Assembly: GCA_022843175.1 (NCBI GenBank)
Contig: JALHOE010000037.1
Coordinates: forward strand, 1-52,146
DNA length: 52,146 bases
Source: Deltaproteobacteria bacterium
GTDB lineage: Bacteria > Myxococcota_A > Polyangia > Polyangiales > JADJMO01
Direction of reading: 5' to 3'
In this document: positions 1 through 52,146 of the stretch, piece after piece
Layout: each line of letters opens with the position of its first letter
How positions within the stretch are numbered: the first letter of the stretch is position 1
Position numbers and translations under genes: made by a program
Notes under the pieces: generated by a model
What the model was told of the DNA's origin: nothing
The model's database searches: none
The model's input: the letters and a program-made list of their open reading frames with translations, nothing else

Positions 1-768
1 CACCACGGCCGGCACGTCCCGCGCGGCCGTCGCGGCCTCGGCGGCGCCGAGGTGCTCGCTCAGGAGCCGCAGCGCATCGGCGTCGGACAGCTCGTCCGGC
101 TCGCGACGAAACGAGGCGCGCGGCGCGATGAGCGCGATCGCGTCGGTGAGGTCGTGCGCGTGCGGCGACAGCAACACCTCGCGCGGCTCGAGGCGCGCGA
201 GCTCGGCGAGCGCGGTCGTGGTGTCGGCGGTGAGGCACGCGATCAGCTCGCCGGTGGAGTGGTCGAGGGCGGCGACGCCGACGCTCTCTGCGCCTTTCTC
301 GATCGCGACGAGGAAGTGGTTCACGCGCGCGTCGAGCGAGCTCTCGTCGACGACGAGCCCCGGCGTGATCACCCGCACGACCTCGCGCGGCACGATGCCC
401 TTGCACTTGGCCGGGTCGGCCATCTGCTCGCAGATCGCCACCGACACCCCGTGCGCCAGCGCCCGCGCGATGTACGTGTGCGCGTTGTGGTGCGGCGCCC
501 CCGCCATGGGGATCTCGTCCGGCTCGCCCTTGTTGCGCGAGGTGAGCGTTAGCCCGAGCACGCGCGAGCCGCGCACGGCGTCGTCGAGGAAGAGCTCGTA
601 GAAGTCCCCCATCCGAAAGAAGATCAGCGCGTCGGGGTAGCGCTCCTTGGCGGCGAACCACTGCCGCATGAACGGCGTTTGGATCGCCTTGGAGGCAGCG
701 AGCTCGGGGCGGATGGTGAGCCCCGCGATCTTCGGGATCTCGAACGCCGCGGTCTTGCTTGCCTTCAC
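1..768 (-). CDS. mutS: DNA mismatch repair protein MutS, N-terminal part (runs off the window)
   Basis: The reverse strand from a GTG at 768 reads through to base 1 without a stop, giving about 256 residues. The translation contains the MutS mismatch-recognition domain I signature: TPFMRQWFAAKERYPDALIF, then FFRMGDFYELF with the Phe-x-Glu mismatch-reading motif, then SRNKGEPDEIPMAGAPHH. MutS recognises base mismatches and starts methyl-directed repair. The GTG start lies 10 bp after the stop of the upstream lipoprotein gene. No clear Shine-Dalgarno is visible, and Met37 of this reading would be too late because it sits inside the conserved domain. The ATPase and clamp domains lie outside the window. 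Confidence 0.95.
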   Translation of the reverse strand, partial: MKASKTAAFEIPKIAGLTIRPELAASKAIQTPFMRQWFAAKERYPDALIFFRMGDFYELFLDDAVRGSRVLGLTLTSRNKGEPDEIPMAGAPHHNAHTYIARALAHGVSVAICEQMADPAKCKGIVPREVVRVITPGLVVDESSLDARVNHFLVAIEKGAESVGVAALDHSTGELIACLTADTTTALAELARLEPREVLLSPHAHDLTDAIALIAPRASFRREPDELSDADALRLLSEHLGAAEAATAARDVPAVV

Positions 769-778
769 GGCAGGCTGC

Positions 779-3727
779 TCAGTTGATGCCTTTTTGGAAG
801 GCGAACGGCTGGTCGACGGGGAACACCAGGAGCCCGCGGTCGATCGCGTCGACCACGGCGATCATGCGCCAGTTGAGCTGCTCGGCGCCGTCCCAGTACG
901 AAGCGATCGGCTTGATCGTGGCCGCGAGCGAGCCCGCGCCGATCGAGAGCGGCTGCCACGCGAACCGGCCGGTGAACACGAAGCGCATGTCCTGCCGCGA
1001 CGGCGCCTCTCCATCGGCCTTCTTCGTCTCGGGGTTCACCCTGTTCCCGCGACGGATGGCGAAGCGCCACACCGGGTTGACGAACTGATCGCAGAGATTG
1101 GCGACCACGTTGATGTCCTTCGAGTAGGGCGGCTCCTTGCCCGTGCCGACCTGGTCGTCCTTCAACGCCGGCTGCTCCGTCGCGCGGCCGTTCTGGATGC
1201 GCGGTCGCGACAGATCCTCGATGCACGCCTTCTCGGTGCTCGCCGGATCGACGATCTTCCGGTGGAGGAAGCCGGAGGTGCCGCCGACGACGACCCAGCT
1301 CCCGCTCGAGCGGATCGTGTACTTGAGGAGCGGGAGCACCCTGGTGCCGCCCACGTCGTCCCCGAAGCAGCGCTTGAGGCTCGCGAGGTCGGGCGGCCCG
1401 TCCTGCAGCGAGAAGTTCTCGGGGCCGGTGCCGACGAAGCGCTTGTTGGCGAGCAGGAGGCGGTCGTCGAACGCCTTCTCGACGAGCAGGCTGCGCGTCT
1501 TGAACAGCGGCTGGGCGGTCGTCTCGCCGAACTGCGTGAGGCACGCGTCCTTCTCGGCGGGGGTGCAGCGGTTGAAGGCGCACACCTCGTCGAGCAGCTG
1601 CACGACGTCGTGTCGCTCGACCGCGCCGTCGCTCTCGATGCCCTTGCGACAGAGGCCGCCGTTGGGATCGCGCAGCGCGAGGCGGTCGCCCTCTTCGGCG
1701 AGCGCGCCGAACGCGCCGGCGAAGCCGGGCAGCGCGCCCTCGTAGGTGACCGTCCAGCTCTCGGTGGAGAGCGCGTAGGGGTTGTCGGGCGCGGGGAGGA
1801 TCGTCGTGGGGCGCGGATCGGTCGAGAGCTGCTTCACGATCCCGGCGAAGTGCGGGTTGGCGAGGCCAGTGTCCGTCTGCGGGTCGTTGCTGAGGACGAT
1901 GTTGTAGCGCGAGAGGCTCGGCGTGTTGACCACCGGGACGAGGTCCGGGGTGAACAGGCGGAGCGAGCGCGGGTGGTGGCGACGCACGCCACGCGGGAAA
2001 TACTCGACCGGGAGGCTGCTGACGTTGGCGCGCCGGAGCTCGAGGTCGGTCTCGTCGGGGTGGCGGAACACCTGGCCGCGCTTCACGTCGCCCGAGGGGC
2101 CGCGACAGGTGGCGTCGTAGTCGTCGACGTCGACCACCACGACCGCGCCGTTGGAGAGCGCGACCCACGCGAACACGCCGCGGAGCTTGCGCGGATCGAC
2201 GTTGGCGCGCCACGCCTCGCCGCCGGAGATGCGCGCGGCGCGCTCGTCGGCCGGCACGCCGTCGACGGCGTCGAGATCTTTGTGGCCGAGCGGGTGGCCC
2301 TTGTCGACGTCCCAACCCCGGCAGCGGACCGCCTTCTTGGTGATGTTGTTGATCGGCGGGTCGAGCTCGACGAACGAGATCGCGCGGGCGGGCACGGAGT
2401 TGATGCCGCCGATGGCGAAGGGGCCGAGCGGGAGGCGGCGCGCCGGGAAGGTCGGCGAGTCGCACGCCATCGGCTGCACGAGCTCCGAGCCGTCGAGGTC
2501 GAGCGTCTCGACGGCGCCGGCGAGCGTGACCGGCACGTCGACGATGGCGATGGAGCCGCCGCCCGCCTCGTTGTTCACGAGGTCGACGCCGTAGATGTAG
2601 CGGTGCGCGCGGCACCGCCCGTTCATCAGCTTGTTGTCCTTGAGGGTGGGGCTCTCGGCGGAGTGGTCCTTGCCGTCGCCGAGCCAGCCGCGCGCGGTGC
2701 ACACGTCGATCGCGGCGGAGTTCTCGAAGGTGACCTCGTCGGGCACGATCGGGCTGACCGCGAGGCGAGCCGTGGGCGCGCCGACGGCGATGCGCCGCAG
2801 CTCGATGCCCTTGCCGCCCTGCACGTCGAAGACGTGGATCACCGGGACGCGGTCGTCGGCGACGAACAGCTTGCCGCCCGCGAGCGCGACGCCGGCGAAG
2901 TGGTAGTCGGTGTCCATCGGGTCGATGGTCACCGCGCCGGTCGGGATCTTCGGCTTCTCGCTCTTGCACACGTCGTAGGCGGCCCACCAGGTGGTGGTGG
3001 TGCGCTGCGGACCGCAGGCGATCGGCTGGTAGGGGAGCGGGGCCGGCGCCGGCGCGCCGAGCGTGATGTCTCCGACGCGCGTGGGCACCCGCGGCGACGC
3101 GAGGTCGAACACGGCGATCTTCGCGGACGGTTTGGCGTCGGGCAGCGTGACGAAGAGACGGCGCTTGTCGCCCTCGCGATGGATCGACATCGCGCTCGGC
3201 ATGCCCTCGGTGGCGCGATCGAAATCGATGTGCGGCCACGGGGGCGGGTCGATCGCGGCGGTGCTGTCGAGCGGGCCGCGGAGCATCTCGGAGGGCAGGA
3301 CGTCGATCCGCGGATCGCGACCGCTCGAGACGAACACCACCTCGCCCTTGGGATCGGCGACCACGTCGGTGGGCGCGGCGCCGACGGGGATGAAGGAGTA
3401 GCCGGGCGTGCGCGGATCGACCTTCACCAGCGTGGCCGAATCGATGCGGGTGCGGCCGATGTCGACCACCGCGAGCTCACCGCGCGACTGCTGCGTGACG
3501 AGCGAGTGGAGGCGGAAGTTGCCGGCGACCTTCGCGCTGTCGTCGTAGTTGAGCGCGCACTTCTCGAGCGAGACGCCGCGCCAGGTGCCGTTGGCGAGCT
3601 GCTCGAGGCAGATGAAGTCGACGTCGCGCGGGCGCTCCATGGAGCGGAGCGGCACCACGACCGGCGTCTGCGAGCACGCAGACACGGCGAGACACGCGAG
3701 GAAGGCGGTAGCGAGGGGCACGCGCAT
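779..3727 (-). CDS. Large lipoprotein, beta-propeller (YncE-like) type, unknown function
   Basis: The product has 982 residues with a lipoprotein signal peptide (lipobox LAVSAC, Cys18), so it should be membrane anchored outside the cytoplasm. The body has repeated segments of the type found in cell-surface beta-propellers, such as GELAVVDIGRTRID, GEVVFVSSGRDPRIDVL and GGKLFVADDRVPVIHVFDV. These resemble YncE/NHL-like blades (family-level inference). The enzymatic role is not recognisable. The gene follows a similar but shorter lipoprotein gene on the same strand with only 5 bp between them, and mutS follows 10 bp later, so a single transcript is likely. The opposite strand carries very long open frames that are shadows of its GC-rich codons. 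Confidence 0.85.
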   Translation of the reverse strand: MRVPLATAFLACLAVSACSQTPVVVPLRSMERPRDVDFICLEQLANGTWRGVSLEKCALNYDDSAKVAGNFRLHSLVTQQSRGELAVVDIGRTRIDSATLVKVDPRTPGYSFIPVGAAPTDVVADPKGEVVFVSSGRDPRIDVLPSEMLRGPLDSTAAIDPPPWPHIDFDRATEGMPSAMSIHREGDKRRLFVTLPDAKPSAKIAVFDLASPRVPTRVGDITLGAPAPAPLPYQPIACGPQRTTTTWWAAYDVCKSEKPKIPTGAVTIDPMDTDYHFAGVALAGGKLFVADDRVPVIHVFDVQGGKGIELRRIAVGAPTARLAVSPIVPDEVTFENSAAIDVCTARGWLGDGKDHSAESPTLKDNKLMNGRCRAHRYIYGVDLVNNEAGGGSIAIVDVPVTLAGAVETLDLDGSELVQPMACDSPTFPARRLPLGPFAIGGINSVPARAISFVELDPPINNITKKAVRCRGWDVDKGHPLGHKDLDAVDGVPADERAARISGGEAWRANVDPRKLRGVFAWVALSNGAVVVVDVDDYDATCRGPSGDVKRGQVFRHPDETDLELRRANVSSLPVEYFPRGVRRHHPRSLRLFTPDLVPVVNTPSLSRYNIVLSNDPQTDTGLANPHFAGIVKQLSTDPRPTTILPAPDNPYALSTESWTVTYEGALPGFAGAFGALAEEGDRLALRDPNGGLCRKGIESDGAVERHDVVQLLDEVCAFNRCTPAEKDACLTQFGETTAQPLFKTRSLLVEKAFDDRLLLANKRFVGTGPENFSLQDGPPDLASLKRCFGDDVGGTRVLPLLKYTIRSSGSWVVVGGTSGFLHRKIVDPASTEKACIEDLSRPRIQNGRATEQPALKDDQVGTGKEPPYSKDINVVANLCDQFVNPVWRFAIRRGNRVNPETKKADGEAPSRQDMRFVFTGRFAWQPLSIGAGSLAATIKPIASYWDGAEQLNWRMIAVVDAIDRGLLVFPVDQPFAFQKGIN

Positions 3728-3732
3728 GCTGA

Positions 3733-5166
3733 TTACCTGTCGGGGCCGCTCGGGTTGCCGACCGAGAAGATGATGCGCTGGTAATCGTCGGTGCCGGCGC
3801 GCGTCGGATCGAGCTCGATGACCTGGATCGTCGAGTCGGTGAAGTTGCAGATGAAGCCGAGCTTGCGGACGGGATCGACCGCCATCGCGTAGGGCCCGCG
3901 ATGGGTGCGGATGACGTTGGAGATGCGGCGCGCGTCCGGGTCGTAGAGGACGATCGAGCGCGCATCGAACGACGCGGCGAGGATGAGGGTGTGGCCGTCG
4001 ATCGACGTGCGCGTGAGGCGCGAGGGGCCGATCGGGAGCGCGAGGTTCTCGTAGAAGGTGAGCGCCTTGCTCACGGGATCGATCTGCCCGATCACCAGCG
4101 CGGCCGGGGTGCGGTTGGTGAGGAAGACGCGCGTCGGGCGGGTCTCGCCCATCTCCGGCGGATCGACCACGACGCCGCGGGTGTCGAAGCCGCTCGCCTG
4201 CGGCGCGATCGGCACCGCGGCCGACAGCACGAAGCCGCTGCGCTCGGGCTTCGGGTCGGGGAAGTACTGGACGATGAGGACGTTGCTCTGCGAGCGGTTC
4301 GTGACGAGGAAGCGCGGGACCTGGCGCTGCTCGCGGGTGACGGTGTCGAACACCGACACCTTGTCGAGCGCGGCGATGCCGGTGCCGCCGGTGGCGAGGT
4401 TGCCGAGGATGTGCGCGAGGCGGCCGGGCGGCGGCTCGCCGGGGCTGGCCGCGCTCACGAACAGGCTGACGTTGCCCGTGGACTGATGGACGACGGCCGC
4501 GACGGTGTCGACCGCGGCGCCCTTGGCGTCGAGGATGTCGCTCGTGGCGATGCCGAACGGCTCGCCCTCGAGCTTGAGCCCGCGATCGCTGCGCGCCGGA
4601 TCGGTGCCGAGGCGCCAGCCGGGCTGACAGCGCACGTTGAACGTGCCGGGGCGCGCGCCGGGCCCGCAGCGCAGCGTGATTTGGTCGCCCGATTCGTCGA
4701 AGTCGATGGTGGTGAGGCTCGCGTCGCCGCGGACCGGCAGGAGCAGGCGACCGCCGCTGTTGGGATCGGTGCCGGTGCGGGGGACCGAGCGCATGTCGGC
4801 CGCGAACGCGCCGATGCGCACGGCCGCGCCGATGAACTGCGACGGGTTGTTGTTGCCGCAGGCCGCGCGCTCCGCCGCCGCGAGGGCGCGATCGGTGGGC
4901 GCTTTATCGAGGGCGGCCGAGGCGTCGCGGCAGGCGCGCGCGGCCGTAGCGATCTTCTCGACGTTGAACGCCTGAACCACGCCCGCGTTGAACGCGAGGT
5001 CGAAGTTGCTGTTCGCGAGGAACAGCCACTTGTTCGACGGGCTCAGCGCGATGCCGGTGGGGTAGTACGGCCGCTTGTCGTCCGGGTCGGCGCCGGTGCC
5101 GGAGCTGTAGCAACCGCCGGTCGCAGCGAGGCCGAGCCCCAGGAGGAGCAGGGACCGCTTCCACAT
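3733..5166 (-). CDS. Lipoprotein with beta-propeller-like repeats
   Basis: I place the start at the ATG at 5166 because the protein then begins MWKRSLLLLGLGLAATGGCY, a signal peptide ending in a lipobox (TGGC). The open frame could extend to 5253, but that extension is Arg-rich and would bury the signal. The mature protein (about 455 residues) has propeller-like stretches such as YYPTGIALSPSNKWLFLANSNFDLAFNAG, which is cut here only by description, and later GPYAMAVDPVRKLGFICNF. This fits a surface WD/YncE-like fold. It is the upstream partner of the 982-residue lipoprotein (5 bp apart). Function is unknown. Confidence 0.82.
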   Translation of the reverse strand: MWKRSLLLLGLGLAATGGCYSSGTGADPDDKRPYYPTGIALSPSNKWLFLANSNFDLAFNAGVVQAFNVEKIATAARACRDASAALDKAPTDRALAAAERAACGNNNPSQFIGAAVRIGAFAADMRSVPRTGTDPNSGGRLLLPVRGDASLTTIDFDESGDQITLRCGPGARPGTFNVRCQPGWRLGTDPARSDRGLKLEGEPFGIATSDILDAKGAAVDTVAAVVHQSTGNVSLFVSAASPGEPPPGRLAHILGNLATGGTGIAALDKVSVFDTVTREQRQVPRFLVTNRSQSNVLIVQYFPDPKPERSGFVLSAAVPIAPQASGFDTRGVVVDPPEMGETRPTRVFLTNRTPAALVIGQIDPVSKALTFYENLALPIGPSRLTRTSIDGHTLILAASFDARSIVLYDPDARRISNVIRTHRGPYAMAVDPVRKLGFICNFTDSTIQVIELDPTRAGTDDYQRIIFSVGNPSGPDR

Positions 5167-5219
5167 CTTCGAAGGCGCGCGGCGCATCCGTGAGGCCGGC
5201 CTGGAACGCATCTCGGAAC

Positions 5220-5459
5220 CTAGTCGCGACGCTTCTGGTGCTCGCCGATCCACTCCGCGACGACTTCGTGGCTCGAGCGCTCGAAGTAGACCTTGTGGGC
5301 CGCGATCTCACGCAGGGCGGTGACCGACGACTTGTTCTTGCTGTGGACGAGCGGGTTGGCGCCCTTCATCAGCTGGCGGGTGCGCTGGGCCGCGAGGATC
5401 ACCAGGGCAAAGCGGTTGTCCTCGTGCTCGAGGCAGTCTTCCACCGTTACGCGCGCCAT
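5220..5459 (-). CDS. rpoZ: DNA-directed RNA polymerase omega subunit
   Basis: The product has 79 residues and begins [20 protein letters not shown], followed by [18 protein letters not shown]. This is the diagnostic N-terminal half of RNA polymerase omega (VEDCL, NRFxLV, AAxRARQL). Omega binds the beta-prime subunit, helps polymerase assembly and in many proteobacteria helps respond to ppGpp. The length is normal for the family. The upstream minus-strand sequence contains AGAAGGAGC about 6-12 nt before the ATG, a good ribosome binding site. The lipoprotein gene begins about 50 bp downstream on the same strand. Confidence 0.95.
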
Positions 5460-5629
5460 CGGATCAAGCTCCTTCTAGGAAACCCGCAGTTTTCCCGCGG
5501 GTCGGGCACCCTATGACGGGTCGGCAAGGTCGGCAAGGTCCGACTCGGCCCCGGGGTCTTTCCCGGGGCTCGTCCTTGACCGAGGCGGGCGGCGAGGGTC
5601 CGATGCGGAGGATCAAAGAGGGGGCTCCG

Positions 5630-6061
5630 ATGACTTGGGAACGCCTGGTGGCCGGGGTTCTGGCGGTGTCGGTCGGCACTGGCTGCTACTCGACCTGGGA
5701 CGTCCCGCACGCCCAGCTGCGGAAGCTCGACGGGTATCGCCCCCCCAAGGTCGTCACGCTCCAGGACGACCAGGGAGACAAGGTCGCGTTCGACAGCCAC
5801 GCATCGATCGTGGCGGTCGACGAGCGGGGCAAGAGCAAGCGCTTCCGCGTCGACAGCGCGAAGGTCGTGGACGACAACTTCTACGCGTTCAACCCCAACC
5901 AGGGCGTCCTTCGAATCCCGCTCGAGCGCGATCGCACGATCACGATCAAGAAGTACGACTCGGGGATGACGGGGCTCGCGATCGCTGGCGCCTCCGTCGG
6001 AGGCATCGCGATCGCGGTGGCCATGCTCTACACCTTCTCGACCGCGCTCCGAGGGTACTGA
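5630..6061 (+). CDS. Small lipoprotein, unknown function
   Basis: Start chosen at 5630 because AGAGGGGG lies about 6 nt upstream and the protein then begins with a signal peptide and lipobox (MTWERLVAGVLAVSVGTGC). An upstream in-frame ATG at 5603 would only add charged residues. The mature protein (about 125 residues) has beta-rich segments (VVTLQDDQGDKVAF, IVAVDERGKSKRFRV, LERDRTITIKKYD) and ends with a Gly/Ala-rich hydrophobic stretch that could span a membrane. No family was recognised. It is divergent from rpoZ and is the last chromosomal gene before the element. Confidence 0.72.
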   Translation: MTWERLVAGVLAVSVGTGCYSTWDVPHAQLRKLDGYRPPKVVTLQDDQGDKVAFDSHASIVAVDERGKSKRFRVDSAKVVDDNFYAFNPNQGVLRIPLERDRTITIKKYDSGMTGLAIAGASVGGIAIAVAMLYTFSTALRGY

Positions 6062-6110
6062 GCGAGGACGAGGTTGACCCGCCCGCGCATACACGCGAGG
6101 AAACAGGCTT

Positions 6111-6150
6111 CGGAGGAGTGGCCGAGTGGTCGAAGGCAGCGGTTTTGAAA
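6111..6150 (+). repeat. Left attachment site: stranded 5' half of tRNA-Ser
   Basis: These 40 bases are identical to 37410-37449 and consist of the acceptor 5' strand (GGAGGAG), D-arm and the anticodon stem-loop up to TTTTGAAA. After 6150 the sequence (GGCGCTCCCG) cannot complete the tRNA fold, so this is a tRNA remnant, not a functional tRNA. A TTGACC hexamer lies at 6074-6079, exactly where the complete right-hand gene has one. This was therefore probably the native promoter and 5' end before insertion. Confidence 0.88.
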
Positions 6151-6209
6151 GGCGCTCCCGGCCGCCCAATCACCTCGGGAAATGCTGAAACTTCGCGAGA
6201 TTCGCAGCC

Positions 6210-7097
6210 ATGGTGGCGCCGTTCGCGCCATTCACCGACGATTCCGACGATTGTCCGACGATTCGGCCACCCTTCCCTCCAATCGGGCCGAGCGTGACGA
6301 TGACCCCCCAATCAGTCCGCGCTGACGACGAGACGACGTGGCCGAGCACGCTCGTCGGGCGTCTGGACCCGTTGCTTCCCGCGCTCCGACTCCACGAGCA
6401 GGTCCGTCGTGCGATCGATCGGCGGGCAGTCAAAGACGTGCTGCTCCGTGTCCGGCGTCCGCCCAACCCGCATGCGTACGCGCGAGCACAGGCCCTCGCC
6501 ACCTGCGAGACGTTGATCGCAGGCCATCGCCTGATCGGGTACCACTGCACCCGCCTCCACGCGACCGAAGTGCCAAGTGTGCTTCGCGACGGCCTGCGTC
6601 CCTTGGAGGCAGGCGACCTGGGTCGGCGGATCCACACCCTCGCCTCGCTGGGCGCCGTCGCTCGATCAGTGACGGAACGAATGCTGAGCAAGCACCTTGC
6701 TCACGACGACAACCGGCGCGGCATGAGCTGGTTTGTGTTCTCGCGTCGGCTGCTCGAAGGCGAATCGGGGGTTTGGCGGCTGTTCTTCCACTGGGGCGGC
6801 GAGGCCCTCTACGCAGCGCACGAACGCGACGCGGAGGTGACCGCCGCGCTACAGGGGATCGGAACGGCGTGCATCGTCGAAGCGGCCGTCCCGGTCGAGC
6901 AGATTAGGTCTGGCGATTCCATCGGGGCGAGGTTGCTGCGCGCTTACCTCGCTCGGCGACGAATCAGCGATGGTCATGATCCCCTCTTCGAGGGCCACAC
7001 TACGCAGCGCGTCCCTGTATTGCGTGTCATCCAACGAGCTGACCCGCAGTTCAAGAAGCTCACGCGGTGCCATCGGTGGATCGAGGCACCCACCTAG
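6210..7097 (+). CDS. Hypothetical protein, first gene of the element
   Basis: The 295-residue product was not recognised with certainty. Residues 1-30 are Pro/Phe-rich and may be non-coding; an alternative start is the ATG at 6300. The core contains GYHCTRLHATEVPSVLRDGL, followed by LRPLEAGDL, and later FFHWGGEALYAAHE. A Tyr-His-Cys-Thr-Arg box followed by a 'GLRPL' turn recalls small ADP-ribosyltransferase-like folds, but this is only a loose resemblance. It stands alone at the left end, with the next two genes on the opposite strand ending 3 bp beyond it. Confidence 0.7.
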   Translation: MVAPFAPFTDDSDDCPTIRPPFPPIGPSVTMTPQSVRADDETTWPSTLVGRLDPLLPALRLHEQVRRAIDRRAVKDVLLRVRRPPNPHAYARAQALATCETLIAGHRLIGYHCTRLHATEVPSVLRDGLRPLEAGDLGRRIHTLASLGAVARSVTERMLSKHLAHDDNRRGMSWFVFSRRLLEGESGVWRLFFHWGGEALYAAHERDAEVTAALQGIGTACIVEAAVPVEQIRSGDSIGARLLRAYLARRRISDGHDPLFEGHTTQRVPVLRVIQRADPQFKKLTRCHRWIEAPT

Positions 7098-7100
7098 CGC

Positions 7101-7430
7101 TCAATCGAAGGTGACGCCCTCCCAATCAAAGCCGAAGACGTGCAGCACCATGCCGCGCCAGAGCCGCTCCTCGTCGCGTCCCATCGCGACACCCGCTGGA
7201 AGGAAGGCATCTCCGGGGCGGCGCGTCCCCTTGTTGACGACGATGGCGTTCAGCCATGGGAGCCCGCGTTCTCGGCAAATTGAATCGCGAATGTACCCGA
7301 GCGGCTTGCTCATGCCGATCGCCGGTAGTCCGACGGCATCGCCAACTTCCTCGTACGACACGGTTCGCATGTCACCCGCGCACTTCTTAACGTACTCGAA
7401 CACCTCACGCGTCTTCGCCGGAATGGTCAT
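7101..7430 (-). CDS. Small winged-helix-like hypothetical protein
   Basis: The 109-residue product has an N-terminal helical part (REVFEYVKKCAGDMRTVSYEEV) and then the segment KPLGYIRDSICRERGLPWLN, ending in a Trp/Phe-rich tail. The combination looks like a small DNA-binding helix-turn-helix domain of the kind found beside HNH or phage proteins, but I do not recognise a named family. It overlaps the end of the upstream gene by 26 bp in another frame, so the two are probably co-transcribed and translationally coupled. Confidence 0.68.
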   Translation of the reverse strand: MTIPAKTREVFEYVKKCAGDMRTVSYEEVGDAVGLPAIGMSKPLGYIRDSICRERGLPWLNAIVVNKGTRRPGDAFLPAGVAMGRDEERLWRGMVLHVFGFDWEGVTFD

Positions 7431-7716
7431 CGGAGCCTCCCTCGTCGTCGTCTGCTTCTACTGCCCAGTCCGCCGTGTAGGCCGTCGCTCTTCCGAGAGT
7501 CGCGCGAACGCGATGCCCCTTGTCCGGCACGACGCTCTCAACCGGAAACCAGCGGGGCAACACGCCTCGGGCCACCCATTGCGCATCGCCCGGATCAACA
7601 TAGAACGGGCCGCCCCATGGGGTCGGGGCACCTAGCGGGAAGGCGTAGAGGCCGCGATCGGGTGCGTCCTTCTTCTCCCAGAGCGCTACGTCGTGCTTGA
7701 GCCGCAGCTTCGCCAT
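7405..7716 (-). CDS. Hypothetical protein, 103 residues
   Basis: The product begins MAKLRLKHDVALWEKKDAPD and has a Trp/Pro-rich middle (PTPWGGPFYVDPGDAQWVAR) and a strongly acidic C-terminus. No family was recognised. The ATG at 7716 sits 6 nt after a TAACAT hexamer, so the transcript may be leaderless. The gene overlaps the next one by 26 bp. Confidence 0.62.
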   Translation of the reverse strand: MAKLRLKHDVALWEKKDAPDRGLYAFPLGAPTPWGGPFYVDPGDAQWVARGVLPRWFPVESVVPDKGHRVRATLGRATAYTADWAVEADDDEGGSDDHSGEDA

Positions 7717-7722
7717 CGGCGA

Positions 7723-7751
7723 ATGTTACGCCGCAGAGGCGGCGTCATCCA
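7723..7751 (-). promoter_or_regulatory. Candidate promoter with palindromic spacer
   Basis: On the minus strand, TGGATG (7751-7746) and TAACAT (7728-7723) are 17 bp apart and the ATG of the 103-residue gene follows after 6 nt. The spacer carries a perfect inverted repeat, ACGCCGC-AGAG-GCGGCGT (7728-7745), which would place a bound regulator between -35 and -10. This is a sequence-only prediction. Confidence 0.4.
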
Positions 7752-7868
7752 GAGCGCGTTGTGGGCACGGTGAACGTCGAAGGGGCGATGCACAGTCGCA
7801 AGGGCGACGCCCAGATCGGCGACACCGTGAGATCATCGCTTCACGCAAGATCAGCGTAGTGTTCGGGC

Positions 7869-8714
7869 ATGCCGCTGGCGCCGCAGATCATCAAGTCTCT
7901 CATGTTCGAGCACTTCCGAACCGGCAAGTCATCGCAGGTCATGGAGGTTGTCAATCAAGTCGCGCAACTCGCCGTGCGGAAGAACTTGGTGCCGCCACCA
8001 ACCGGCGCGAACCCCTCACATCTCCACGCGCTCGGACGAGAAAACATGAGCTTCGTGCCCGACCACGTTCAGCAAGTGATGTGGCAGCTGCTCGCGCAGG
8101 GCGTCCTCGTCTGGGGACTCGGCGCCGAGTTGAACAACAACTACCCGTTCTACCGGCTGACCGACTACGGGCGCAGCGTCGTCAAGGACGACGCCGCCCA
8201 GCCTTACGACCCCGACGGGTTCATCGCCGAGTTTGATCGCGTCGTCGGTGGAGGTGATGCCGTGATGCGAGACTACTTGGTGGAAGCCGTCCGTGCCTTC
8301 AACGCAAACTGCTTCAAGTCCGCCGCCGTCATGCTCGGGGCCGCATCGGAGCGCGCGATCCTTCAACTGCACAGCACGTTTGAGGCCGCGATCAAAGACC
8401 CAACGAAGCGTGCGAAATTCGAGAAGGACTCGACCGGAATCGCGATTACCAGGAAGTACAGCACCTTGAAGGATCGCCTCGACCTCATGGTGGCCGCAAA
8501 GAAGCTTTCACACGAGCTGACCGAGACCGTAGGCAACGAGTTGCCCTCAGCGTTTCACTTCATCCGGCGTTGTCGCAACGACGCTGGCCATCCCGAGATC
8601 CCAACGCAGACCGAGCCGGACACGGTGTTCCTCAACATACGCGTGTTCACGGAGTACGCGCGTCGCGTCGCGGCGCTCACACAGTTCTTCGGCAAACAGG
8701 AAGCGGATTGGTAG
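7869..8714 (+). CDS. HEPN-like (Rx4H) hypothetical protein
   Basis: The product has 281 residues. The N-terminal 110 residues look like a winged-helix domain ending in FYRLTDYGRSVV. The C-terminal half is helical, with ANCFKSAAVMLGAASERAIL and then RRCRNDAGHPEIP. Arg236 and His241 form an R-x4-H pair, the pattern of HEPN ribonuclease or nucleotide-binding domains; the 'RNDAGHP' context is also typical of DUF4145-like HEPN proteins. HEPN proteins often act in toxin-antitoxin or abortive-infection systems, so a defence role is possible but unproven. A TAGTGT hexamer lies 6 nt before the ATG. Confidence 0.75.
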   Translation: MPLAPQIIKSLMFEHFRTGKSSQVMEVVNQVAQLAVRKNLVPPPTGANPSHLHALGRENMSFVPDHVQQVMWQLLAQGVLVWGLGAELNNNYPFYRLTDYGRSVVKDDAAQPYDPDGFIAEFDRVVGGGDAVMRDYLVEAVRAFNANCFKSAAVMLGAASERAILQLHSTFEAAIKDPTKRAKFEKDSTGIAITRKYSTLKDRLDLMVAAKKLSHELTETVGNELPSAFHFIRRCRNDAGHPEIPTQTEPDTVFLNIRVFTEYARRVAALTQFFGKQEADW

Positions 8715-8819
8715 CGCGAGCGACGGCTTGGGACCGGACCGCGCGGTTCCACGTCGACGCCAACCATCGCGACGCACTGGGCGAGCACGCCTCCGGCGAA
8801 GCGCGGCGGCGGGTGGTCC

Positions 8820-9629
8820 TCAGTAGAGGCCGATCTCGACCCAATCGGTCGAGTAGTTCGCAATGATCTTCGTTGCGCGATCGAAGTCCGCGTCCGACAC
8901 GGTGTCGCCGAAGGCATCGCGCAGAACCTCCTCGGCATCGTACGGACCTCCGCAGGTGTACTGGTAGCTGCCCTCACCACCGTCATAAGGCACGCCCTGA
9001 GCTGGATCCTCGTACCTTGAGAAGAACCAACGGCACAGATCGATGACTGCCTGGCGCTCTCCCGCGAGCCGATCCTCGAAGTCGTCGTCCGGGTACTGGG
9101 GCTCATCAAGTTCGATTGCCACCGGCTCCGCCTCGATGTCGACAGGCTCCGCACCGACCAGCTTGCGAACATAGTCGAGGCCGTGCGGCGTGAGGCGAAG
9201 CTCGATGTGGTGGTCGTACTCGAAAGCGCCGACGTCGGTGAGCAAGCCGTCTTGGACGAGGTGCAGGACGAAGAGGTCGCCGTGCTTCGGCAGCGTGATG
9301 AGCGCGGTGTGCGTGCCATCGACCACTCTGCGCCCGTACAGCTCCAGGATCCGGCGCTCGAACTCGCTGTAGCGGGAGTTCAGCAGGCCGAGGTTCAGCT
9401 TGTACTGACGGACCGCCAGACCATCGATGTCCTTGTCCTTGCATCGGCGGTGACACGTCGGGCACAGCGCGATCAGGTTGTCGAAGTCGTGCCGCTTGAC
9501 CTTCGACCACTCCCGGATGTGATGGACATCGACCGGAATCTGTCGGCAGGTTGGTATCGCGCATCGATGACCCGCTTCAACGAGGACCCGCCTGCGCAAC
9601 TCGGCGGGGACGTCCGGACGTGCGCTCAC
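8820..9629 (-). CDS. HNH endonuclease with a C-terminal extension
   Basis: The 269-residue product has an N-terminal HNH nuclease fold: Cys23 and Cys28 (HRCAIPTC), His36-His37 (VHHI), Asn51 (NLIAL) and CPTCH (Cys56, Cys59, His60). His37, Asn51 and His60 match the HNH catalytic set, and the cysteines match the structural zinc site. Residues 90-269 form an unrecognised acidic domain rich in Tyr and Asp. HNH genes in mobile elements act in restriction, homing or packaging. No methyltransferase is adjacent, so the role is open. Confidence 0.85.
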   Translation of the reverse strand: MSARPDVPAELRRRVLVEAGHRCAIPTCRQIPVDVHHIREWSKVKRHDFDNLIALCPTCHRRCKDKDIDGLAVRQYKLNLGLLNSRYSEFERRILELYGRRVVDGTHTALITLPKHGDLFVLHLVQDGLLTDVGAFEYDHHIELRLTPHGLDYVRKLVGAEPVDIEAEPVAIELDEPQYPDDDFEDRLAGERQAVIDLCRWFFSRYEDPAQGVPYDGGEGSYQYTCGGPYDAEEVLRDAFGDTVSDADFDRATKIIANYSTDWVEIGLY

Positions 9630-9711
9630 CTCGGCAATGTACGCGCAGCGCGCCGAACTGTGGCGCGGAGTATTTAGCGCTCGTGTCGTCGCTCAGTGAA
9701 GTGAGGTGGCC

Positions 9712-11436
9712 TCAGCAGGGCAGGCACATCTTCGTATACGCGCAGGATGTGAAGCAGTTGTCGCAAGTGCCTGTTTTGCAGCAAGCGACGCCTGGATTCT
9801 TACAGTCGGCATCGGTGGCGCACCCGGCGGCGCAGAAGCTACTCGCTGATTTCGAGTCCTTCCAGCAGTCCATGCCGCCACTCGAATCGCATGCGCCGCC
9901 GCCACAGGTGCCGCAGCCGTGGTAGTACCGCTCATCGTTCGGTACGCAGACGTAGGGCCCATCGGGAACGCTGAACCCCCCCGAGGACCCAAGGTGGGGA
10001 GCACATACGCTGCTCACGCAGTCCATCCCCGTGTGGCATCGACAAGAATCGGCGGCGGTGGGTCCGCAGACGCCGGTGAGCTTGTCTGTCTTGCCACCCG
10101 TTTCCTTCACACGGCAACAACTCGTCTTGTCGATGGGATCGAGAGGGCAGTCGGCGTTTGTGTCGCAGGTCGCGCTGCACCGAGGTGCCTCGCCTTTGAC
10201 CCACTCGGTGCAGGTAGTGCCCGTTCCGCAGCAGCTCCGCGCTGTACCGCTTCCACAGATGCTCGCAGTCGCGCAGCACGAACCGGTGACGCACGCCATT
10301 CCTGCTGGGCAGGAACCCGTCGGATTTGTTGGGCTACATCCCGTAGCAGAGCATCCGCCACACACGCCGTAAGCGGTGCCGGCCCCGTTGCACGTTTGCG
10401 TGCCCGCTCCTCCCGCCGAGCAAGTGCAACTGCGAACTTCTCCCGGTTTGCAGGCACAACCGCAGCCGCTCCACGTGCCGCCACCACACACCTGCGTGCC
10501 CTTCGTGCCGCTGGGGCAATCGCACGAGCGCGTTGCGCCCGCTACACACGGTGGGGCGACATGTGATCCCCAACCAAAACACTCGCCCACGGCCGGGCAA
10601 TTGGCCGTGTAGCAAACCTGCTCGCTGGCCTCGTCCGCGCAACTGCTGTTGACGCAGGGATCCTCGCCACTGCGGCACGACCGCGCTAGGCACTTCCGAT
10701 CGGGATCAACTCTGTCGAGACACGTCCGGCAAGCCTCTCCCGTCGGCGCACGGGCGCACGGACCGAAGCCGTCGGTGTCGCCCGAGGGGCATTCCATGCC
10801 GGCGGCGCAGCCGATGCCCGTCCCTGGTAGCCCCTTGAGCGCATAGGCGGCGAGATACACGGCCCAAGAGTTGATCTTCGTGCCGAGAGGAAACGAGCAC
10901 CCGTCTGCCATCGCGAAGAAGTCTTGGTCGCAGGGATCCGTTGGAGAGGCCCAAGTACAGAGAAGGCCCCCTTCCTTCGAGCACCGCGAATAGCAGCTAT
11001 CGTGTTTCTCGCAGGCAAGGTTCAAGCACGGCGCGACGCCGCCGATGACGAGCAACTTCTCCCCGTCATGTCCAGGCCCGCAGTACCAAGCGGTGCCACC
11101 TGCGTGCAGCGCCTGCGAAATCGATGCGCTCGTCGAGGCCGCGAGTGGCGCGCAGCCCAAGTGCGTTCGGATCCTGTTGACCCACTCCACGAGCTTGCCG
11201 GGCTGCGTCCAGGTCTCTGCAGTCACCCTGACTCCGACGCCTTCGAGGAACCGCTGCGCGTCCAGGACTCGTTGGCGGACGACGGCAACATCCAGCTTCT
11301 CGATCTCGTCACAAGCCATGCGCCTGGCGTTGTCGACCTCGGCTTCGGCCGAAGCGCAGCGGGTCGAGCTGACGGCGAGGACGGAGATAGTCAGCGCCCC
11401 AGCAAGATTTGCAATGCGCCTGTTCGCAATTCGCAT
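9712..11436 (-). CDS. Secreted Cys-rich protein with a phospholipase A2-like motif
   Basis: The product has 574 residues and begins with a signal peptide ending near STRCASA. Residues 115-155 contain YCGPGHDG, resembling the calcium loop of secreted phospholipase A2, followed by ACEKHDSCYSRC, which matches the PLA2 catalytic helix pattern Cys-x2-His-Asp-x-Cys-Tyr (His145, Asp146). The remaining 400 residues are a long array of disulfide-type Cys-rich modules (for example TRSCDCPSGTKGTQVC), common in myxobacterial extracellular proteins. PLA2 activity is inferred from the motif only. Two further catalytic features, the loop glycines and the distal Asp, need a structural model. Confidence 0.8.
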   Translation of the reverse strand: MRIANRRIANLAGALTISVLAVSSTRCASAEAEVDNARRMACDEIEKLDVAVVRQRVLDAQRFLEGVGVRVTAETWTQPGKLVEWVNRIRTHLGCAPLAASTSASISQALHAGGTAWYCGPGHDGEKLLVIGGVAPCLNLACEKHDSCYSRCSKEGGLLCTWASPTDPCDQDFFAMADGCSFPLGTKINSWAVYLAAYALKGLPGTGIGCAAGMECPSGDTDGFGPCARAPTGEACRTCLDRVDPDRKCLARSCRSGEDPCVNSSCADEASEQVCYTANCPAVGECFGWGSHVAPPCVAGATRSCDCPSGTKGTQVCGGGTWSGCGCACKPGEVRSCTCSAGGAGTQTCNGAGTAYGVCGGCSATGCSPTNPTGSCPAGMACVTGSCCATASICGSGTARSCCGTGTTCTEWVKGEAPRCSATCDTNADCPLDPIDKTSCCRVKETGGKTDKLTGVCGPTAADSCRCHTGMDCVSSVCAPHLGSSGGFSVPDGPYVCVPNDERYYHGCGTCGGGACDSSGGMDCWKDSKSASSFCAAGCATDADCKNPGVACCKTGTCDNCFTSCAYTKMCLPC

Positions 11437-11555
11437 GACGCCCTCCCCCGTCGCCGTCGGCGACGGAGCAAGGTTAACACGGGCGACGCGTGGCGATCAG
11501 CGTCGCTTGTCAGGCACAGACGAGCGCTCGAACCAACCTGGCGAATGCATCGCGA

Positions 11556-12539
11556 TCACCGTCCAAAAGGCACATGGAGCAACCCGGCGGCGCGTTCCTT
11601 CGCGCGATCGCCCCGACGGTCGTATCGAGCCGTGGTGGTCGGTGAGGCATGGCCAACCATGGCCTGCACGGTGGCGATGTCGGCACCGGCATCGAGCAAA
11701 TCCCCGATGCAGCTCCGACGCATATCGTGCGGCGAGAAGTGCTGGAGCTTCGCATGTCCGCCGAGGTGGCGAAGCCGCTCCGCGACAGCTTGGTCGGTCA
11801 TCCGACGATGCTCGATGGCGCCGCCCTTCCTGACGGGGAACAGGAGCGGACCCGGCTCGTCACCACGGTGACGAAGCCACGCATCCATGGCGGCGTGCGC
11901 GCCGTTCGAGATGTAGACCCTCCGTTGCTTGTTGCCCTTGCCCTGCACGACGAGCGCGCCTGTCATCGTGTCGAAGTCGGCAAGGTCGAGCGCGACGACC
12001 TCGGCTCGTCGGAGACCACCGGCGTAGAGCACGCCGAGAAGAGCTGCATCACGTGCGCCGACGGCAACGTTCGGATCGCAGAGATTGAAGAGAGCGCGCA
12101 ACTCTCCCTGCGAGATCGCGCGACCCTTAGGAAGGCGGGTACCACGCACCGGGCCGACCGAAATCGCCCTGGTCATCTGCTCGGCTGAAATCAACCCGAG
12201 CCCGAACGCCGTCTTGAGGGTTCCTCGCAACGCAGCAAGCATCCGGTTCGCCGTCGCGGGCGCGTAGGACTCCGCGAGCTTGGACCGGATCGCCGACGTG
12301 TGTCCGTAGTCCAGGCGATGGCACGGGAGCTTGAGCATGTCCGGGGCACCCATGGCGATCGTCGCGATCGCGTTCAGCGCGGCCGTCATGGTCCGCCTGG
12401 ACCCGGACGACAGCGACGCGAGATACACGACAGCGGGGTGTCGCTCGGGCGCGCTCACCTCGTGTGTGACGATGACGAGGGGTGCGTTGGGCTGGGACGG
12501 ACTACTTTCGGAAACGTCACTTCTCGTAAGGGCTTCCAT
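11556..12539 (-). CDS. Tyrosine recombinase / integrase (XerC/D-like)
   Basis: The 327-residue product has a core-binding SAM-like domain (about 35-130) and a catalytic domain. The active-site set is complete: Arg177 (GGLRRAE), Lys201 or Lys204 (GKGNKQR), His271 and Arg274 (HDMRRS), His297 (VGHAS) and the nucleophile Tyr306 (ARYDRR). Length and organisation match Xer-type or simple integrases lacking an arm-binding domain. It lies 5.4 kb from the left end. Its start is directly preceded by the promoter module shared with other genes of the element. It could integrate or excise the element, or resolve dimers. No excisionase is adjacent. Confidence 0.93.
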   Translation of the reverse strand: MEALTRSDVSESSPSQPNAPLVIVTHEVSAPERHPAVVYLASLSSGSRRTMTAALNAIATIAMGAPDMLKLPCHRLDYGHTSAIRSKLAESYAPATANRMLAALRGTLKTAFGLGLISAEQMTRAISVGPVRGTRLPKGRAISQGELRALFNLCDPNVAVGARDAALLGVLYAGGLRRAEVVALDLADFDTMTGALVVQGKGNKQRRVYISNGAHAAMDAWLRHRGDEPGPLLFPVRKGGAIEHRRMTDQAVAERLRHLGGHAKLQHFSPHDMRRSCIGDLLDAGADIATVQAMVGHASPTTTARYDRRGDRAKERAAGLLHVPFGR

Positions 12540-12544
12540 GGGTG

Positions 12545-12573
12545 GCCGTACACGTCAGGTTCGGGTCCATCAA
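12545..12573 (-). promoter_or_regulatory. Promoter module of the integrase gene (shared family)
   Basis: On the minus strand TTGATG (12573-12568) and TACGGC (12550-12545) are 17 bp apart, and the ATG at 12539 follows after 5 nt. The -35 region sits in GGTTGATGGACC, which recurs in four other intergenic places in the element. The short distance to ATG suggests a leaderless transcript. Confidence 0.6.
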
Positions 12574-12631
12574 CCTCCAGGTGTCCGACACGGAGCCATC
12601 GGGACCTCGATGTGGGTGGTCGCCTCGCCGC

Positions 12632-12799
12632 ATGGGACTCGGCAACGCGGAGATCGCGATCATCGGGGCCGTGGTGGTGGTGTTCGCCCTCGGCTTCTTC
12701 CACGGGACGACGACGACACCGGCGCCGTCTCATCGGCAAGGATCGTGGGCGCAAGGCGGAGCGTTCGGGAAAGTAGCGCTCCTTAGAACGTCGGGTTGA
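12632..12799 (+). CDS. Possible small single-pass membrane protein
   Basis: This 55-codon frame encodes a hydrophobic segment (IAIIGAVVVVFALGFF) after a short polar start and a basic, Ser/Gly-rich tail. No ribosome binding site is visible. It overlaps the end of the opposite-strand gene by 17 bp. I report it because it fills an otherwise empty 240-bp gap, but it may be chance. Confidence 0.3.
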   Translation: MGLGNAEIAIIGAVVVVFALGFFHGTTTTPAPSHRQGSWAQGGAFGKVALLRTSG

Positions 12800-13475
12800 G
12801 GTAGATGCCCAGGCACAGCGAGGGCCGCAGTCGTGTCTCCAACTTGTCGCTTGCGTTCGTTGCTAGCTCCGCTCCGGCATCGAGTGATGCCTGCTGCGCT
12901 TTCGAGAGGTAACCGGCGTTCTGCCACACCGCCGCGAGCGCGAAGCCGACCTCCGCTCCCGAACCGGCCGTCCAGCCAAGCGCCAACCCGATGCCAATCG
13001 CTAGGTCTTTTCCGTCGTTGGCCTTCATCGTAAGCCCTGCGGGAATGATCGCCGAAAGCGTGTAGCCGCGAGAGACGAGACTCTCCTGGATCTTCCCCTC
13101 GACGACATCGCGCCGCTTGTAGATCACGCCATTGGAGTAGAGCGCCACCGATGGGAGCACGAAGATTCCGGGTAGGAAGTAGTCGCCGCGATCACTGTCA
13201 CGGACCCTTGTGACCCGGCGTCCCTCAACAGCGAGGAATTGCGGCGCGTACAGAGGGACTACCAGCCCGTAGGGCGTTCCGATCGAGATTGGCGATGCCT
13301 TTGGAGCGGAAGACGATGCGTCCTTCTTCGGCGCCTTCGGATCTGTCTTGTCATCGGTATCGTTCGAGAGCGCGCCTTCCCTGAGCGCGGCGACCGCAGG
13401 CGCGGGGATCGCGAGCGCACCCAGGAATGCGGCCGTGCAAGAGACTGTTCGGAAGGCGAACCAGCCGTAGACCAT
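12783..13475 (-). CDS. Probable outer-membrane beta-barrel protein
   Basis: The product has 230 residues with a signal peptide (cleavage near AVAALREG), a Lys/Asp/Pro-rich linker (about 38-62) and then alternating hydrophobic strands such as PYGLVVPLYAPQFLAVEG and DLAIGIGLALGWTAGSG, ending in LGIYLNPTF with a terminal Phe. A C-terminal aromatic residue is the usual signal for beta-barrel assembly. Function is unknown. The upstream minus-strand DNA carries ACCTAGGAGGTACC, a strong ribosome binding site. Confidence 0.72.
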   Translation of the reverse strand: MVYGWFAFRTVSCTAAFLGALAIPAPAVAALREGALSNDTDDKTDPKAPKKDASSSAPKASPISIGTPYGLVVPLYAPQFLAVEGRRVTRVRDSDRGDYFLPGIFVLPSVALYSNGVIYKRRDVVEGKIQESLVSRGYTLSAIIPAGLTMKANDGKDLAIGIGLALGWTAGSGAEVGFALAAVWQNAGYLSKAQQASLDAGAELATNASDKLETRLRPSLCLGIYLNPTF

Positions 13476-13526
13476 TCGGTACCTCCTAGGTTCGGAGCGC
13501 GAGCCGTCATCCCGAAGGCGCGCACG

Positions 13527-13808
13527 CTATCGGCTAAGGATGACCAACCAGCCGGCCTTGTGGGCATGATGACCGCTCGACGCCTGCACCGGGTTGATCG
13601 ACTTAATCGTGTAGGCCGTGTTTGCAGCCAGGAACGTGTTGAGGCTCGTGGCACCGGCATCCATAGCCTCGACGAAGATCGCCTTCTCCTTTGGCCCAGT
13701 CGTTGGCGCAACTTGGGCGGCGACCTCCGTGCTGCGAAATGCGAGAACTGCGATGAGCGCGACAACCGCCAGCATGCTCGTGAGTGCGATCTTCCTGACG
13801 TGGTTCAT
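13527..13808 (-). CDS. Small secreted or membrane-anchored protein
   Basis: Start at 13808 is supported by GGAGGG 8 nt upstream and by a signal-type N-terminus (RKIALTSMLAVVALIAVLAF). The open frame upstream of this is unlikely to be coding. The mature part (about 60 residues) includes FVEAMDAGATSLNTFLAANT and a His-rich stretch. No family was recognised. A TCACCCC-N3-GGGGTGA palindrome lies 54 bp upstream. Confidence 0.68.
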   Translation of the reverse strand: MNHVRKIALTSMLAVVALIAVLAFRSTEVAAQVAPTTGPKEKAIFVEAMDAGATSLNTFLAANTAYTIKSINPVQASSGHHAHKAGWLVILSR

Positions 13809-13861
13809 TGGCGTCCCTCCGTTGTGGTCCCGAGGATGCACGAAGTCGGGCGCGCTTGACC

Positions 13862-13878
13862 TCACCCCGTAGGGGTGA
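13862..13878. promoter_or_regulatory. Palindrome TCACCCC-N3-GGGGTGA, copy 1
   Basis: A perfect 7-bp inverted repeat with a 3-nt spacer (GTA). It lies 54 bp upstream of the small secreted protein gene and 46 bp beyond the stop of the DUF6602-like gene. It is followed by GACGTCTC, as in copy 3. Because another copy lies between divergent genes, an operator is more likely than a terminator. No T-run follows. Confidence 0.55.
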
Positions 13879-13924
13879 CGACGTCTCTGTACGAGACCGG
13901 CGGTGTGCCGTCGGGGACTCCCGG

Positions 13925-14713
13925 CTAAGCAGGCCGGAGTGCCTCCATGATCGCGATGTAGCGCGGGTGGATGTCCACCGGGTTGATCGGCACGCGGACG
14001 GGCATCGTCATCGCGATCGCCCAATCGATGAAGGCTTCGAGCACCTCGGTCTTGTCATCCTTGCCCTGCCATCCGGGAAGAGAGCGCCGGTCTCCACGTC
14101 GGAGGAACTGGAAGCACCCACGCCCATCGCCGAAGTCAATGAGGTACCCCCGATCGAGTACGAACACGGCATCGACGCTTCGGGAAGGGGCGGCACGCAC
14201 GCGTTCCAGAAGCGTCGCCATCGCGAGCTGCGACTCCATCGCGAAGAGGAAGAAGGGCGGTTGCTCGGCGAAGCGTTCAACGTCGCTCGGCGAAGCCTGC
14301 ACGACGGTCCTGTCGGGCAACTCGACACGAAGTTCGCGTAGGCGTTGTCCATTCGCGAGGGTGCTGCTGAGATGCTCGGAGGTGAGCACCGACTTGATCT
14401 CCCCGACCATGGCGACGCCTTCAATGAGGTACGTGGTCTGATCGCCTATGGTGGTGCGTGGGTGGAACTCGTGGCCGATCACGACGTCCATTTGCCCCGA
14501 GAGCTTGTCGTAGCTGTCGCGAAGTTGTCCGGTGCCGACGCCGCGTCGAGGGTTGGTGATTGTTCGGAGAAGGACGCGGAGCACCGACTCCACTGCGCTC
14601 CCCTTGACGGTCGCGTGATCGAACACCAACCGTGCGTTCGCGAGTGCGCGACGCAGGTCTTGCTCCCAGGCAGCGGTCTGCTCGCGACTCAGGGGATTCA
14701 GGCGTTCGATCAT
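13925..14713 (-). CDS. DUF6602-like PD-(D/E)XK nuclease-fold protein
   Basis: The 262-residue product has the layout of DUF6602-type proteins: a helical N-terminus, GTGQLRDSYDKLSGQMDVVI (Asp76), then a strand with VAMVGEIKSVL (Glu105-x-Lys107). The Asp-Xn-Glu-x-Lys pattern is the PD-(D/E)XK nuclease core. The C-terminal half is mixed alpha/beta with YLIDFGDGRG. Family members are found in defence neighbourhoods, but no activity is established for this protein. Its ATG directly abuts the stop codon (TAA ATG) of the upstream wHTH gene, so the two are translationally coupled. Confidence 0.78.
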   Translation of the reverse strand: MIERLNPLSREQTAAWEQDLRRALANARLVFDHATVKGSAVESVLRVLLRTITNPRRGVGTGQLRDSYDKLSGQMDVVIGHEFHPRTTIGDQTTYLIEGVAMVGEIKSVLTSEHLSSTLANGQRLRELRVELPDRTVVQASPSDVERFAEQPPFFLFAMESQLAMATLLERVRAAPSRSVDAVFVLDRGYLIDFGDGRGCFQFLRRGDRRSLPGWQGKDDKTEVLEAFIDWAIAMTMPVRVPINPVDIHPRYIAIMEALRPA

Positions 14714-15118
14714 TTACGCCACGAGGTACCGTGTCGCCCTCTTGATGCCCTTCTTCTTGATCGACCGGTTCGATAGGCCGAGCTGCATCGGCAGCGTCAG
14801 ATCCCTCTTCCCGATGCCGAGGGCCTTTTGGATGTCCTCCGAGCGCAGACCATCCTTCGCCTGACGCAGGAGAGCCAACACAGCGTCGACGATCTTTTGC
14901 TGATCGGCCTTGGTGCGGCGTGCCCCTTTGCGGGTTCGGGGAAGTCCGGTTCGCGTCGGCGCGGTCGTCGCCGGCCGTTGTCGACCGACGCGCCCGCGAC
15001 GCGAGGTCGAGCTAGCGACGTCGGTCAGCTCCGACAGCGAGGCGCTCTTGAGGGCATCCAGGACCGAGATGGCGAACTGCTCGGCGAGAACCGCGATGGC
15101 GCGGCGAAGTTCGGACAT
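14714..15118 (-). CDS. Small DNA-binding protein with C-terminal winged helix
   Basis: The 134-residue product begins MSELRRAIAVLAEQFAISVL, a helical part, followed by a basic Arg/Thr/Pro linker (about 37-72) and a winged-helix-like C-terminus: IVDAVLALLRQAKDGLRSED, then ALGIGKRDLTLPMQLGLS and KKKGIKRATRY. This layout resembles a myxobacterial family of chromatin-like or regulatory proteins. It forms a two-gene unit with the PD-(D/E)XK-like gene and could regulate it or be part of one complex. It is divergent from the outer-membrane gene at 15239. Confidence 0.75.
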   Translation of the reverse strand: MSELRRAIAVLAEQFAISVLDALKSASLSELTDVASSTSRRGRVGRQRPATTAPTRTGLPRTRKGARRTKADQQKIVDAVLALLRQAKDGLRSEDIQKALGIGKRDLTLPMQLGLSNRSIKKKGIKRATRYLVA

Positions 15119-15146
15119 GCCGGCACCATATCAGAGCCGAAGTCAA

Positions 15147-15163
15147 TCACCCCGCTGGGGTGA
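15147..15163. promoter_or_regulatory. Palindrome TCACCCC-N3-GGGGTGA, copy 2
   Basis: A perfect inverted repeat with spacer GCT in the 120-bp region between two divergent genes. It is 29 bp upstream of the wHTH gene start on the minus strand and 76 bp upstream of the outer-membrane gene start on the plus strand. This position argues for an operator controlling one or both genes. Confidence 0.6.
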
Positions 15164-15238
15164 GACCTCACGGCGTCGCCGTCGCGCATTTCCTGACGCT
15201 ATTGCTTCCCGTACTCTTCGGGCCTCGGAGGAAGACAA

Positions 15239-16093
15239 ATGAGGGCGGGGTTCGGGCTGCTGGGCGTGAGTGTCCTGCTCATCGCACGCGCATCGTCGGC
15301 GTGCGACAGCGACTCTCAATGCAAAGGGGATCGGGTTTGCGAAAACGGGACATGCGTCACACCTTCGGCGAAGAAGCCGAAGAAGGCTGACGAGCCGAAG
15401 AAGGCCGAAGAGCCGCCGCCCAAGGTCAAACCGAAGAAGAGCGACGACGAGGACGCGGCCGAGGAGGAGACGCCGAAGAAGAAGAAGGCTCCAGTCGACG
15501 ACGGTGACGACAGTGGAGAGCCCGACAAGAAGCTGCAACCCCGAGCTGCTGGAGTCGAGCCTCCATCGAGCGTTTGGAGCGGCGCGAAGGCACCGGTCAA
15601 TATCATGATCGGCCTCATCCTCGGCGACAGCTTCCGCGCGAACAGCGAGAACGTTCTCTTCGGTTTCGGCGGCGGCCTGCAAGTGGCCTTTCTGACCGGT
15701 AACAGTTTCGTGGGCCTGCACTGGCACGAGCACCTGATCAACGAGAAGACCGAGACGCGGCCGGGGACGTTCGGCGGAAACGTCACTCTCACCGCGAGGG
15801 GCAGGTCGAGCTACTACACCGTCGAAGCCGGTCAGCACGTTCGTCTCAGCGAAGACTTCTTCATGCGACTTCTGGTCGGGATCGGTTTGCTGCGCACTTC
15901 GGTGGCGGTCAGCGCATCGGATGGAACCTCGATCAGCGGCGGCGAGTACGCCCTCATCTTCGAGCCAGGGATCGGCTTCTTCTCGCGGTGGATCGGAAAG
16001 AACTGGTACAGCGGGGTCCAACTCAGCTCGTTGATGAACTTCACGGGGATCGCTTCGTTCAATCTCTATGCTGGTCTTGGGTACGCGTTCTAA
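15239..16093 (+). CDS. Outer-membrane protein with Cys-knot-like N-terminus and charged linker
   Basis: The product has 284 residues: a signal peptide, a short disulfide motif (CDSDSQCKGDRVCENGTC), a Lys/Glu/Pro/Asp-rich linker (about 42-100) and a C-terminal 170-residue domain of alternating strands ending GLGYAF, which fits an OmpA-like or small beta-barrel fold. The start is supported by TCGGAGGAAG 5-6 nt upstream. It is paralogous to the gene at 16640, sharing the same Cys motif and barrel layout. The two flank a lipoprotein gene in one apparent operon. Confidence 0.8.
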   Translation: MRAGFGLLGVSVLLIARASSACDSDSQCKGDRVCENGTCVTPSAKKPKKADEPKKAEEPPPKVKPKKSDDEDAAEEETPKKKKAPVDDGDDSGEPDKKLQPRAAGVEPPSSVWSGAKAPVNIMIGLILGDSFRANSENVLFGFGGGLQVAFLTGNSFVGLHWHEHLINEKTETRPGTFGGNVTLTARGRSSYYTVEAGQHVRLSEDFFMRLLVGIGLLRTSVAVSASDGTSISGGEYALIFEPGIGFFSRWIGKNWYSGVQLSSLMNFTGIASFNLYAGLGYAF

Positions 16094-16102
16094 GGGGGGG
16101 CT

Positions 16103-16558
16103 ATGTCTGCATTCCGTTCGGTCCTGGGTGTCGCGGTGGCGTTGCCGTTCCTCACTGCGTGCGGCACGACGATCACGTACTCGCAGCTCAACCCGGCGCC
16201 GCACGCCATGAAGAAGCGACCTCCTCATCAGGTGGTGTTGTTCGTCGGCAAGCGCCCCAAGCGCGCCTACGTCGAGGTCGGTCTTCTCGAAGCCCAACAA
16301 GACAGCGTGTACTCAGCGGATGACCGTGAGGCGATCCTTCGCAAGATGCGAGAAGACGCCGGAGAGCGCGGTTGCGAGGGCCTCATCGTCACCGGCAAGG
16401 AAGACAGCACCACCGGCTCGGTCAGCGACGGCCAGGGGTACGTGACGACCCTCAAGGGGTATCAAGCGACGTGCATCGTCTGGGACGAGAGTGCCGAGAG
16501 CGATGACGACGACGCGCCCAAGAAGAAGAAAAAGAAGAAGAAGGCCGACGACGAGTAG
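16103..16558 (+). CDS. Lipoprotein with poly-Lys acidic tail
   Basis: The 151-residue product has a lipobox (FLTAC, Cys20). A central alpha/beta domain (HQVVLFVGKRPKRAYVEVGL, then a Cys-containing strand GERGCEGLIVTG) recalls small lipoproteins with YbjQ/DUF4156-like folds (weak resemblance). The C-terminus is a run of Asp followed by nine Lys. The gene starts 9 bp after the preceding barrel gene, with a G-rich ribosome binding site, so both are in one operon. Confidence 0.75.
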   Translation: MSAFRSVLGVAVALPFLTACGTTITYSQLNPAPHAMKKRPPHQVVLFVGKRPKRAYVEVGLLEAQQDSVYSADDREAILRKMREDAGERGCEGLIVTGKEDSTTGSVSDGQGYVTTLKGYQATCIVWDESAESDDDDAPKKKKKKKKADDE

Positions 16559-16639
16559 TCCTCACCGTGAGTCGCGCGTAGGAGGGCCGGGTGATGGTTC
16601 ATCTCGCCGTACTCTCCGATGGTCGGGAGGGTTTCGATA

Positions 16640-17371
16640 ATGCGATCGTTGTTCATGGCTGCCGTTGCTGTCGGAGTGGGCGTCGTCTGTCGAGAGAGCG
16701 TCGCTTGCGACAGCGACGACCAATGCAAGGGCAACCGGGTCTGCGAGGATGGCAAGTGCGTGCGGCCCTCGAAGGGCGAAAAGACCGAGCCGAAGACCGA
16801 GAAGTCGCCGATGGACAGCGGTCCTGCGTGGTCGGGCGCGCGGGCGGTCTTCGGGAAGTCGGTGTGGATGTCTGCCGCGTTGCTGATCGGCAAGCACTTC
16901 CCCGCCAGGGACGATGCCCGCGTTCCGGATCGGTACCCTCATCTAGGCTTTGGCGCCGGTTTGCAGGTCGCCCTTGCTCGCGATGGCTTCTATTTCGGCT
17001 TGCGATGGCACTATGTTCCTGAGAACGAGTGGAGCGGCGAAACCACCGGAGGCACCGAGCAGCGAGTGATGATCTCAGTCCGTGAGAGCAACTCCCTCTA
17101 CATGCTCGACATGGGCGCTGACGTTCGCATTGCGGGTCCGCTGATTCTGCGGACGATGTTGGGCTTCGGGCTCTCGACTTCGACGCGCAAGTTCTCGTCC
17201 GACTACACGGTCAACGACACGGCCGCCAACCTGGGGGCCGCGTTGCAGTTCCTCTACCGGGCACACGAGAACGCGTACATCGGCATCCACACGGGCTTGC
17301 TCACACGGATGAAACCCGAGTTCGCGATCCACACGTACGATCTCTTCGCGGTGATCGGTTCGGTCCTGTGA
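16640..17371 (+). CDS. Outer-membrane protein, paralogue of the 15239 gene
   Basis: Start at 16640 gives a good signal peptide (MRSLFMAAVAVGVGVVC) with GGGAGG about 10 nt upstream; an in-frame ATG at 16619 is less likely. The N-terminal motif CDSDDQCKGNRVCEDGKC matches the 15239 protein, as does the charged linker (shorter here) and the barrel-like C-terminal domain with YFGLRWHYVPEN. The pair looks like a local duplication that has diverged. Function is unknown. Confidence 0.78.
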   Translation: MRSLFMAAVAVGVGVVCRESVACDSDDQCKGNRVCEDGKCVRPSKGEKTEPKTEKSPMDSGPAWSGARAVFGKSVWMSAALLIGKHFPARDDARVPDRYPHLGFGAGLQVALARDGFYFGLRWHYVPENEWSGETTGGTEQRVMISVRESNSLYMLDMGADVRIAGPLILRTMLGFGLSTSTRKFSSDYTVNDTAANLGAALQFLYRAHENAYIGIHTGLLTRMKPEFAIHTYDLFAVIGSVL

Positions 17372-17537
17372 GGGTTGCATGCCACACGGCCCTATCCGCA
17401 ACCAAGACGCCCGTCCTGACTGGTCGTCCTACACGGACCCTCGCCCATAGCGCACGACGCAGCGACCTCGCCATCGACGATCCGAAGCATCATGCGCCGC
17501 GAGCGGTCGAGCGTGGGAACCGCGCGTCGCTCCCTTC

Positions 17538-17566
17538 CTGACAGGGAGATTCTGTGGCGCTATCCT
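17538..17566 (+). promoter_or_regulatory. Candidate sigma-70 promoter of the 17574 gene
   Basis: CTGACA (17538-17543) and TATCCT (17561-17566) are separated by 17 bp and are close to the sigma-70 consensus. The ATG follows 7 nt after the -10, so the transcript would start at or next to the start codon. Confidence 0.5.
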
Positions 17567-17573
17567 CGGAGCC

Positions 17574-18029
17574 ATGGCGCACGTAATCAGCACCGCGATC
17601 GACCATCGGCCCACGACACCCGAGCCGACGGACTTCGAGGGAGCGATGAAGGCCCTGGACGCAGCTCACAAGCGTCGCGATCACCGCGAGGAGTTCGTCC
17701 TTTACTTGGTCCACGCCAACGATTTCTTCCGCCTCGGTGAGGGCGGCTATTGGGCACAGGGTGTCCGCGTCGATGCTGGGTGGCTTGTCTTCGAGTGCGA
17801 CGACCATCGAGCCAACCAGACCGAGATCGACGAAGCCGTGCGCGCCCACGAGGCCGCCAAGCCGCTTCCCGAGGGGTGGCACCTGCTCGACCGAGCTGCG
17901 GCCGGTAAGGCGTACGACGAAGCCGTCAAGAAGTGGGGCATCGACTGGTTCACCGACGGCAGAACCGACGGTGGGCGGTACGACGTGGCCGTTCAACTCG
18001 CGCTACTCGGTGAGGTTTGCTTCGGGTGA
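17574..18029 (+). CDS. Hypothetical cytoplasmic protein, 151 residues
   Basis: No signal peptide or membrane segment is present. The product has an acidic helical pattern with EEFVLYLVHANDFFRLGEGG, DAGWLVFECDDHRANQTEID and KKWGIDWFTDGRTDGGRYDV. No known motif was recognised. The gene stands alone between two secreted-protein clusters. Confidence 0.65.
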   Translation: MAHVISTAIDHRPTTPEPTDFEGAMKALDAAHKRRDHREEFVLYLVHANDFFRLGEGGYWAQGVRVDAGWLVFECDDHRANQTEIDEAVRAHEAAKPLPEGWHLLDRAAAGKAYDEAVKKWGIDWFTDGRTDGGRYDVAVQLALLGEVCFG

Positions 18030-18151
18030 TCGCCACACGCACCTGCCGCTTCACGGTAGGCGACTCCGCCCGCTGAGCCCAACGCGGCGTGCCGCGACAG
18101 CGTAACCGGTGAGGTCATCGCGGCGATCCACCAAATCGGACGCGATGAAAA

Positions 18152-18168
18152 TCACCCCGCAGGGGTGA
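18152..18168. promoter_or_regulatory. Palindrome TCACCCC-N3-GGGGTGA, copy 3
   Basis: A perfect inverted repeat with spacer GCA, 109 bp upstream of the Cys-rich protein gene at 18278 and 122 bp beyond the preceding stop. It is followed by CGTCTC, as near copy 1. Confidence 0.55.
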
Positions 18169-18277
18169 CGTCTCTCGACGGTCTTTTTCGCCTCGGGCGT
18201 CTCGGCGTTGACCCGCCTTGACGAGGCCGACCCTTCTGTTCTTCTCGCGGGTTCAACTCGCGTCGGGAGGCAGAATC

Positions 18278-19810
18278 ATGGCCGGTAGGTTCCTCGCACG
18301 CACGGCTGTCGCGCAAGCTGCGATTCTGGCGATCACGGCGGCGCTGGCGACGACGAACTGTTCACCGGACGGGTCCTCGACCGCGCCTCGGCGTGTCGCC
18401 TGCGGTGCCGACTCCAACGGGATTACGCGTGCCACTCGTGTCGGTGAGACGGAGGTCTCCTTGTCATTCGCGGGGGCGTCGGCCGACAAGGCCCTCGTCT
18501 CCGGCCGCGCGACGCGCGGTGGACAGCTCATCTTCGCGGCCTCGACCGAGGCGACTTCCGGCGGCAAGGTGTTGGATCTCGACGTCACCTTCGGAACACT
18601 TCTCGTCGAGGGCGTACGGCAGTATCACCTCCACACCGACGACGGCGGCGAGACGTTCACTGGCAGTGTAGACGGTCGGGCAGTCCTGCCGTTCGCGAAG
18701 GGCGCCAAGGAGAGTCGATTCGCCGACGATGGATCGATCGTTCCTGCGGGCAGGGTCAAGGATTCGACGATCGAGCGGGAGGTGCACGAAGCCTTCAACG
18801 CGCTCATGAGCCCCGACGCCTGCGGAGCATCGGCGTCTGCACCGTCGAAGTCACCGAAAGCGTCATCCGGTATTGGCAAGACCGAGCAGAAAGTCGTCAA
18901 GTCCGGGTCGTCGGACACGTGCGGTGAGTGCAACCTCGCGTGCAGTGGCGTTGCGCTGAGCATCTCGATTGCGGCGACGGCCTGCGCGACACTGCCCCCT
19001 CCGCTTTCCCTCGCGTGCGTTGCAATCTTCTTCGTTTCGGCAGCCGTCTACCTTGGGTTCTGCTTCGGAGCGTGTTTCCTTGCGTACTGCAATGGCCCCA
19101 CGTGCGGAACCAGCCCCGGCGTTTTCTCGGACCGGTATCGCTGCAACGTCGGTGAGACTTGCGCTAACCCCATCCACAACGACCCCCGTTCGCGGTGTTG
19201 TCCAGCATTCACGACGCCCTGCGTCGCGGAACCGGCAGGCCCCGGCGTTCCGATGTCCGACCGCCTGTTTCTCTGTTGCGAGAACAACAAGGGGGAATCG
19301 TGTGCGCCTCGCGAGAACAAGTGCTGCCTCCCGCCGGAGGTTGCGGTGGACGGCGCGTGCTGTCCACAGGGCTTGCAGTTCAGAAAACCGGACGGATCGA
19401 CGGGCTGCTGCACACAGCCGCTCTGCTCCGATGGAAGCTGCTGCGGCGGCCTCGGTGTCTGCGGAGCCACCGGTGGTTGTTGCGCTACTCCTTGCGGCGG
19501 AAACCGCTGCTGCGATGCCGGTGCCGGGGAAGCCTGCTTGCTCGGTTCGGGCGGCCAGACGTGCTGCAGAGGGGCGCAACGATGCGGCACCAGGTGCTGC
19601 GCGGATGGCACGGTATGTCTTGATCCGTCGCTGGGTACGTGCGGTGTCTCTAGTTGCCCCCCAGGGACTGTGGCCACGAGAGATGAAGCGACCGGCGCCA
19701 CCATTTGTTGCGGGTCGAATTCGTCGGGCGGATGCAACGGTGCATGCTGCTCCTTCGGACAATTGTGCTGCGGCACTCCAGCGGCGTGTTCGACGGATTG
19801 CATCAGGTAG
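18278..19810 (+). CDS. Cys-rich secreted protein with a hydrophobic Cys-rich core
   Basis: Start at 18278 is preceded by GGGAGGCAG and followed by a signal peptide (QAAILAITAALATTNC). A beta-rich N-terminal domain (about 35-200) is followed by residues with CGECNLACSGVALSISIAAT and then LACVAIFFVSAAVYLGFCFG. This is a very hydrophobic stretch of about 60 residues with regularly spaced cysteines, and it could be a membrane hairpin or a bacteriocin-like core. The last 200 residues are Cys-Cys-rich disulfide modules. Its layout is similar to the PLA2-like gene at 9712. It is followed 12 bp later by an RCC1-like gene. Confidence 0.75.
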   Translation: MAGRFLARTAVAQAAILAITAALATTNCSPDGSSTAPRRVACGADSNGITRATRVGETEVSLSFAGASADKALVSGRATRGGQLIFAASTEATSGGKVLDLDVTFGTLLVEGVRQYHLHTDDGGETFTGSVDGRAVLPFAKGAKESRFADDGSIVPAGRVKDSTIEREVHEAFNALMSPDACGASASAPSKSPKASSGIGKTEQKVVKSGSSDTCGECNLACSGVALSISIAATACATLPPPLSLACVAIFFVSAAVYLGFCFGACFLAYCNGPTCGTSPGVFSDRYRCNVGETCANPIHNDPRSRCCPAFTTPCVAEPAGPGVPMSDRLFLCCENNKGESCAPRENKCCLPPEVAVDGACCPQGLQFRKPDGSTGCCTQPLCSDGSCCGGLGVCGATGGCCATPCGGNRCCDAGAGEACLLGSGGQTCCRGAQRCGTRCCADGTVCLDPSLGTCGVSSCPPGTVATRDEATGATICCGSNSSGGCNGACCSFGQLCCGTPAACSTDCIR

Positions 19811-19822
19811 ACTCGTTCGGCG

Positions 19823-21064
19823 ATGACGAACGTCGTTTTCGTGGCCGCACTCCTTGGCATCGCCGGGGGATGCGGCGGTCGGAGCGAACTGCCGCTTGGG
19901 GAGTGGCCCGGCGACTCCTCCTCGATCCCCCTCGCGGAGGTGGCCGCCGACGAAGGGATCGACACCCCGAGTGACACGGGCTTCCCGGACGCCGGACCGC
20001 CGCAGGTCCAACTGGCAGCATCCAAATACGCCACCTTTGTGGTGTCGGGCGGCGTCGTTCATGCGTGGGGCCGGAACTTCGCTGGCGAGCTGGGCCTCGG
20101 TGATCGAGACGATCGCCACACACCGACCGTCTCAACAAAGCTGTCGGACATCCGCGAGATCGCCGCTGGCGAGGGAGTGACGTGCTTTCGCGATGGCACT
20201 TGGAAGGTCTGGTGCGTTGGCATCAACGAGGTTGGCGAACTCGGCATCGGCACGACGAGCAAGACACCGGCCGTCGAGCCGGTTTCGCCGATCGGAAGCG
20301 TTCAGCGTCTCTTCGTACGCGGCCACTCACGAGTATCGATCGTCCAACGCCTCAACGGATCGTTTGCTGGTTGGGGGTACGATGATGGTGAACTCGGGAT
20401 CGGCCCGCACAAGGACGGCGACGTCGCCGTCCCGAGCCCAGTGGCGATTTCCGCCATCAGCGACGCGCGTGACGTGGCCGTTGGGAACTACTTCTCGTGC
20501 GCGTTGCGACCCGATGCAACCGTCACTTGCACCGGGTCGAACGGGACCGGCCAGCTCGGCGACGGAACGACCACCAATCGCACCCTGCACGCTGCCGTGA
20601 AGGGCCTCACCGGGGTGGTCAAAATATGGGCGGGTTTCGCTCACGTCTGCACGCTACGCAACGACGAATCGGTCTGGTGTTGGGGCGCAAACTCAAAGGG
20701 CCAGCTCGGTGACGGGCTGCCGAAACCGATGGTGACGCTTCCCACGCGCGCGCAAATCTCTGGACCGCTCGCGCAGATGAGTGGAGGCGTCTACCACACT
20801 TGCGCGCTACGCCCGACTGGCGACGTTCTCTGTTGGGGCGGCAACGTAGATGGACAAGTAGGCGACGGCACCGTCGTCGATCGTTTCCGCCCCCAGCGTG
20901 TCGAGGGGCTCCCGGCGGCAGTCGAGATCGCCGTCGGCTGGGAGCACTCGTGTGCACGCACGAGCGACGATGGGATTTGGTGTTGGGGCGGCGGTCGCTT
21001 CGGTCAGGTCGGTGACGGCACGACGAACACCCGCGTCAAGCCCGTCAAGGTCTGGCCCAAGTGA
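19823..21064 (+). CDS. RCC1-repeat beta-propeller lipoprotein
   Basis: The 413-residue product has a lipobox (IAGGC, Cys17) and at least six RCC1-type blades, recognisable by repeats such as VHAWGRNFAGELGLGD, VWCWGANSKGQLGDG, VLCWGGNVDGQVGDGT and IWCWGGGRFGQVGDGT, each preceded by an 'HxCA' element. RCC1 propellers make seven-bladed rings for protein-protein contact. In myxobacteria and relatives they are common as surface proteins of unknown ligand. It probably shares a transcript with the Cys-rich gene upstream. Confidence 0.9.
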   Translation: MTNVVFVAALLGIAGGCGGRSELPLGEWPGDSSSIPLAEVAADEGIDTPSDTGFPDAGPPQVQLAASKYATFVVSGGVVHAWGRNFAGELGLGDRDDRHTPTVSTKLSDIREIAAGEGVTCFRDGTWKVWCVGINEVGELGIGTTSKTPAVEPVSPIGSVQRLFVRGHSRVSIVQRLNGSFAGWGYDDGELGIGPHKDGDVAVPSPVAISAISDARDVAVGNYFSCALRPDATVTCTGSNGTGQLGDGTTTNRTLHAAVKGLTGVVKIWAGFAHVCTLRNDESVWCWGANSKGQLGDGLPKPMVTLPTRAQISGPLAQMSGGVYHTCALRPTGDVLCWGGNVDGQVGDGTVVDRFRPQRVEGLPAAVEIAVGWEHSCARTSDDGIWCWGGGRFGQVGDGTTNTRVKPVKVWPK

Positions 21065-21067
21065 GCT

Positions 21068-21718
21068 TCACTTCTTCGTCATCGTGATCAACCGAACCAC
21101 GCCTTCCACGCCGCTACCCACGAACATCTTGAGGGTCGTCGGCGTCGCCTCATAGCTTGCTCCGAACGTCGTCCCCGTGGTCCCTGGGCACGTGTCCGTC
21201 GGCTGCCACGTCGGCTTTCCCGCGCCACTGGTGCCGTACACCCATGTACCCGCGAAGGTTTCTGTCGCACCGTCGTTGTCTCGGCGAGCTGTCTCGTACG
21301 TCGTCGCGGTGAACATCATCGTGCGTCGCATCGTTCCACGGGGACCGGCCATACCTCCCGTGCCCGTGTAGTCGATCGCCTCCGTGATGACATACGTACC
21401 AGGAAGGATCGTTCCGCCGCTCGTGAACGCAACCGGCGCCGACGCGACGCCTTGGACTGTCACACCGGGTCCGGGATCGATCGCGGAGCAGACCTTCGGG
21501 GCGTCCGATGGGGAATCGGCAGACGCATCGGGTTTCCCCGAGTCCACCAGCGTTTCCGTGGGCGAGCTGTCCGCGACGATAGCTGTCTCGCTCGGGCCAT
21601 CCGCACCGGCGTCGGTGACGCCCGCGCTATCCGCGACGGAATCGATTGAAGGGTCGGCCGTTGAACCGCCGCATGAGATCAGAAAACCGGCTGCGACGAG
21701 GTAGGAAAGCCGCTTCAT
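21068..21718 (-). CDS. Lipoprotein with acidic Ser/Asp/Thr linker
   Basis: The 216-residue product has a lipobox (FLISC, Cys16), an acidic low-complexity linker (about 20-75) typical of myxobacterial surface lipoproteins, and a beta-rich C-terminal domain with TSGGTILPGTYVITEAIDYT. The function is not recognisable. Its start codon overlaps the stop of the upstream gene (ATGA), indicating translational coupling. It is tail-to-tail with the RCC1 gene (3 bp). Confidence 0.82.
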   Translation of the reverse strand: MKRLSYLVAAGFLISCGGSTADPSIDSVADSAGVTDAGADGPSETAIVADSSPTETLVDSGKPDASADSPSDAPKVCSAIDPGPGVTVQGVASAPVAFTSGGTILPGTYVITEAIDYTGTGGMAGPRGTMRRTMMFTATTYETARRDNDGATETFAGTWVYGTSGAGKPTWQPTDTCPGTTGTTFGASYEATPTTLKMFVGSGVEGVVRLITMTKK

Positions 21719-22038
21719 GATTCGGGTCTAGCACGATCCCGTAACAGGCTCGATTGCCTCAAATCACAGCGGCTGGGCTTCGCTTCCCTCGCGGGGCATC
21801 CCGACCGAGCGCGCGACGGCCAATCGTCCCACGTGCGCCAGGACCACCAGTTGATCACCGTGTCCTCGGACGCGAGCGCGATCGCCGCGATGACCACGAG
21901 ACCGGGCGGCACGTGCTCGATCTCGACGTGAAGATCGACACCGTGCTCGATGCACCAACGCTCTCGCCGCACGAGCTGACCGCCGACGGCGGCGTCGAGG
22001 GCGACGAATACGTCCGGCGGCAGGTCGGTCGAGCGCAT
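21715..22038 (-). CDS. Hypothetical protein under the shared promoter module
   Basis: I choose the ATG at 22038 because the module TTGATG-N17-TAGAGG ends 4 nt before it. The frame can extend to 22071, but that would read through the promoter. The 107-residue product has a middle part with VDLHVEIEHVPPGLVVIAAI and a basic, Cys-containing tail. No family was recognised. It is translationally coupled to the lipoprotein gene by an ATGA overlap. Confidence 0.6.
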   Translation of the reverse strand: MRSTDLPPDVFVALDAAVGGQLVRRERWCIEHGVDLHVEIEHVPPGLVVIAAIALASEDTVINWWSWRTWDDWPSRARSGCPAREAKPSRCDLRQSSLLRDRARPES

Positions 22039-22042
22039 GACC

Positions 22043-22071
22043 CCTCTACCCAGGGGGGCGCGATCCATCAA
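22043..22071 (-). promoter_or_regulatory. Promoter module, shared family
   Basis: Minus-strand TTGATG (22071-22066) within GGTTGATGGATC, a 17-bp spacer, then TAGAGG (22048-22043). ATG follows after 4 nt. The -35 and -10 elements are identical in sequence to those at 28056-28084. Confidence 0.6.
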
Positions 22072-22521
22072 CCGCTCGACTACGACCGGTCCCGCCCCCT
22101 CGAACGCGAAGCCTCGCGCCGGAAACTCGACGGCCGTTTGGAGCGGCGTGCTTCGTTCGGCGGGATGGAACGGAGAATATTTCTCGGTTCGACGGGCGTG
22201 CGATCACCGTGCGCATCCGCATCGGATCTGAGGCGCGATCAGGCTGGCGCCGCGTCGGGTTGGAATCAACCCCGGCGAGGCGATGGGGGACTCGTCGATC
22301 TATTTTCGCGAAAGTGATGGGGCGCGACCAGATTTGCCGAACCATCGGTGTAGACGAAGAAGAACGCCATGAAGACCTCGAACCCCATCCGCTCGATCGC
22401 ACGCCCCGCGAAGGGGAGCTCCCTAGGCGCGCCCCCGGCGGGGGCCAGCCGAGGGTGACCGGGCATCCGTGCCTCGATCGCCCGAACCCCTCCGGGGAGG
22501 TCGCACGGGATCGAGACGGAC
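22072..22521. other. Intergenic region upstream of the ParB-like gene
   Basis: This 450-bp stretch has no convincing gene. It contains a near-perfect palindrome GGGTTGGAATCAACCC (22257-22272), whose perfect form occurs at 28033-28048, and two further inverted repeats close to the ParB-like gene: GCCCCC-GGC-GGGGGC (22431-22445) and CCTCC-GG-GGAGG just before the gene start. It is a candidate regulatory or origin region. Confidence 0.4.
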
Positions 22522-23826
22522 ATGGCCACGAAGAAAAAGGACACGAACGGCGCTTCGGCGCCGCAGGCGACTCTTGAGCTGAAAATCGGGCGCATCACAG
22601 AGGCGAACCATACGGGCGATTGGGTCGACCCTGCGGCCCTGCGTGAGCACCCGCGCAACAAGGTCTACTTCACCGAGGGGCCGGTGGAGGCACTCGAACG
22701 ACTCGGCGAGGATCTCGCCACGGCTGGTTACAAGGAGGCGATCGTCGTCACCGACGAGACGTGCGGTTCCGGCGCCGATGTTGTCATCCGGGGTTGGCGC
22801 CGCACCAGGGCGGCGGCGATCAAGGGAATGAAGGTGCCGGTCCTCCGCGTCAGCAACCTGACGGTCGAGCAGGAGGAGCAGGCGCTCGTACGCGACAACC
22901 TGAGCGACTTGCTCGGTCGGCGATACGTTCCCTCGGAGCGCGCACTGCTCGTGCGAGGTCTGGTGGACAATTACACGAAGCTCGGTCTCGCCGGGGTTGG
23001 AAACAACTCCGACGGCAGCAAGCCCCGCACCGCCGAGGTGATCGCGAAGGAGCTGGGGGAGACAACGAACGGCATCAAGGATCTCGAAGCCGTGTTCGGG
23101 AGCCCGCACTCCACGGCTGCACTCCAGGCGGCGGTCGACGACGGCACGGTCGCACTCTCCGTCGCCGTCAAGATCGTGCGCGAGGTCGGTCGGGAACCCG
23201 CCATCGCCGCAGCGGTCAAGAAGGTCCGCAAGGGAGAGAGCGATGGCGCGGCCGACACGGTGATCGCCGACGCGAGGGCCAAGGTCGACGCAGCGCTCAA
23301 GGAGCTTCTCGCCGGGCGTGACCGCCCGAAGACGAAGGCGAAACCCGAGGACGCCAAGCCCGAGGAGGGCTTCCCCGCGAAGAAGGCCACCAACGCCGAC
23401 GGTCGTCAGACAACGCTGGAGGAGTTCGAGGAAGCATTGGAGCGCCACGAGGCGGCATCCGGCGGCGACCTCAAACACCAACCCTCGGCATCGACATCGG
23501 CGGGCTCGGCGTCGATGACGCTCGAGAAGGGCGGCGAGCAGGCGCCCGCCAGTGGCCAAAACCGGAGTGGCGATGACGACAAGACCGTCACGACAGACGA
23601 CGGCGAGCCGATCTCCGAGAAACGAAAGCTCGCGAACGTCACGACGAAGACCGCAGCCGCGAAGTCCTCGGACGACGAGCCGATCCTCATCACCTTTCGG
23701 ATCATCGTGGATGGCGAGTCCCGCCGGGGCGAGTTCGCGATCGGCGGTTACGGGTGCGAGCTGACACTGCCCATCGGCAGCGAGCCGACGCTCGTCGGCA
23801 CCATCGTCGCGAAGAAGGCGACGTAG
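22522..23826 (+). CDS. ParB/sulfiredoxin-fold nuclease-like or partition protein
   Basis: The 434-residue product has a ParB N-terminal domain at about 35-110: DPAALREHPRNKVYF, then LGEDLATAGYKEAIVV, and GWRRTRAA (91-98), matching the ParB 'GxRRxRA' box that binds CTP/phosphate. A helix-turn-helix-like part follows (EQALVRDNLSDLLGRRYVPS). The rest is an acidic Lys/Ala/Glu-rich linker (about 250-390) and a short beta-rich C-terminus. No ParA ATPase gene is nearby, so plasmid-type partition is not established; it may instead be a regulator or plasmid-type replication accessory. It is followed by a large dyad (23837-23880). Confidence 0.82.
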   Translation: MATKKKDTNGASAPQATLELKIGRITEANHTGDWVDPAALREHPRNKVYFTEGPVEALERLGEDLATAGYKEAIVVTDETCGSGADVVIRGWRRTRAAAIKGMKVPVLRVSNLTVEQEEQALVRDNLSDLLGRRYVPSERALLVRGLVDNYTKLGLAGVGNNSDGSKPRTAEVIAKELGETTNGIKDLEAVFGSPHSTAALQAAVDDGTVALSVAVKIVREVGREPAIAAAVKKVRKGESDGAADTVIADARAKVDAALKELLAGRDRPKTKAKPEDAKPEEGFPAKKATNADGRQTTLEEFEEALERHEAASGGDLKHQPSASTSAGSASMTLEKGGEQAPASGQNRSGDDDKTVTTDDGEPISEKRKLANVTTKTAAAKSSDDEPILITFRIIVDGESRRGEFAIGGYGCELTLPIGSEPTLVGTIVAKKAT

Positions 23827-23836
23827 CGGATCAACC

Positions 23837-23880
23837 GACCCGCAAATTACAAAGAGATAGTTCTATGTAGTTTGCGGGTC
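23837..23880. repeat. Large dyad between ParB-like and RHH genes
   Basis: Two 14-bp arms, GACCCGCAAATTAC and GTAGTTTGCGGGTC (13 of 14 complementary), flank a 16-base AT-rich centre. There is no T-run after it, so it is a weak candidate for an intrinsic terminator. It could instead be a binding site for the ParB-like or ribbon-helix-helix protein. A smaller palindrome, CTTCT-AA-AGAAG (23905-23916), lies just before the RHH gene start and may be its own operator. Confidence 0.55.
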
Positions 23881-23929
23881 CTACACCGTCGCCATCCCAA
23901 GAATCTTCTAAAGAAGCTGCCTACGGGAG

Positions 23930-24157
23930 ATGTCGCAGTCGCCCCGTATCGTCTCCGCGCAGGCGTGGCCGTCCGATCTCGACGCCCTCGATGAACTCGC
24001 CCAGCAGCATGGCGTGTCCCGCGCCCGGCTGCTGCGGGTGTTGATCATCGAGGCGTGTCGCAGCCTCGACGTTGGTCGCGTCCGCGAGTTGCTCGACGCC
24101 GACGAGCTGTTTCGTCGTCGTGTTGATGGGCGTCGTCGCGAGCCACCCGACCGGTGA
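23930..24157 (+). CDS. Ribbon-helix-helix (CopG-like) DNA-binding protein
   Basis: The 75-residue product shows the RHH pattern: a short beta strand (RIVSAQAWPSDLDALDEL), then two helices (AQQHGVSRARLLRVLIIEAC) with the SRARLLR turn. Such proteins bind palindromic operators as dimers and often control plasmid-type replication or partition genes. Its position between the dyad and the primase-helicase gene suggests autoregulation of this module. A ribosome binding site (ACGGGAGATG) overlaps the start. Confidence 0.75.
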   Translation: MSQSPRIVSAQAWPSDLDALDELAQQHGVSRARLLRVLIIEACRSLDVGRVRELLDADELFRRRVDGRRREPPDR

Positions 24158-24190
24158 CCCGATTGTAGAGGCGGCGGGTCACCTTGCCGG

Positions 24191-27100
24191 GTGCCCGCCG
24201 CGAGAAGAATGCCCAACCAACAATACACCGACCATCGAAGCACTACCGCCGCTCCGTACCGCAACAACGCCTTTCCGATCTATGTCGTGCAAGCGCTCCC
24301 CCGCGATCCGAAGCTCGCCGACATCGATGGTGCGTCCGTCGAGGATCGCGAACGACGGGTCCGGTCCTGTGGCCGGGACGATCCCGACCATCCGTGTCCG
24401 GGAACCGGGCCACGTGCTGCATCGGGCGTTCCGCTCAAACGACGCCAAGCGCTGCATGCAATCAATCGGCACTTCATCCACGCCAACGCTTCGGTGTGTC
24501 GCTTCGCGACGCACACGCGCGCTCACTACGCTTCCGATCTCGTGTTCGATGTCGATGCTCATGCGCCGTATCCAACGACGGTGATGGACGTTGACGGCGC
24601 GGCCGTCTCGATTCCCGAGCCGATATCTTGGGAGTGGTACCGGCCGTTCATCGAGGCGGCCGTCTGGGTGGGTCGTCGGATCTTCGACTACCTCGTCGGC
24701 CCGTTGAGCGTCGACCCCCGCCTCATCACTACGAGCGTGACCCGTCAGGGATGCCGCGTCACCGTCGACTGGCGTGCGTTCGGTCCGCGTCGTCTTTGGG
24801 AGATCCTCGCGGTGCTCCGTTGGATCGAGGCACACGTGTTTGGTCCCCAAGAGCTGGCCGTCTTAGGTACCAAGATCGGGGCGGCGCTCAAGATCGACGG
24901 CGGCATCTTCGAGAAGTCGGACCTGCCGTTCGCAACTTCGGATGGCGACAACGCGTTCCGTGGGCCGTGGCTGCGCCCGTTGGGCGCTCTCCATCACAAG
25001 AGCGGCAACGTCGTCGGTTGGTCACGGGTGACCCCGGTACCGCATGACCGCTTCCGAGCCGAGGACACCGCGTGGCTCACGCGGGTAAGCCGTTCTGCGC
25101 GTCCAGACGTCTCGTCGTTTCCCGAGCCGTCACTGTTCATCGGTGAGGTGTTGGCGCATTGGCCGGAGGCGCGACATCCGCTCGGTGACGCAATCATCGA
25201 GGGCGTAGTCGTCCCTGCGGAGAAGCTCGTCGACCTGTTCGAGCGCGACCTCGTGAGCGAGATCGACGCCAAGCATCGCGCCTCCGTTCATCGTGCCCGC
25301 CAGCGTGCTCTCGGTACCCGTCAACGTACCTCGCGCACCGAATCCGCGCCGATCACCCAAGAGCACATCGACGCGATCGCGGCGGCCCTGGGTGCCGAGC
25401 GTGGTGGGCGAGAAAACTACCGAGTGATCTGCCCGAGGTGCCACAAGAAGGACGCGACCATCTACGGCTCGGGCTGGTACCAGTGCTTCCGGTGTAACCC
25501 CGAAGCCATCCGGGTCGAGCAACTCGCCGCCGATCAGGGACTCCTCCACCTTCTTCCAACTCGGCCGCACTCGACGAAGCCGTACGATCGCATCGCAGTC
25601 GAGCGCATGCCAACGAACGAAGTCGCCAACTGGCCCGAGCACTACGTCGTCGAACGCCCGACTTACCAGACCATCGACGACGCTCGCACCGGATGCCGCG
25701 AGTTCCTCGACCGACACCTCGACGCGGGGATGGAGGTCATCGTCCTTGCAGGCGGCACCGGCACCAGCAAGACGACGACGATCGCCAACACCGTCACCGA
25801 ACGCGAACTGGTGGCCCGCATCCACGTTGCCCGCGACGACGCGCACCAGCACTACGTCGAGACGATTCCAGGCGCACGGTCCATCTTCGGCATGCGGGCC
25901 GGGGTCAACTGCACCAACGACGCCCTGGCTGAGGTTCGCGGGCGCAAAGAATCCGTCGGCGAGACGCTGTGCTCGGTCTGCCCGGACAGGCAGACGTGTG
26001 AGTACCAACAGCAGTGGCGAGACATCGAGCGCCGGACTCTGGTCATGCATCACGCGTATGCGCCGCTGAGCGGTCTCAAGCTGCTCGACGTGGGGGCTGA
26101 CCTGATCGTCATCGACGAGGATCCGTTCGACACGATCGTCGACGGGACGGATGTCGGGCTGCCCGAGCTTGCCCTCATGCGGTGCCGTCGCGATCTTGAC
26201 TTCGGTCAGCGGCGTCCCGAGGCAGGATCCGGCGTCGACGTGAGTCTCGCAGATGAGCCGACGACGACTTGGACGGCTCCGACACCGGCCCTCGAAGCGG
26301 TCATCTCTGCGCTCGGCCGCAAACTCGCAGCGGATGCCGTCGTCGACTCCGGGCTCCTGCGTGGTCCGAAGACGGGAAGGCCGCTGGACTCAGCCCGCGC
26401 TGGCAGCCTCAACGATCTCGACCTCACCCGACACCTTTTCGCCGATGCCGAGCTGCGGCGTGCCGTGGTGGCGATCACGGAAGACGATCTCGAAGCCTAC
26501 GAAGCAGCTCGTCGTGAACTGCTGCACGCACATCAGCTCGCAGCTCCGACGCACCGCAGATTGCCGATCCTCAGCGAGACTGCCGAATCACGCACAATTA
26601 CGGTTTCGCTCAGCAACGACTCCAACGGGCCGCTGGCACCCTGGGTAGAGGACGTGTGGTGTGCGTACCGAGCAGAGAGTCGGCCAAACCTGAACGTGAG
26701 TGTGCGTCCCCCCGAACGCCGTCGCCCACTCAACATCCTCGACGAACTCGTCGATGGTCTCCGCGAACTGCTCGCGACGTATGAGCTTGGCCGCAACCGC
26801 ACGAGTCCAATCCAGATGGTCCGGGACGATCGAGGGCGGTGGTCCTTGCTGATCACGAAACGTCGTCCGATTCCGCGTGCTCAGGTGCCGATCGTGGTGT
26901 CGTCGGCAACCATCCGACCCGAGGCGCTCCGCCTCATGTTCGGTGAGCACCGGCGAGTGGCAGTCTGGGCCCCCACGTTGCCCAAGACCGAGCGTCGCAT
27001 CGTCATCGCCGACGGTAACTACGGCGTGTCCGGCCTCACGATCCGCGAGGGCCACGAAACGGCGATGGAGCGCCTCTACGAGACCATCATGGCACTCGTC

Positions 27101-28039
27101 GCCGCCGAGTACCTCAGGACCGGGCTCCCGGTCGGCATTCTTGGGCCGTCGCGCGTGATCAACGAGATCAACGAGCGAGTGCTCGGCGCGAGAACGATGA
27201 CGAAGGAACGGCTCTCGATGCCGTTCTCGACCGATCGTGCGGAGCGGTTCCGGCGGCTCCACGAGTTGACCCGCCCGCACCACTACCTGGCTGGCTACGC
27301 GGGCGGCGTGATGGGGAGCAACGACTTCTGCGACGTGCTCACGGATGGGCGCCGCCGCTTCATTCGCTCTCTGATCGTCGTGCAGCCCATCCCGCCGCTC
27401 AACGCGATCTCGCGTCAGCTTCACGGGCTGTATGCGGGTCAGACGCGCGGGGTGCTGGTCGACGACCTCGCGATGGTCGAGGAGGACGTGCTCGTCGACT
27501 GGACGATCACCCCGAGGACTGTCGCATTCGAGGGCACCGAGCGCGACGGCTTCGTGACCGTCGCGCAGAATGTGCCCGGTTTCGTCGATCCCCTCGCCAA
27601 CGAGCTGCTGCACCGCAGTTACGAGGCCGTCATCCTCCAGCTCGTCGGCCGCATGCGGGGCAACATCCCCGATCCCATCGACCCGAGCATCGAACCTCGG
27701 GTCCATCTGTTCGGTGCTGTCGCAATCCCCGGCTGGCCCGTCGATGAGGTGATCGACCTCGACGACCTTCGCGAACGCGTCGGTCTGGCGCGATCAGCCA
27801 AGCGCCCCGTTGGTCGTCCGCCGAACGGAACCCTCGTCGACCAACTTCGCGGTCGGTGGAAGAGGGCCGGTGTACGAAAGGCGGTCACGTGGCTCTACGG
27901 GGTCGCGATCCGTGAGCACCGCGATCCGCTCCTCTGGTGCGGGTCTCAAATCGAGGCCGCCGGACTTCCGTATTGGGGGAGCGCTCGAACCGTAGTGCTG
28001 GAGCTCTACCGGACGAGGGGCGGCCATGAACGGGGTTGA
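24191..28039 (+). CDS. Primase-like / Fe-S-type SF2 helicase fusion (replication protein candidate)
   Basis: The frame encodes 1282 residues. Region 1 (about 100-330): YASDLVFDVDAHAP carries an h-h-Asp-x-Asp motif (Asp120, Asp122) like archaeo-eukaryotic-type primases, followed by a strand at TTSVTRQGCRVTVD where the usual His is not clear. Region 2: zinc ribbon Cys414, 417, 432, 435. Region 3: Walker A LAGGTGTSKTT (519-529), four cysteines at 574, 594, 597, 603 placed as in XPD/DinG Fe-S domains, Walker B IVIDEDP (639-645), motif III VVSSAT (902-907) and motif VI QLVGRMRG (1150-1157). A replication initiator or primer-making helicase is inferred. The first 90 residues are uncertain because another frame is also open there. 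Confidence 0.85.
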   Translation: MPAARRMPNQQYTDHRSTTAAPYRNNAFPIYVVQALPRDPKLADIDGASVEDRERRVRSCGRDDPDHPCPGTGPRAASGVPLKRRQALHAINRHFIHANASVCRFATHTRAHYASDLVFDVDAHAPYPTTVMDVDGAAVSIPEPISWEWYRPFIEAAVWVGRRIFDYLVGPLSVDPRLITTSVTRQGCRVTVDWRAFGPRRLWEILAVLRWIEAHVFGPQELAVLGTKIGAALKIDGGIFEKSDLPFATSDGDNAFRGPWLRPLGALHHKSGNVVGWSRVTPVPHDRFRAEDTAWLTRVSRSARPDVSSFPEPSLFIGEVLAHWPEARHPLGDAIIEGVVVPAEKLVDLFERDLVSEIDAKHRASVHRARQRALGTRQRTSRTESAPITQEHIDAIAAALGAERGGRENYRVICPRCHKKDATIYGSGWYQCFRCNPEAIRVEQLAADQGLLHLLPTRPHSTKPYDRIAVERMPTNEVANWPEHYVVERPTYQTIDDARTGCREFLDRHLDAGMEVIVLAGGTGTSKTTTIANTVTERELVARIHVARDDAHQHYVETIPGARSIFGMRAGVNCTNDALAEVRGRKESVGETLCSVCPDRQTCEYQQQWRDIERRTLVMHHAYAPLSGLKLLDVGADLIVIDEDPFDTIVDGTDVGLPELALMRCRRDLDFGQRRPEAGSGVDVSLADEPTTTWTAPTPALEAVISALGRKLAADAVVDSGLLRGPKTGRPLDSARAGSLNDLDLTRHLFADAELRRAVVAITEDDLEAYEAARRELLHAHQLAAPTHRRLPILSETAESRTITVSLSNDSNGPLAPWVEDVWCAYRAESRPNLNVSVRPPERRRPLNILDELVDGLRELLATYELGRNRTSPIQMVRDDRGRWSLLITKRRPIPRAQVPIVVSSATIRPEALRLMFGEHRRVAVWAPTLPKTERRIVIADGNYGVSGLTIREGHETAMERLYETIMALVAAEYLRTGLPVGILGPSRVINEINERVLGARTMTKERLSMPFSTDRAERFRRLHELTRPHHYLAGYAGGVMGSNDFCDVLTDGRRRFIRSLIVVQPIPPLNAISRQLHGLYAGQTRGVLVDDLAMVEEDVLVDWTITPRTVAFEGTERDGFVTVAQNVPGFVDPLANELLHRSYEAVILQLVGRMRGNIPDPIDPSIEPRVHLFGAVAIPGWPVDEVIDLDDLRERVGLARSAKRPVGRPPNGTLVDQLRGRWKRAGVRKAVTWLYGVAIREHRDPLLWCGSQIEAAGLPYWGSARTVVLELYRTRGGHERG

Positions 28040-28084
28040 AATCAACCCGAGCTGGTTGATGGATCTCGATCTCGCGGGTAGAGG
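28033..28084 (+). promoter_or_regulatory. Palindrome plus promoter module, shared family
   Basis: A perfect 16-bp palindrome GGGTTGAAATCAACCC (28033-28048) overlaps the stop codon of the primase-helicase gene. Seven bp later comes TTGATG (28056-28061) in GGTTGATGGATC, a 17-bp spacer and TAGAGG (28079-28084). The next gene starts at 28140. A 15-codon upstream reading frame (28096-28143) overlaps that start as ATGA and might couple translation. Confidence 0.6.
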
Positions 28085-28139
28085 GGTTGCGAGCGATGAT
28101 CCGCCGAGGTGGCGGCCGTGTTCGCGCGGGAGCGGGAGC

Positions 28140-28574
28140 ATGATGATCGTCGACCAAGTGACCAACACCTCCGCCATCGAGGCGCCCCTTCTCGATGACG
28201 CCCATCGGCTGCTCGTGCGGCACGGTGCAGGGTGGGCTCAGGACGCATACGGTGATGTCTGCGCCGATGCGGACCGTATCTTCGGGATTGCCCCCGGAGA
28301 TCCCGCCGCAGCGGACCTTCGTTCGATGCGCTTCGTGGCTGACGCCGATGAAGGCGGCCGATCGACAGCGTTCCACGCGGACTTCGCAAGCGGCCTCATT
28401 CAGCGCGTACTGGGCAGGTGCCGTCGGAGTGGGGACGACGCCCTCGAAGCGGTGCTCTTCGAGGCCGCGTTTCCCGTCGTCATGGCCCGTGGACTCGCGG
28501 GGTTCGCATTCGACGCCACTGCGATGGCTTCGGCGATCGCGGGCGCGTGGCTTGGCGTCACTTGCGGCGTTTAG
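28140..28574 (+). CDS. Hypothetical protein, 144 residues
   Basis: Start at the double ATG (28140) is supported by GGGAGCGGGAGC just upstream. The product is acidic and Ala-rich, with a helical C-terminal part (ALEAVLFEAAFPVVMARGLA) that is hydrophobic. No family was recognised. It lies downstream of the palindrome/promoter module and overlaps tail-to-tail (17 bp) with the XRE regulator. Confidence 0.65.
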   Translation: MMIVDQVTNTSAIEAPLLDDAHRLLVRHGAGWAQDAYGDVCADADRIFGIAPGDPAAADLRSMRFVADADEGGRSTAFHADFASGLIQRVLGRCRRSGDDALEAVLFEAAFPVVMARGLAGFAFDATAMASAIAGAWLGVTCGV

Positions 28575-28863
28575 GGGGACGCCCACGCGGTCGGCGCGTG
28601 GCAATCTCGACGGGTCGAAAAAACTCGATTGGATCGCAGCCGAGCGCTCGCGCGATCTTCGCGAGCGTCTTGACCGTGACGTTCTGCGTGCCCAACTCGA
28701 CGCGCCGCAAATTGCGGATCTCCATCGGGATCTTCTCCGAGAGATCCTCTTGGGTCATCCCGCATCCTTCGCGCACCTCACAGACCCGCCTTCCAACCCC
28801 TAAGAGCGTCGGGTCGCCCGCCCGCCTCTTCGTCGCCTTCCGCTTGGTCCTGCGTGTCGCCAC
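28558..28863 (-). CDS. XRE-family (Cro/CI-like) HTH regulator
   Basis: The 101-residue product has a helix-turn-helix of the lambda Cro/CI type: GRRVCEVREGCGMTQEDLSE, then the recognition helix region and NVTVKTLAKIARALGC, ending DPIEFFRP. N- and C-termini are Lys/Arg-rich (AT-hook-like GRPPKRRK). The start codon is GTG at 28863; other starts are possible. It is the only CI-type repressor in the element, so it is a candidate controller of the shared promoter modules (inference). Confidence 0.85.
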   Translation of the reverse strand: MATRRTKRKATKRRAGDPTLLGVGRRVCEVREGCGMTQEDLSEKIPMEIRNLRRVELGTQNVTVKTLAKIARALGCDPIEFFRPVEIATRRPRGRPPKRRK

Positions 28864-28934
28864 GCACCCACGAAGCGCCGGGTTGATGTGCTACTAAAAG
28901 GGTCACACGATACCCGTATCCGGAGGACGCGACG

Positions 28935-29123
28935 ATGACGACAAACGGGAAGATGAGGGCTGGGGCCGCGTTGACGGCGCTCGGTGCGGTCTGGATGGTG
29001 TGGGCCTTTAATGGCGACGGCGAGACGTTCGGGAAGCGGATTGTGACGGGCTTCGTGATGACGCTGGCGGGGCTCACGACCGTCATCGTGGCGGCGGTGA
29101 TGCACCGGAAGGACGCCGAGTAG
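28935..29123 (+). CDS. Small two-pass membrane protein
   Basis: The 62-residue product contains two hydrophobic segments, AALTALGAVWMVWAFNG and VTGFVMTLAGLTTVIVAAVM. GGAGGACG lies 5-6 nt upstream of the ATG. A GGTTGATG sequence at 28881-28888 resembles the shared -35 element, but no good -10 follows. Function is unknown. A second tiny membrane-type gene follows 26 bp later. Confidence 0.65.
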   Translation: MTTNGKMRAGAALTALGAVWMVWAFNGDGETFGKRIVTGFVMTLAGLTTVIVAAVMHRKDAE

Positions 29124-29149
29124 GGGCGGCACGTTCGCTGCTGATCGTC

Positions 29150-29320
29150 ATGCCCTTCGGATTCGAGCCCATCGATCCCAAAGTCGTTTCGTCGGCCGCG
29201 CTGACGATGCGGCAGCAGTTCTGGCTGCTGGTCGCCGTCATGGCTTCGCAGGGATTGGCCGTCACGTTCTTCTCGTGGTGGCGGCAGCGGTCTGAAACGA
29301 CCACCGATGGCCGGAACTGA
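29150..29320 (+). CDS. Tiny membrane protein, 56 residues
   Basis: This frame (ATG at 29150, TGA at 29318) encodes a protein with one hydrophobic segment (FWLLVAVMASQGLAVTFFSW) between a short acidic start and a charged tail. It fits the gap between the 28935 gene and palindrome copy 4, in the same orientation. No strong ribosome binding site is seen. Codon use is GC3-rich as in neighbours, which supports it. Confidence 0.5.
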   Translation: MPFGFEPIDPKVVSSAALTMRQQFWLLVAVMASQGLAVTFFSWWRQRSETTTDGRN

Positions 29321-29344
29321 CCAGCGCCACTGCTCATCTGGCTA

Positions 29345-29361
29345 TCACCCCGGCGGGGTGA
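29345..29361. promoter_or_regulatory. Palindrome TCACCCC-N3-GGGGTGA, copy 4
   Basis: A perfect inverted repeat with spacer GGC, 24 bp after the tiny membrane gene and 101 bp upstream of the GYF/OB-fold gene. This spacing is similar to that of copies 2 and 3 to their downstream genes. Confidence 0.55.
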
Positions 29362-29462
29362 TGAACGCACGTCACGGGGAGGAATGCGACGAGCTGTGTC
29401 GCACCGCACGAGAGCCGCTGCTGTGGCGTATGCTCATGGTCGAACGAGGGAGGAACGAAAAA

Positions 29463-30866
29463 ATGTGGATGGTGTTCTTGAACGGCGGGTGGCAACCGGC
29501 CGACAACGACGCGGTTGTGATCTCATGGATCCAGCAGGGGGCGATCGGCGCGCAGACGCAGATCCGGCATTCCTCCTGGCCGCAGCCCACTGCGCTCGGG
29601 ATGGTGCCGAACTTCCAACCGTACCTTGGCGCCCCCGCGATGCAGCACTCGGCGTCGTTCCCCGGCTACCAGATGCCGCCGCAGTCGTTCCACGGACAGG
29701 CGCGGACGACGGCAGGACCGGCGAAGGCGTCGAACTCGACGGCCGTCAAGATCGTCGGTGCGCTATTCCTCGTCGGACTCGTGGGGGCGGGAACCTCCGG
29801 CCTCACGGTCAGCAGCGTCTTCGTTGGCGTCCTCGCGTTGCTGCTCTCCGTCGCGCTCGCGGGCGTGATGATCGCAGGGAAATTCGTTGAGGCCGCCCCG
29901 CCCGCCGTTCGTCAGGTCGGCCAGGGGATGGTGTCTTGGCCCTTCGCGTCGATCAGTTTGGTGGTCGGCCTAGGGTTGGGTGCTCTCGGCGGATTCGGAA
30001 ATCGCTCGTCGGCTGTCGCTGAATGTGATGGCGCCGTCGACGCCGTGACGAAGGCGCAGACGGACAACACCACGTTCACCACCGGCGATCCCATGTCGAA
30101 GATGAACGAGGTGAACGCGAAGGTCGAACACGGCCGCGCAGCGTGCGGGCGTGTTGGGGCCAGCGGCAAGCTCGCGACGCTTGAAGGCGCACACACGAAC
30201 CTCGCGAAGTCGGCGGCCACCGCCAACTGCCTCGCCATGTCGCAGGACGTGCTCAAGTCCATTGACGCCGCGAACGGCAATCAGGAGATCGACGCCGCCT
30301 ACAAGAGCCTTACGGACCTCAAGACGAAGTTGGAGGGCGGCATCGCGTCGTGCAACACGGCGGGCAAGGCCGACATCTCGAAGGCGCTCAAGGACACCCT
30401 TACCAAGCAGGTCGAGCCGCAGATCGCGAAGCTCAAGCCGATGTTCGAGATGGACGCCAAGAAGAAGGCCGAAGCAGCGGCGGCGCTGGCGTCCGCGAAG
30501 GCCGTCGCGGCTGCTTCTGCGAAGGCCGCCGCAACCGATGCGCAGTACGTGAAGGTGCCCGTTGCGACACTGCTCTCGGAGTACCGCGACAACGAGATCC
30601 GCGCGGATGGCCTCTACAAGGGCAAGCTCTTGCAGATCACCGGCCGCGTCGATGACACCAAGCGCGACGTGCTCAACACGATCTACGTGACGATCGGTAC
30701 CGGCGAGATGTTCGAGATCCCGCAGGTGCAGTGCTTCTTCGGCGACGAGTGGGCGAAGGCCGCTTCCACTCTGTCCAAGGGCATGACCGTCACCGTGCGT
30801 GGCCGCGTGGACGGGCTGTTCATGAACGTCATCGTCAAGGATTGCGAGTTCGTTCCTGTAAAATGA
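29463..30866 (+). CDS. Membrane protein with GYF_2-like N-terminus and OB-fold C-terminus
   Basis: Start at 29463 has GAGGGAGGAA 6-8 nt upstream; a longer frame from 29307 would read through the palindrome. Residues 1-55 resemble a GYF_2 domain (WMVFLNGGWQPADND, then ISWIQQGAIGAQT). Two or three membrane segments follow at about 95-175. A helical Ala/Lys-rich region spans about 180-360. The last 105 residues (LLSEYRDNEIRADGLYKGKL and LSKGMTVTVRGRVDGLF) look like the tRNA_anti-like OB fold found in many bacterial envelope proteins. It probably presents the OB fold on one side of the inner membrane. The ligand is unknown. Confidence 0.78.
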   Translation: MWMVFLNGGWQPADNDAVVISWIQQGAIGAQTQIRHSSWPQPTALGMVPNFQPYLGAPAMQHSASFPGYQMPPQSFHGQARTTAGPAKASNSTAVKIVGALFLVGLVGAGTSGLTVSSVFVGVLALLLSVALAGVMIAGKFVEAAPPAVRQVGQGMVSWPFASISLVVGLGLGALGGFGNRSSAVAECDGAVDAVTKAQTDNTTFTTGDPMSKMNEVNAKVEHGRAACGRVGASGKLATLEGAHTNLAKSAATANCLAMSQDVLKSIDAANGNQEIDAAYKSLTDLKTKLEGGIASCNTAGKADISKALKDTLTKQVEPQIAKLKPMFEMDAKKKAEAAAALASAKAVAAASAKAAATDAQYVKVPVATLLSEYRDNEIRADGLYKGKLLQITGRVDDTKRDVLNTIYVTIGTGEMFEIPQVQCFFGDEWAKAASTLSKGMTVTVRGRVDGLFMNVIVKDCEFVPVK

Positions 30867-30879
30867 GAAGGGGGATCCG

Positions 30880-31071
30880 ATGGCACAGCCGCAGGTGTTG
30901 AAGGACAGCAAGGGCAACAAGATCGGCGAGATCCGCGACTGGAATGGGAAGCTCGCGATCTACGACTCGAAGGGCAACCGTCTGGGCGACTACGACCCCA
31001 AGACGAACGTCACCAAAGACTTGAAAGGCAACAAGGTCGGACAGGGGAACCTGCTCACTTCGCTGCTCTGA
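30880..31071 (+). CDS. Small repeat protein with KGN turns
   Basis: The 63-residue product contains repeated turns: LKDSKGNKIGEIRD, YDSKGNRLGDYD and KDLKGNKVGQGN. These repeats suggest a small all-beta protein (4-stranded repeat type). AGAAGGGGG gives a strong ribosome binding site, and the gene follows the GYF/OB-fold gene by 13 bp, so they are co-transcribed. Confidence 0.7.
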   Translation: MAQPQVLKDSKGNKIGEIRDWNGKLAIYDSKGNRLGDYDPKTNVTKDLKGNKVGQGNLLTSLL

Positions 31072-31188
31072 GCACGGTGGGACGTTTTCGAGTTCGACGA
31101 GCAGTCTGGATGGGTGGGGACACCCACTCGATGGCGTGCGGTAGGTGCGGTTGGTACGCTCGCGTACCGGATCGCAGGAGGGCGCGGA

Positions 31189-32079
31189 ATGAAGCATGTG
31201 ACCATTGGATTGCTCGTGTCCGTCGCCTACATGGCGTGCGCTGCATGCAGCGCGTCGGAGAGCAACGACACGACGCCTGAGGCCATCGCGAGTGCATTCT
31301 GCGAGAAGGCGAATAGCTGTGTCCCCGTCGCCGTCGAGCTGATCTACGGCGACGTGGCTGCGTGCAAGTCGCGGCAAGCGCTCTCGCTTGGATCCTCGGT
31401 TGCGGCGGCAAACAACCCCGACGTTGGTGGTTGCGCCGCTGCCATCCGCGCCATGAGCTGCGACGAATATCGCAACACGACGGGACGCCCTGCTGCGTGT
31501 CGCTTCACCGGCACAGCCCCTAACGGCAAGGCGTGCGGCACCGACTACCAGTGCAGTAGTGGCTTCTGTTCGTTCACCGGCTCGTGCGGGGTTTGCGCCG
31601 ATCCGCCTAAGGCTGGTGACGCGTGCGCCGGTTACCGATGCGGACCGGGCCTCAAGTGCGTCATCGGGACGGGGGAGCGGTGCGTGCTTCCCGGCAAGGC
31701 TGGTGCGTCCTGCAAGACCGATAGTGAGTGCGAGGAAACGCTCTCCTGTGCTTCGGATGTCTGTGCAGCGCGGGTTGGTGCCGGGGCTGCGTGCGGATCT
31801 GGCAAGCCGGATTGCCAGTTGGGCTACTACTGCGGTTCAGCAGGCGTCTGCACCGTGCTCAAGTTCGCGGCTCTCGGCGAGACGTGCGGCCTCGTGGGAT
31901 CCGACTACCTGTTCTGCAAGGGCGGCTACTGCAAGAGCGGCGGCACCGGGGGTTCGGGCACGTGTGCCGCGTACACGGCCGACGGGCAGGCGTGCAGCGA
32001 CACCGCAGGGTCTTGCCAGGAGCCCGCGTCCTGCGTCGAGGGTGTGTGCAAGCTCCGCGACCCAGCGGCCTGCAAGTAG
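31189..32079 (+). CDS. Cys-rich lipoprotein, Dickkopf-like disulfide repeats
   Basis: Start at 31189 is preceded by GGAGGGCG and followed by a signal peptide with lipobox-like YMACAAC. The 296-residue product has an N-terminal helical domain (about 25-100) and then about six small Cys modules such as GKACGTDYQCSSGFCSFTGS and ASCKTDSECEETLSC. This layout is common in myxobacterial surface lipoproteins. Function is unknown. Confidence 0.82.
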   Translation: MKHVTIGLLVSVAYMACAACSASESNDTTPEAIASAFCEKANSCVPVAVELIYGDVAACKSRQALSLGSSVAAANNPDVGGCAAAIRAMSCDEYRNTTGRPAACRFTGTAPNGKACGTDYQCSSGFCSFTGSCGVCADPPKAGDACAGYRCGPGLKCVIGTGERCVLPGKAGASCKTDSECEETLSCASDVCAARVGAGAACGSGKPDCQLGYYCGSAGVCTVLKFAALGETCGLVGSDYLFCKGGYCKSGGTGGSGTCAAYTADGQACSDTAGSCQEPASCVEGVCKLRDPAACK

Positions 32080-32133
32080 CACCACGACCCCACGGCGTCC
32101 TGGCCCGCAAGGCCCCGTCTGCTAGGGTTCCGG

Positions 32134-32382
32134 ATGTCCGTTACCTTGGTGTATGAGCTGATCGACGTGCCGTCCGGCGAGTGCAAGACCGGCATCGCTT
32201 TCGAGGATCGGTTCGATGCTCGGCTTCGCGAACACGAAGTCGGACGGGTAAAGGCCGTGCGGCATTGGCGTGGTCCCGTTCAAGTGCGCATCGTCGCGCG
32301 GTTCCGCGACCGCCGCGCCGCGAGCCGACTCGCTCACTCGTTGGAGCGCGGCCAGCGTTGCCTGCCGACGCGTGGCCCCTGA
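32134..32382 (+). CDS. Degenerate GIY-YIG-like small protein
   Basis: The 82-residue product reads VTLVYELIDVPSGECKTGIA, followed by DRFDARLREHEVGRVKAVRH. The order (strand, turn, strand, Arg helix, His) matches GIY-YIG nucleases, but the diagnostic GIY and YIG tripeptides are replaced by VYE and KTG. It is probably inactive or a distant relative. A TAGGGT hexamer lies 5 nt before the ATG. Confidence 0.5.
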   Translation: MSVTLVYELIDVPSGECKTGIAFEDRFDARLREHEVGRVKAVRHWRGPVQVRIVARFRDRRAASRLAHSLERGQRCLPTRGP

Positions 32383-32575
32383 GGCGAGGAATGCGCTCGT
32401 TTGCGGTGACTGGGCGAAAATCACCACCGGGCAACAAAATTTGAGTTACGCGCAGTCCTCTGCGAGCGGGTCTATTGATGAGTTTTCGACCCCTACCGTG
32501 CCGCCAGCATGCGCCTACGAGATGGGTGCCGTGAGGCCGTCCCCACGACAGCCGATTCAATAATCGAGCGGTTTT

Positions 32576-32917
32576 TCAGGTGGTGCCTGCACTGGTCATC
32601 GCGTTGAACGGCCGACCCTGCGTCGCGGCAATCCGTTCGCGGTTCACCACCCGCAGGAGGTCCGAGCAGAAGAGGATGTTCATCGCCACCGCGCCTTCGC
32701 GCCGAACTGGGATCTCCCACCACCGAGCGGTTCGTTCACCGCGCCGAGCGATGACGATAAGCGTCCAGCGGACTCGGCGCGCACGGGTCTCGCCGACGGC
32801 GAACAATTCCACGTCGAGCGCCCGTACCTCGGCCCACGTGATGGCTGTCGCGAGGGCGTCGTCGGTGGCGGCATCGAGGTCAGCAAGAAGTTGGTCGGAG
32901 AGCTGGTCGATCTTCAT
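32576..32917 (-). CDS. Hypothetical protein, divergent from the excisionase gene
   Basis: The ATG at 32917 follows 4 nt after a -10-like TACGGA of the shared promoter module; the longer open frame to 33208 would run through both divergent promoters. The 113-residue product is mixed alpha/beta with a basic central strand pair (ARRVRWTLIVIARRGERTAR). No family was recognised. Its divergent arrangement with the excisionase-integrase operon suggests a regulatory or directionality role (inference). Confidence 0.6.
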   Translation of the reverse strand: MKIDQLSDQLLADLDAATDDALATAITWAEVRALDVELFAVGETRARRVRWTLIVIARRGERTARWWEIPVRREGAVAMNILFCSDLLRVVNRERIAATQGRPFNAMTSAGTT

Positions 32918-32921
32918 CGCG

Positions 32922-33007
32922 TCCGTACACAGGTCCCTCGGTTCGATCAACCTGCAAGTGAAATCTCTGTTGGCTGGTTGATGGATCGAGTCCCGCCGGT
33001 GTATGGG
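32922..33007. promoter_or_regulatory. Divergent pair of shared-family promoter modules
   Basis: Minus strand: TTGATC (32950-32945), 17 bp, TACGGA (32927-32922), ATG 4 nt later. Plus strand: TTGATG (32978-32983) in GGTTGATGGATC, 18 bp, TATGGG (33002-33007), ATG 4 nt later. The two -35 elements are 27 bp apart, so one regulator could control both directions. Confidence 0.6.
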
Positions 33008-33011
33008 GGCC

Positions 33012-33440
33012 ATGGACGACGAAGCCACGCCGCCGACGACCTTCGAGGTCGCGATCCCCGGCCCCGACAACCTCGACGCCATCGAGCGCGAGAGCGCCGA
33101 GCGGTTCGCGGGATGGCCTGTTCGCATCCACTTCCGCGACGTTGAGAGCGCCGTCGCCGTGCTTGGACGAAGGGTGAGGCAGCGTGAGAACACGCAACGT
33201 TCGGTCACGGCCAGCCCGCAGGATTACATTGATCAGCGAAGCGGACTCGTCCCACGGGACCTGTATCTCCGTCTCGCCCGCGAGGGCAGCTTCCCTAGCC
33301 GAAAGATCGGCAAGCGCATCGTGGCTCGGTGGGCCGATGTCGAGCAGGCCCTCGCCCCCCCGCCGAGGATCGCGAACGCGTCCGACGAGGCCGACGTGCT
33401 GCGCGAGGCGCTCGGTCTCGTCGCGAAAGGAGGACGGTGA
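33012..33440 (+). CDS. Excisionase-like MerR-type HTH protein
   Basis: The 142-residue product has an acidic N-terminal half and a C-terminal DNA-binding part: LVPRDLYLRLAREGSFPSRK, then IGKRIVARWADVEQAL, the layout of excisionase/MerR-like winged helices. Start at 33012 is chosen from the promoter spacing; ATG at 33003 is in frame. Its stop overlaps the start of the integrase gene (TGATG). It is likely the recombination directionality factor for that integrase. Confidence 0.78.
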   Translation: MDDEATPPTTFEVAIPGPDNLDAIERESAERFAGWPVRIHFRDVESAVAVLGRRVRQRENTQRSVTASPQDYIDQRSGLVPRDLYLRLAREGSFPSRKIGKRIVARWADVEQALAPPPRIANASDEADVLREALGLVAKGGR

Positions 33441-34849
33441 TGGGCCGGGGTCGGTCGGGATCGGCCTATCAAGACCGCGCCGGATCCTGGTACGCCTCGG
33501 TGACGCTGCCGCCTCGGCGCAGCTTTCGGTTGCTCGTCACCGACAAGGCGGAGGCCGAAGCTCGGAAGGACATCTTGGTGTCGCTGGTCGAGCGGCTCGG
33601 ACGCGCGGCGAAGGCTCACCTCGCTGAGCAGTTCGTTCGGCAGGCGGCATCGGCGAACGAGCACCAGCTCCGCATGATCCTCGGCCTCGTCGATGGGCTC
33701 GCGTCTGGGACCGAGCATGAGGCCCGGTCGGCTATGGCGCCGGTCGTGACGTTCGAGGCGTTCGCGACGAGGTGGACCTCCAACGAGCTGGCGCAGGACT
33801 ACCCGCTGCGGATCAAGCGCATCGACCACCACGACAACATCGCGCGGTTCCGACGGCACGTGTTCCCGGTCGTGTATGTGCCGTCGGATGGACGCACGAC
33901 CGCATTCGCGGGCGTCAGGATCGGCGCGATCCCGATGCAAGGTTTCATGGTCGACCACGCCGACTACGTGCTGAGCAGGCCGACCCTCCCCACCGGCTCC
34001 ATCCTTCACGTGGCATCGATCATTCGACGCGTCTGCAACATCGCCCAGTATCCGGGCCGCGTCGTGACAGCGAATCCGCTGCCACCGCGCTGGGCTCCCT
34101 TGCCGCGAACCCCGAAAGAGCACTCCTACTTGTTCCCCCACGAAGAGGCGAAGGTATTGGCGCACTCCGACTTCCCCTTGGTGAAGCGGTTGCTGATCGG
34201 GTTTCTGAATCGCGAGGGGCCGCGCAAGGAGAACGCCGCGTCGCTGACGTGGCCCCAGCTCACCTTGGCCGGCCTCGACGGCGGTGGCCACGTCGTCTTC
34301 GACACGACCAAGAATGGTCGTGGCGGCGCATGGACCCTCAATGGAACCGCCGAGGCGTTACGTCGCTGGCGAGCGCTGTGCCCCTCGAAGACCTACGTCT
34401 TCCCCGCATCTGCGCTGCCGATCCATCGGGAGAAAAATCGCCCGCTCTACGTCGATCACCTCGCGGCCGATCTCCGCGACTACCTCCGCCATGTCGGCGT
34501 CGAACGTGCCGCCCTCTTCTCACGCAACGAGCATCGACTGCGCCTTCGCGCACACGATCTTCGTGGGACGTTCATCACCCTTTCCCTCGCCGCCGGTCAG
34601 ACCGAGGACTGGGTACGTCGCCGCACCGGCCATCGGCACACGCACATGATCTCGCGGTACAGGAGCGACGCCGAGACCGCCGCCGAATTGAACCTCGGGC
34701 GACTCGTTCCTCTGCACGTCGCGATCCCGGAGCTGGCCGCGCTCGAACCGGTTGTGCATCCCATCGAGGAACCGGCTCTGGTCGTCCCCACCCACGCTAG
34801 CGACGAACTGGCGGCTGACGAGGACGACCCCCTCATCGTCCTGCATTGA
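33440..34849 (+). CDS. int: Tyrosine recombinase / phage-type integrase
   Basis: The 469-residue product starts at the ATG at 33440, preceded by AAAGGAGG and overlapping the excisionase stop by one base. It has an N-terminal arm-type domain (SWYASVTLPPRRSFRLLVTD), a core-binding domain and a catalytic domain with Arg262 (GPRKEN), Lys291 (TKNGRGG), His372 and Arg375 (HDLRGTF), His398 or His400 (TGHRH) and Tyr407 (SRYRSD). It is the integrase nearest the right end and the only one paired with an excisionase-like gene, so it is the best candidate for insertion at tRNA-Ser. Confidence 0.93.
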   Translation: MGRGRSGSAYQDRAGSWYASVTLPPRRSFRLLVTDKAEAEARKDILVSLVERLGRAAKAHLAEQFVRQAASANEHQLRMILGLVDGLASGTEHEARSAMAPVVTFEAFATRWTSNELAQDYPLRIKRIDHHDNIARFRRHVFPVVYVPSDGRTTAFAGVRIGAIPMQGFMVDHADYVLSRPTLPTGSILHVASIIRRVCNIAQYPGRVVTANPLPPRWAPLPRTPKEHSYLFPHEEAKVLAHSDFPLVKRLLIGFLNREGPRKENAASLTWPQLTLAGLDGGGHVVFDTTKNGRGGAWTLNGTAEALRRWRALCPSKTYVFPASALPIHREKNRPLYVDHLAADLRDYLRHVGVERAALFSRNEHRLRLRAHDLRGTFITLSLAAGQTEDWVRRRTGHRHTHMISRYRSDAETAAELNLGRLVPLHVAIPELAALEPVVHPIEEPALVVPTHASDELAADEDDPLIVLH

Positions 34850-34903
34850 CGATGCCGCTCCACGAGGTGGTCAAGGCGCGCGGCATGGTTATCGTCGCCT
34901 CCC

Positions 34904-35587
34904 ATGAGCGACAAGATGGTTCCCGCCGGAGCGTCGGCGACCGGTAAGGAGTACGGCATCGGAGTCCTCAAGGGCGCGATCGGAGCAGTGCCTTGGGTGG
35001 GTACGTTGCTCAACGAAGCACTGTTCGACGCGCGGTCGCGGCTCAAACAGCAGCGGCTCAACGACTTCTTCATCGGCGTCGCCGAGGACGTGAAGAAGCT
35101 GAGCGAGGACGCAATCGATCACGACTTTCTACAGTCCGATGAGTTCAGTGATCTAATCGAGGACATCTGCAACCGGGTTGCTCGAACTCGCAACGCGGAG
35201 AAGCGCTACCAATTCCAACGGGTCCTCGTCGGCGCGATGACGGGCGCCAACGATCCCGACTTCTCGTCGATGTTCCTCGCGGTGCTCGGTGAGATCACCG
35301 AGGCCGAGCTGAGGATCCTGCGCGGCTTCGCACGTCACCTCGAAAGGAAGGCCGCGTACGCCGCGAAGGGCGAGAAGCTCGACATGGGCGCGATCGACTA
35401 CGGATCGAACCCGTGGGGTTTCCCGCCGGAAGTCGCGCGGCAGATCATTCAAAGCCTGATCGCGAAGGGCCTGTTGTTCGACGACAGCCATGGCCGCTAC
35501 GACTCCGATCCATTCACGGTCATCATGCCGACCGATCTCGGAGGGCGCTTCCTCGCATGGCTGGATGGGGCCGGGACTACGCCATGA
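34904..35587 (+). CDS. Hypothetical protein with hydrophobic N-terminal segment
   Basis: The 227-residue product has a Gly/Ala-rich hydrophobic stretch (GIGVLKGAIGAVPWVGTLLN) followed by a helical region with RLKQQRLNDFFIGVAEDVKK and a C-terminal winged-helix-like part (FPPEVARQIIQSLIAKGLLF). This combination is seen in phage- and island-encoded proteins of unknown role. Its stop overlaps the next start (ATGA). Confidence 0.72.
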   Translation: MSDKMVPAGASATGKEYGIGVLKGAIGAVPWVGTLLNEALFDARSRLKQQRLNDFFIGVAEDVKKLSEDAIDHDFLQSDEFSDLIEDICNRVARTRNAEKRYQFQRVLVGAMTGANDPDFSSMFLAVLGEITEAELRILRGFARHLERKAAYAAKGEKLDMGAIDYGSNPWGFPPEVARQIIQSLIAKGLLFDDSHGRYDSDPFTVIMPTDLGGRFLAWLDGAGTTP

Positions 35588-35805
35588 GCGCCACGATCCG
35601 TGAACAGGCAGAGGACATGGTGAAGAAGTGCCGGGCCGTGCTCTCGGGGGCGAGAGCGCTCGCTGAACGGATGGAAGAGAAGGAGAAGGCCGGTCAGCTC
35701 ACCGATGAGGAAGAGGAGGGATGGCGCACTGCCATCGAGGCGAACGTCAAACGCGCGGACGAGCTGAATCGGGAGATCACGGCCCTCGCGAAACGGATTG
35801 GGTAG
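35584..35805 (+). CDS. Small coiled-coil protein
   Basis: The 73-residue product is almost entirely charged helix (AEDMVKKCRAVLSGARALAE, then Glu-rich LTDEEEEGW and NREITALAKRIG). It is translationally coupled to the upstream gene by an ATGA overlap, so the two probably act together. No family was recognised. Confidence 0.65.
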   Translation: MSATIREQAEDMVKKCRAVLSGARALAERMEEKEKAGQLTDEEEEGWRTAIEANVKRADELNREITALAKRIG

Positions 35806-35820
35806 ATCAAATCTGTCGAC

Positions 35821-36732
35821 ATGGGTGCGCTCGATCGATCGAGCGTTGCCACGGACGAGGGCGCGATGACCAGCAAGGATGGCGGTGGTTTGACCGGCGA
35901 ACGGCCCCGCAACCCGGCGATCTACGAGAAGCCGCCGGGGAACACCCGGTGCAACATTTGCGAACGCAACGACCGAGCACTCACGGTCGATCACGTGCCG
36001 CCCGAGAGCTGCCTTCTAGATCGTCGCGTCGAACTTCACGGGTACGCCCATGGAGCAGGCGCCCTCGCTCGAAAGCCGCCTATCTCCCAGAGTGGCCTTC
36101 GCTTTCGGACTCTGTGTGGCCCGTGCAACTCGCATCTAGGCGGCAAGTTCGACCACGCGATGGAAGCCTTCTGCAACACCGTGCGCGCTCACTTAGGCGC
36201 CGCCTCTACGCACTCGGAGAGCTGGACGGCATGGTGTAAGCCAGGGCTCCTCATCCGTTCGCTGTTCGGTCACCTGCTGGCGGCATCGACCGACGATGCG
36301 CAGACCGCGTTTGATCACGAGATGCGGAAGGGGTTGCTGAATGCCTCCGAGGCCATCTCGCCGACGCTTCGCGTGTTCTATTGGCTGCACCCACATCGGG
36401 AGGTCCGTGTCCGCAGAAGCATCGCGATGCCCTCCGTCCGTGGCATGGTTCGGAGCGCGCCTACGGTCTTCGAGATCCTCAAGTTCCCGCCCATTGGATT
36501 GATGGTCACGGACCTCGACGAGTACCAGGGTCTTCCGAGACTCGACGTCCACTGCGGCCGACGTGCCGATGCCGATGTGGAGATGCCCTTCTCGCATCGG
36601 CTCGCCGCGCCCTCTGACTGGCCTGAGCGGGTCGACGAAGGCAACTTCGTCATGGGAGGCCGCGCGCTTTCGGACGCTGTGCTGGCTCGCCCAAGAACGA
36701 GCCGACGGAATCGCGACCGCCGAGAGCCTTAG
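35821..36732 (+). CDS. HNH-type endonuclease-like protein
   Basis: The 303-residue product has CNICERND (Cys44, Cys47), then VDHVPPESCL (Asp57-His58), and LCGPCNSHLGG (Cys99, Cys102, Asn103, His105). This is the zinc-stabilised HNH pattern with DH...N...H catalytic residues. Residues 110-303 are an unrecognised domain. The start could also be the ATG at 35866. It follows the coiled-coil gene by 15 bp in the same direction, so the three genes from 34904 may be a cargo unit. Confidence 0.78.
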   Translation: MGALDRSSVATDEGAMTSKDGGGLTGERPRNPAIYEKPPGNTRCNICERNDRALTVDHVPPESCLLDRRVELHGYAHGAGALARKPPISQSGLRFRTLCGPCNSHLGGKFDHAMEAFCNTVRAHLGAASTHSESWTAWCKPGLLIRSLFGHLLAASTDDAQTAFDHEMRKGLLNASEAISPTLRVFYWLHPHREVRVRRSIAMPSVRGMVRSAPTVFEILKFPPIGLMVTDLDEYQGLPRLDVHCGRRADADVEMPFSHRLAAPSDWPERVDEGNFVMGGRALSDAVLARPRTSRRNRDRREP

Positions 36733-36817
36733 CGACGCGACCGACGCGACGACGGACGACAAAAAGCTCCGAGGGGCCTCGCACGCGCGTTTGCGGGACC
36801 CCTCGTCGCTTCATTGA

Positions 36818-36953
36818 GACGGCACCGCCGTCATCATCTCGCAGGTCGTTCGAGCGCCCCAGCGCTCAGGGTGACCAGATACCCACGTCACTCGACGGCA
36901 CTGCCGTCATCGTCTCGCAGGTCTTTCGAGCGCTCAGCGCTCAGGGTGACCAG
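36818..36953. repeat. Two direct repeats of about 60 bp with internal hairpins
   Basis: Copies at 36818-36878 and 36894-36953 are about 90 percent alike by eye and 76 bp apart in phase. Each has GACGGC-N3-GCCGTC and a second inverted repeat of the GAGCGC/GCGCTC type, followed by AGGGTGACCAG. Just before them, CGAGGGG and CCCCTCG (36771-36806) can pair. The region lies downstream of two convergent gene sets and may be a compound terminator or a recombination/packaging site. Confidence 0.55.
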
Positions 36954-37093
36954 TTGCCCCACGGATTCTCGGAGTCGGGAGGGCCATCGTCATCCGGGTA
37001 CTCGTACTCCGGCGTGACCTCGCGCTCGTCGTCATCCTCAGTGTCTTCTGCGTCCTCGTCGTCGTCAGGATCGAGGATGTCTCCGTTGCTCAC
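36941..37093 (-). CDS. Tiny acidic protein
   Basis: The GTG at 37093 overlaps the stop of the upstream gene (GTGA) and opens a 50-codon frame rich in Asp and Glu (ILDPDDDEDAEDTEDDDERE) and ending GPPDSENPWGNWSP. The overlap and same strand suggest translational coupling with the membrane peptide gene. Strong acidity could mimic DNA, but that is speculation. Confidence 0.5.
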   Translation of the reverse strand: MSNGDILDPDDDEDAEDTEDDDEREVTPEYEYPDDDGPPDSENPWGNWSP

Positions 37094-37236
37094 GTCGCCG
37101 ACGTCTTGGGTTGGGCCGACCTACGGCCAAACCAATACGCGCCACCAACGAGTACCGCCCCGGCCGCGACCACCGCGATCGCCGGAAGGCCGAACCCGCC
37201 GATGATCGGCGCCGCGAACCAAACCAATCTTCCCAT
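37090..37236 (-). CDS. Tiny single-pass membrane protein
   Basis: The ATG at 37236 has GGGAGGT 6-7 nt upstream and opens a 48-codon frame with one long hydrophobic segment (PAIAVVAAGAVLVGGAYWFG) followed by Arg-Arg. The clear ribosome binding site and the GTGA overlap with the next gene support it as real. It is the rightmost gene of the element. Confidence 0.55.
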   Translation of the reverse strand: MGRLVWFAAPIIGGFGLPAIAVVAAGAVLVGGAYWFGRRSAQPKTSAT

Positions 37237-37369
37237 CTGCTACCTCCCGCCCAACAGAACTGCTGGGCTCGGAAGGGGTAAGCACGGCATGGGCAGCGTC
37301 AACATGCCTCCGTCCACGATGCTTGCCGCGCGTCGAAACGTCGGGAGAAACGTCGGGAGCCGAGATCGG

Positions 37370-37409
37370 AGGTTGACCCGCCTCGACCGCTACGCGAGAA
37401 ATCGCGGCT
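37370..37409 (+). promoter_or_regulatory. Upstream region of tRNA-Ser carried by the element
   Basis: The 40 bp before the tRNA contain TTGACC (37373-37378), 32 bp before its first base, as in the left-end copy (6074-6079). The two upstream regions are recognisably alike but not identical, unlike the 40-bp tRNA repeat itself. The element therefore seems to bring its own diverged promoter. Confidence 0.55.
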
Positions 37410-37449
37410 CGGAGGAGTGGCCGAGTGGTCGAAGGCAGCGGTTTTGAAA
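37410..37449 (+). repeat. Right attachment site (second 40-bp copy)
   Basis: Identical to 6111-6150. It forms the first half of the complete tRNA-Ser(TGA) gene. The match ends right after the anticodon loop, so strand exchange probably occurs in or near the anticodon stem-loop. Confidence 0.88.
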
Positions 37450-37495
37450 ACCGCCGATGGGCAACCATCCAGGGGTTCGAATCCCTTCTCCTCCG
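37411..37495 (+). tRNA. tRNA-Ser (anticodon TGA)
   Basis: Acceptor stem GGAGGAG (37411-37417) pairs with CTCCTCC (37488-37494), with discriminator G. The anticodon stem is GCGGT/ACCGC with loop TTTGAAA, giving anticodon TGA. It has a long variable arm typical of tRNA-Ser and a T-arm with GGTTCGAATCC. CCA is not encoded. Its 5' half belongs to the element and its 3' half to the chromosome. Confidence 0.96.
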
Positions 37496-37619
37496 CCGAG
37501 TGACTCGGGGAATCGTTCCTAGACCATGGCCGGCGTGACGCTCGACACCTCGTCGGACGACGCCATACGCTCTGCATCCCGCGACCGAACCTTGCACGAA
37601 GTTCGGCCCGGAGGTTGCC

Positions 37620-39281
37620 GTGGAAGACCTGCGAGGCCTGAACTACAAGCCGGTGCGCGCCCTCGGCGAGGGTTCGCACGGGGTCGTGCTGCTGGTGGAG
37701 CACACGCGGCTGGCGAAGCCGTTCGTGATGAAGCTGATCCAGCAGAAGTTTCTCGCCAACAAAGACGTCGTGGCCCGATTCGTCGCCGAAGCGCAGCGAG
37801 GGGCGAAGCTCAATCACGACGCGTTCGCGCCGATCGTCGACCTCGGCGAGACGCAAGACGGGCGCACGTACTTCGTCATGGAGTACGTCGAGGGGACCAC
37901 GCTCCAACACGCGCTTCGCGATCGCGGCGCGTTCCCCGTCGATCAAGCGCTCGTTCTCGGGCTGCAGCTCCTCGACGGCCTCGCGGCTGCGCACGACGCT
38001 CACCTCATTCACCGCGACATCAAGCCCGCGAACTTGTTCCTCACCACGCGCGGGCGGCTGAAGATCCTGGACCTCGGGATCTCCAAGTCGATCATCGACT
38101 CGGGCACCGGTCCGAACACGGCGCACGGCATCGCGATCGGGACGCCGAAGTACATGAGCCCCGAGCAGGCGAAGGGCGAGCCGGTCAGCTACGCGACCGA
38201 TCTGTACGCGGTCGCGCTCGTGCTCTTCGAGATGCTGAGCGGTCTGCCCGCGTTCGACGCGCCCGGCGCGCAGGAGCTCTTGCGTCGGCACCTGTTCGCG
38301 CAGCCGCCGACCCTCGCTGCGCGGACCGGTCGCGTGTTCCCGCAGGCGCTCGAGGATCTGATCGCGTGCGCGCTGCGCAAGAGTCCTGCGGAGAGATTCC
38401 AGACCGCGCGCGAGATGCAGGCCGCGCTTCATGCGGTGCTCGAGTCGACGCGCGCCGAGTCAACGCCGGTCGTGTCGCGAAGCGTTCCGCCGAGCCCGCC
38501 CGGAGCCGATCGCATGACGGACGAGCGCGCGTCGCCGACAGCGAAGGTCGATGACGCGGTGACTCGTCCCGTAAGTGCCGACGCCCTGGTCATCGGCTCT
38601 GCCTCGACAGCGCAGCAAGTGGTGGTCAGCCACGCGGGCGCGCAAGCCGACGACCCAACGGCGCCGACCCAGGCGCTGCAAGCCCTCAGCGATGCAAAGC
38701 CCGTGGAGACAGGCGGTGCGACGACTCGGACACACGACGACCTCGGCGGCGCGACTGTTCGCGAAGCGGCGCGAACCGGGAGACCCTTGCTCCTGGTGGC
38801 GGCGATTCTCGGCGCGTTGGCGATCATGGTCGCGAGCGTGACCGCGCTCATCTTCGTGGTGCGAGGGACCGAGAGAGCGCAGCCGGCCGCGACGCACCCG
38901 AGCGAGCCGAGTCCGGCGAGCGCGTCCACGTCGTCGTCCGCACCGGCGCCCGTCATCCCGAGCGCGATGCCGAGTGCGCCGGCTTCCGCCAGCGTCGAGC
39001 CGTCCGCGGCCGCGAAGGTGGCCACGGCAATCAAGCCGAAGGGCCCGAGCCACTACCAAGCAGCGGTCGATGCGATGAACGCTGGTGATCTGGAGACCGC
39101 CGACTCGGAGGCGCGCCTTGCGGTCGCCGGTGGGGGCGGCACACCGGCACAGCTCCTTCACGCGCAGATCCTCGAGCGGCGGGGAAAGAAGGCGGGCGCG
39201 AAGGAGATTTACCGCCAGATCCTCGAGAAGGATCCCACGATGGCCGCCGCGGTCGCCGGTCTCAAACGTTGCGGCGGCTGA
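37620..39281 (+). CDS. Hanks-type serine/threonine protein kinase, membrane bound
   Basis: Start is GTG at 37620 with GGAGG 6 nt upstream. The 553-residue product has a complete kinase domain (about 8-280): Gly loop GEGSHG (16-21), Lys38, catalytic HRDIKPAN (Asp133), DLG at 151-153 in place of DFG, and SPE at 180-182 in place of APE. An Ala/Ser/Pro-rich juxtamembrane region leads to a membrane segment (about 389-412) and an outside domain with a TPR-like repeat (AMNAGDLETADSEARLAVAG). The PEGA/TPR-like gene 95 bp downstream is a typical partner. Confidence 0.93.
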   Translation: MEDLRGLNYKPVRALGEGSHGVVLLVEHTRLAKPFVMKLIQQKFLANKDVVARFVAEAQRGAKLNHDAFAPIVDLGETQDGRTYFVMEYVEGTTLQHALRDRGAFPVDQALVLGLQLLDGLAAAHDAHLIHRDIKPANLFLTTRGRLKILDLGISKSIIDSGTGPNTAHGIAIGTPKYMSPEQAKGEPVSYATDLYAVALVLFEMLSGLPAFDAPGAQELLRRHLFAQPPTLAARTGRVFPQALEDLIACALRKSPAERFQTAREMQAALHAVLESTRAESTPVVSRSVPPSPPGADRMTDERASPTAKVDDAVTRPVSADALVIGSASTAQQVVVSHAGAQADDPTAPTQALQALSDAKPVETGGATTRTHDDLGGATVREAARTGRPLLLVAAILGALAIMVASVTALIFVVRGTERAQPAATHPSEPSPASASTSSSAPAPVIPSAMPSAPASASVEPSAAAKVATAIKPKGPSHYQAAVDAMNAGDLETADSEARLAVAGGGGTPAQLLHAQILERRGKKAGAKEIYRQILEKDPTMAAAVAGLKRCGG

Positions 39282-39376
39282 ACAAATGACCGGTCCACTC
39301 GGGTTGCTCACCCCGTGGACCGGCGGTAATCGGGGCGGCCCGCAACTCGAAGCTCCGTTTTGGCGACCTACCTCCG

Positions 39377-40345
39377 ATGTCGAAGCGAACCTTCCCAGTT
39401 CTCATCATCGCGGCATCGCTCGCGACCACTCCCGTGTTCGCCGGCCCGACGCCCAAGGGCGCACCGGTCGGGTACGAGTCGAAGTTCAAGGCGGTCGTCG
39501 AGGCCGAGAAGAACGAGGAGTACGAGAAGGCGCTCGCCCTCCTCGATGAGATCCCCGCGGAGAAGCACAACGTCTACACGCGGTTGAAGCGGGCGACCCT
39601 GCTGGTGCGGCTCGGCCGGTTCATCGAGGCCGAGGAGATCCTCTCAACGCTCATGAAGGATCCGAAGGCGGACGCGATCCGCGCGACCGTGCAGGGCGAT
39701 CTCGACGACCTCCGCGCGCGCATGCCGAAGCTTACGATTCGTCTCTCGGCGAAGAGCAAGGCCGACGCGTGGGTCACCGTCGACGACAAACCGGTCGGGC
39801 CGCCCGTGACGATTCCGGTCAACCCGGGCACTCATATCGTCGTCGCGAAGCGCGGCGACGCAGAGGTCTTCCGACAGAAGGTCACGCTGCAGGACAGCCA
39901 GACGCTCGAGGTCGAGATCGACACGTCGATGGCACCGCCGGTCGGCAGCGTGTCGGCCGCGAAGACCGCGCCCTCTGCGGCGCCGGCGAGCTCGGACCCT
40001 TCGACCAAGTCGGGCGGCATCGGCGCGACGCCGTTCTTCATCGGCGGAGGCGTGCTCGTCGTCGGCTCGGTGGTGTCGTTCGTACTCGCCAAGTCGGCGC
40101 AGAGCGATGTCGAGTCGAACTGTTCGATGCAGAAGACCCGCGCCTGCGACACGGATCTCGCGGGCGCGTCTCGGGTGCGCACGTGGGAGACGGTCGGCTG
40201 GATCTCCGGCGGCCTCTCGCTCGCTTCGATCGGCGTGGGGATCGCGATCCTCGGATCACGCGGCACGGAGAGCGCGAAGCCGACGGCGATGGTGACGCCG
40301 ATGGTGGGGTCGACGATGGGGTTGTCGTTCGAGGGGAGGTTTTGA
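39377..40345 (+). CDS. Secreted TPR/PEGA-like protein with a membrane segment
   Basis: The 322-residue product has a signal peptide (VLIIAASLATTPVFA), TPR-like helices (EEYEKALALLDEIPAEKH, FIEAEEILSTLMKDPK), a PEGA-like beta domain (KADAWVTVDDKPVGPPVTIP, then NPGTHIVVAKRG) and two C-terminal hydrophobic segments (FFIGGGVLVVGSVVSFVLA and VGWISGGLSLASIGVGIAIL). This architecture is widespread in myxobacteria, often encoded near Ser/Thr kinases, with unknown function. Confidence 0.85.
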   Translation: MSKRTFPVLIIAASLATTPVFAGPTPKGAPVGYESKFKAVVEAEKNEEYEKALALLDEIPAEKHNVYTRLKRATLLVRLGRFIEAEEILSTLMKDPKADAIRATVQGDLDDLRARMPKLTIRLSAKSKADAWVTVDDKPVGPPVTIPVNPGTHIVVAKRGDAEVFRQKVTLQDSQTLEVEIDTSMAPPVGSVSAAKTAPSAAPASSDPSTKSGGIGATPFFIGGGVLVVGSVVSFVLAKSAQSDVESNCSMQKTRACDTDLAGASRVRTWETVGWISGGLSLASIGVGIAILGSRGTESAKPTAMVTPMVGSTMGLSFEGRF

Positions 40346-40347
40346 GC

Positions 40348-41787
40348 ATGCGCGTCCCCCTGCTGCTCGCACTCCTCGTTCAAGGGTGCTTTCAGACCGA
40401 CTTCCCGACCGCGTGCTCGCAGGACGAAGCGCAGTGCGACGAGCCGACCACCGATAGCTCCGTGAGCGAGACGTCGGCGACCGAGACCACGCCCGGCGAG
40501 GAGACGTCGGGCGAGGACTCGCCGGTCGATGCCGATGAAGACACCTCGACGGCAGATTCCTCGATCGACGCGGCCGATGCCGAGACCGGCGCCGATTCCA
40601 CCCTCGTTGACTCGATGCCCGATACCGCGCCCCCGCCCGACACGGCGACTCCGCCCGACACGGCGCCTCCGCCCGATACCACGCCCGTTGACAGCGCTGT
40701 GTGCGCCGCGAGCTCGTACTCGTGCGCCGGTGATCAGCTTCGCCGCTGCAAGACCGACTCGTCGGGATACGACAACATCGTCGCGTGTCCGACGGGCACC
40801 TGCAGCGCTGCGCTCGGGCGATGTACCTATTGCGCGCCGGGATCTCGTAGTTGCTCCGGCGCGCAGCCAACGCTCTGCAATGCCCTGGGCTCGGCCTACG
40901 CTGCAGACGGCGCCGCCTGCGCCGCGCCCCAGACCTGTGGCGGCGGCGGCACCCCCGGCGTGTGCGGCTGCACGGCGAGCCCGACCGCCTGTTCCGGCAA
41001 GGAATGCGGGATGGTCGACAACGGCTGCGGCACGATGATCAGCTGCGGCAGTTGCACCGCGCCACGCACGTGCGGCGGCGGTGGAACGGCGAACAAGTGC
41101 GGTGGATGCAGCGGCACGTTGCCGGGACCGACGATGGTGGGCGTCGGCACGTACTGCGTCGACAGCACCGAGGTGACGCAATCGCAGTACGCGGCGTTCG
41201 TCACGGCGAAGGGCTCGGACTTGAGCGGTCAGCCCTCGACCTGTGGCTTCAACACGACCTTCGCGCCCGGCACAGCGGCGTCCTGCTACACGCCGTCGAC
41301 GACGCCCTCGAAGCCCGTCACCTGCGTGGATTGGTGCGACGCGAGCATGTACTGCAAGTGGGCTGGCAAGCGGCTCTGCGGGAAGATCGGTGGCGGACCG
41401 AACGCGTATCTCGAGCCGGCCGACGCCACGAAATCGCAATGGTTCGCAGCCTGCACGAGCACGAGCGGCTACCTCTTCCCCTACGGCAACGTCTATGTCA
41501 GCGGCTTCTGTCACACGCCGGGTGACACTGCGGGCACCACGGTCGACGTGAAGACCAGGCCGTCGTGTACGGGAACCTCGGCGCCCTACACGAACATCTT
41601 CGACATGAGCGGCAACGCGAGCGAGTGGGAAGACTCCTGCGGGAACCTTTCGGGCACGTGGTACTGCCACACCCGCGGCGGCAACTTCACGGATGCCACC
41701 GCGGGTGCCGTTCAGTGCAAGGACGAATCGGTGTGGCCCGTCGACTTCAGCGCGAAGTGGCTCGGATTCCGCTGCTGCGCCGATTGA
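40348..41787 (+). CDS. Lipoprotein of the formylglycine-generating enzyme (FGE/SUMF1) family
   Basis: Start at 40348, with GAGGGGAGG upstream, gives a lipobox (LLVQGC, Cys14). An acidic Thr/Pro linker (about 25-110) and Cys-rich modules (about 115-250) precede a C-terminal FGE-sulfatase domain: YCVDSTEVTQSQYAAFV, PVTCVDWCDASMYCKWAGKR, then NIFDMSGNASEWEDSC and a terminal GFRCC. Catalytic copper-binding cysteines of true FGE cannot be assigned, and many bacterial homologues are non-catalytic. It lies 2 bp after the PEGA-like gene, so they form an operon. Confidence 0.9.
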   Translation: MRVPLLLALLVQGCFQTDFPTACSQDEAQCDEPTTDSSVSETSATETTPGEETSGEDSPVDADEDTSTADSSIDAADAETGADSTLVDSMPDTAPPPDTATPPDTAPPPDTTPVDSAVCAASSYSCAGDQLRRCKTDSSGYDNIVACPTGTCSAALGRCTYCAPGSRSCSGAQPTLCNALGSAYAADGAACAAPQTCGGGGTPGVCGCTASPTACSGKECGMVDNGCGTMISCGSCTAPRTCGGGGTANKCGGCSGTLPGPTMVGVGTYCVDSTEVTQSQYAAFVTAKGSDLSGQPSTCGFNTTFAPGTAASCYTPSTTPSKPVTCVDWCDASMYCKWAGKRLCGKIGGGPNAYLEPADATKSQWFAACTSTSGYLFPYGNVYVSGFCHTPGDTAGTTVDVKTRPSCTGTSAPYTNIFDMSGNASEWEDSCGNLSGTWYCHTRGGNFTDATAGAVQCKDESVWPVDFSAKWLGFRCCAD

Positions 41788-41835
41788 TCGCGGGTCGCTT
41801 GCACGGCAGGGGTCGGCCGCGCATGATGGAACGCG

Positions 41836-42585
41836 ATGAGGTTCGCAGCTGCCGCTTTGTTGCTGCTCGCGTCGTGCGCGGGCGAGAGCGACTCGGGCAA
41901 TGTCGCCACCGAGGACTCTGTGGCGACCGATACCTCGGGGTCCACCGACACGACGCCTCCCGTGGACGATACCGGCACGACGATCGCGGACTCTTCGTCG
42001 ACCGACTCGGGCACCGCGCCGGATGGTGCCGCTGATGCTGACCCCTACGGCGCGTATCCCCCCGGCCCCTACGGGACCAAGGTCGGGCAGACGCTCGCGC
42101 CGCTGGATTGGGTCGGATACGTCAACCTCAAGGGCGACGCCGTTTCGACCACGAAGACCTACGGGCCGACGTCACTCGATGCGCTGCGCCGGACAGGAAA
42201 GGGCTATGGGCTCGTTCACCTGTCCGAATTTGGGTGACCCGGCTGCAAGAACGCGGCCCGTGATCTGGCCGCGAAAGGGAAATCAATCCTCGATGCCGGT
42301 GGCGTGATCATCGAGGTCCTGCAGACGCGGGCATTCGCCGCGCCGACCAAGAGCGATCTCGATACCTGGATCAACGGATACTCGCTTCCGGTCACGTCGG
42401 TCATCGATCCTCCCTCGAAGCCGAAAGCGACGTTCGACACCTACGGCGGTCGCGAGCAGGTCTTCGTGCTCGACATGCGCACCATGAAGATCTTGAGGTA
42501 TGTGCAGGGTTCCGTTGTAGGGACGGGCGATTCCAGCGTCACCCAGGCGATCCCGTTCCTGATGGACCTGCTTTCGAAGGCCTGA
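41836..42585 (+). CDS. Candidate selenoprotein: thioredoxin-like lipoprotein with Sec-Pro-Gly-Cys
   Basis: The frame from 41836 runs to 42585 (249 residues) with one in-frame TGA at 42235-42237 (codon 134). Before it the product has a lipobox (LLASC, Cys14), an acidic Thr/Ser/Asp linker and a thioredoxin-like start (LDWVGYVNLKGD). Around the TGA it reads HLSEFG-U-PGCKNAARDLA, so the TGA takes the place of the first Cys of a CxxC motif (UxxC). After it the fold continues with GGVIIEVLQTRAF, the cis-Pro-type LPVTSVIDP and VFVLDMRTMKILRYVQG. A hairpin fitting bacterial SECIS follows. Without Sec insertion a 133-residue product lacking the redox site would result. Selenocysteine machinery (selA, selB, selC, selD) is not in the window. 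Confidence 0.82.
42252..42273 (+). promoter_or_regulatory. Candidate bacterial SECIS hairpin
   Basis: A 7-bp perfect stem, CGCGGCC (42252-42258) with GGCCGCG (42267-42273), closes an 8-nt loop CGTGATCT. The loop starts 21 nt after the TGA and has G at its second position. These values fit the published bacterial model (short stem-loop just downstream of UGA, G in the first two loop bases, 16-37 nt spacing). It would bind SelB carrying Sec-tRNA. Confidence 0.7.
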
Positions 42586-43456
42586 CACAGCGCGGGCAGC
42601 TCTGGCCGCGAAGCGCGCGGTTCTTGATGGCCGCGCGCCACACGTGGCCGCGCTTGCACCGCCACCAAGCGAGCGCCTTCGATCCGGCGAACACGTCCGT
42701 TGGCGAAGATCGATTTCGCGTCGGATGCCACTCGCCGGCGATCGCGGGAGCGCGCACGGCGAGGCTGCGAGCGTTGGTGATTTGCTTGCCGGCGCAGAGG
42801 GGGCAGCCCGTGGTCGCCCTCGGCGCGGAGCGCCACACGTGAGAAGCGTCGCGACCGCACTGCCAATACACCGCCCGGTGCGACTGGGCGGTCACCGATC
42901 GCGGCGACGCGATGCCGTTGCGCGACGGATGCCAGAGCGCCGCGAGCTCCGGGCGCACTCGCTCGAGCGAGTTCGTGACCGAGACGCGTTGGCCTGCGCA
43001 GAAGGGGCACCCTCGACCTGCCGTCCGCTTGTTCGGCTGCGCGGACCAGACGTGATCGGGTCCCGCATCGCACTGCCACCAGACTCGCTTGTGCGAGCTG
43101 AAGGAGACCTCATCGGGGAAGAGGTCGCCGTTTCGCGTCGGATGCCACTGCGCAACGAGCTCGGGATAGCCGGCGACCCAGTGCTTCGAGGTGCGCGTGC
43201 GCATCCGCTGCTGGCGGGCGAGGTCGCGCGCGCGCCGCAGCGTCTGCGCATCAAGCGTGCTCGGGTCGGCATCGCCCGGAATGAACCCGTTCTCGTGCAG
43301 CTCCCGCAGTAGAACGTTGGGGCGAACACCCAGCTCCTCGCACAGGCGAGCGAAGGGGGAGCTGCGGTCGTGCCTCTTCTTCATCACCGCGTGTAGGGCG
43401 CCGAGTCGCCGCGCCACGAAATTGTAGCGTAAGTCTGCACGGCGCTCGGTGTTCAT
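42539..43456 (-). CDS. Treble-clef zinc-finger repeat protein (DUF4379-like)
   Basis: The 305-residue product has a helical N-terminus with MerR/HTH-like LCEELGVRPNVLLRELHENG and then three zinc-ribbon repeats of the type 'W-H-P-T-x-N-G ... W-W-x-C ... G-x-x-W ... C-P-x-C', for example VAQWHPTRNGDLFPDEVSFS and RTAGRGCPFCAGQ. These repeats are found in nuclease-associated proteins and are thought to bind DNA. Its last 47 bp overlap the end of the selenoprotein gene on the other strand. Its start overlaps the stop of the upstream 50-codon gene (ATGA). Confidence 0.82.
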   Translation of the reverse strand: MNTERRADLRYNFVARRLGALHAVMKKRHDRSSPFARLCEELGVRPNVLLRELHENGFIPGDADPSTLDAQTLRRARDLARQQRMRTRTSKHWVAGYPELVAQWHPTRNGDLFPDEVSFSSHKRVWWQCDAGPDHVWSAQPNKRTAGRGCPFCAGQRVSVTNSLERVRPELAALWHPSRNGIASPRSVTAQSHRAVYWQCGRDASHVWRSAPRATTGCPLCAGKQITNARSLAVRAPAIAGEWHPTRNRSSPTDVFAGSKALAWWRCKRGHVWRAAIKNRALRGQSCPRCVRPSKAGPSGTGSPG

Positions 43457-43605
43457 CCCGTCTTCTCGACGCAGAGATCGATCAGGCCCAGCAGAACGGC
43501 GTACTTGTACGTAGCTGTGAAGCGACCGCGATCGAGAATCGCGAGAAGGCGCTCCGCCAGCCGGATGAGATCTCCGTCGTCGTTGCTGAGTGTGGTACGC
43601 ACCAT
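43453..43605 (-). CDS. 50-residue fragment resembling the N-terminus of larger HNH-type proteins
   Basis: The ATG at 43605 gives LSNDDGDLIRLAERLLAILD, then RGRFTATYKYAVLLGLIDLC. This stretch resembles the conserved N-terminus of some long HNH/restriction-like proteins, yet here it ends after 50 residues. It overlaps the zinc-finger gene by ATGA. It could be a truncated remnant, or a small subunit made separately. Confidence 0.5.
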   Translation of the reverse strand: MVRTTLSNDDGDLIRLAERLLAILDRGRFTATYKYAVLLGLIDLCVEKTG

Positions 43606-43616
43606 CGGATCGGCCC

Positions 43617-44543
43617 TCACCGTCCCGCGAACCACGGCGGGGGCACCAGTATCGTCACCGGTCGCCGCAGCGCCACGCGCGCGCCGAGCTTCGCGTGCCA
43701 CACGGCGAAGGCGTCGCCGAGCTGGCCATCGAGCTGCCGCTCGACGAACGCGAGTCGCTGCGTGAGGTGTCTGCGCGCGCGGTGACCATCGAAACGTGGG
43801 TCATCCTCACCGAGCGTCACGTACGCGTCGTGCGTCATGGTCGGCGGCACTGGATCGGCTGAGGCTCCACGCGCCGGCAGGAACGCGCAGAACTTGGCGG
43901 GCGCGAACAAGCCACCAATCGGGTCGGACACGAAGTACTGCACCCGTCGCCGCTCCCACGACAGCGCTGGGTCGCGTTGGAGCTCGTCATTCCACCGCCA
44001 GAGACTGGCCACGACGTCGGACACGTCGCCCGCAAAGTGAATGCGGTGTCCCTCGGCGGCGAGCGGCATCGCGACAGAGAGCACGCGCGCAAGCTCGGCC
44101 TTCGCATCGAGCGAGAGCGCCGAGGCGCTCGATTGATTCAGGCTGGAGACCTCCGCGCCGGTGTAGTGCGGCAGCAAGCTCACGCAGAACGCGCTGCTGC
44201 CGTGGGTCCGCATGTGGCGCGTGAAGAACGCGGCAAGGTTGCGGCGCCCTCGCTGCAAGTGCGGGCTGAGCATGCTCACGAAGGTGTCGGTGGGCGCGAG
44301 ATATCCCTCGGCGAACGCGATGAGGATCTTCGCTTGGTTCGCGACGGGATCGGCGCGGCTGATCTCGAGCTCGACCACGATCCGCTGACCCGTCGGTCCG
44401 CGCAGCACGAGATCCGCGTTGGCCTGGTACCCGATGCGGCGCTGAAACTCCGCCGGGAACAGCTCGCACTCGGGCTCTGGGACCCAGCCCTTCGGAGCGC
44501 GCAGCGAGAACTCGCGAACCAGGTGTGCGGCGAGTCCTCCCAT
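43617..44543 (-). CDS. Hypothetical protein with a possible PD-(D/E)XK-like core
   Basis: I choose the ATG at 44543 (GGAAAG about 8 nt upstream), because the longer frame to 44621 would make its start codon overlap the divergent gene's ATG at 44620. The 308-residue product has RIGYQANADLVLRGPTGQRI and VVELEISRADPVANQAK, a pattern like a restriction-type nuclease core (Asp, then Glu-x-Glu). No clear Lys follows. The rest is unrecognised. It lies just upstream of the 50-codon fragment and the zinc-finger gene on the same strand, suggesting a three-gene unit. Confidence 0.7.
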   Translation of the reverse strand: MGGLAAHLVREFSLRAPKGWVPEPECELFPAEFQRRIGYQANADLVLRGPTGQRIVVELEISRADPVANQAKILIAFAEGYLAPTDTFVSMLSPHLQRGRRNLAAFFTRHMRTHGSSAFCVSLLPHYTGAEVSSLNQSSASALSLDAKAELARVLSVAMPLAAEGHRIHFAGDVSDVVASLWRWNDELQRDPALSWERRRVQYFVSDPIGGLFAPAKFCAFLPARGASADPVPPTMTHDAYVTLGEDDPRFDGHRARRHLTQRLAFVERQLDGQLGDAFAVWHAKLGARVALRRPVTILVPPPWFAGR

Positions 44544-44619
44544 CGGGCGCTTTCCTTGCCGATGGTACTCGCCCTCCTGAGCGACGTATCCACCCAACCG
44601 GGTTCTGATAAACCAAGCC

Positions 44620-45990
44620 ATGCCCCTCCCCGCCTGGGTCGAACGCGTCGGGAACCTCGCGCACGGCATGAAGCGCCGTCGCGAGGACGACGCTCGCACT
44701 CGGTGGAGCCGCGACAGACTCGAGGCGTTCCAGAGAGAGCGGCTGTCGCGCCTCGTCGCGTGGGCGAGCGAGCGCTCGCCGTTCTACCGCGAGCTGTATG
44801 GCGGCCCGGTGCGAGGGCCGGTGGAGCTCTCGTCGCTGCCGGTCGTCACCAAGAACGCGATGATGGGCGCGTTCGATCGGTTCGTCACGGCACCCGAGCT
44901 GCGGCTCGCGGACCTCGAGCGTTCGATCGAGCACCTGCACGGCGACGAGCTCTTCGCAGGGCGCTACCGGATCATGACCTCGAGCGGGAGCTCGGGCCGA
45001 AAGGCCATCTACGTCTACGACCGCGACGCCTGGCGCGACGGCATCGTGCCCGCGCTCCTCCGGTCGTCGCGGATGATGGGCCTGGCGCCGCGGCTCCCTC
45101 GTCCACGTGTGCTCGGCGTGTCTGCGCCCGACGGCAAGCACATGACTTTTCGCGGCAGTCTCTCCCTCGACGTCGGCGCCTTCGCCGCGCTGCGGGTGCC
45201 CGCCTCGACGCCGTTGCCGGAGCTCTGCGCGCGCGCGGAGGCGCACCAGCCGGAGTACCTGTTCGGGTATCCGTCCGTCGTCGCGATGCTCGCCGAGGAG
45301 CAGCGCGCCGGCCGACTGCGCATCGCGCCGCGCGTCGTGGTCACCTCCAGCGAGGTCTGCACGCCCGCGATGAAGGACGCCATCCGCGAAGCGTGGGGCG
45401 TTCGGCCCTTCGACATGCTCGGGCTCACCGAGACGGGGATCACCGCGATGGACTGCGCCCACCACACGGGCCTGCACGTCTTCGAGGATCTGGCGCTGCT
45501 CGAGGTCGTCGACGACGAGGGCCGCGCGGTCCCGCCGGGCACCCACGGCGCCAAGGTGCTCGTCACGAACCTCTACAACCTCGTGCAGCCGATCATCCGC
45601 TTCGAGGTGAGCGATCTGATCGCCATCGACGACGCTCCCTGCCCGTGCGGCATGACCCTGCGCCGAATCGTCGCGCTCGACGGTCGGAGCGACGACGTGC
45701 TCGAGCTCCCGGGCCCCGCCGGCCCCGTGCGCATCCACCCCATCCACCTCCGAAGCGCGCTCGCCTCGGATCGTCGCGTCCTGCAGTACCAGATCGTCCA
45801 GCAGGCCAACGCCCTCGACGTTCAGGTCGTCCTCGCCGGCGACGCGGGAGCAGCCGACGAGATTGCCGTGCAGCTCTCCAAGCAGCTGCGCGAACGCGGC
45901 GCCGAGGTGAGGGTGCGCGTGCGCGCCGTCGCGGAGATCCCCCGCGAAGCGGGCGCGGGCAAGCTCAAGCTGGTGAAGCGGCTCGCGTGA
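44620..45990 (+). CDS. Phenylacetate-CoA ligase-like (PaaK/CapK) adenylating enzyme
   Basis: The 456-residue product shows the family layout: N-terminal RLVAWASERSPFYRELY, LSSLPVVTKNAMM, the nucleotide loop IMTSSGSSGRKAI, the region TPAMKDAIREAWGVRPFDML with GLTETG, and a C-terminal domain with AGKLKLVKRL. Such enzymes activate a carboxylate with ATP and often form a CoA thioester or transfer to a carrier. The substrate is not predictable here. Length is normal (PaaK about 430-440). Confidence 0.9.
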   Translation: MPLPAWVERVGNLAHGMKRRREDDARTRWSRDRLEAFQRERLSRLVAWASERSPFYRELYGGPVRGPVELSSLPVVTKNAMMGAFDRFVTAPELRLADLERSIEHLHGDELFAGRYRIMTSSGSSGRKAIYVYDRDAWRDGIVPALLRSSRMMGLAPRLPRPRVLGVSAPDGKHMTFRGSLSLDVGAFAALRVPASTPLPELCARAEAHQPEYLFGYPSVVAMLAEEQRAGRLRIAPRVVVTSSEVCTPAMKDAIREAWGVRPFDMLGLTETGITAMDCAHHTGLHVFEDLALLEVVDDEGRAVPPGTHGAKVLVTNLYNLVQPIIRFEVSDLIAIDDAPCPCGMTLRRIVALDGRSDDVLELPGPAGPVRIHPIHLRSALASDRRVLQYQIVQQANALDVQVVLAGDAGAADEIAVQLSKQLRERGAEVRVRVRAVAEIPREAGAGKLKLVKRLA

Positions 45991-46001
45991 GCCCTTCGAA
46001 C

Positions 46002-46853
46002 CTACAACGCCGAAACCACCATCACCTCGCCGTTCGACGCCCCGAACGCAAAACCGCCATCGGCCCTGCCCGCGAACGCAGACGCGCCGATCGGATCGCG
46101 GCGTCGGCCGCCGATCGGGCCCTTCTCCAGATCCCAATAGAGCACCGAGCCCGCGTCGTCGCCGGTGGCGGTGAAGTCGTCGGCGGTGGAGACGCCGACG
46201 ATCGTCCCATGGTGACCTCGAAGGATGGGCCCCGCCTCGAGCGCGTCGAGCGTCCAGCTCCGCACCACCGTCGAGATCGCGACGAGGCGCTGGGTGACGG
46301 GCTCGATGGCGAAGTCTCGCACGCGCGAGTCGTTCGCGAGCTCTCGCACCTTCGCGCGCTTTTCGACGTCCCAGACCTCGATCGGACCGTCGTTGCGACC
46401 GACGAAGACCCTGCGCCCATCCGGCGAGAGCGCGAGCGCGGCCCACTCGACGTCGACCCTGGCGCGCGCGACGAGCTTACCGGTCTCGAGATCCCAGACG
46501 CGCATCGCGCCGAGGCGCTCGAGGGTGGCGAGGCGACGTTCGTCGTGGGAGACCGCCAGCGCGACGACCCACTCCTTGCATCCGCCGAAGGTGCGCAGCA
46601 CTTCGCGACGCGACACGTCCCACAACAGCACGCGGCGATCGAAGCCGGCGGACACCAGGCGATTCCTCGAGAGGGCGCGCACCCCGGAGACGTTGTGATC
46701 GTGCGCGCGCAGCGAGGTCACGAAGCCGCCGTCGGCGCCCCACAGCTTGATCGTGGCGTCACCGCTGCAGGTCGCGAAGCCGTCGCCGAGAGCACACGCG
46801 CCGTACACAAAGTCGGCGTGACGCGCGCGAATTTCGATCGGCTCGGCCGGCAT
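46002..46853 (-). CDS. WD40-repeat protein
   Basis: Start at 46853 overlaps the upstream stop (TGATG). The 283-residue product has about six WD-type blades such as GDATIKLWGADGGFVTSLRA, RLVSAGFDRRVLLWDVSRRE and RVFVGRNDGPIEVWDVEKRA. WD40 rings are protein-interaction platforms. No signal peptide is seen, so it is cytoplasmic. It probably works with the gene upstream. Confidence 0.88.
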   Translation of the reverse strand: MPAEPIEIRARHADFVYGACALGDGFATCSGDATIKLWGADGGFVTSLRAHDHNVSGVRALSRNRLVSAGFDRRVLLWDVSRREVLRTFGGCKEWVVALAVSHDERRLATLERLGAMRVWDLETGKLVARARVDVEWAALALSPDGRRVFVGRNDGPIEVWDVEKRAKVRELANDSRVRDFAIEPVTQRLVAISTVVRSWTLDALEAGPILRGHHGTIVGVSTADDFTATGDDAGSVLYWDLEKGPIGGRRRDPIGASAFAGRADGGFAFGASNGEVMVVSAL

Positions 46854-47374
46854 CAGTGGAACCCCGAAAAGCCGACCAACACCATTCCGTCGCGCGCACC
46901 CTTCTTGAAACCGACGAGGGTCTTGTCCTTCGTGGCGATCGCGAGGTCCTTCGGCGTGAGGTGCCCGATCGTGCCCAGCGCGGAGAGCGGCGCGAGACGC
47001 GCGAGCGGCGGCCCGTTCGAGCACAACCGGGTCACGCGCCCGGTCTTGTCGCGACGCGCGATCTGCTCGTCGGTCAGGTTGCCGTACGGTCCGACCTCGG
47101 CCGGCACGCCGATGCGGCGACAGAGGAGCTCGAGCGCGACCTCGTAGGGGCGCGGATGCTCGGGGACGCTGAGCCGGCCGTCGATCAGCTCACCGATCGC
47201 GTCGTGCAGGCTGACCTGGCGCTCGTCGGCGTCGTCGCGAAGGTCCGACGATCGGCGCCGCACCTCGGGCTCAAAGCGCGTGCGCAGCTCGTGAACGAGC
47301 TTCTCGTCGCCGGAGCCGACGGCGCGATCGAGCGTGGCGAGCTCGACCCAATAGGCCTGCAGCAGGCGAAGCAT
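46853..47374 (-). CDS. Hypothetical protein coupled to the WD40 gene
   Basis: The 173-residue product begins MLRLLQAYWVELATLDRAVG, followed by Arg/Asp-rich helices and a C-terminal part with TPKDLAIATKDKTLVGFKKG. The pattern resembles a conserved but uncharacterised bacterial family. Translational overlap with the WD40 gene (TGATG) suggests a shared function. Confidence 0.72.
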   Translation of the reverse strand: MLRLLQAYWVELATLDRAVGSGDEKLVHELRTRFEPEVRRRSSDLRDDADERQVSLHDAIGELIDGRLSVPEHPRPYEVALELLCRRIGVPAEVGPYGNLTDEQIARRDKTGRVTRLCSNGPPLARLAPLSALGTIGHLTPKDLAIATKDKTLVGFKKGARDGMVLVGFSGFH

Positions 47375-47425
47375 CGGCGCCGGAGGATAGATCCTTCAGC
47401 ACTTCGCCCCTACCATCCCCCCCGG

Positions 47426-48208
47426 ATGCACCTCGACCCGATCATCGAAGGCAACGAGCACGGCGAGACCCTCGTCTTCGTGCAGGGCTGGCCGGACGAC
47501 TCGTCGCTGTGGGACGAGGCGGTCGCCGCGCTCAAGGATCGCTACCGCTGCGTCCGCGTGAACATGCCGAACTACCCCGGCGGAGCAGACGCGCCCGGCG
47601 GGTGCACCACCGAGGAAATCGTCGACGCGCTCGTCGAGCTCCTTCGGGCGCAGGGCAAGCCGGTCACCCTCGTGCTCCACGACTGGGGCTCGTACTGGGG
47701 ACACGCCGCGCACCACCGCTGCCCCGAGGCGGTGTCGCGGCTGTGCGGCATCGACGTGGCGCCGCACTTCAAGCCCAACGCCAAGGAGATGGCGGCGATC
47801 GTCGCCTACCAGAGCTGGCTCTTCGGCGCGTTCGTGATCGGCGGCTCCGTGGGCGACTGGATGACGCGTCGCTTCGCGAAGCTCGGCGGCGCCCCCGCGC
47901 CCGAGGAGAAGATCCGCGCACGGATGAACTACCCGTACCGCAACATCTGGCTCGACCTCTTCTCCGGCCGCGCGGCGAAGATGACGAAGGGCTACTGGCC
48001 GAAGCTCCCGCTCCTCTTCCTCTACGGCGAGCGCAAGCCGTGGAACTTCCACTCGCACCACTGGGTCGACCACGTGCGCAGCGTGGGCGGCGAGGTCGTG
48101 GCGGTGCCGAGCGGTCACTGGGTCCCGCGCCACCCCTCGTTCGTGCCCACGCTCACGCGCTGGCTCGACGCGACGTCTGCGGCGAGCAGCTCGCGTGCCG
48201 CCGAATAG
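47426..48208 (+). CDS. Alpha/beta hydrolase
   Basis: The 260-residue product has the hydrolase order: oxyanion region VFVQGWPDDSSLWDEAV, nucleophile elbow TLVLHDWGSYWGHAAH with Asp as probable nucleophile (as in haloalkane dehalogenases and epoxide hydrolases), a cap region, and a late catalytic His in VAVPSGHWVPRHPS. The substrate cannot be read from sequence. A TACCAT hexamer lies 9 nt before the ATG, which is the first good start (longer frame upstream is a shadow). Confidence 0.88.
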   Translation: MHLDPIIEGNEHGETLVFVQGWPDDSSLWDEAVAALKDRYRCVRVNMPNYPGGADAPGGCTTEEIVDALVELLRAQGKPVTLVLHDWGSYWGHAAHHRCPEAVSRLCGIDVAPHFKPNAKEMAAIVAYQSWLFGAFVIGGSVGDWMTRRFAKLGGAPAPEEKIRARMNYPYRNIWLDLFSGRAAKMTKGYWPKLPLLFLYGERKPWNFHSHHWVDHVRSVGGEVVAVPSGHWVPRHPSFVPTLTRWLDATSAASSSRAAE

Positions 48209-48232
48209 GCGCTCGCTTACGCGCGCGCCTGT

Positions 48233-48760
48233 TTAGGCGACGCGCGACGGGTTCATCGTCGCGAGGCGCCGATACAGCGTGGCGCGACCCATGCCGAGCA
48301 TGCGCGCGGCCTTCTCGACGCTCCCGCGCGAGGCGGCGAGCGCCTTCTCGATCGCGCGGCGCTCGAGCTCGCGCAGCGGAACGACGCCCTCGTCGTGCCC
48401 GTTGAGCTGGCTCTGCAGCGACTTCAGCTTGCGTGCGAGCTCCTGCCGCTCGCGGGCGCGGCGGACCGCGGCCTGCACGCGCTCGGCGTCGAGCGGCTCG
48501 CCGAGGACGTCGTAGGCACCGGCGCGCAGCGCCGCGAGGGCGGTGGCCGAGTCGCTCGCGATCGCGAGGACGGCCACGTCCGGGTGCTGGGCGACCGTCG
48601 CCGCGACCCTCGAAGCCTCGACGATCACCAGGTCGACGCCCTCGGGCAGCGATCCATCGGCATCGACGACGAGGTCATCGAGCCACGGGCGAAGTCGGGC
48701 GCGACGTCCTGCGTCGCCATCGAGCAGGGCAATGCGGGGAGCGTGTGCGAGCTGGTCCAT
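48233..48760 (-). CDS. Response-regulator-like protein with Fis-type HTH
   Basis: The 175-residue product has a short receiver-like N-terminus (RIALLDGDAGRRARLRPWLD, then ALAALRAGAYDVLGEPLDAE) and a C-terminal Fis-type HTH (LRELERRAIEKALAASRGSV, then AARMLGMGRATLYRRLA). The receiver domain is short and the phospho-acceptor Asp is not obvious, so it may be non-canonical. The Fis HTH resembles those of sigma-54 activators, without the AAA+ module. Start chosen at MDQLAHAPRI (48760). Confidence 0.85.
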   Translation of the reverse strand: MDQLAHAPRIALLDGDAGRRARLRPWLDDLVVDADGSLPEGVDLVIVEASRVAATVAQHPDVAVLAIASDSATALAALRAGAYDVLGEPLDAERVQAAVRRARERQELARKLKSLQSQLNGHDEGVVPLRELERRAIEKALAASRGSVEKAARMLGMGRATLYRRLATMNPSRVA

Positions 48761-48929
48761 GCGTGATCTCGTCCGCCTCTCTGGTCTTGTTGAGAGAAGA
48801 CGGCCAATCCGGGTGCGGACTTGAGGCCTCGCGCCGAAAAAAGCGCGCTCGATCTGAGACAACGTTCCGCCCAGCTTGTGGCGGCTGGCCTTTCGTGTAT
48901 GTATGCCGTCCCTTTTTGGCCGTGCTGTT

Positions 48930-49017
48930 GGAGAGGTGACCGAGAGGCCGAAGGTACCCGCTTGCTAAGCGGGCGTTCCCTAACCCGGAACCGCGGGTTC
49001 GAATCCCGCCCTCTCCG
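48930..49017 (+). tRNA. tRNA-Ser (anticodon GCT)
   Basis: Acceptor GGAGAGG (48930-48936) pairs with CCTCTCC (49010-49016), discriminator G. The anticodon stem CCCGC/GCGGG closes loop TTGCTAA, giving anticodon GCT. It has a long serine-type variable arm and a T-arm with GGTTCGAATCC. CCA is not encoded. It is intact, unlike the invaded TGA isoacceptor locus. Confidence 0.96.
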
Positions 49018-49021
49018 CAAC

Positions 49022-49834
49022 TTAGAGGTACTGGCCGAGACGCTTCTTCATCACGGAGATGGCGTCTCGGCTCTCGTCGATGAGCAAGAAGTCACGGTCG
49101 TGCTTGGCCGCCGCCTCGCCGGTGGTCCCGCTGCCCGCGAAGGGATCGAGCACCACGTCGCCCTTGCGGGAGTGCACGCGGACGATCCGCTCGAGGATGG
49201 CGAGGGGCTTCTGCGTCGGATACCCCGTCTTCTCCCGGCTGTTGGTCGGCACGATCGTCTGCCACCACACGTCGGTCGGCGTCTTGCCGCGCGCGGCCTT
49301 CTCCTTGGTGACGAGCCCCGGCGCCATGTACGGGATGCGATCGATCGCGTCGTAGTCGAACACGTAGCGCTTGGGATCGAGCGCGTACCACAGGATGGTG
49401 TCGTGCTTCTGCGGCCAACGCGTCTTCGACCGACCGCCGAAGTCGTACGACCAGATGATCTCGTTGAGGAACCGGTCGCGACCGAGCAACTGATCGAGCG
49501 CAACCTTCACGTAGTGCACCTCGCGCGCGTCGAGGTGCACGAACAGCGAGCCGTCCGGCGTCAGGCAGCGCACCGTGGCCTCGAGCCGCGGCATGAGGAA
49601 CGCGGTGAAGTCGTCGAAGCGGTCGTTGAACTCGGCGCTCCGCTTGCGCTCGACCGCGTAGCGCTCGCCGTGGAAGCCACCGCGCGTGCCCGCCTCGTCG
49701 CGCCGCACCGTCATGCGGTCGCGGCGCTGGGCCCGACCGCTGTTGAACGGCGGATCGAGGTAGGCGAGCCGCGCGAACGCCGCCGGCAGCGTGGCCAGGA
49801 CCGCGAGGTTGTCGCCGTGAACGATGCGCCGCAC
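49022..49834 (-). CDS. Site-specific DNA methyltransferase (N6-adenine or N4-cytosine, beta class)
   Basis: The 270-residue product has catalytic motif IV DPPF near the N-terminus (27-30, LAYLDPPFNSG), followed by a target-recognition-type middle (HLDAREVHYVKVALDQLLGR) and, near the C-terminus, the AdoMet motif DPFAGSGTT (about 230-238). Motif IV before motif I defines the beta class. No restriction enzyme gene is adjacent, so it is an orphan that may have a regulatory or cell-cycle role (inference). Confidence 0.92.
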   Translation of the reverse strand: MRRIVHGDNLAVLATLPAAFARLAYLDPPFNSGRAQRRDRMTVRRDEAGTRGGFHGERYAVERKRSAEFNDRFDDFTAFLMPRLEATVRCLTPDGSLFVHLDAREVHYVKVALDQLLGRDRFLNEIIWSYDFGGRSKTRWPQKHDTILWYALDPKRYVFDYDAIDRIPYMAPGLVTKEKAARGKTPTDVWWQTIVPTNSREKTGYPTQKPLAILERIVRVHSRKGDVVLDPFAGSGTTGEAAAKHDRDFLLIDESRDAISVMKKRLGQYL

Positions 49835-49844
49835 GGGCGGGAGT

Positions 49845-50507
49845 CTACCTGCGGCGAGCTCGCGGGAGAGGCGTCGGGCGGTCGGCCGCGCGCAGCACCG
49901 CGTCGACGAACGCGTCGGGATCGCTCCGACGGAAGTAGCTGAGCGAGCCCGTGCCGCGCGCGCCCGTGGTGGTGAGCATGGGGGCGACCGCTTTGTTGTC
50001 GGCCGGGGTGGCGCCGAGGGCGATGACGTCGATCGGCTTCGTCTGCGCGTCGCTGCGCAGCGCGGCGATGACGCGCTTGCCGTCGCCGTGGGCGAGGTGG
50101 AGGTCGACGACGACCACGTCGGGCCGCAGGCGCGCGACCAGGAGCAGGGCCGCGTAGGGATCGCCCTCGACCTCGACGCGCGTGCGCGCCGACAGCGTGC
50201 GCTTCATTTGCTTCACCCACGCAGCGTCGGTGTCGAGCATCACGACCACGGGCTTACGGCGCGCGAGACCGGGCGGGACGGGCCGCCCCTGCTCCTCGAG
50301 CAGCTTGACGACCGAGGACGCAGCGATGCGTCGGTGTCCACCGACAGTCCGCGCGGCGAGGAGCTGGCCCGCGTCGACCCAGTTCTTGATCGTGACCTCG
50401 GTGACCCCGAAGTACTCCGCCACGACACCGACGGTGAGGAAGCGCTCTCCCGCCGCGAACTGCGGGGCCGCGGACCGCGCTGGACCCCGAGGGGGCAGGC
50501 TCGCCAT
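49845..50507 (-). CDS. MerR/excisionase-type HTH fused to a receiver-like domain
   Basis: The 220-residue product starts with a DNA-binding part: FLTVGVVAEYFGVTEVTIKN, then AARTVGGHRRIAASSVVKLL, the MerR-like helix-turn-helix plus wing. A receiver-type domain follows (VVVMLDTDAAWVKQMKRTLS, PDVVVVDLHLAHGDGKRVIA with a candidate phospho-Asp, and DVIALGATPADNKAV). HTH-first, receiver-second is the reverse of common response regulators and is known in Myxococcota-type regulators. Confidence 0.85.
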   Translation of the reverse strand: MASLPPRGPARSAAPQFAAGERFLTVGVVAEYFGVTEVTIKNWVDAGQLLAARTVGGHRRIAASSVVKLLEEQGRPVPPGLARRKPVVVMLDTDAAWVKQMKRTLSARTRVEVEGDPYAALLLVARLRPDVVVVDLHLAHGDGKRVIAALRSDAQTKPIDVIALGATPADNKAVAPMLTTTGARGTGSLSYFRRSDPDAFVDAVLRAADRPTPLPRARRR

Positions 50508-50689
50508 GTCCGCAGCATCGTCGAAATCGTCGGCCGCACAAGGAAAGACTCGGGCGTTTGCAGCATTTTGTCGGTTTTTCGATCATGCCCAACTCGCTCG
50601 CGCAAAGCGTGCCTCGTTCACGAGGGGCGACGAACGGCCCTTTGGTGGTTACGCTCCGCGTCTCGAAGTACGGCGCTGCGCGGGGTGGA

Positions 50690-52039
<1,350 letters not shown>

Positions 52040-52146
52040 GTGGCTAGGCGCGCGCGTCAGCCTGAGTATTGATCTTTACCCAGGTGGTGGCGGCGGACTT
52101 TTCGATGCGGCTGCGGCGAGCACTTCCTCGGCGAAGAGGAGCTTCT
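52040..52146. other. Last 107 bases: no feature identified
   Basis: No complete gene, tRNA or clear terminator is visible between the sigma-54 activator stop and the window end. A minus-strand gene may enter here, but only its start or end would be present. Confidence 0.3.

Follow-up and report, generated by a model that had tools for sequence, protein, structure and literature searches.

A plus-strand gene interrupted by a TGA

The window, meaning the whole stretch of 52,146 nucleotides analyzed here, contains a plus-strand frame at 41836-42585 that encodes 249 residues. The sequence-only reading had proposed that this frame is open on either side of one TGA, and that the TGA stands at the first Cys of a redox CxxC motif. 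Both proposals were borne out. The TGA at 42235-42237 (codon 134, context SEFG-U-PGCKN) is the sole internal stop, and it aligns with the first CxxC Cys of the Cys homologues. The features of the locus are as follows.

40342..41787, plus strand: lipoprotein with an FGE-sulfatase domain, 481 aa, ending 48 bp before the selenoprotein gene (PF03781, E=2e-18)
41836..42585, plus strand: predicted selenoprotein gene of 249 residues including Sec134, ending in the stop TGA at 42583-42585 (frame and homologues)
41836..41877, plus strand: predicted signal peptide with lipobox LASC and lipidated Cys14 (sequence; Cys14 conservation)
41878..42057, plus strand: low-complexity linker rich in Asp, Ser and Thr, residues 15-74 (sequence; pLDDT about 50-68)
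42058..42582, plus strand: Prx/ResA-like thioredoxin-fold domain, residues 75-249 (AlphaFold2 pLDDT about 95-99; fold matches; PF00578)
42217..42219, plus strand: His128, conserved in the Sec-rich clade, 39/47 (alignment)
42235..42237, plus strand: TGA predicted to encode Sec134, which opens the UxxC motif (45 homologues with TGA, 28 with a Cys codon)
42244..42246, plus strand: Cys137, second UxxC position, presumed resolving Cys (invariant in 73/73 rows)
42252..42258, plus strand: SECIS 5' arm, CGCGGCC (hairpin search and family tests)
42259..42266, plus strand: SECIS apical loop, CGUGAUCU, 8 nt (Arg codon bias in the loop)
42267..42273, plus strand: SECIS 3' arm, GGCCGCG (hairpin search and family tests)
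42367..42369, plus strand: Trp178, conserved in 72/73 rows (alignment)
42451..42456, plus strand: Arg206-Glu207, of which Glu207 aligns with the cis-proline of the Cys clade (alignment)

The protein begins with a hydrophobic signal peptide, MRFAAAALLLLASC, that ends in a lipobox Cys, as in bacterial lipoproteins. Cys14 is at least 90% conserved among 60 homologues and invariant in 27 Sec members. On this N-terminal anatomy, the product is very probably an envelope lipoprotein. The closest solved folds to its C-terminal domain are Bcp and other peroxiredoxins together with the ResA/TlpA-type reductases, with Z up to about 16 (Foldseek, VIA-align). PF00578 (AhpC/TSA) detects the window protein at E=6e-4 and 20.2 bits, which is below its gathering cut-off of 26, and it matches 40/60 members at E up to 0.01. 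The NCBIfam models of June 2026, selenoprotein models included, gave no meaningful match over cut-off for the window protein, and a PDB sequence search gave no useful direct match.

The upstream FGE-domain lipoprotein gene may be co-transcribed with the selenoprotein gene, and the pairing is not conserved beside homologues. More generally, we rejected the idea of a conserved operon partner, as, bar unspecific kinase matches, the homologues are not flanked by counterparts of the window neighbours. Directly downstream, a minus-strand gene at 42539-43456 encodes three DUF4379 treble-clef zinc-finger repeats; the 3' ends of this gene and of the selenoprotein gene overlap by about 47 bp.

Predicted selenocysteine codon, hairpin and decoding genes

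Comparative computation supports the Sec codon, the SECIS, the Sec machinery, the conservation and the fold. We searched the genome of the window and 96 relatives and found homologues in 37 of the 97 genomes, nearly all of the closer ones with exactly one TGA. Every TGA in the final set of 73 sequences (45 TGA forms and 28 Cys forms) falls at the CxxC/UxxC motif, so position 134 carries either Cys or TGA, the pattern that the sequence-only reading had advised looking for. As in bacterial selenoproteins generally, the in-frame UGA stands where homologues have Cys. In 13 pairs of Sec homologues, dN/dS downstream of the TGA was 0.06 to 0.41, and it was below the upstream value in 12 of them. The downstream part thus evolves as translated sequence under purifying selection, with no trace of the decay that would have spoken against a selenoprotein. 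Matches occur in only 57 of 379 sampled Myxococcota-level genomes, so that the family is restricted to a minority within the phylum. The contig scan placed eight named MAG loci in Myxococcales, Myxococcaceae and Deltaproteobacteria, and no plasmid-borne copies were found.

The hairpin that follows the TGA, at 42252-42273, reads CGCGGCC-CGUGAUCU-GGCCGCG. The 7-bp stem, the 8-nt loop and the G at the second loop position are as first described. However, the hairpin had been said to start 21 nt downstream of the TGA; the 21 nt run to the loop, and the stem begins after 14 nt. Published bSECIS rules ask for a loop of 3 to 9 nt, a stem of 4 to 16 bp, a G in the first two loop positions, a spacing of 16 to 37 nt and an MFE of at most -7.5 kcal/mol (PMC13188914). 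The window gene has a loop of 8, a stem of 7, G second, a spacing of 21 and -13.5 kcal/mol, and the proposed fit to the bacterial SECIS model therefore holds, for this gene and for most Sec genes of the family. Synonymous shuffles of the same peptide averaged -1.3 kcal/mol (p = 0.03 for this hairpin alone).

The family-level tests are far stronger than this single p value. We applied the published rules with the extra demand that the loop have G followed by G or U. A hairpin meeting these rules was present in 32/45 Sec genes, against 3.8 expected when the codons of each peptide were shuffled synonymously, and in 0/27 Cys genes by the same test. The -7.5 kcal/mol limit was not reached in 13/45 Sec genes, and L055, although clearly a member of the family, lacks a hairpin that satisfies the strict rules. 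Folding energy alone separated genes from their synonymous shuffles weakly (mean z of -0.88 for Sec genes and -0.26 for Cys genes, p = 0.004); the loop-constrained hairpin test, not bare folding energy, is the informative one. When 20 Sec genes with a common register are aligned, pairing holds in 98.6% of the 7-bp stem cells, and three stem pairs show double-sided changes, with none once the partner is slid. The loop Arg codon is CGT in 20/30 cases (7% expected) and CGC in 1/30 (52% expected). These codon and pair counts come from related sequences, so they are not independent and are inflated by kinship. The arrangement resembles the E. coli fdhF SECIS, in which the UGA is followed by a hairpin with apical AGGUCU. 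The same AGGUCU occurs in L031, L033 and L035, whereas the window loop is the 8-nt one given above. An Rfam scan of the TGA region gave no meaningful match.

The genome of the window (9.75 Mb, 95% complete) encodes tRNA-Sec (anticodon TCA), selA, selB and selD, the machinery expected for a bacterial selenoprotein. The sequence-only reading had named these four genes as the ones to find, and held that a genome with no selB or tRNA-Sec would count against it. The selA and selB genes run off contig ends and are truncated in the assembly. True tRNA-Sec matches scored at least 59 bits and were separate from matches of about 52 bits and below, which were other tRNAs where checked; the 55-bit threshold was chosen after the score distribution was visible. 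One such sub-threshold match is a tRNA-Ser (anticodon TGA) in the window itself, at 37411-37494 (plus strand). TGA homologues are present in 23 of the 97 genomes and confined to genomes with tRNA-Sec or SelA: tRNA-Sec was found in 21 of the 23 and SelA in the other two, whose assemblies are fragmented or incomplete. Among the 74 genomes that have no TGA homologue, 11 have tRNA-Sec (Fisher p of about 2e-11).

These results bear on two other ways of reading the TGA. Any code in which TGA is a sense codon would also leave the frame open, so that UGA could be read as another residue (e.g., Trp) by readthrough or an altered code. This is very unlikely, because homologues without the TGA always have Cys in its place, TGA is an ordinary stop elsewhere and even ends the window gene, and the TGA forms are confined to Sec-competent genomes, this one with tRNA-Sec, SelA, SelB and SelD. 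That the TGA is a real stop left by nonsense mutation, in a pseudogene whose downstream frame is open by chance or only recently dead, could appeal to the long chance frames of GC-rich DNA but is refuted by an identical site in 45 homologues, Cys in the remaining ones, purifying selection on both sides and a conserved SECIS. The selenoprotein reading is thus upheld by the Sec genes, the Cys/TGA exchange, the conserved bSECIS-type hairpin and the undecayed downstream frame, and residue 134 is almost certainly Sec.

The selD gene of the same genome (L048, C44:36123-37052) has its own in-frame TGA, in the known UxxK motif (here UACK), followed by a GC-rich hairpin with a GUG loop. Its SelD is therefore predicted to be a selenoprotein as well. 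A formate dehydrogenase containing Sec could have explained why the machinery is there, but we rejected this idea, since no formate dehydrogenase match in this genome exceeded the cut-off and the matches contain no internal TGA. Therefore, a large share of the Sec use in this genome may fall to the family described here and to SelD.

Two clades with different active-site residues

We built a tree of the 73 sequences with the Sec/Cys column masked and a midpoint root. It separates 47 rows, the window protein among them (42 Sec and 5 Cys), from 26 rows (23 Cys and 3 Sec), a split with moderate support. The tree requires at least six Sec/Cys changes, and for three of these the branches that force them are well supported. 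The position of L099, a long branch, is uncertain.

The two clades differ around the active site. In the mostly Cys clade, Pro207 is present in 26/26 rows and Glu140 in 25/26. The Sec-rich clade has Glu or Asp at 207 in 41/47 rows, Arg or Lys at 206 in 42/47, His128 in 39/47 and Ala140 in 43/47, and a cis-proline in at most 1/47. We take position 140 to be the equivalent of ResA Glu80, from the ResA motif CEPCKKE. Loss of the cis-proline is not strictly tied to Sec, as the five Cys members of the Sec-rich clade do not have the proline and the three Sec members of the Cys clade do. Each of these three (L063, L100 and L101) has its own SECIS-like hairpin in the same place, with a different sequence and an AGGU or AGUU loop, the hairpin of L100 being weak. 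They are probably independent Cys-to-Sec changes.

Some myxobacterial genomes hold multiple members of the family; that of the window has seven Sec paralogues, on C37, C17 (twice), C1, C8, C27 and C329, and seven Cys paralogues, on C1 (twice), C16, C27, C128 (twice) and C288. Three of the paralogues, two Cys and one Sec, are found within 8 kb on C1 (L061, C1:75600-85700), alongside a TlpA-like lipoprotein, a DUF6029 protein and a multicopper oxidase. The Cys paralogue on C16 (L065) is directly before a TlpA-like gene.

Proposed chemistry and relation to known enzymes

We suggest that SelB and tRNA-Sec decode UGA 134 as Sec under the direction of the downstream hairpin. The protein would then be exported and lipidated at Cys14, and the flexible linker would tether its domain to the cell envelope. 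In this scheme, Sec134 would be the nucleophile of the Prx/ResA-like thioredoxin-fold domain. Oxidized Sec134 would be resolved as a Se-S bond with Cys137, in a two-electron cycle, and an envelope thiol system would re-reduce the Se-S form. We infer the export and the Se-S cycle from the anatomy of the protein; the reductant and substrate are inferred too. The product is likely a redox enzyme, and we put the probability of the whole proposal, a Sec lipoprotein in which Sec134 and Cys137 cycle on a small electrophile or peroxide, at roughly 0.8.

The UxxC Prx-like selenoprotein is already known as a general kind. The sequence-only reading had recognized this class correctly; such proteins appear in marine data and in catalogues (PMC2398784, PMC1088965, PMC13188914). 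Named relatives are the GOS families Prx-like 1 and Prx-like 3 (PMC2398784), and the Redoxin family protein (PF08534) and Prx-like thiol:disulfide oxidoreductase (PF00578) of a later catalogue (PMC13188914). The window protein shares with them Sec at the first UxxC position, a Prx/redoxin-related thioredoxin fold, Cys homologues and a bacterial SECIS. However, judged by their descriptions, they appear to be set apart from the window clade, which comprises long-linker lipoproteins with Glu/Asp for the cis-proline, and from the window protein, which is below the PF00578 cut-off and outside NCBIfam. What appears to be new here, on residue and model comparisons, is the Sec-rich clade with an acidic residue for the cis-proline, without the ResA glutamate and outside the NCBIfam models.

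The cis-proline of thioredoxin-fold proteins is more conserved than CxxC itself, and peroxiredoxins have Arg instead (PMC2757866). Peroxiredoxins such as Bcp and AhpE (PDB 3drn and 1xxu) resemble the window domain in fold (Z of about 16) and in having a non-proline at this position. Nevertheless, they are marked by TxxC or TxxU with that Arg, the catalytic residue of Sec-containing Prx being at the second motif position (PMC1088965), whereas the window clade has U first and Glu/Asp at the cis-proline position. Dio2 (PDB 9h48) has a similar Prx-like fold (Z 15.1, 155 residues aligned), and the iodothyronine deiodinases are membrane-anchored selenoenzymes, as is predicted for the window protein. 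However, their Sec closes the motif, SCTU, instead of opening it (PMC7506546), and Pfam deiodinase does not match the window protein. We therefore rejected a deiodinase relationship, the likeness being one of fold only.

The strongest competing view is that of a classical ResA/TlpA-like thiol-disulfide reductase with Sec merely for Cys, acting on protein disulfides such as those of apocytochromes. ResA, TlpA and CcmG (PDB 1st9, 4nmu and 3gl3) match the fold with Z of about 16, as well as Prx does, and share the predicted envelope location and a CxxC-type site, both redox residues of which are retained in UxxC. Furthermore, the Cys paralogues match the NCBIfam ResA, StoA and DsbE models weakly. 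However, members of that group combine CxxC with a cis-proline and an active-site Glu after the motif, and the window clade, which has Sec, has lost the last two, both of which the Cys clade keeps. There are also no cytochrome-maturation neighbours. We regard the ResA/TlpA-like view as possible but doubtful. Because the clade has neither the cis-proline nor the ResA-type glutamate, a protein disulfide would be a less likely substrate than a small electrophile or peroxide, although on these residues the odds that the substrate is not a protein disulfide are about even. The reaction type is here suggested by residue comparison.

A weaker alternative to a small electrophile or peroxide substrate is a metal- or metalloid-binding envelope protein, in which loss of the cis-proline lets Sec134, Cys137, His128 or Glu207 bind metal. 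The cis-proline may prevent metal binding in thioredoxin-fold proteins (PMC2757866), and His128, Arg206 and Glu207 are conserved. Still, this role is improbable, since the window has no metal-related neighbours and an oxidoreductase role is assumed for most UxxC selenoproteins (PMC13188914).

Returning to the redox lipoprotein that we favour, a bolder and tentative version may be considered. The family may represent multi-copy envelope selenolipoproteins of Myxococcota with a rebuilt active site (an acidic residue for the cis-proline, with conserved Arg206 and His128), whose chemistry is like that of neither thioredoxins, peroxiredoxins nor deiodinases, and which, with SelD, are the reason that much of the Sec machinery is kept. 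Our literature search found no relevant paper joining selenoproteins and Myxococcota. Because standard annotation splits such genes at the TGA and the window protein falls outside every current NCBIfam model, databases probably conceal a group of exported selenoproteins of Myxococcota. Through the replaced cis-proline, a link between the architecture of the active site and Sec use could be tested. The 14 paralogues of one genome, half Sec and half Cys, and the repeated Sec/Cys changes on the tree amount to a natural experiment on adopting and dropping selenium. Within genus g101, the close homologues L098 on the one hand and L102 and L103 on the other differ in Sec versus Cys, which makes them a good set for studying Sec gain or loss.
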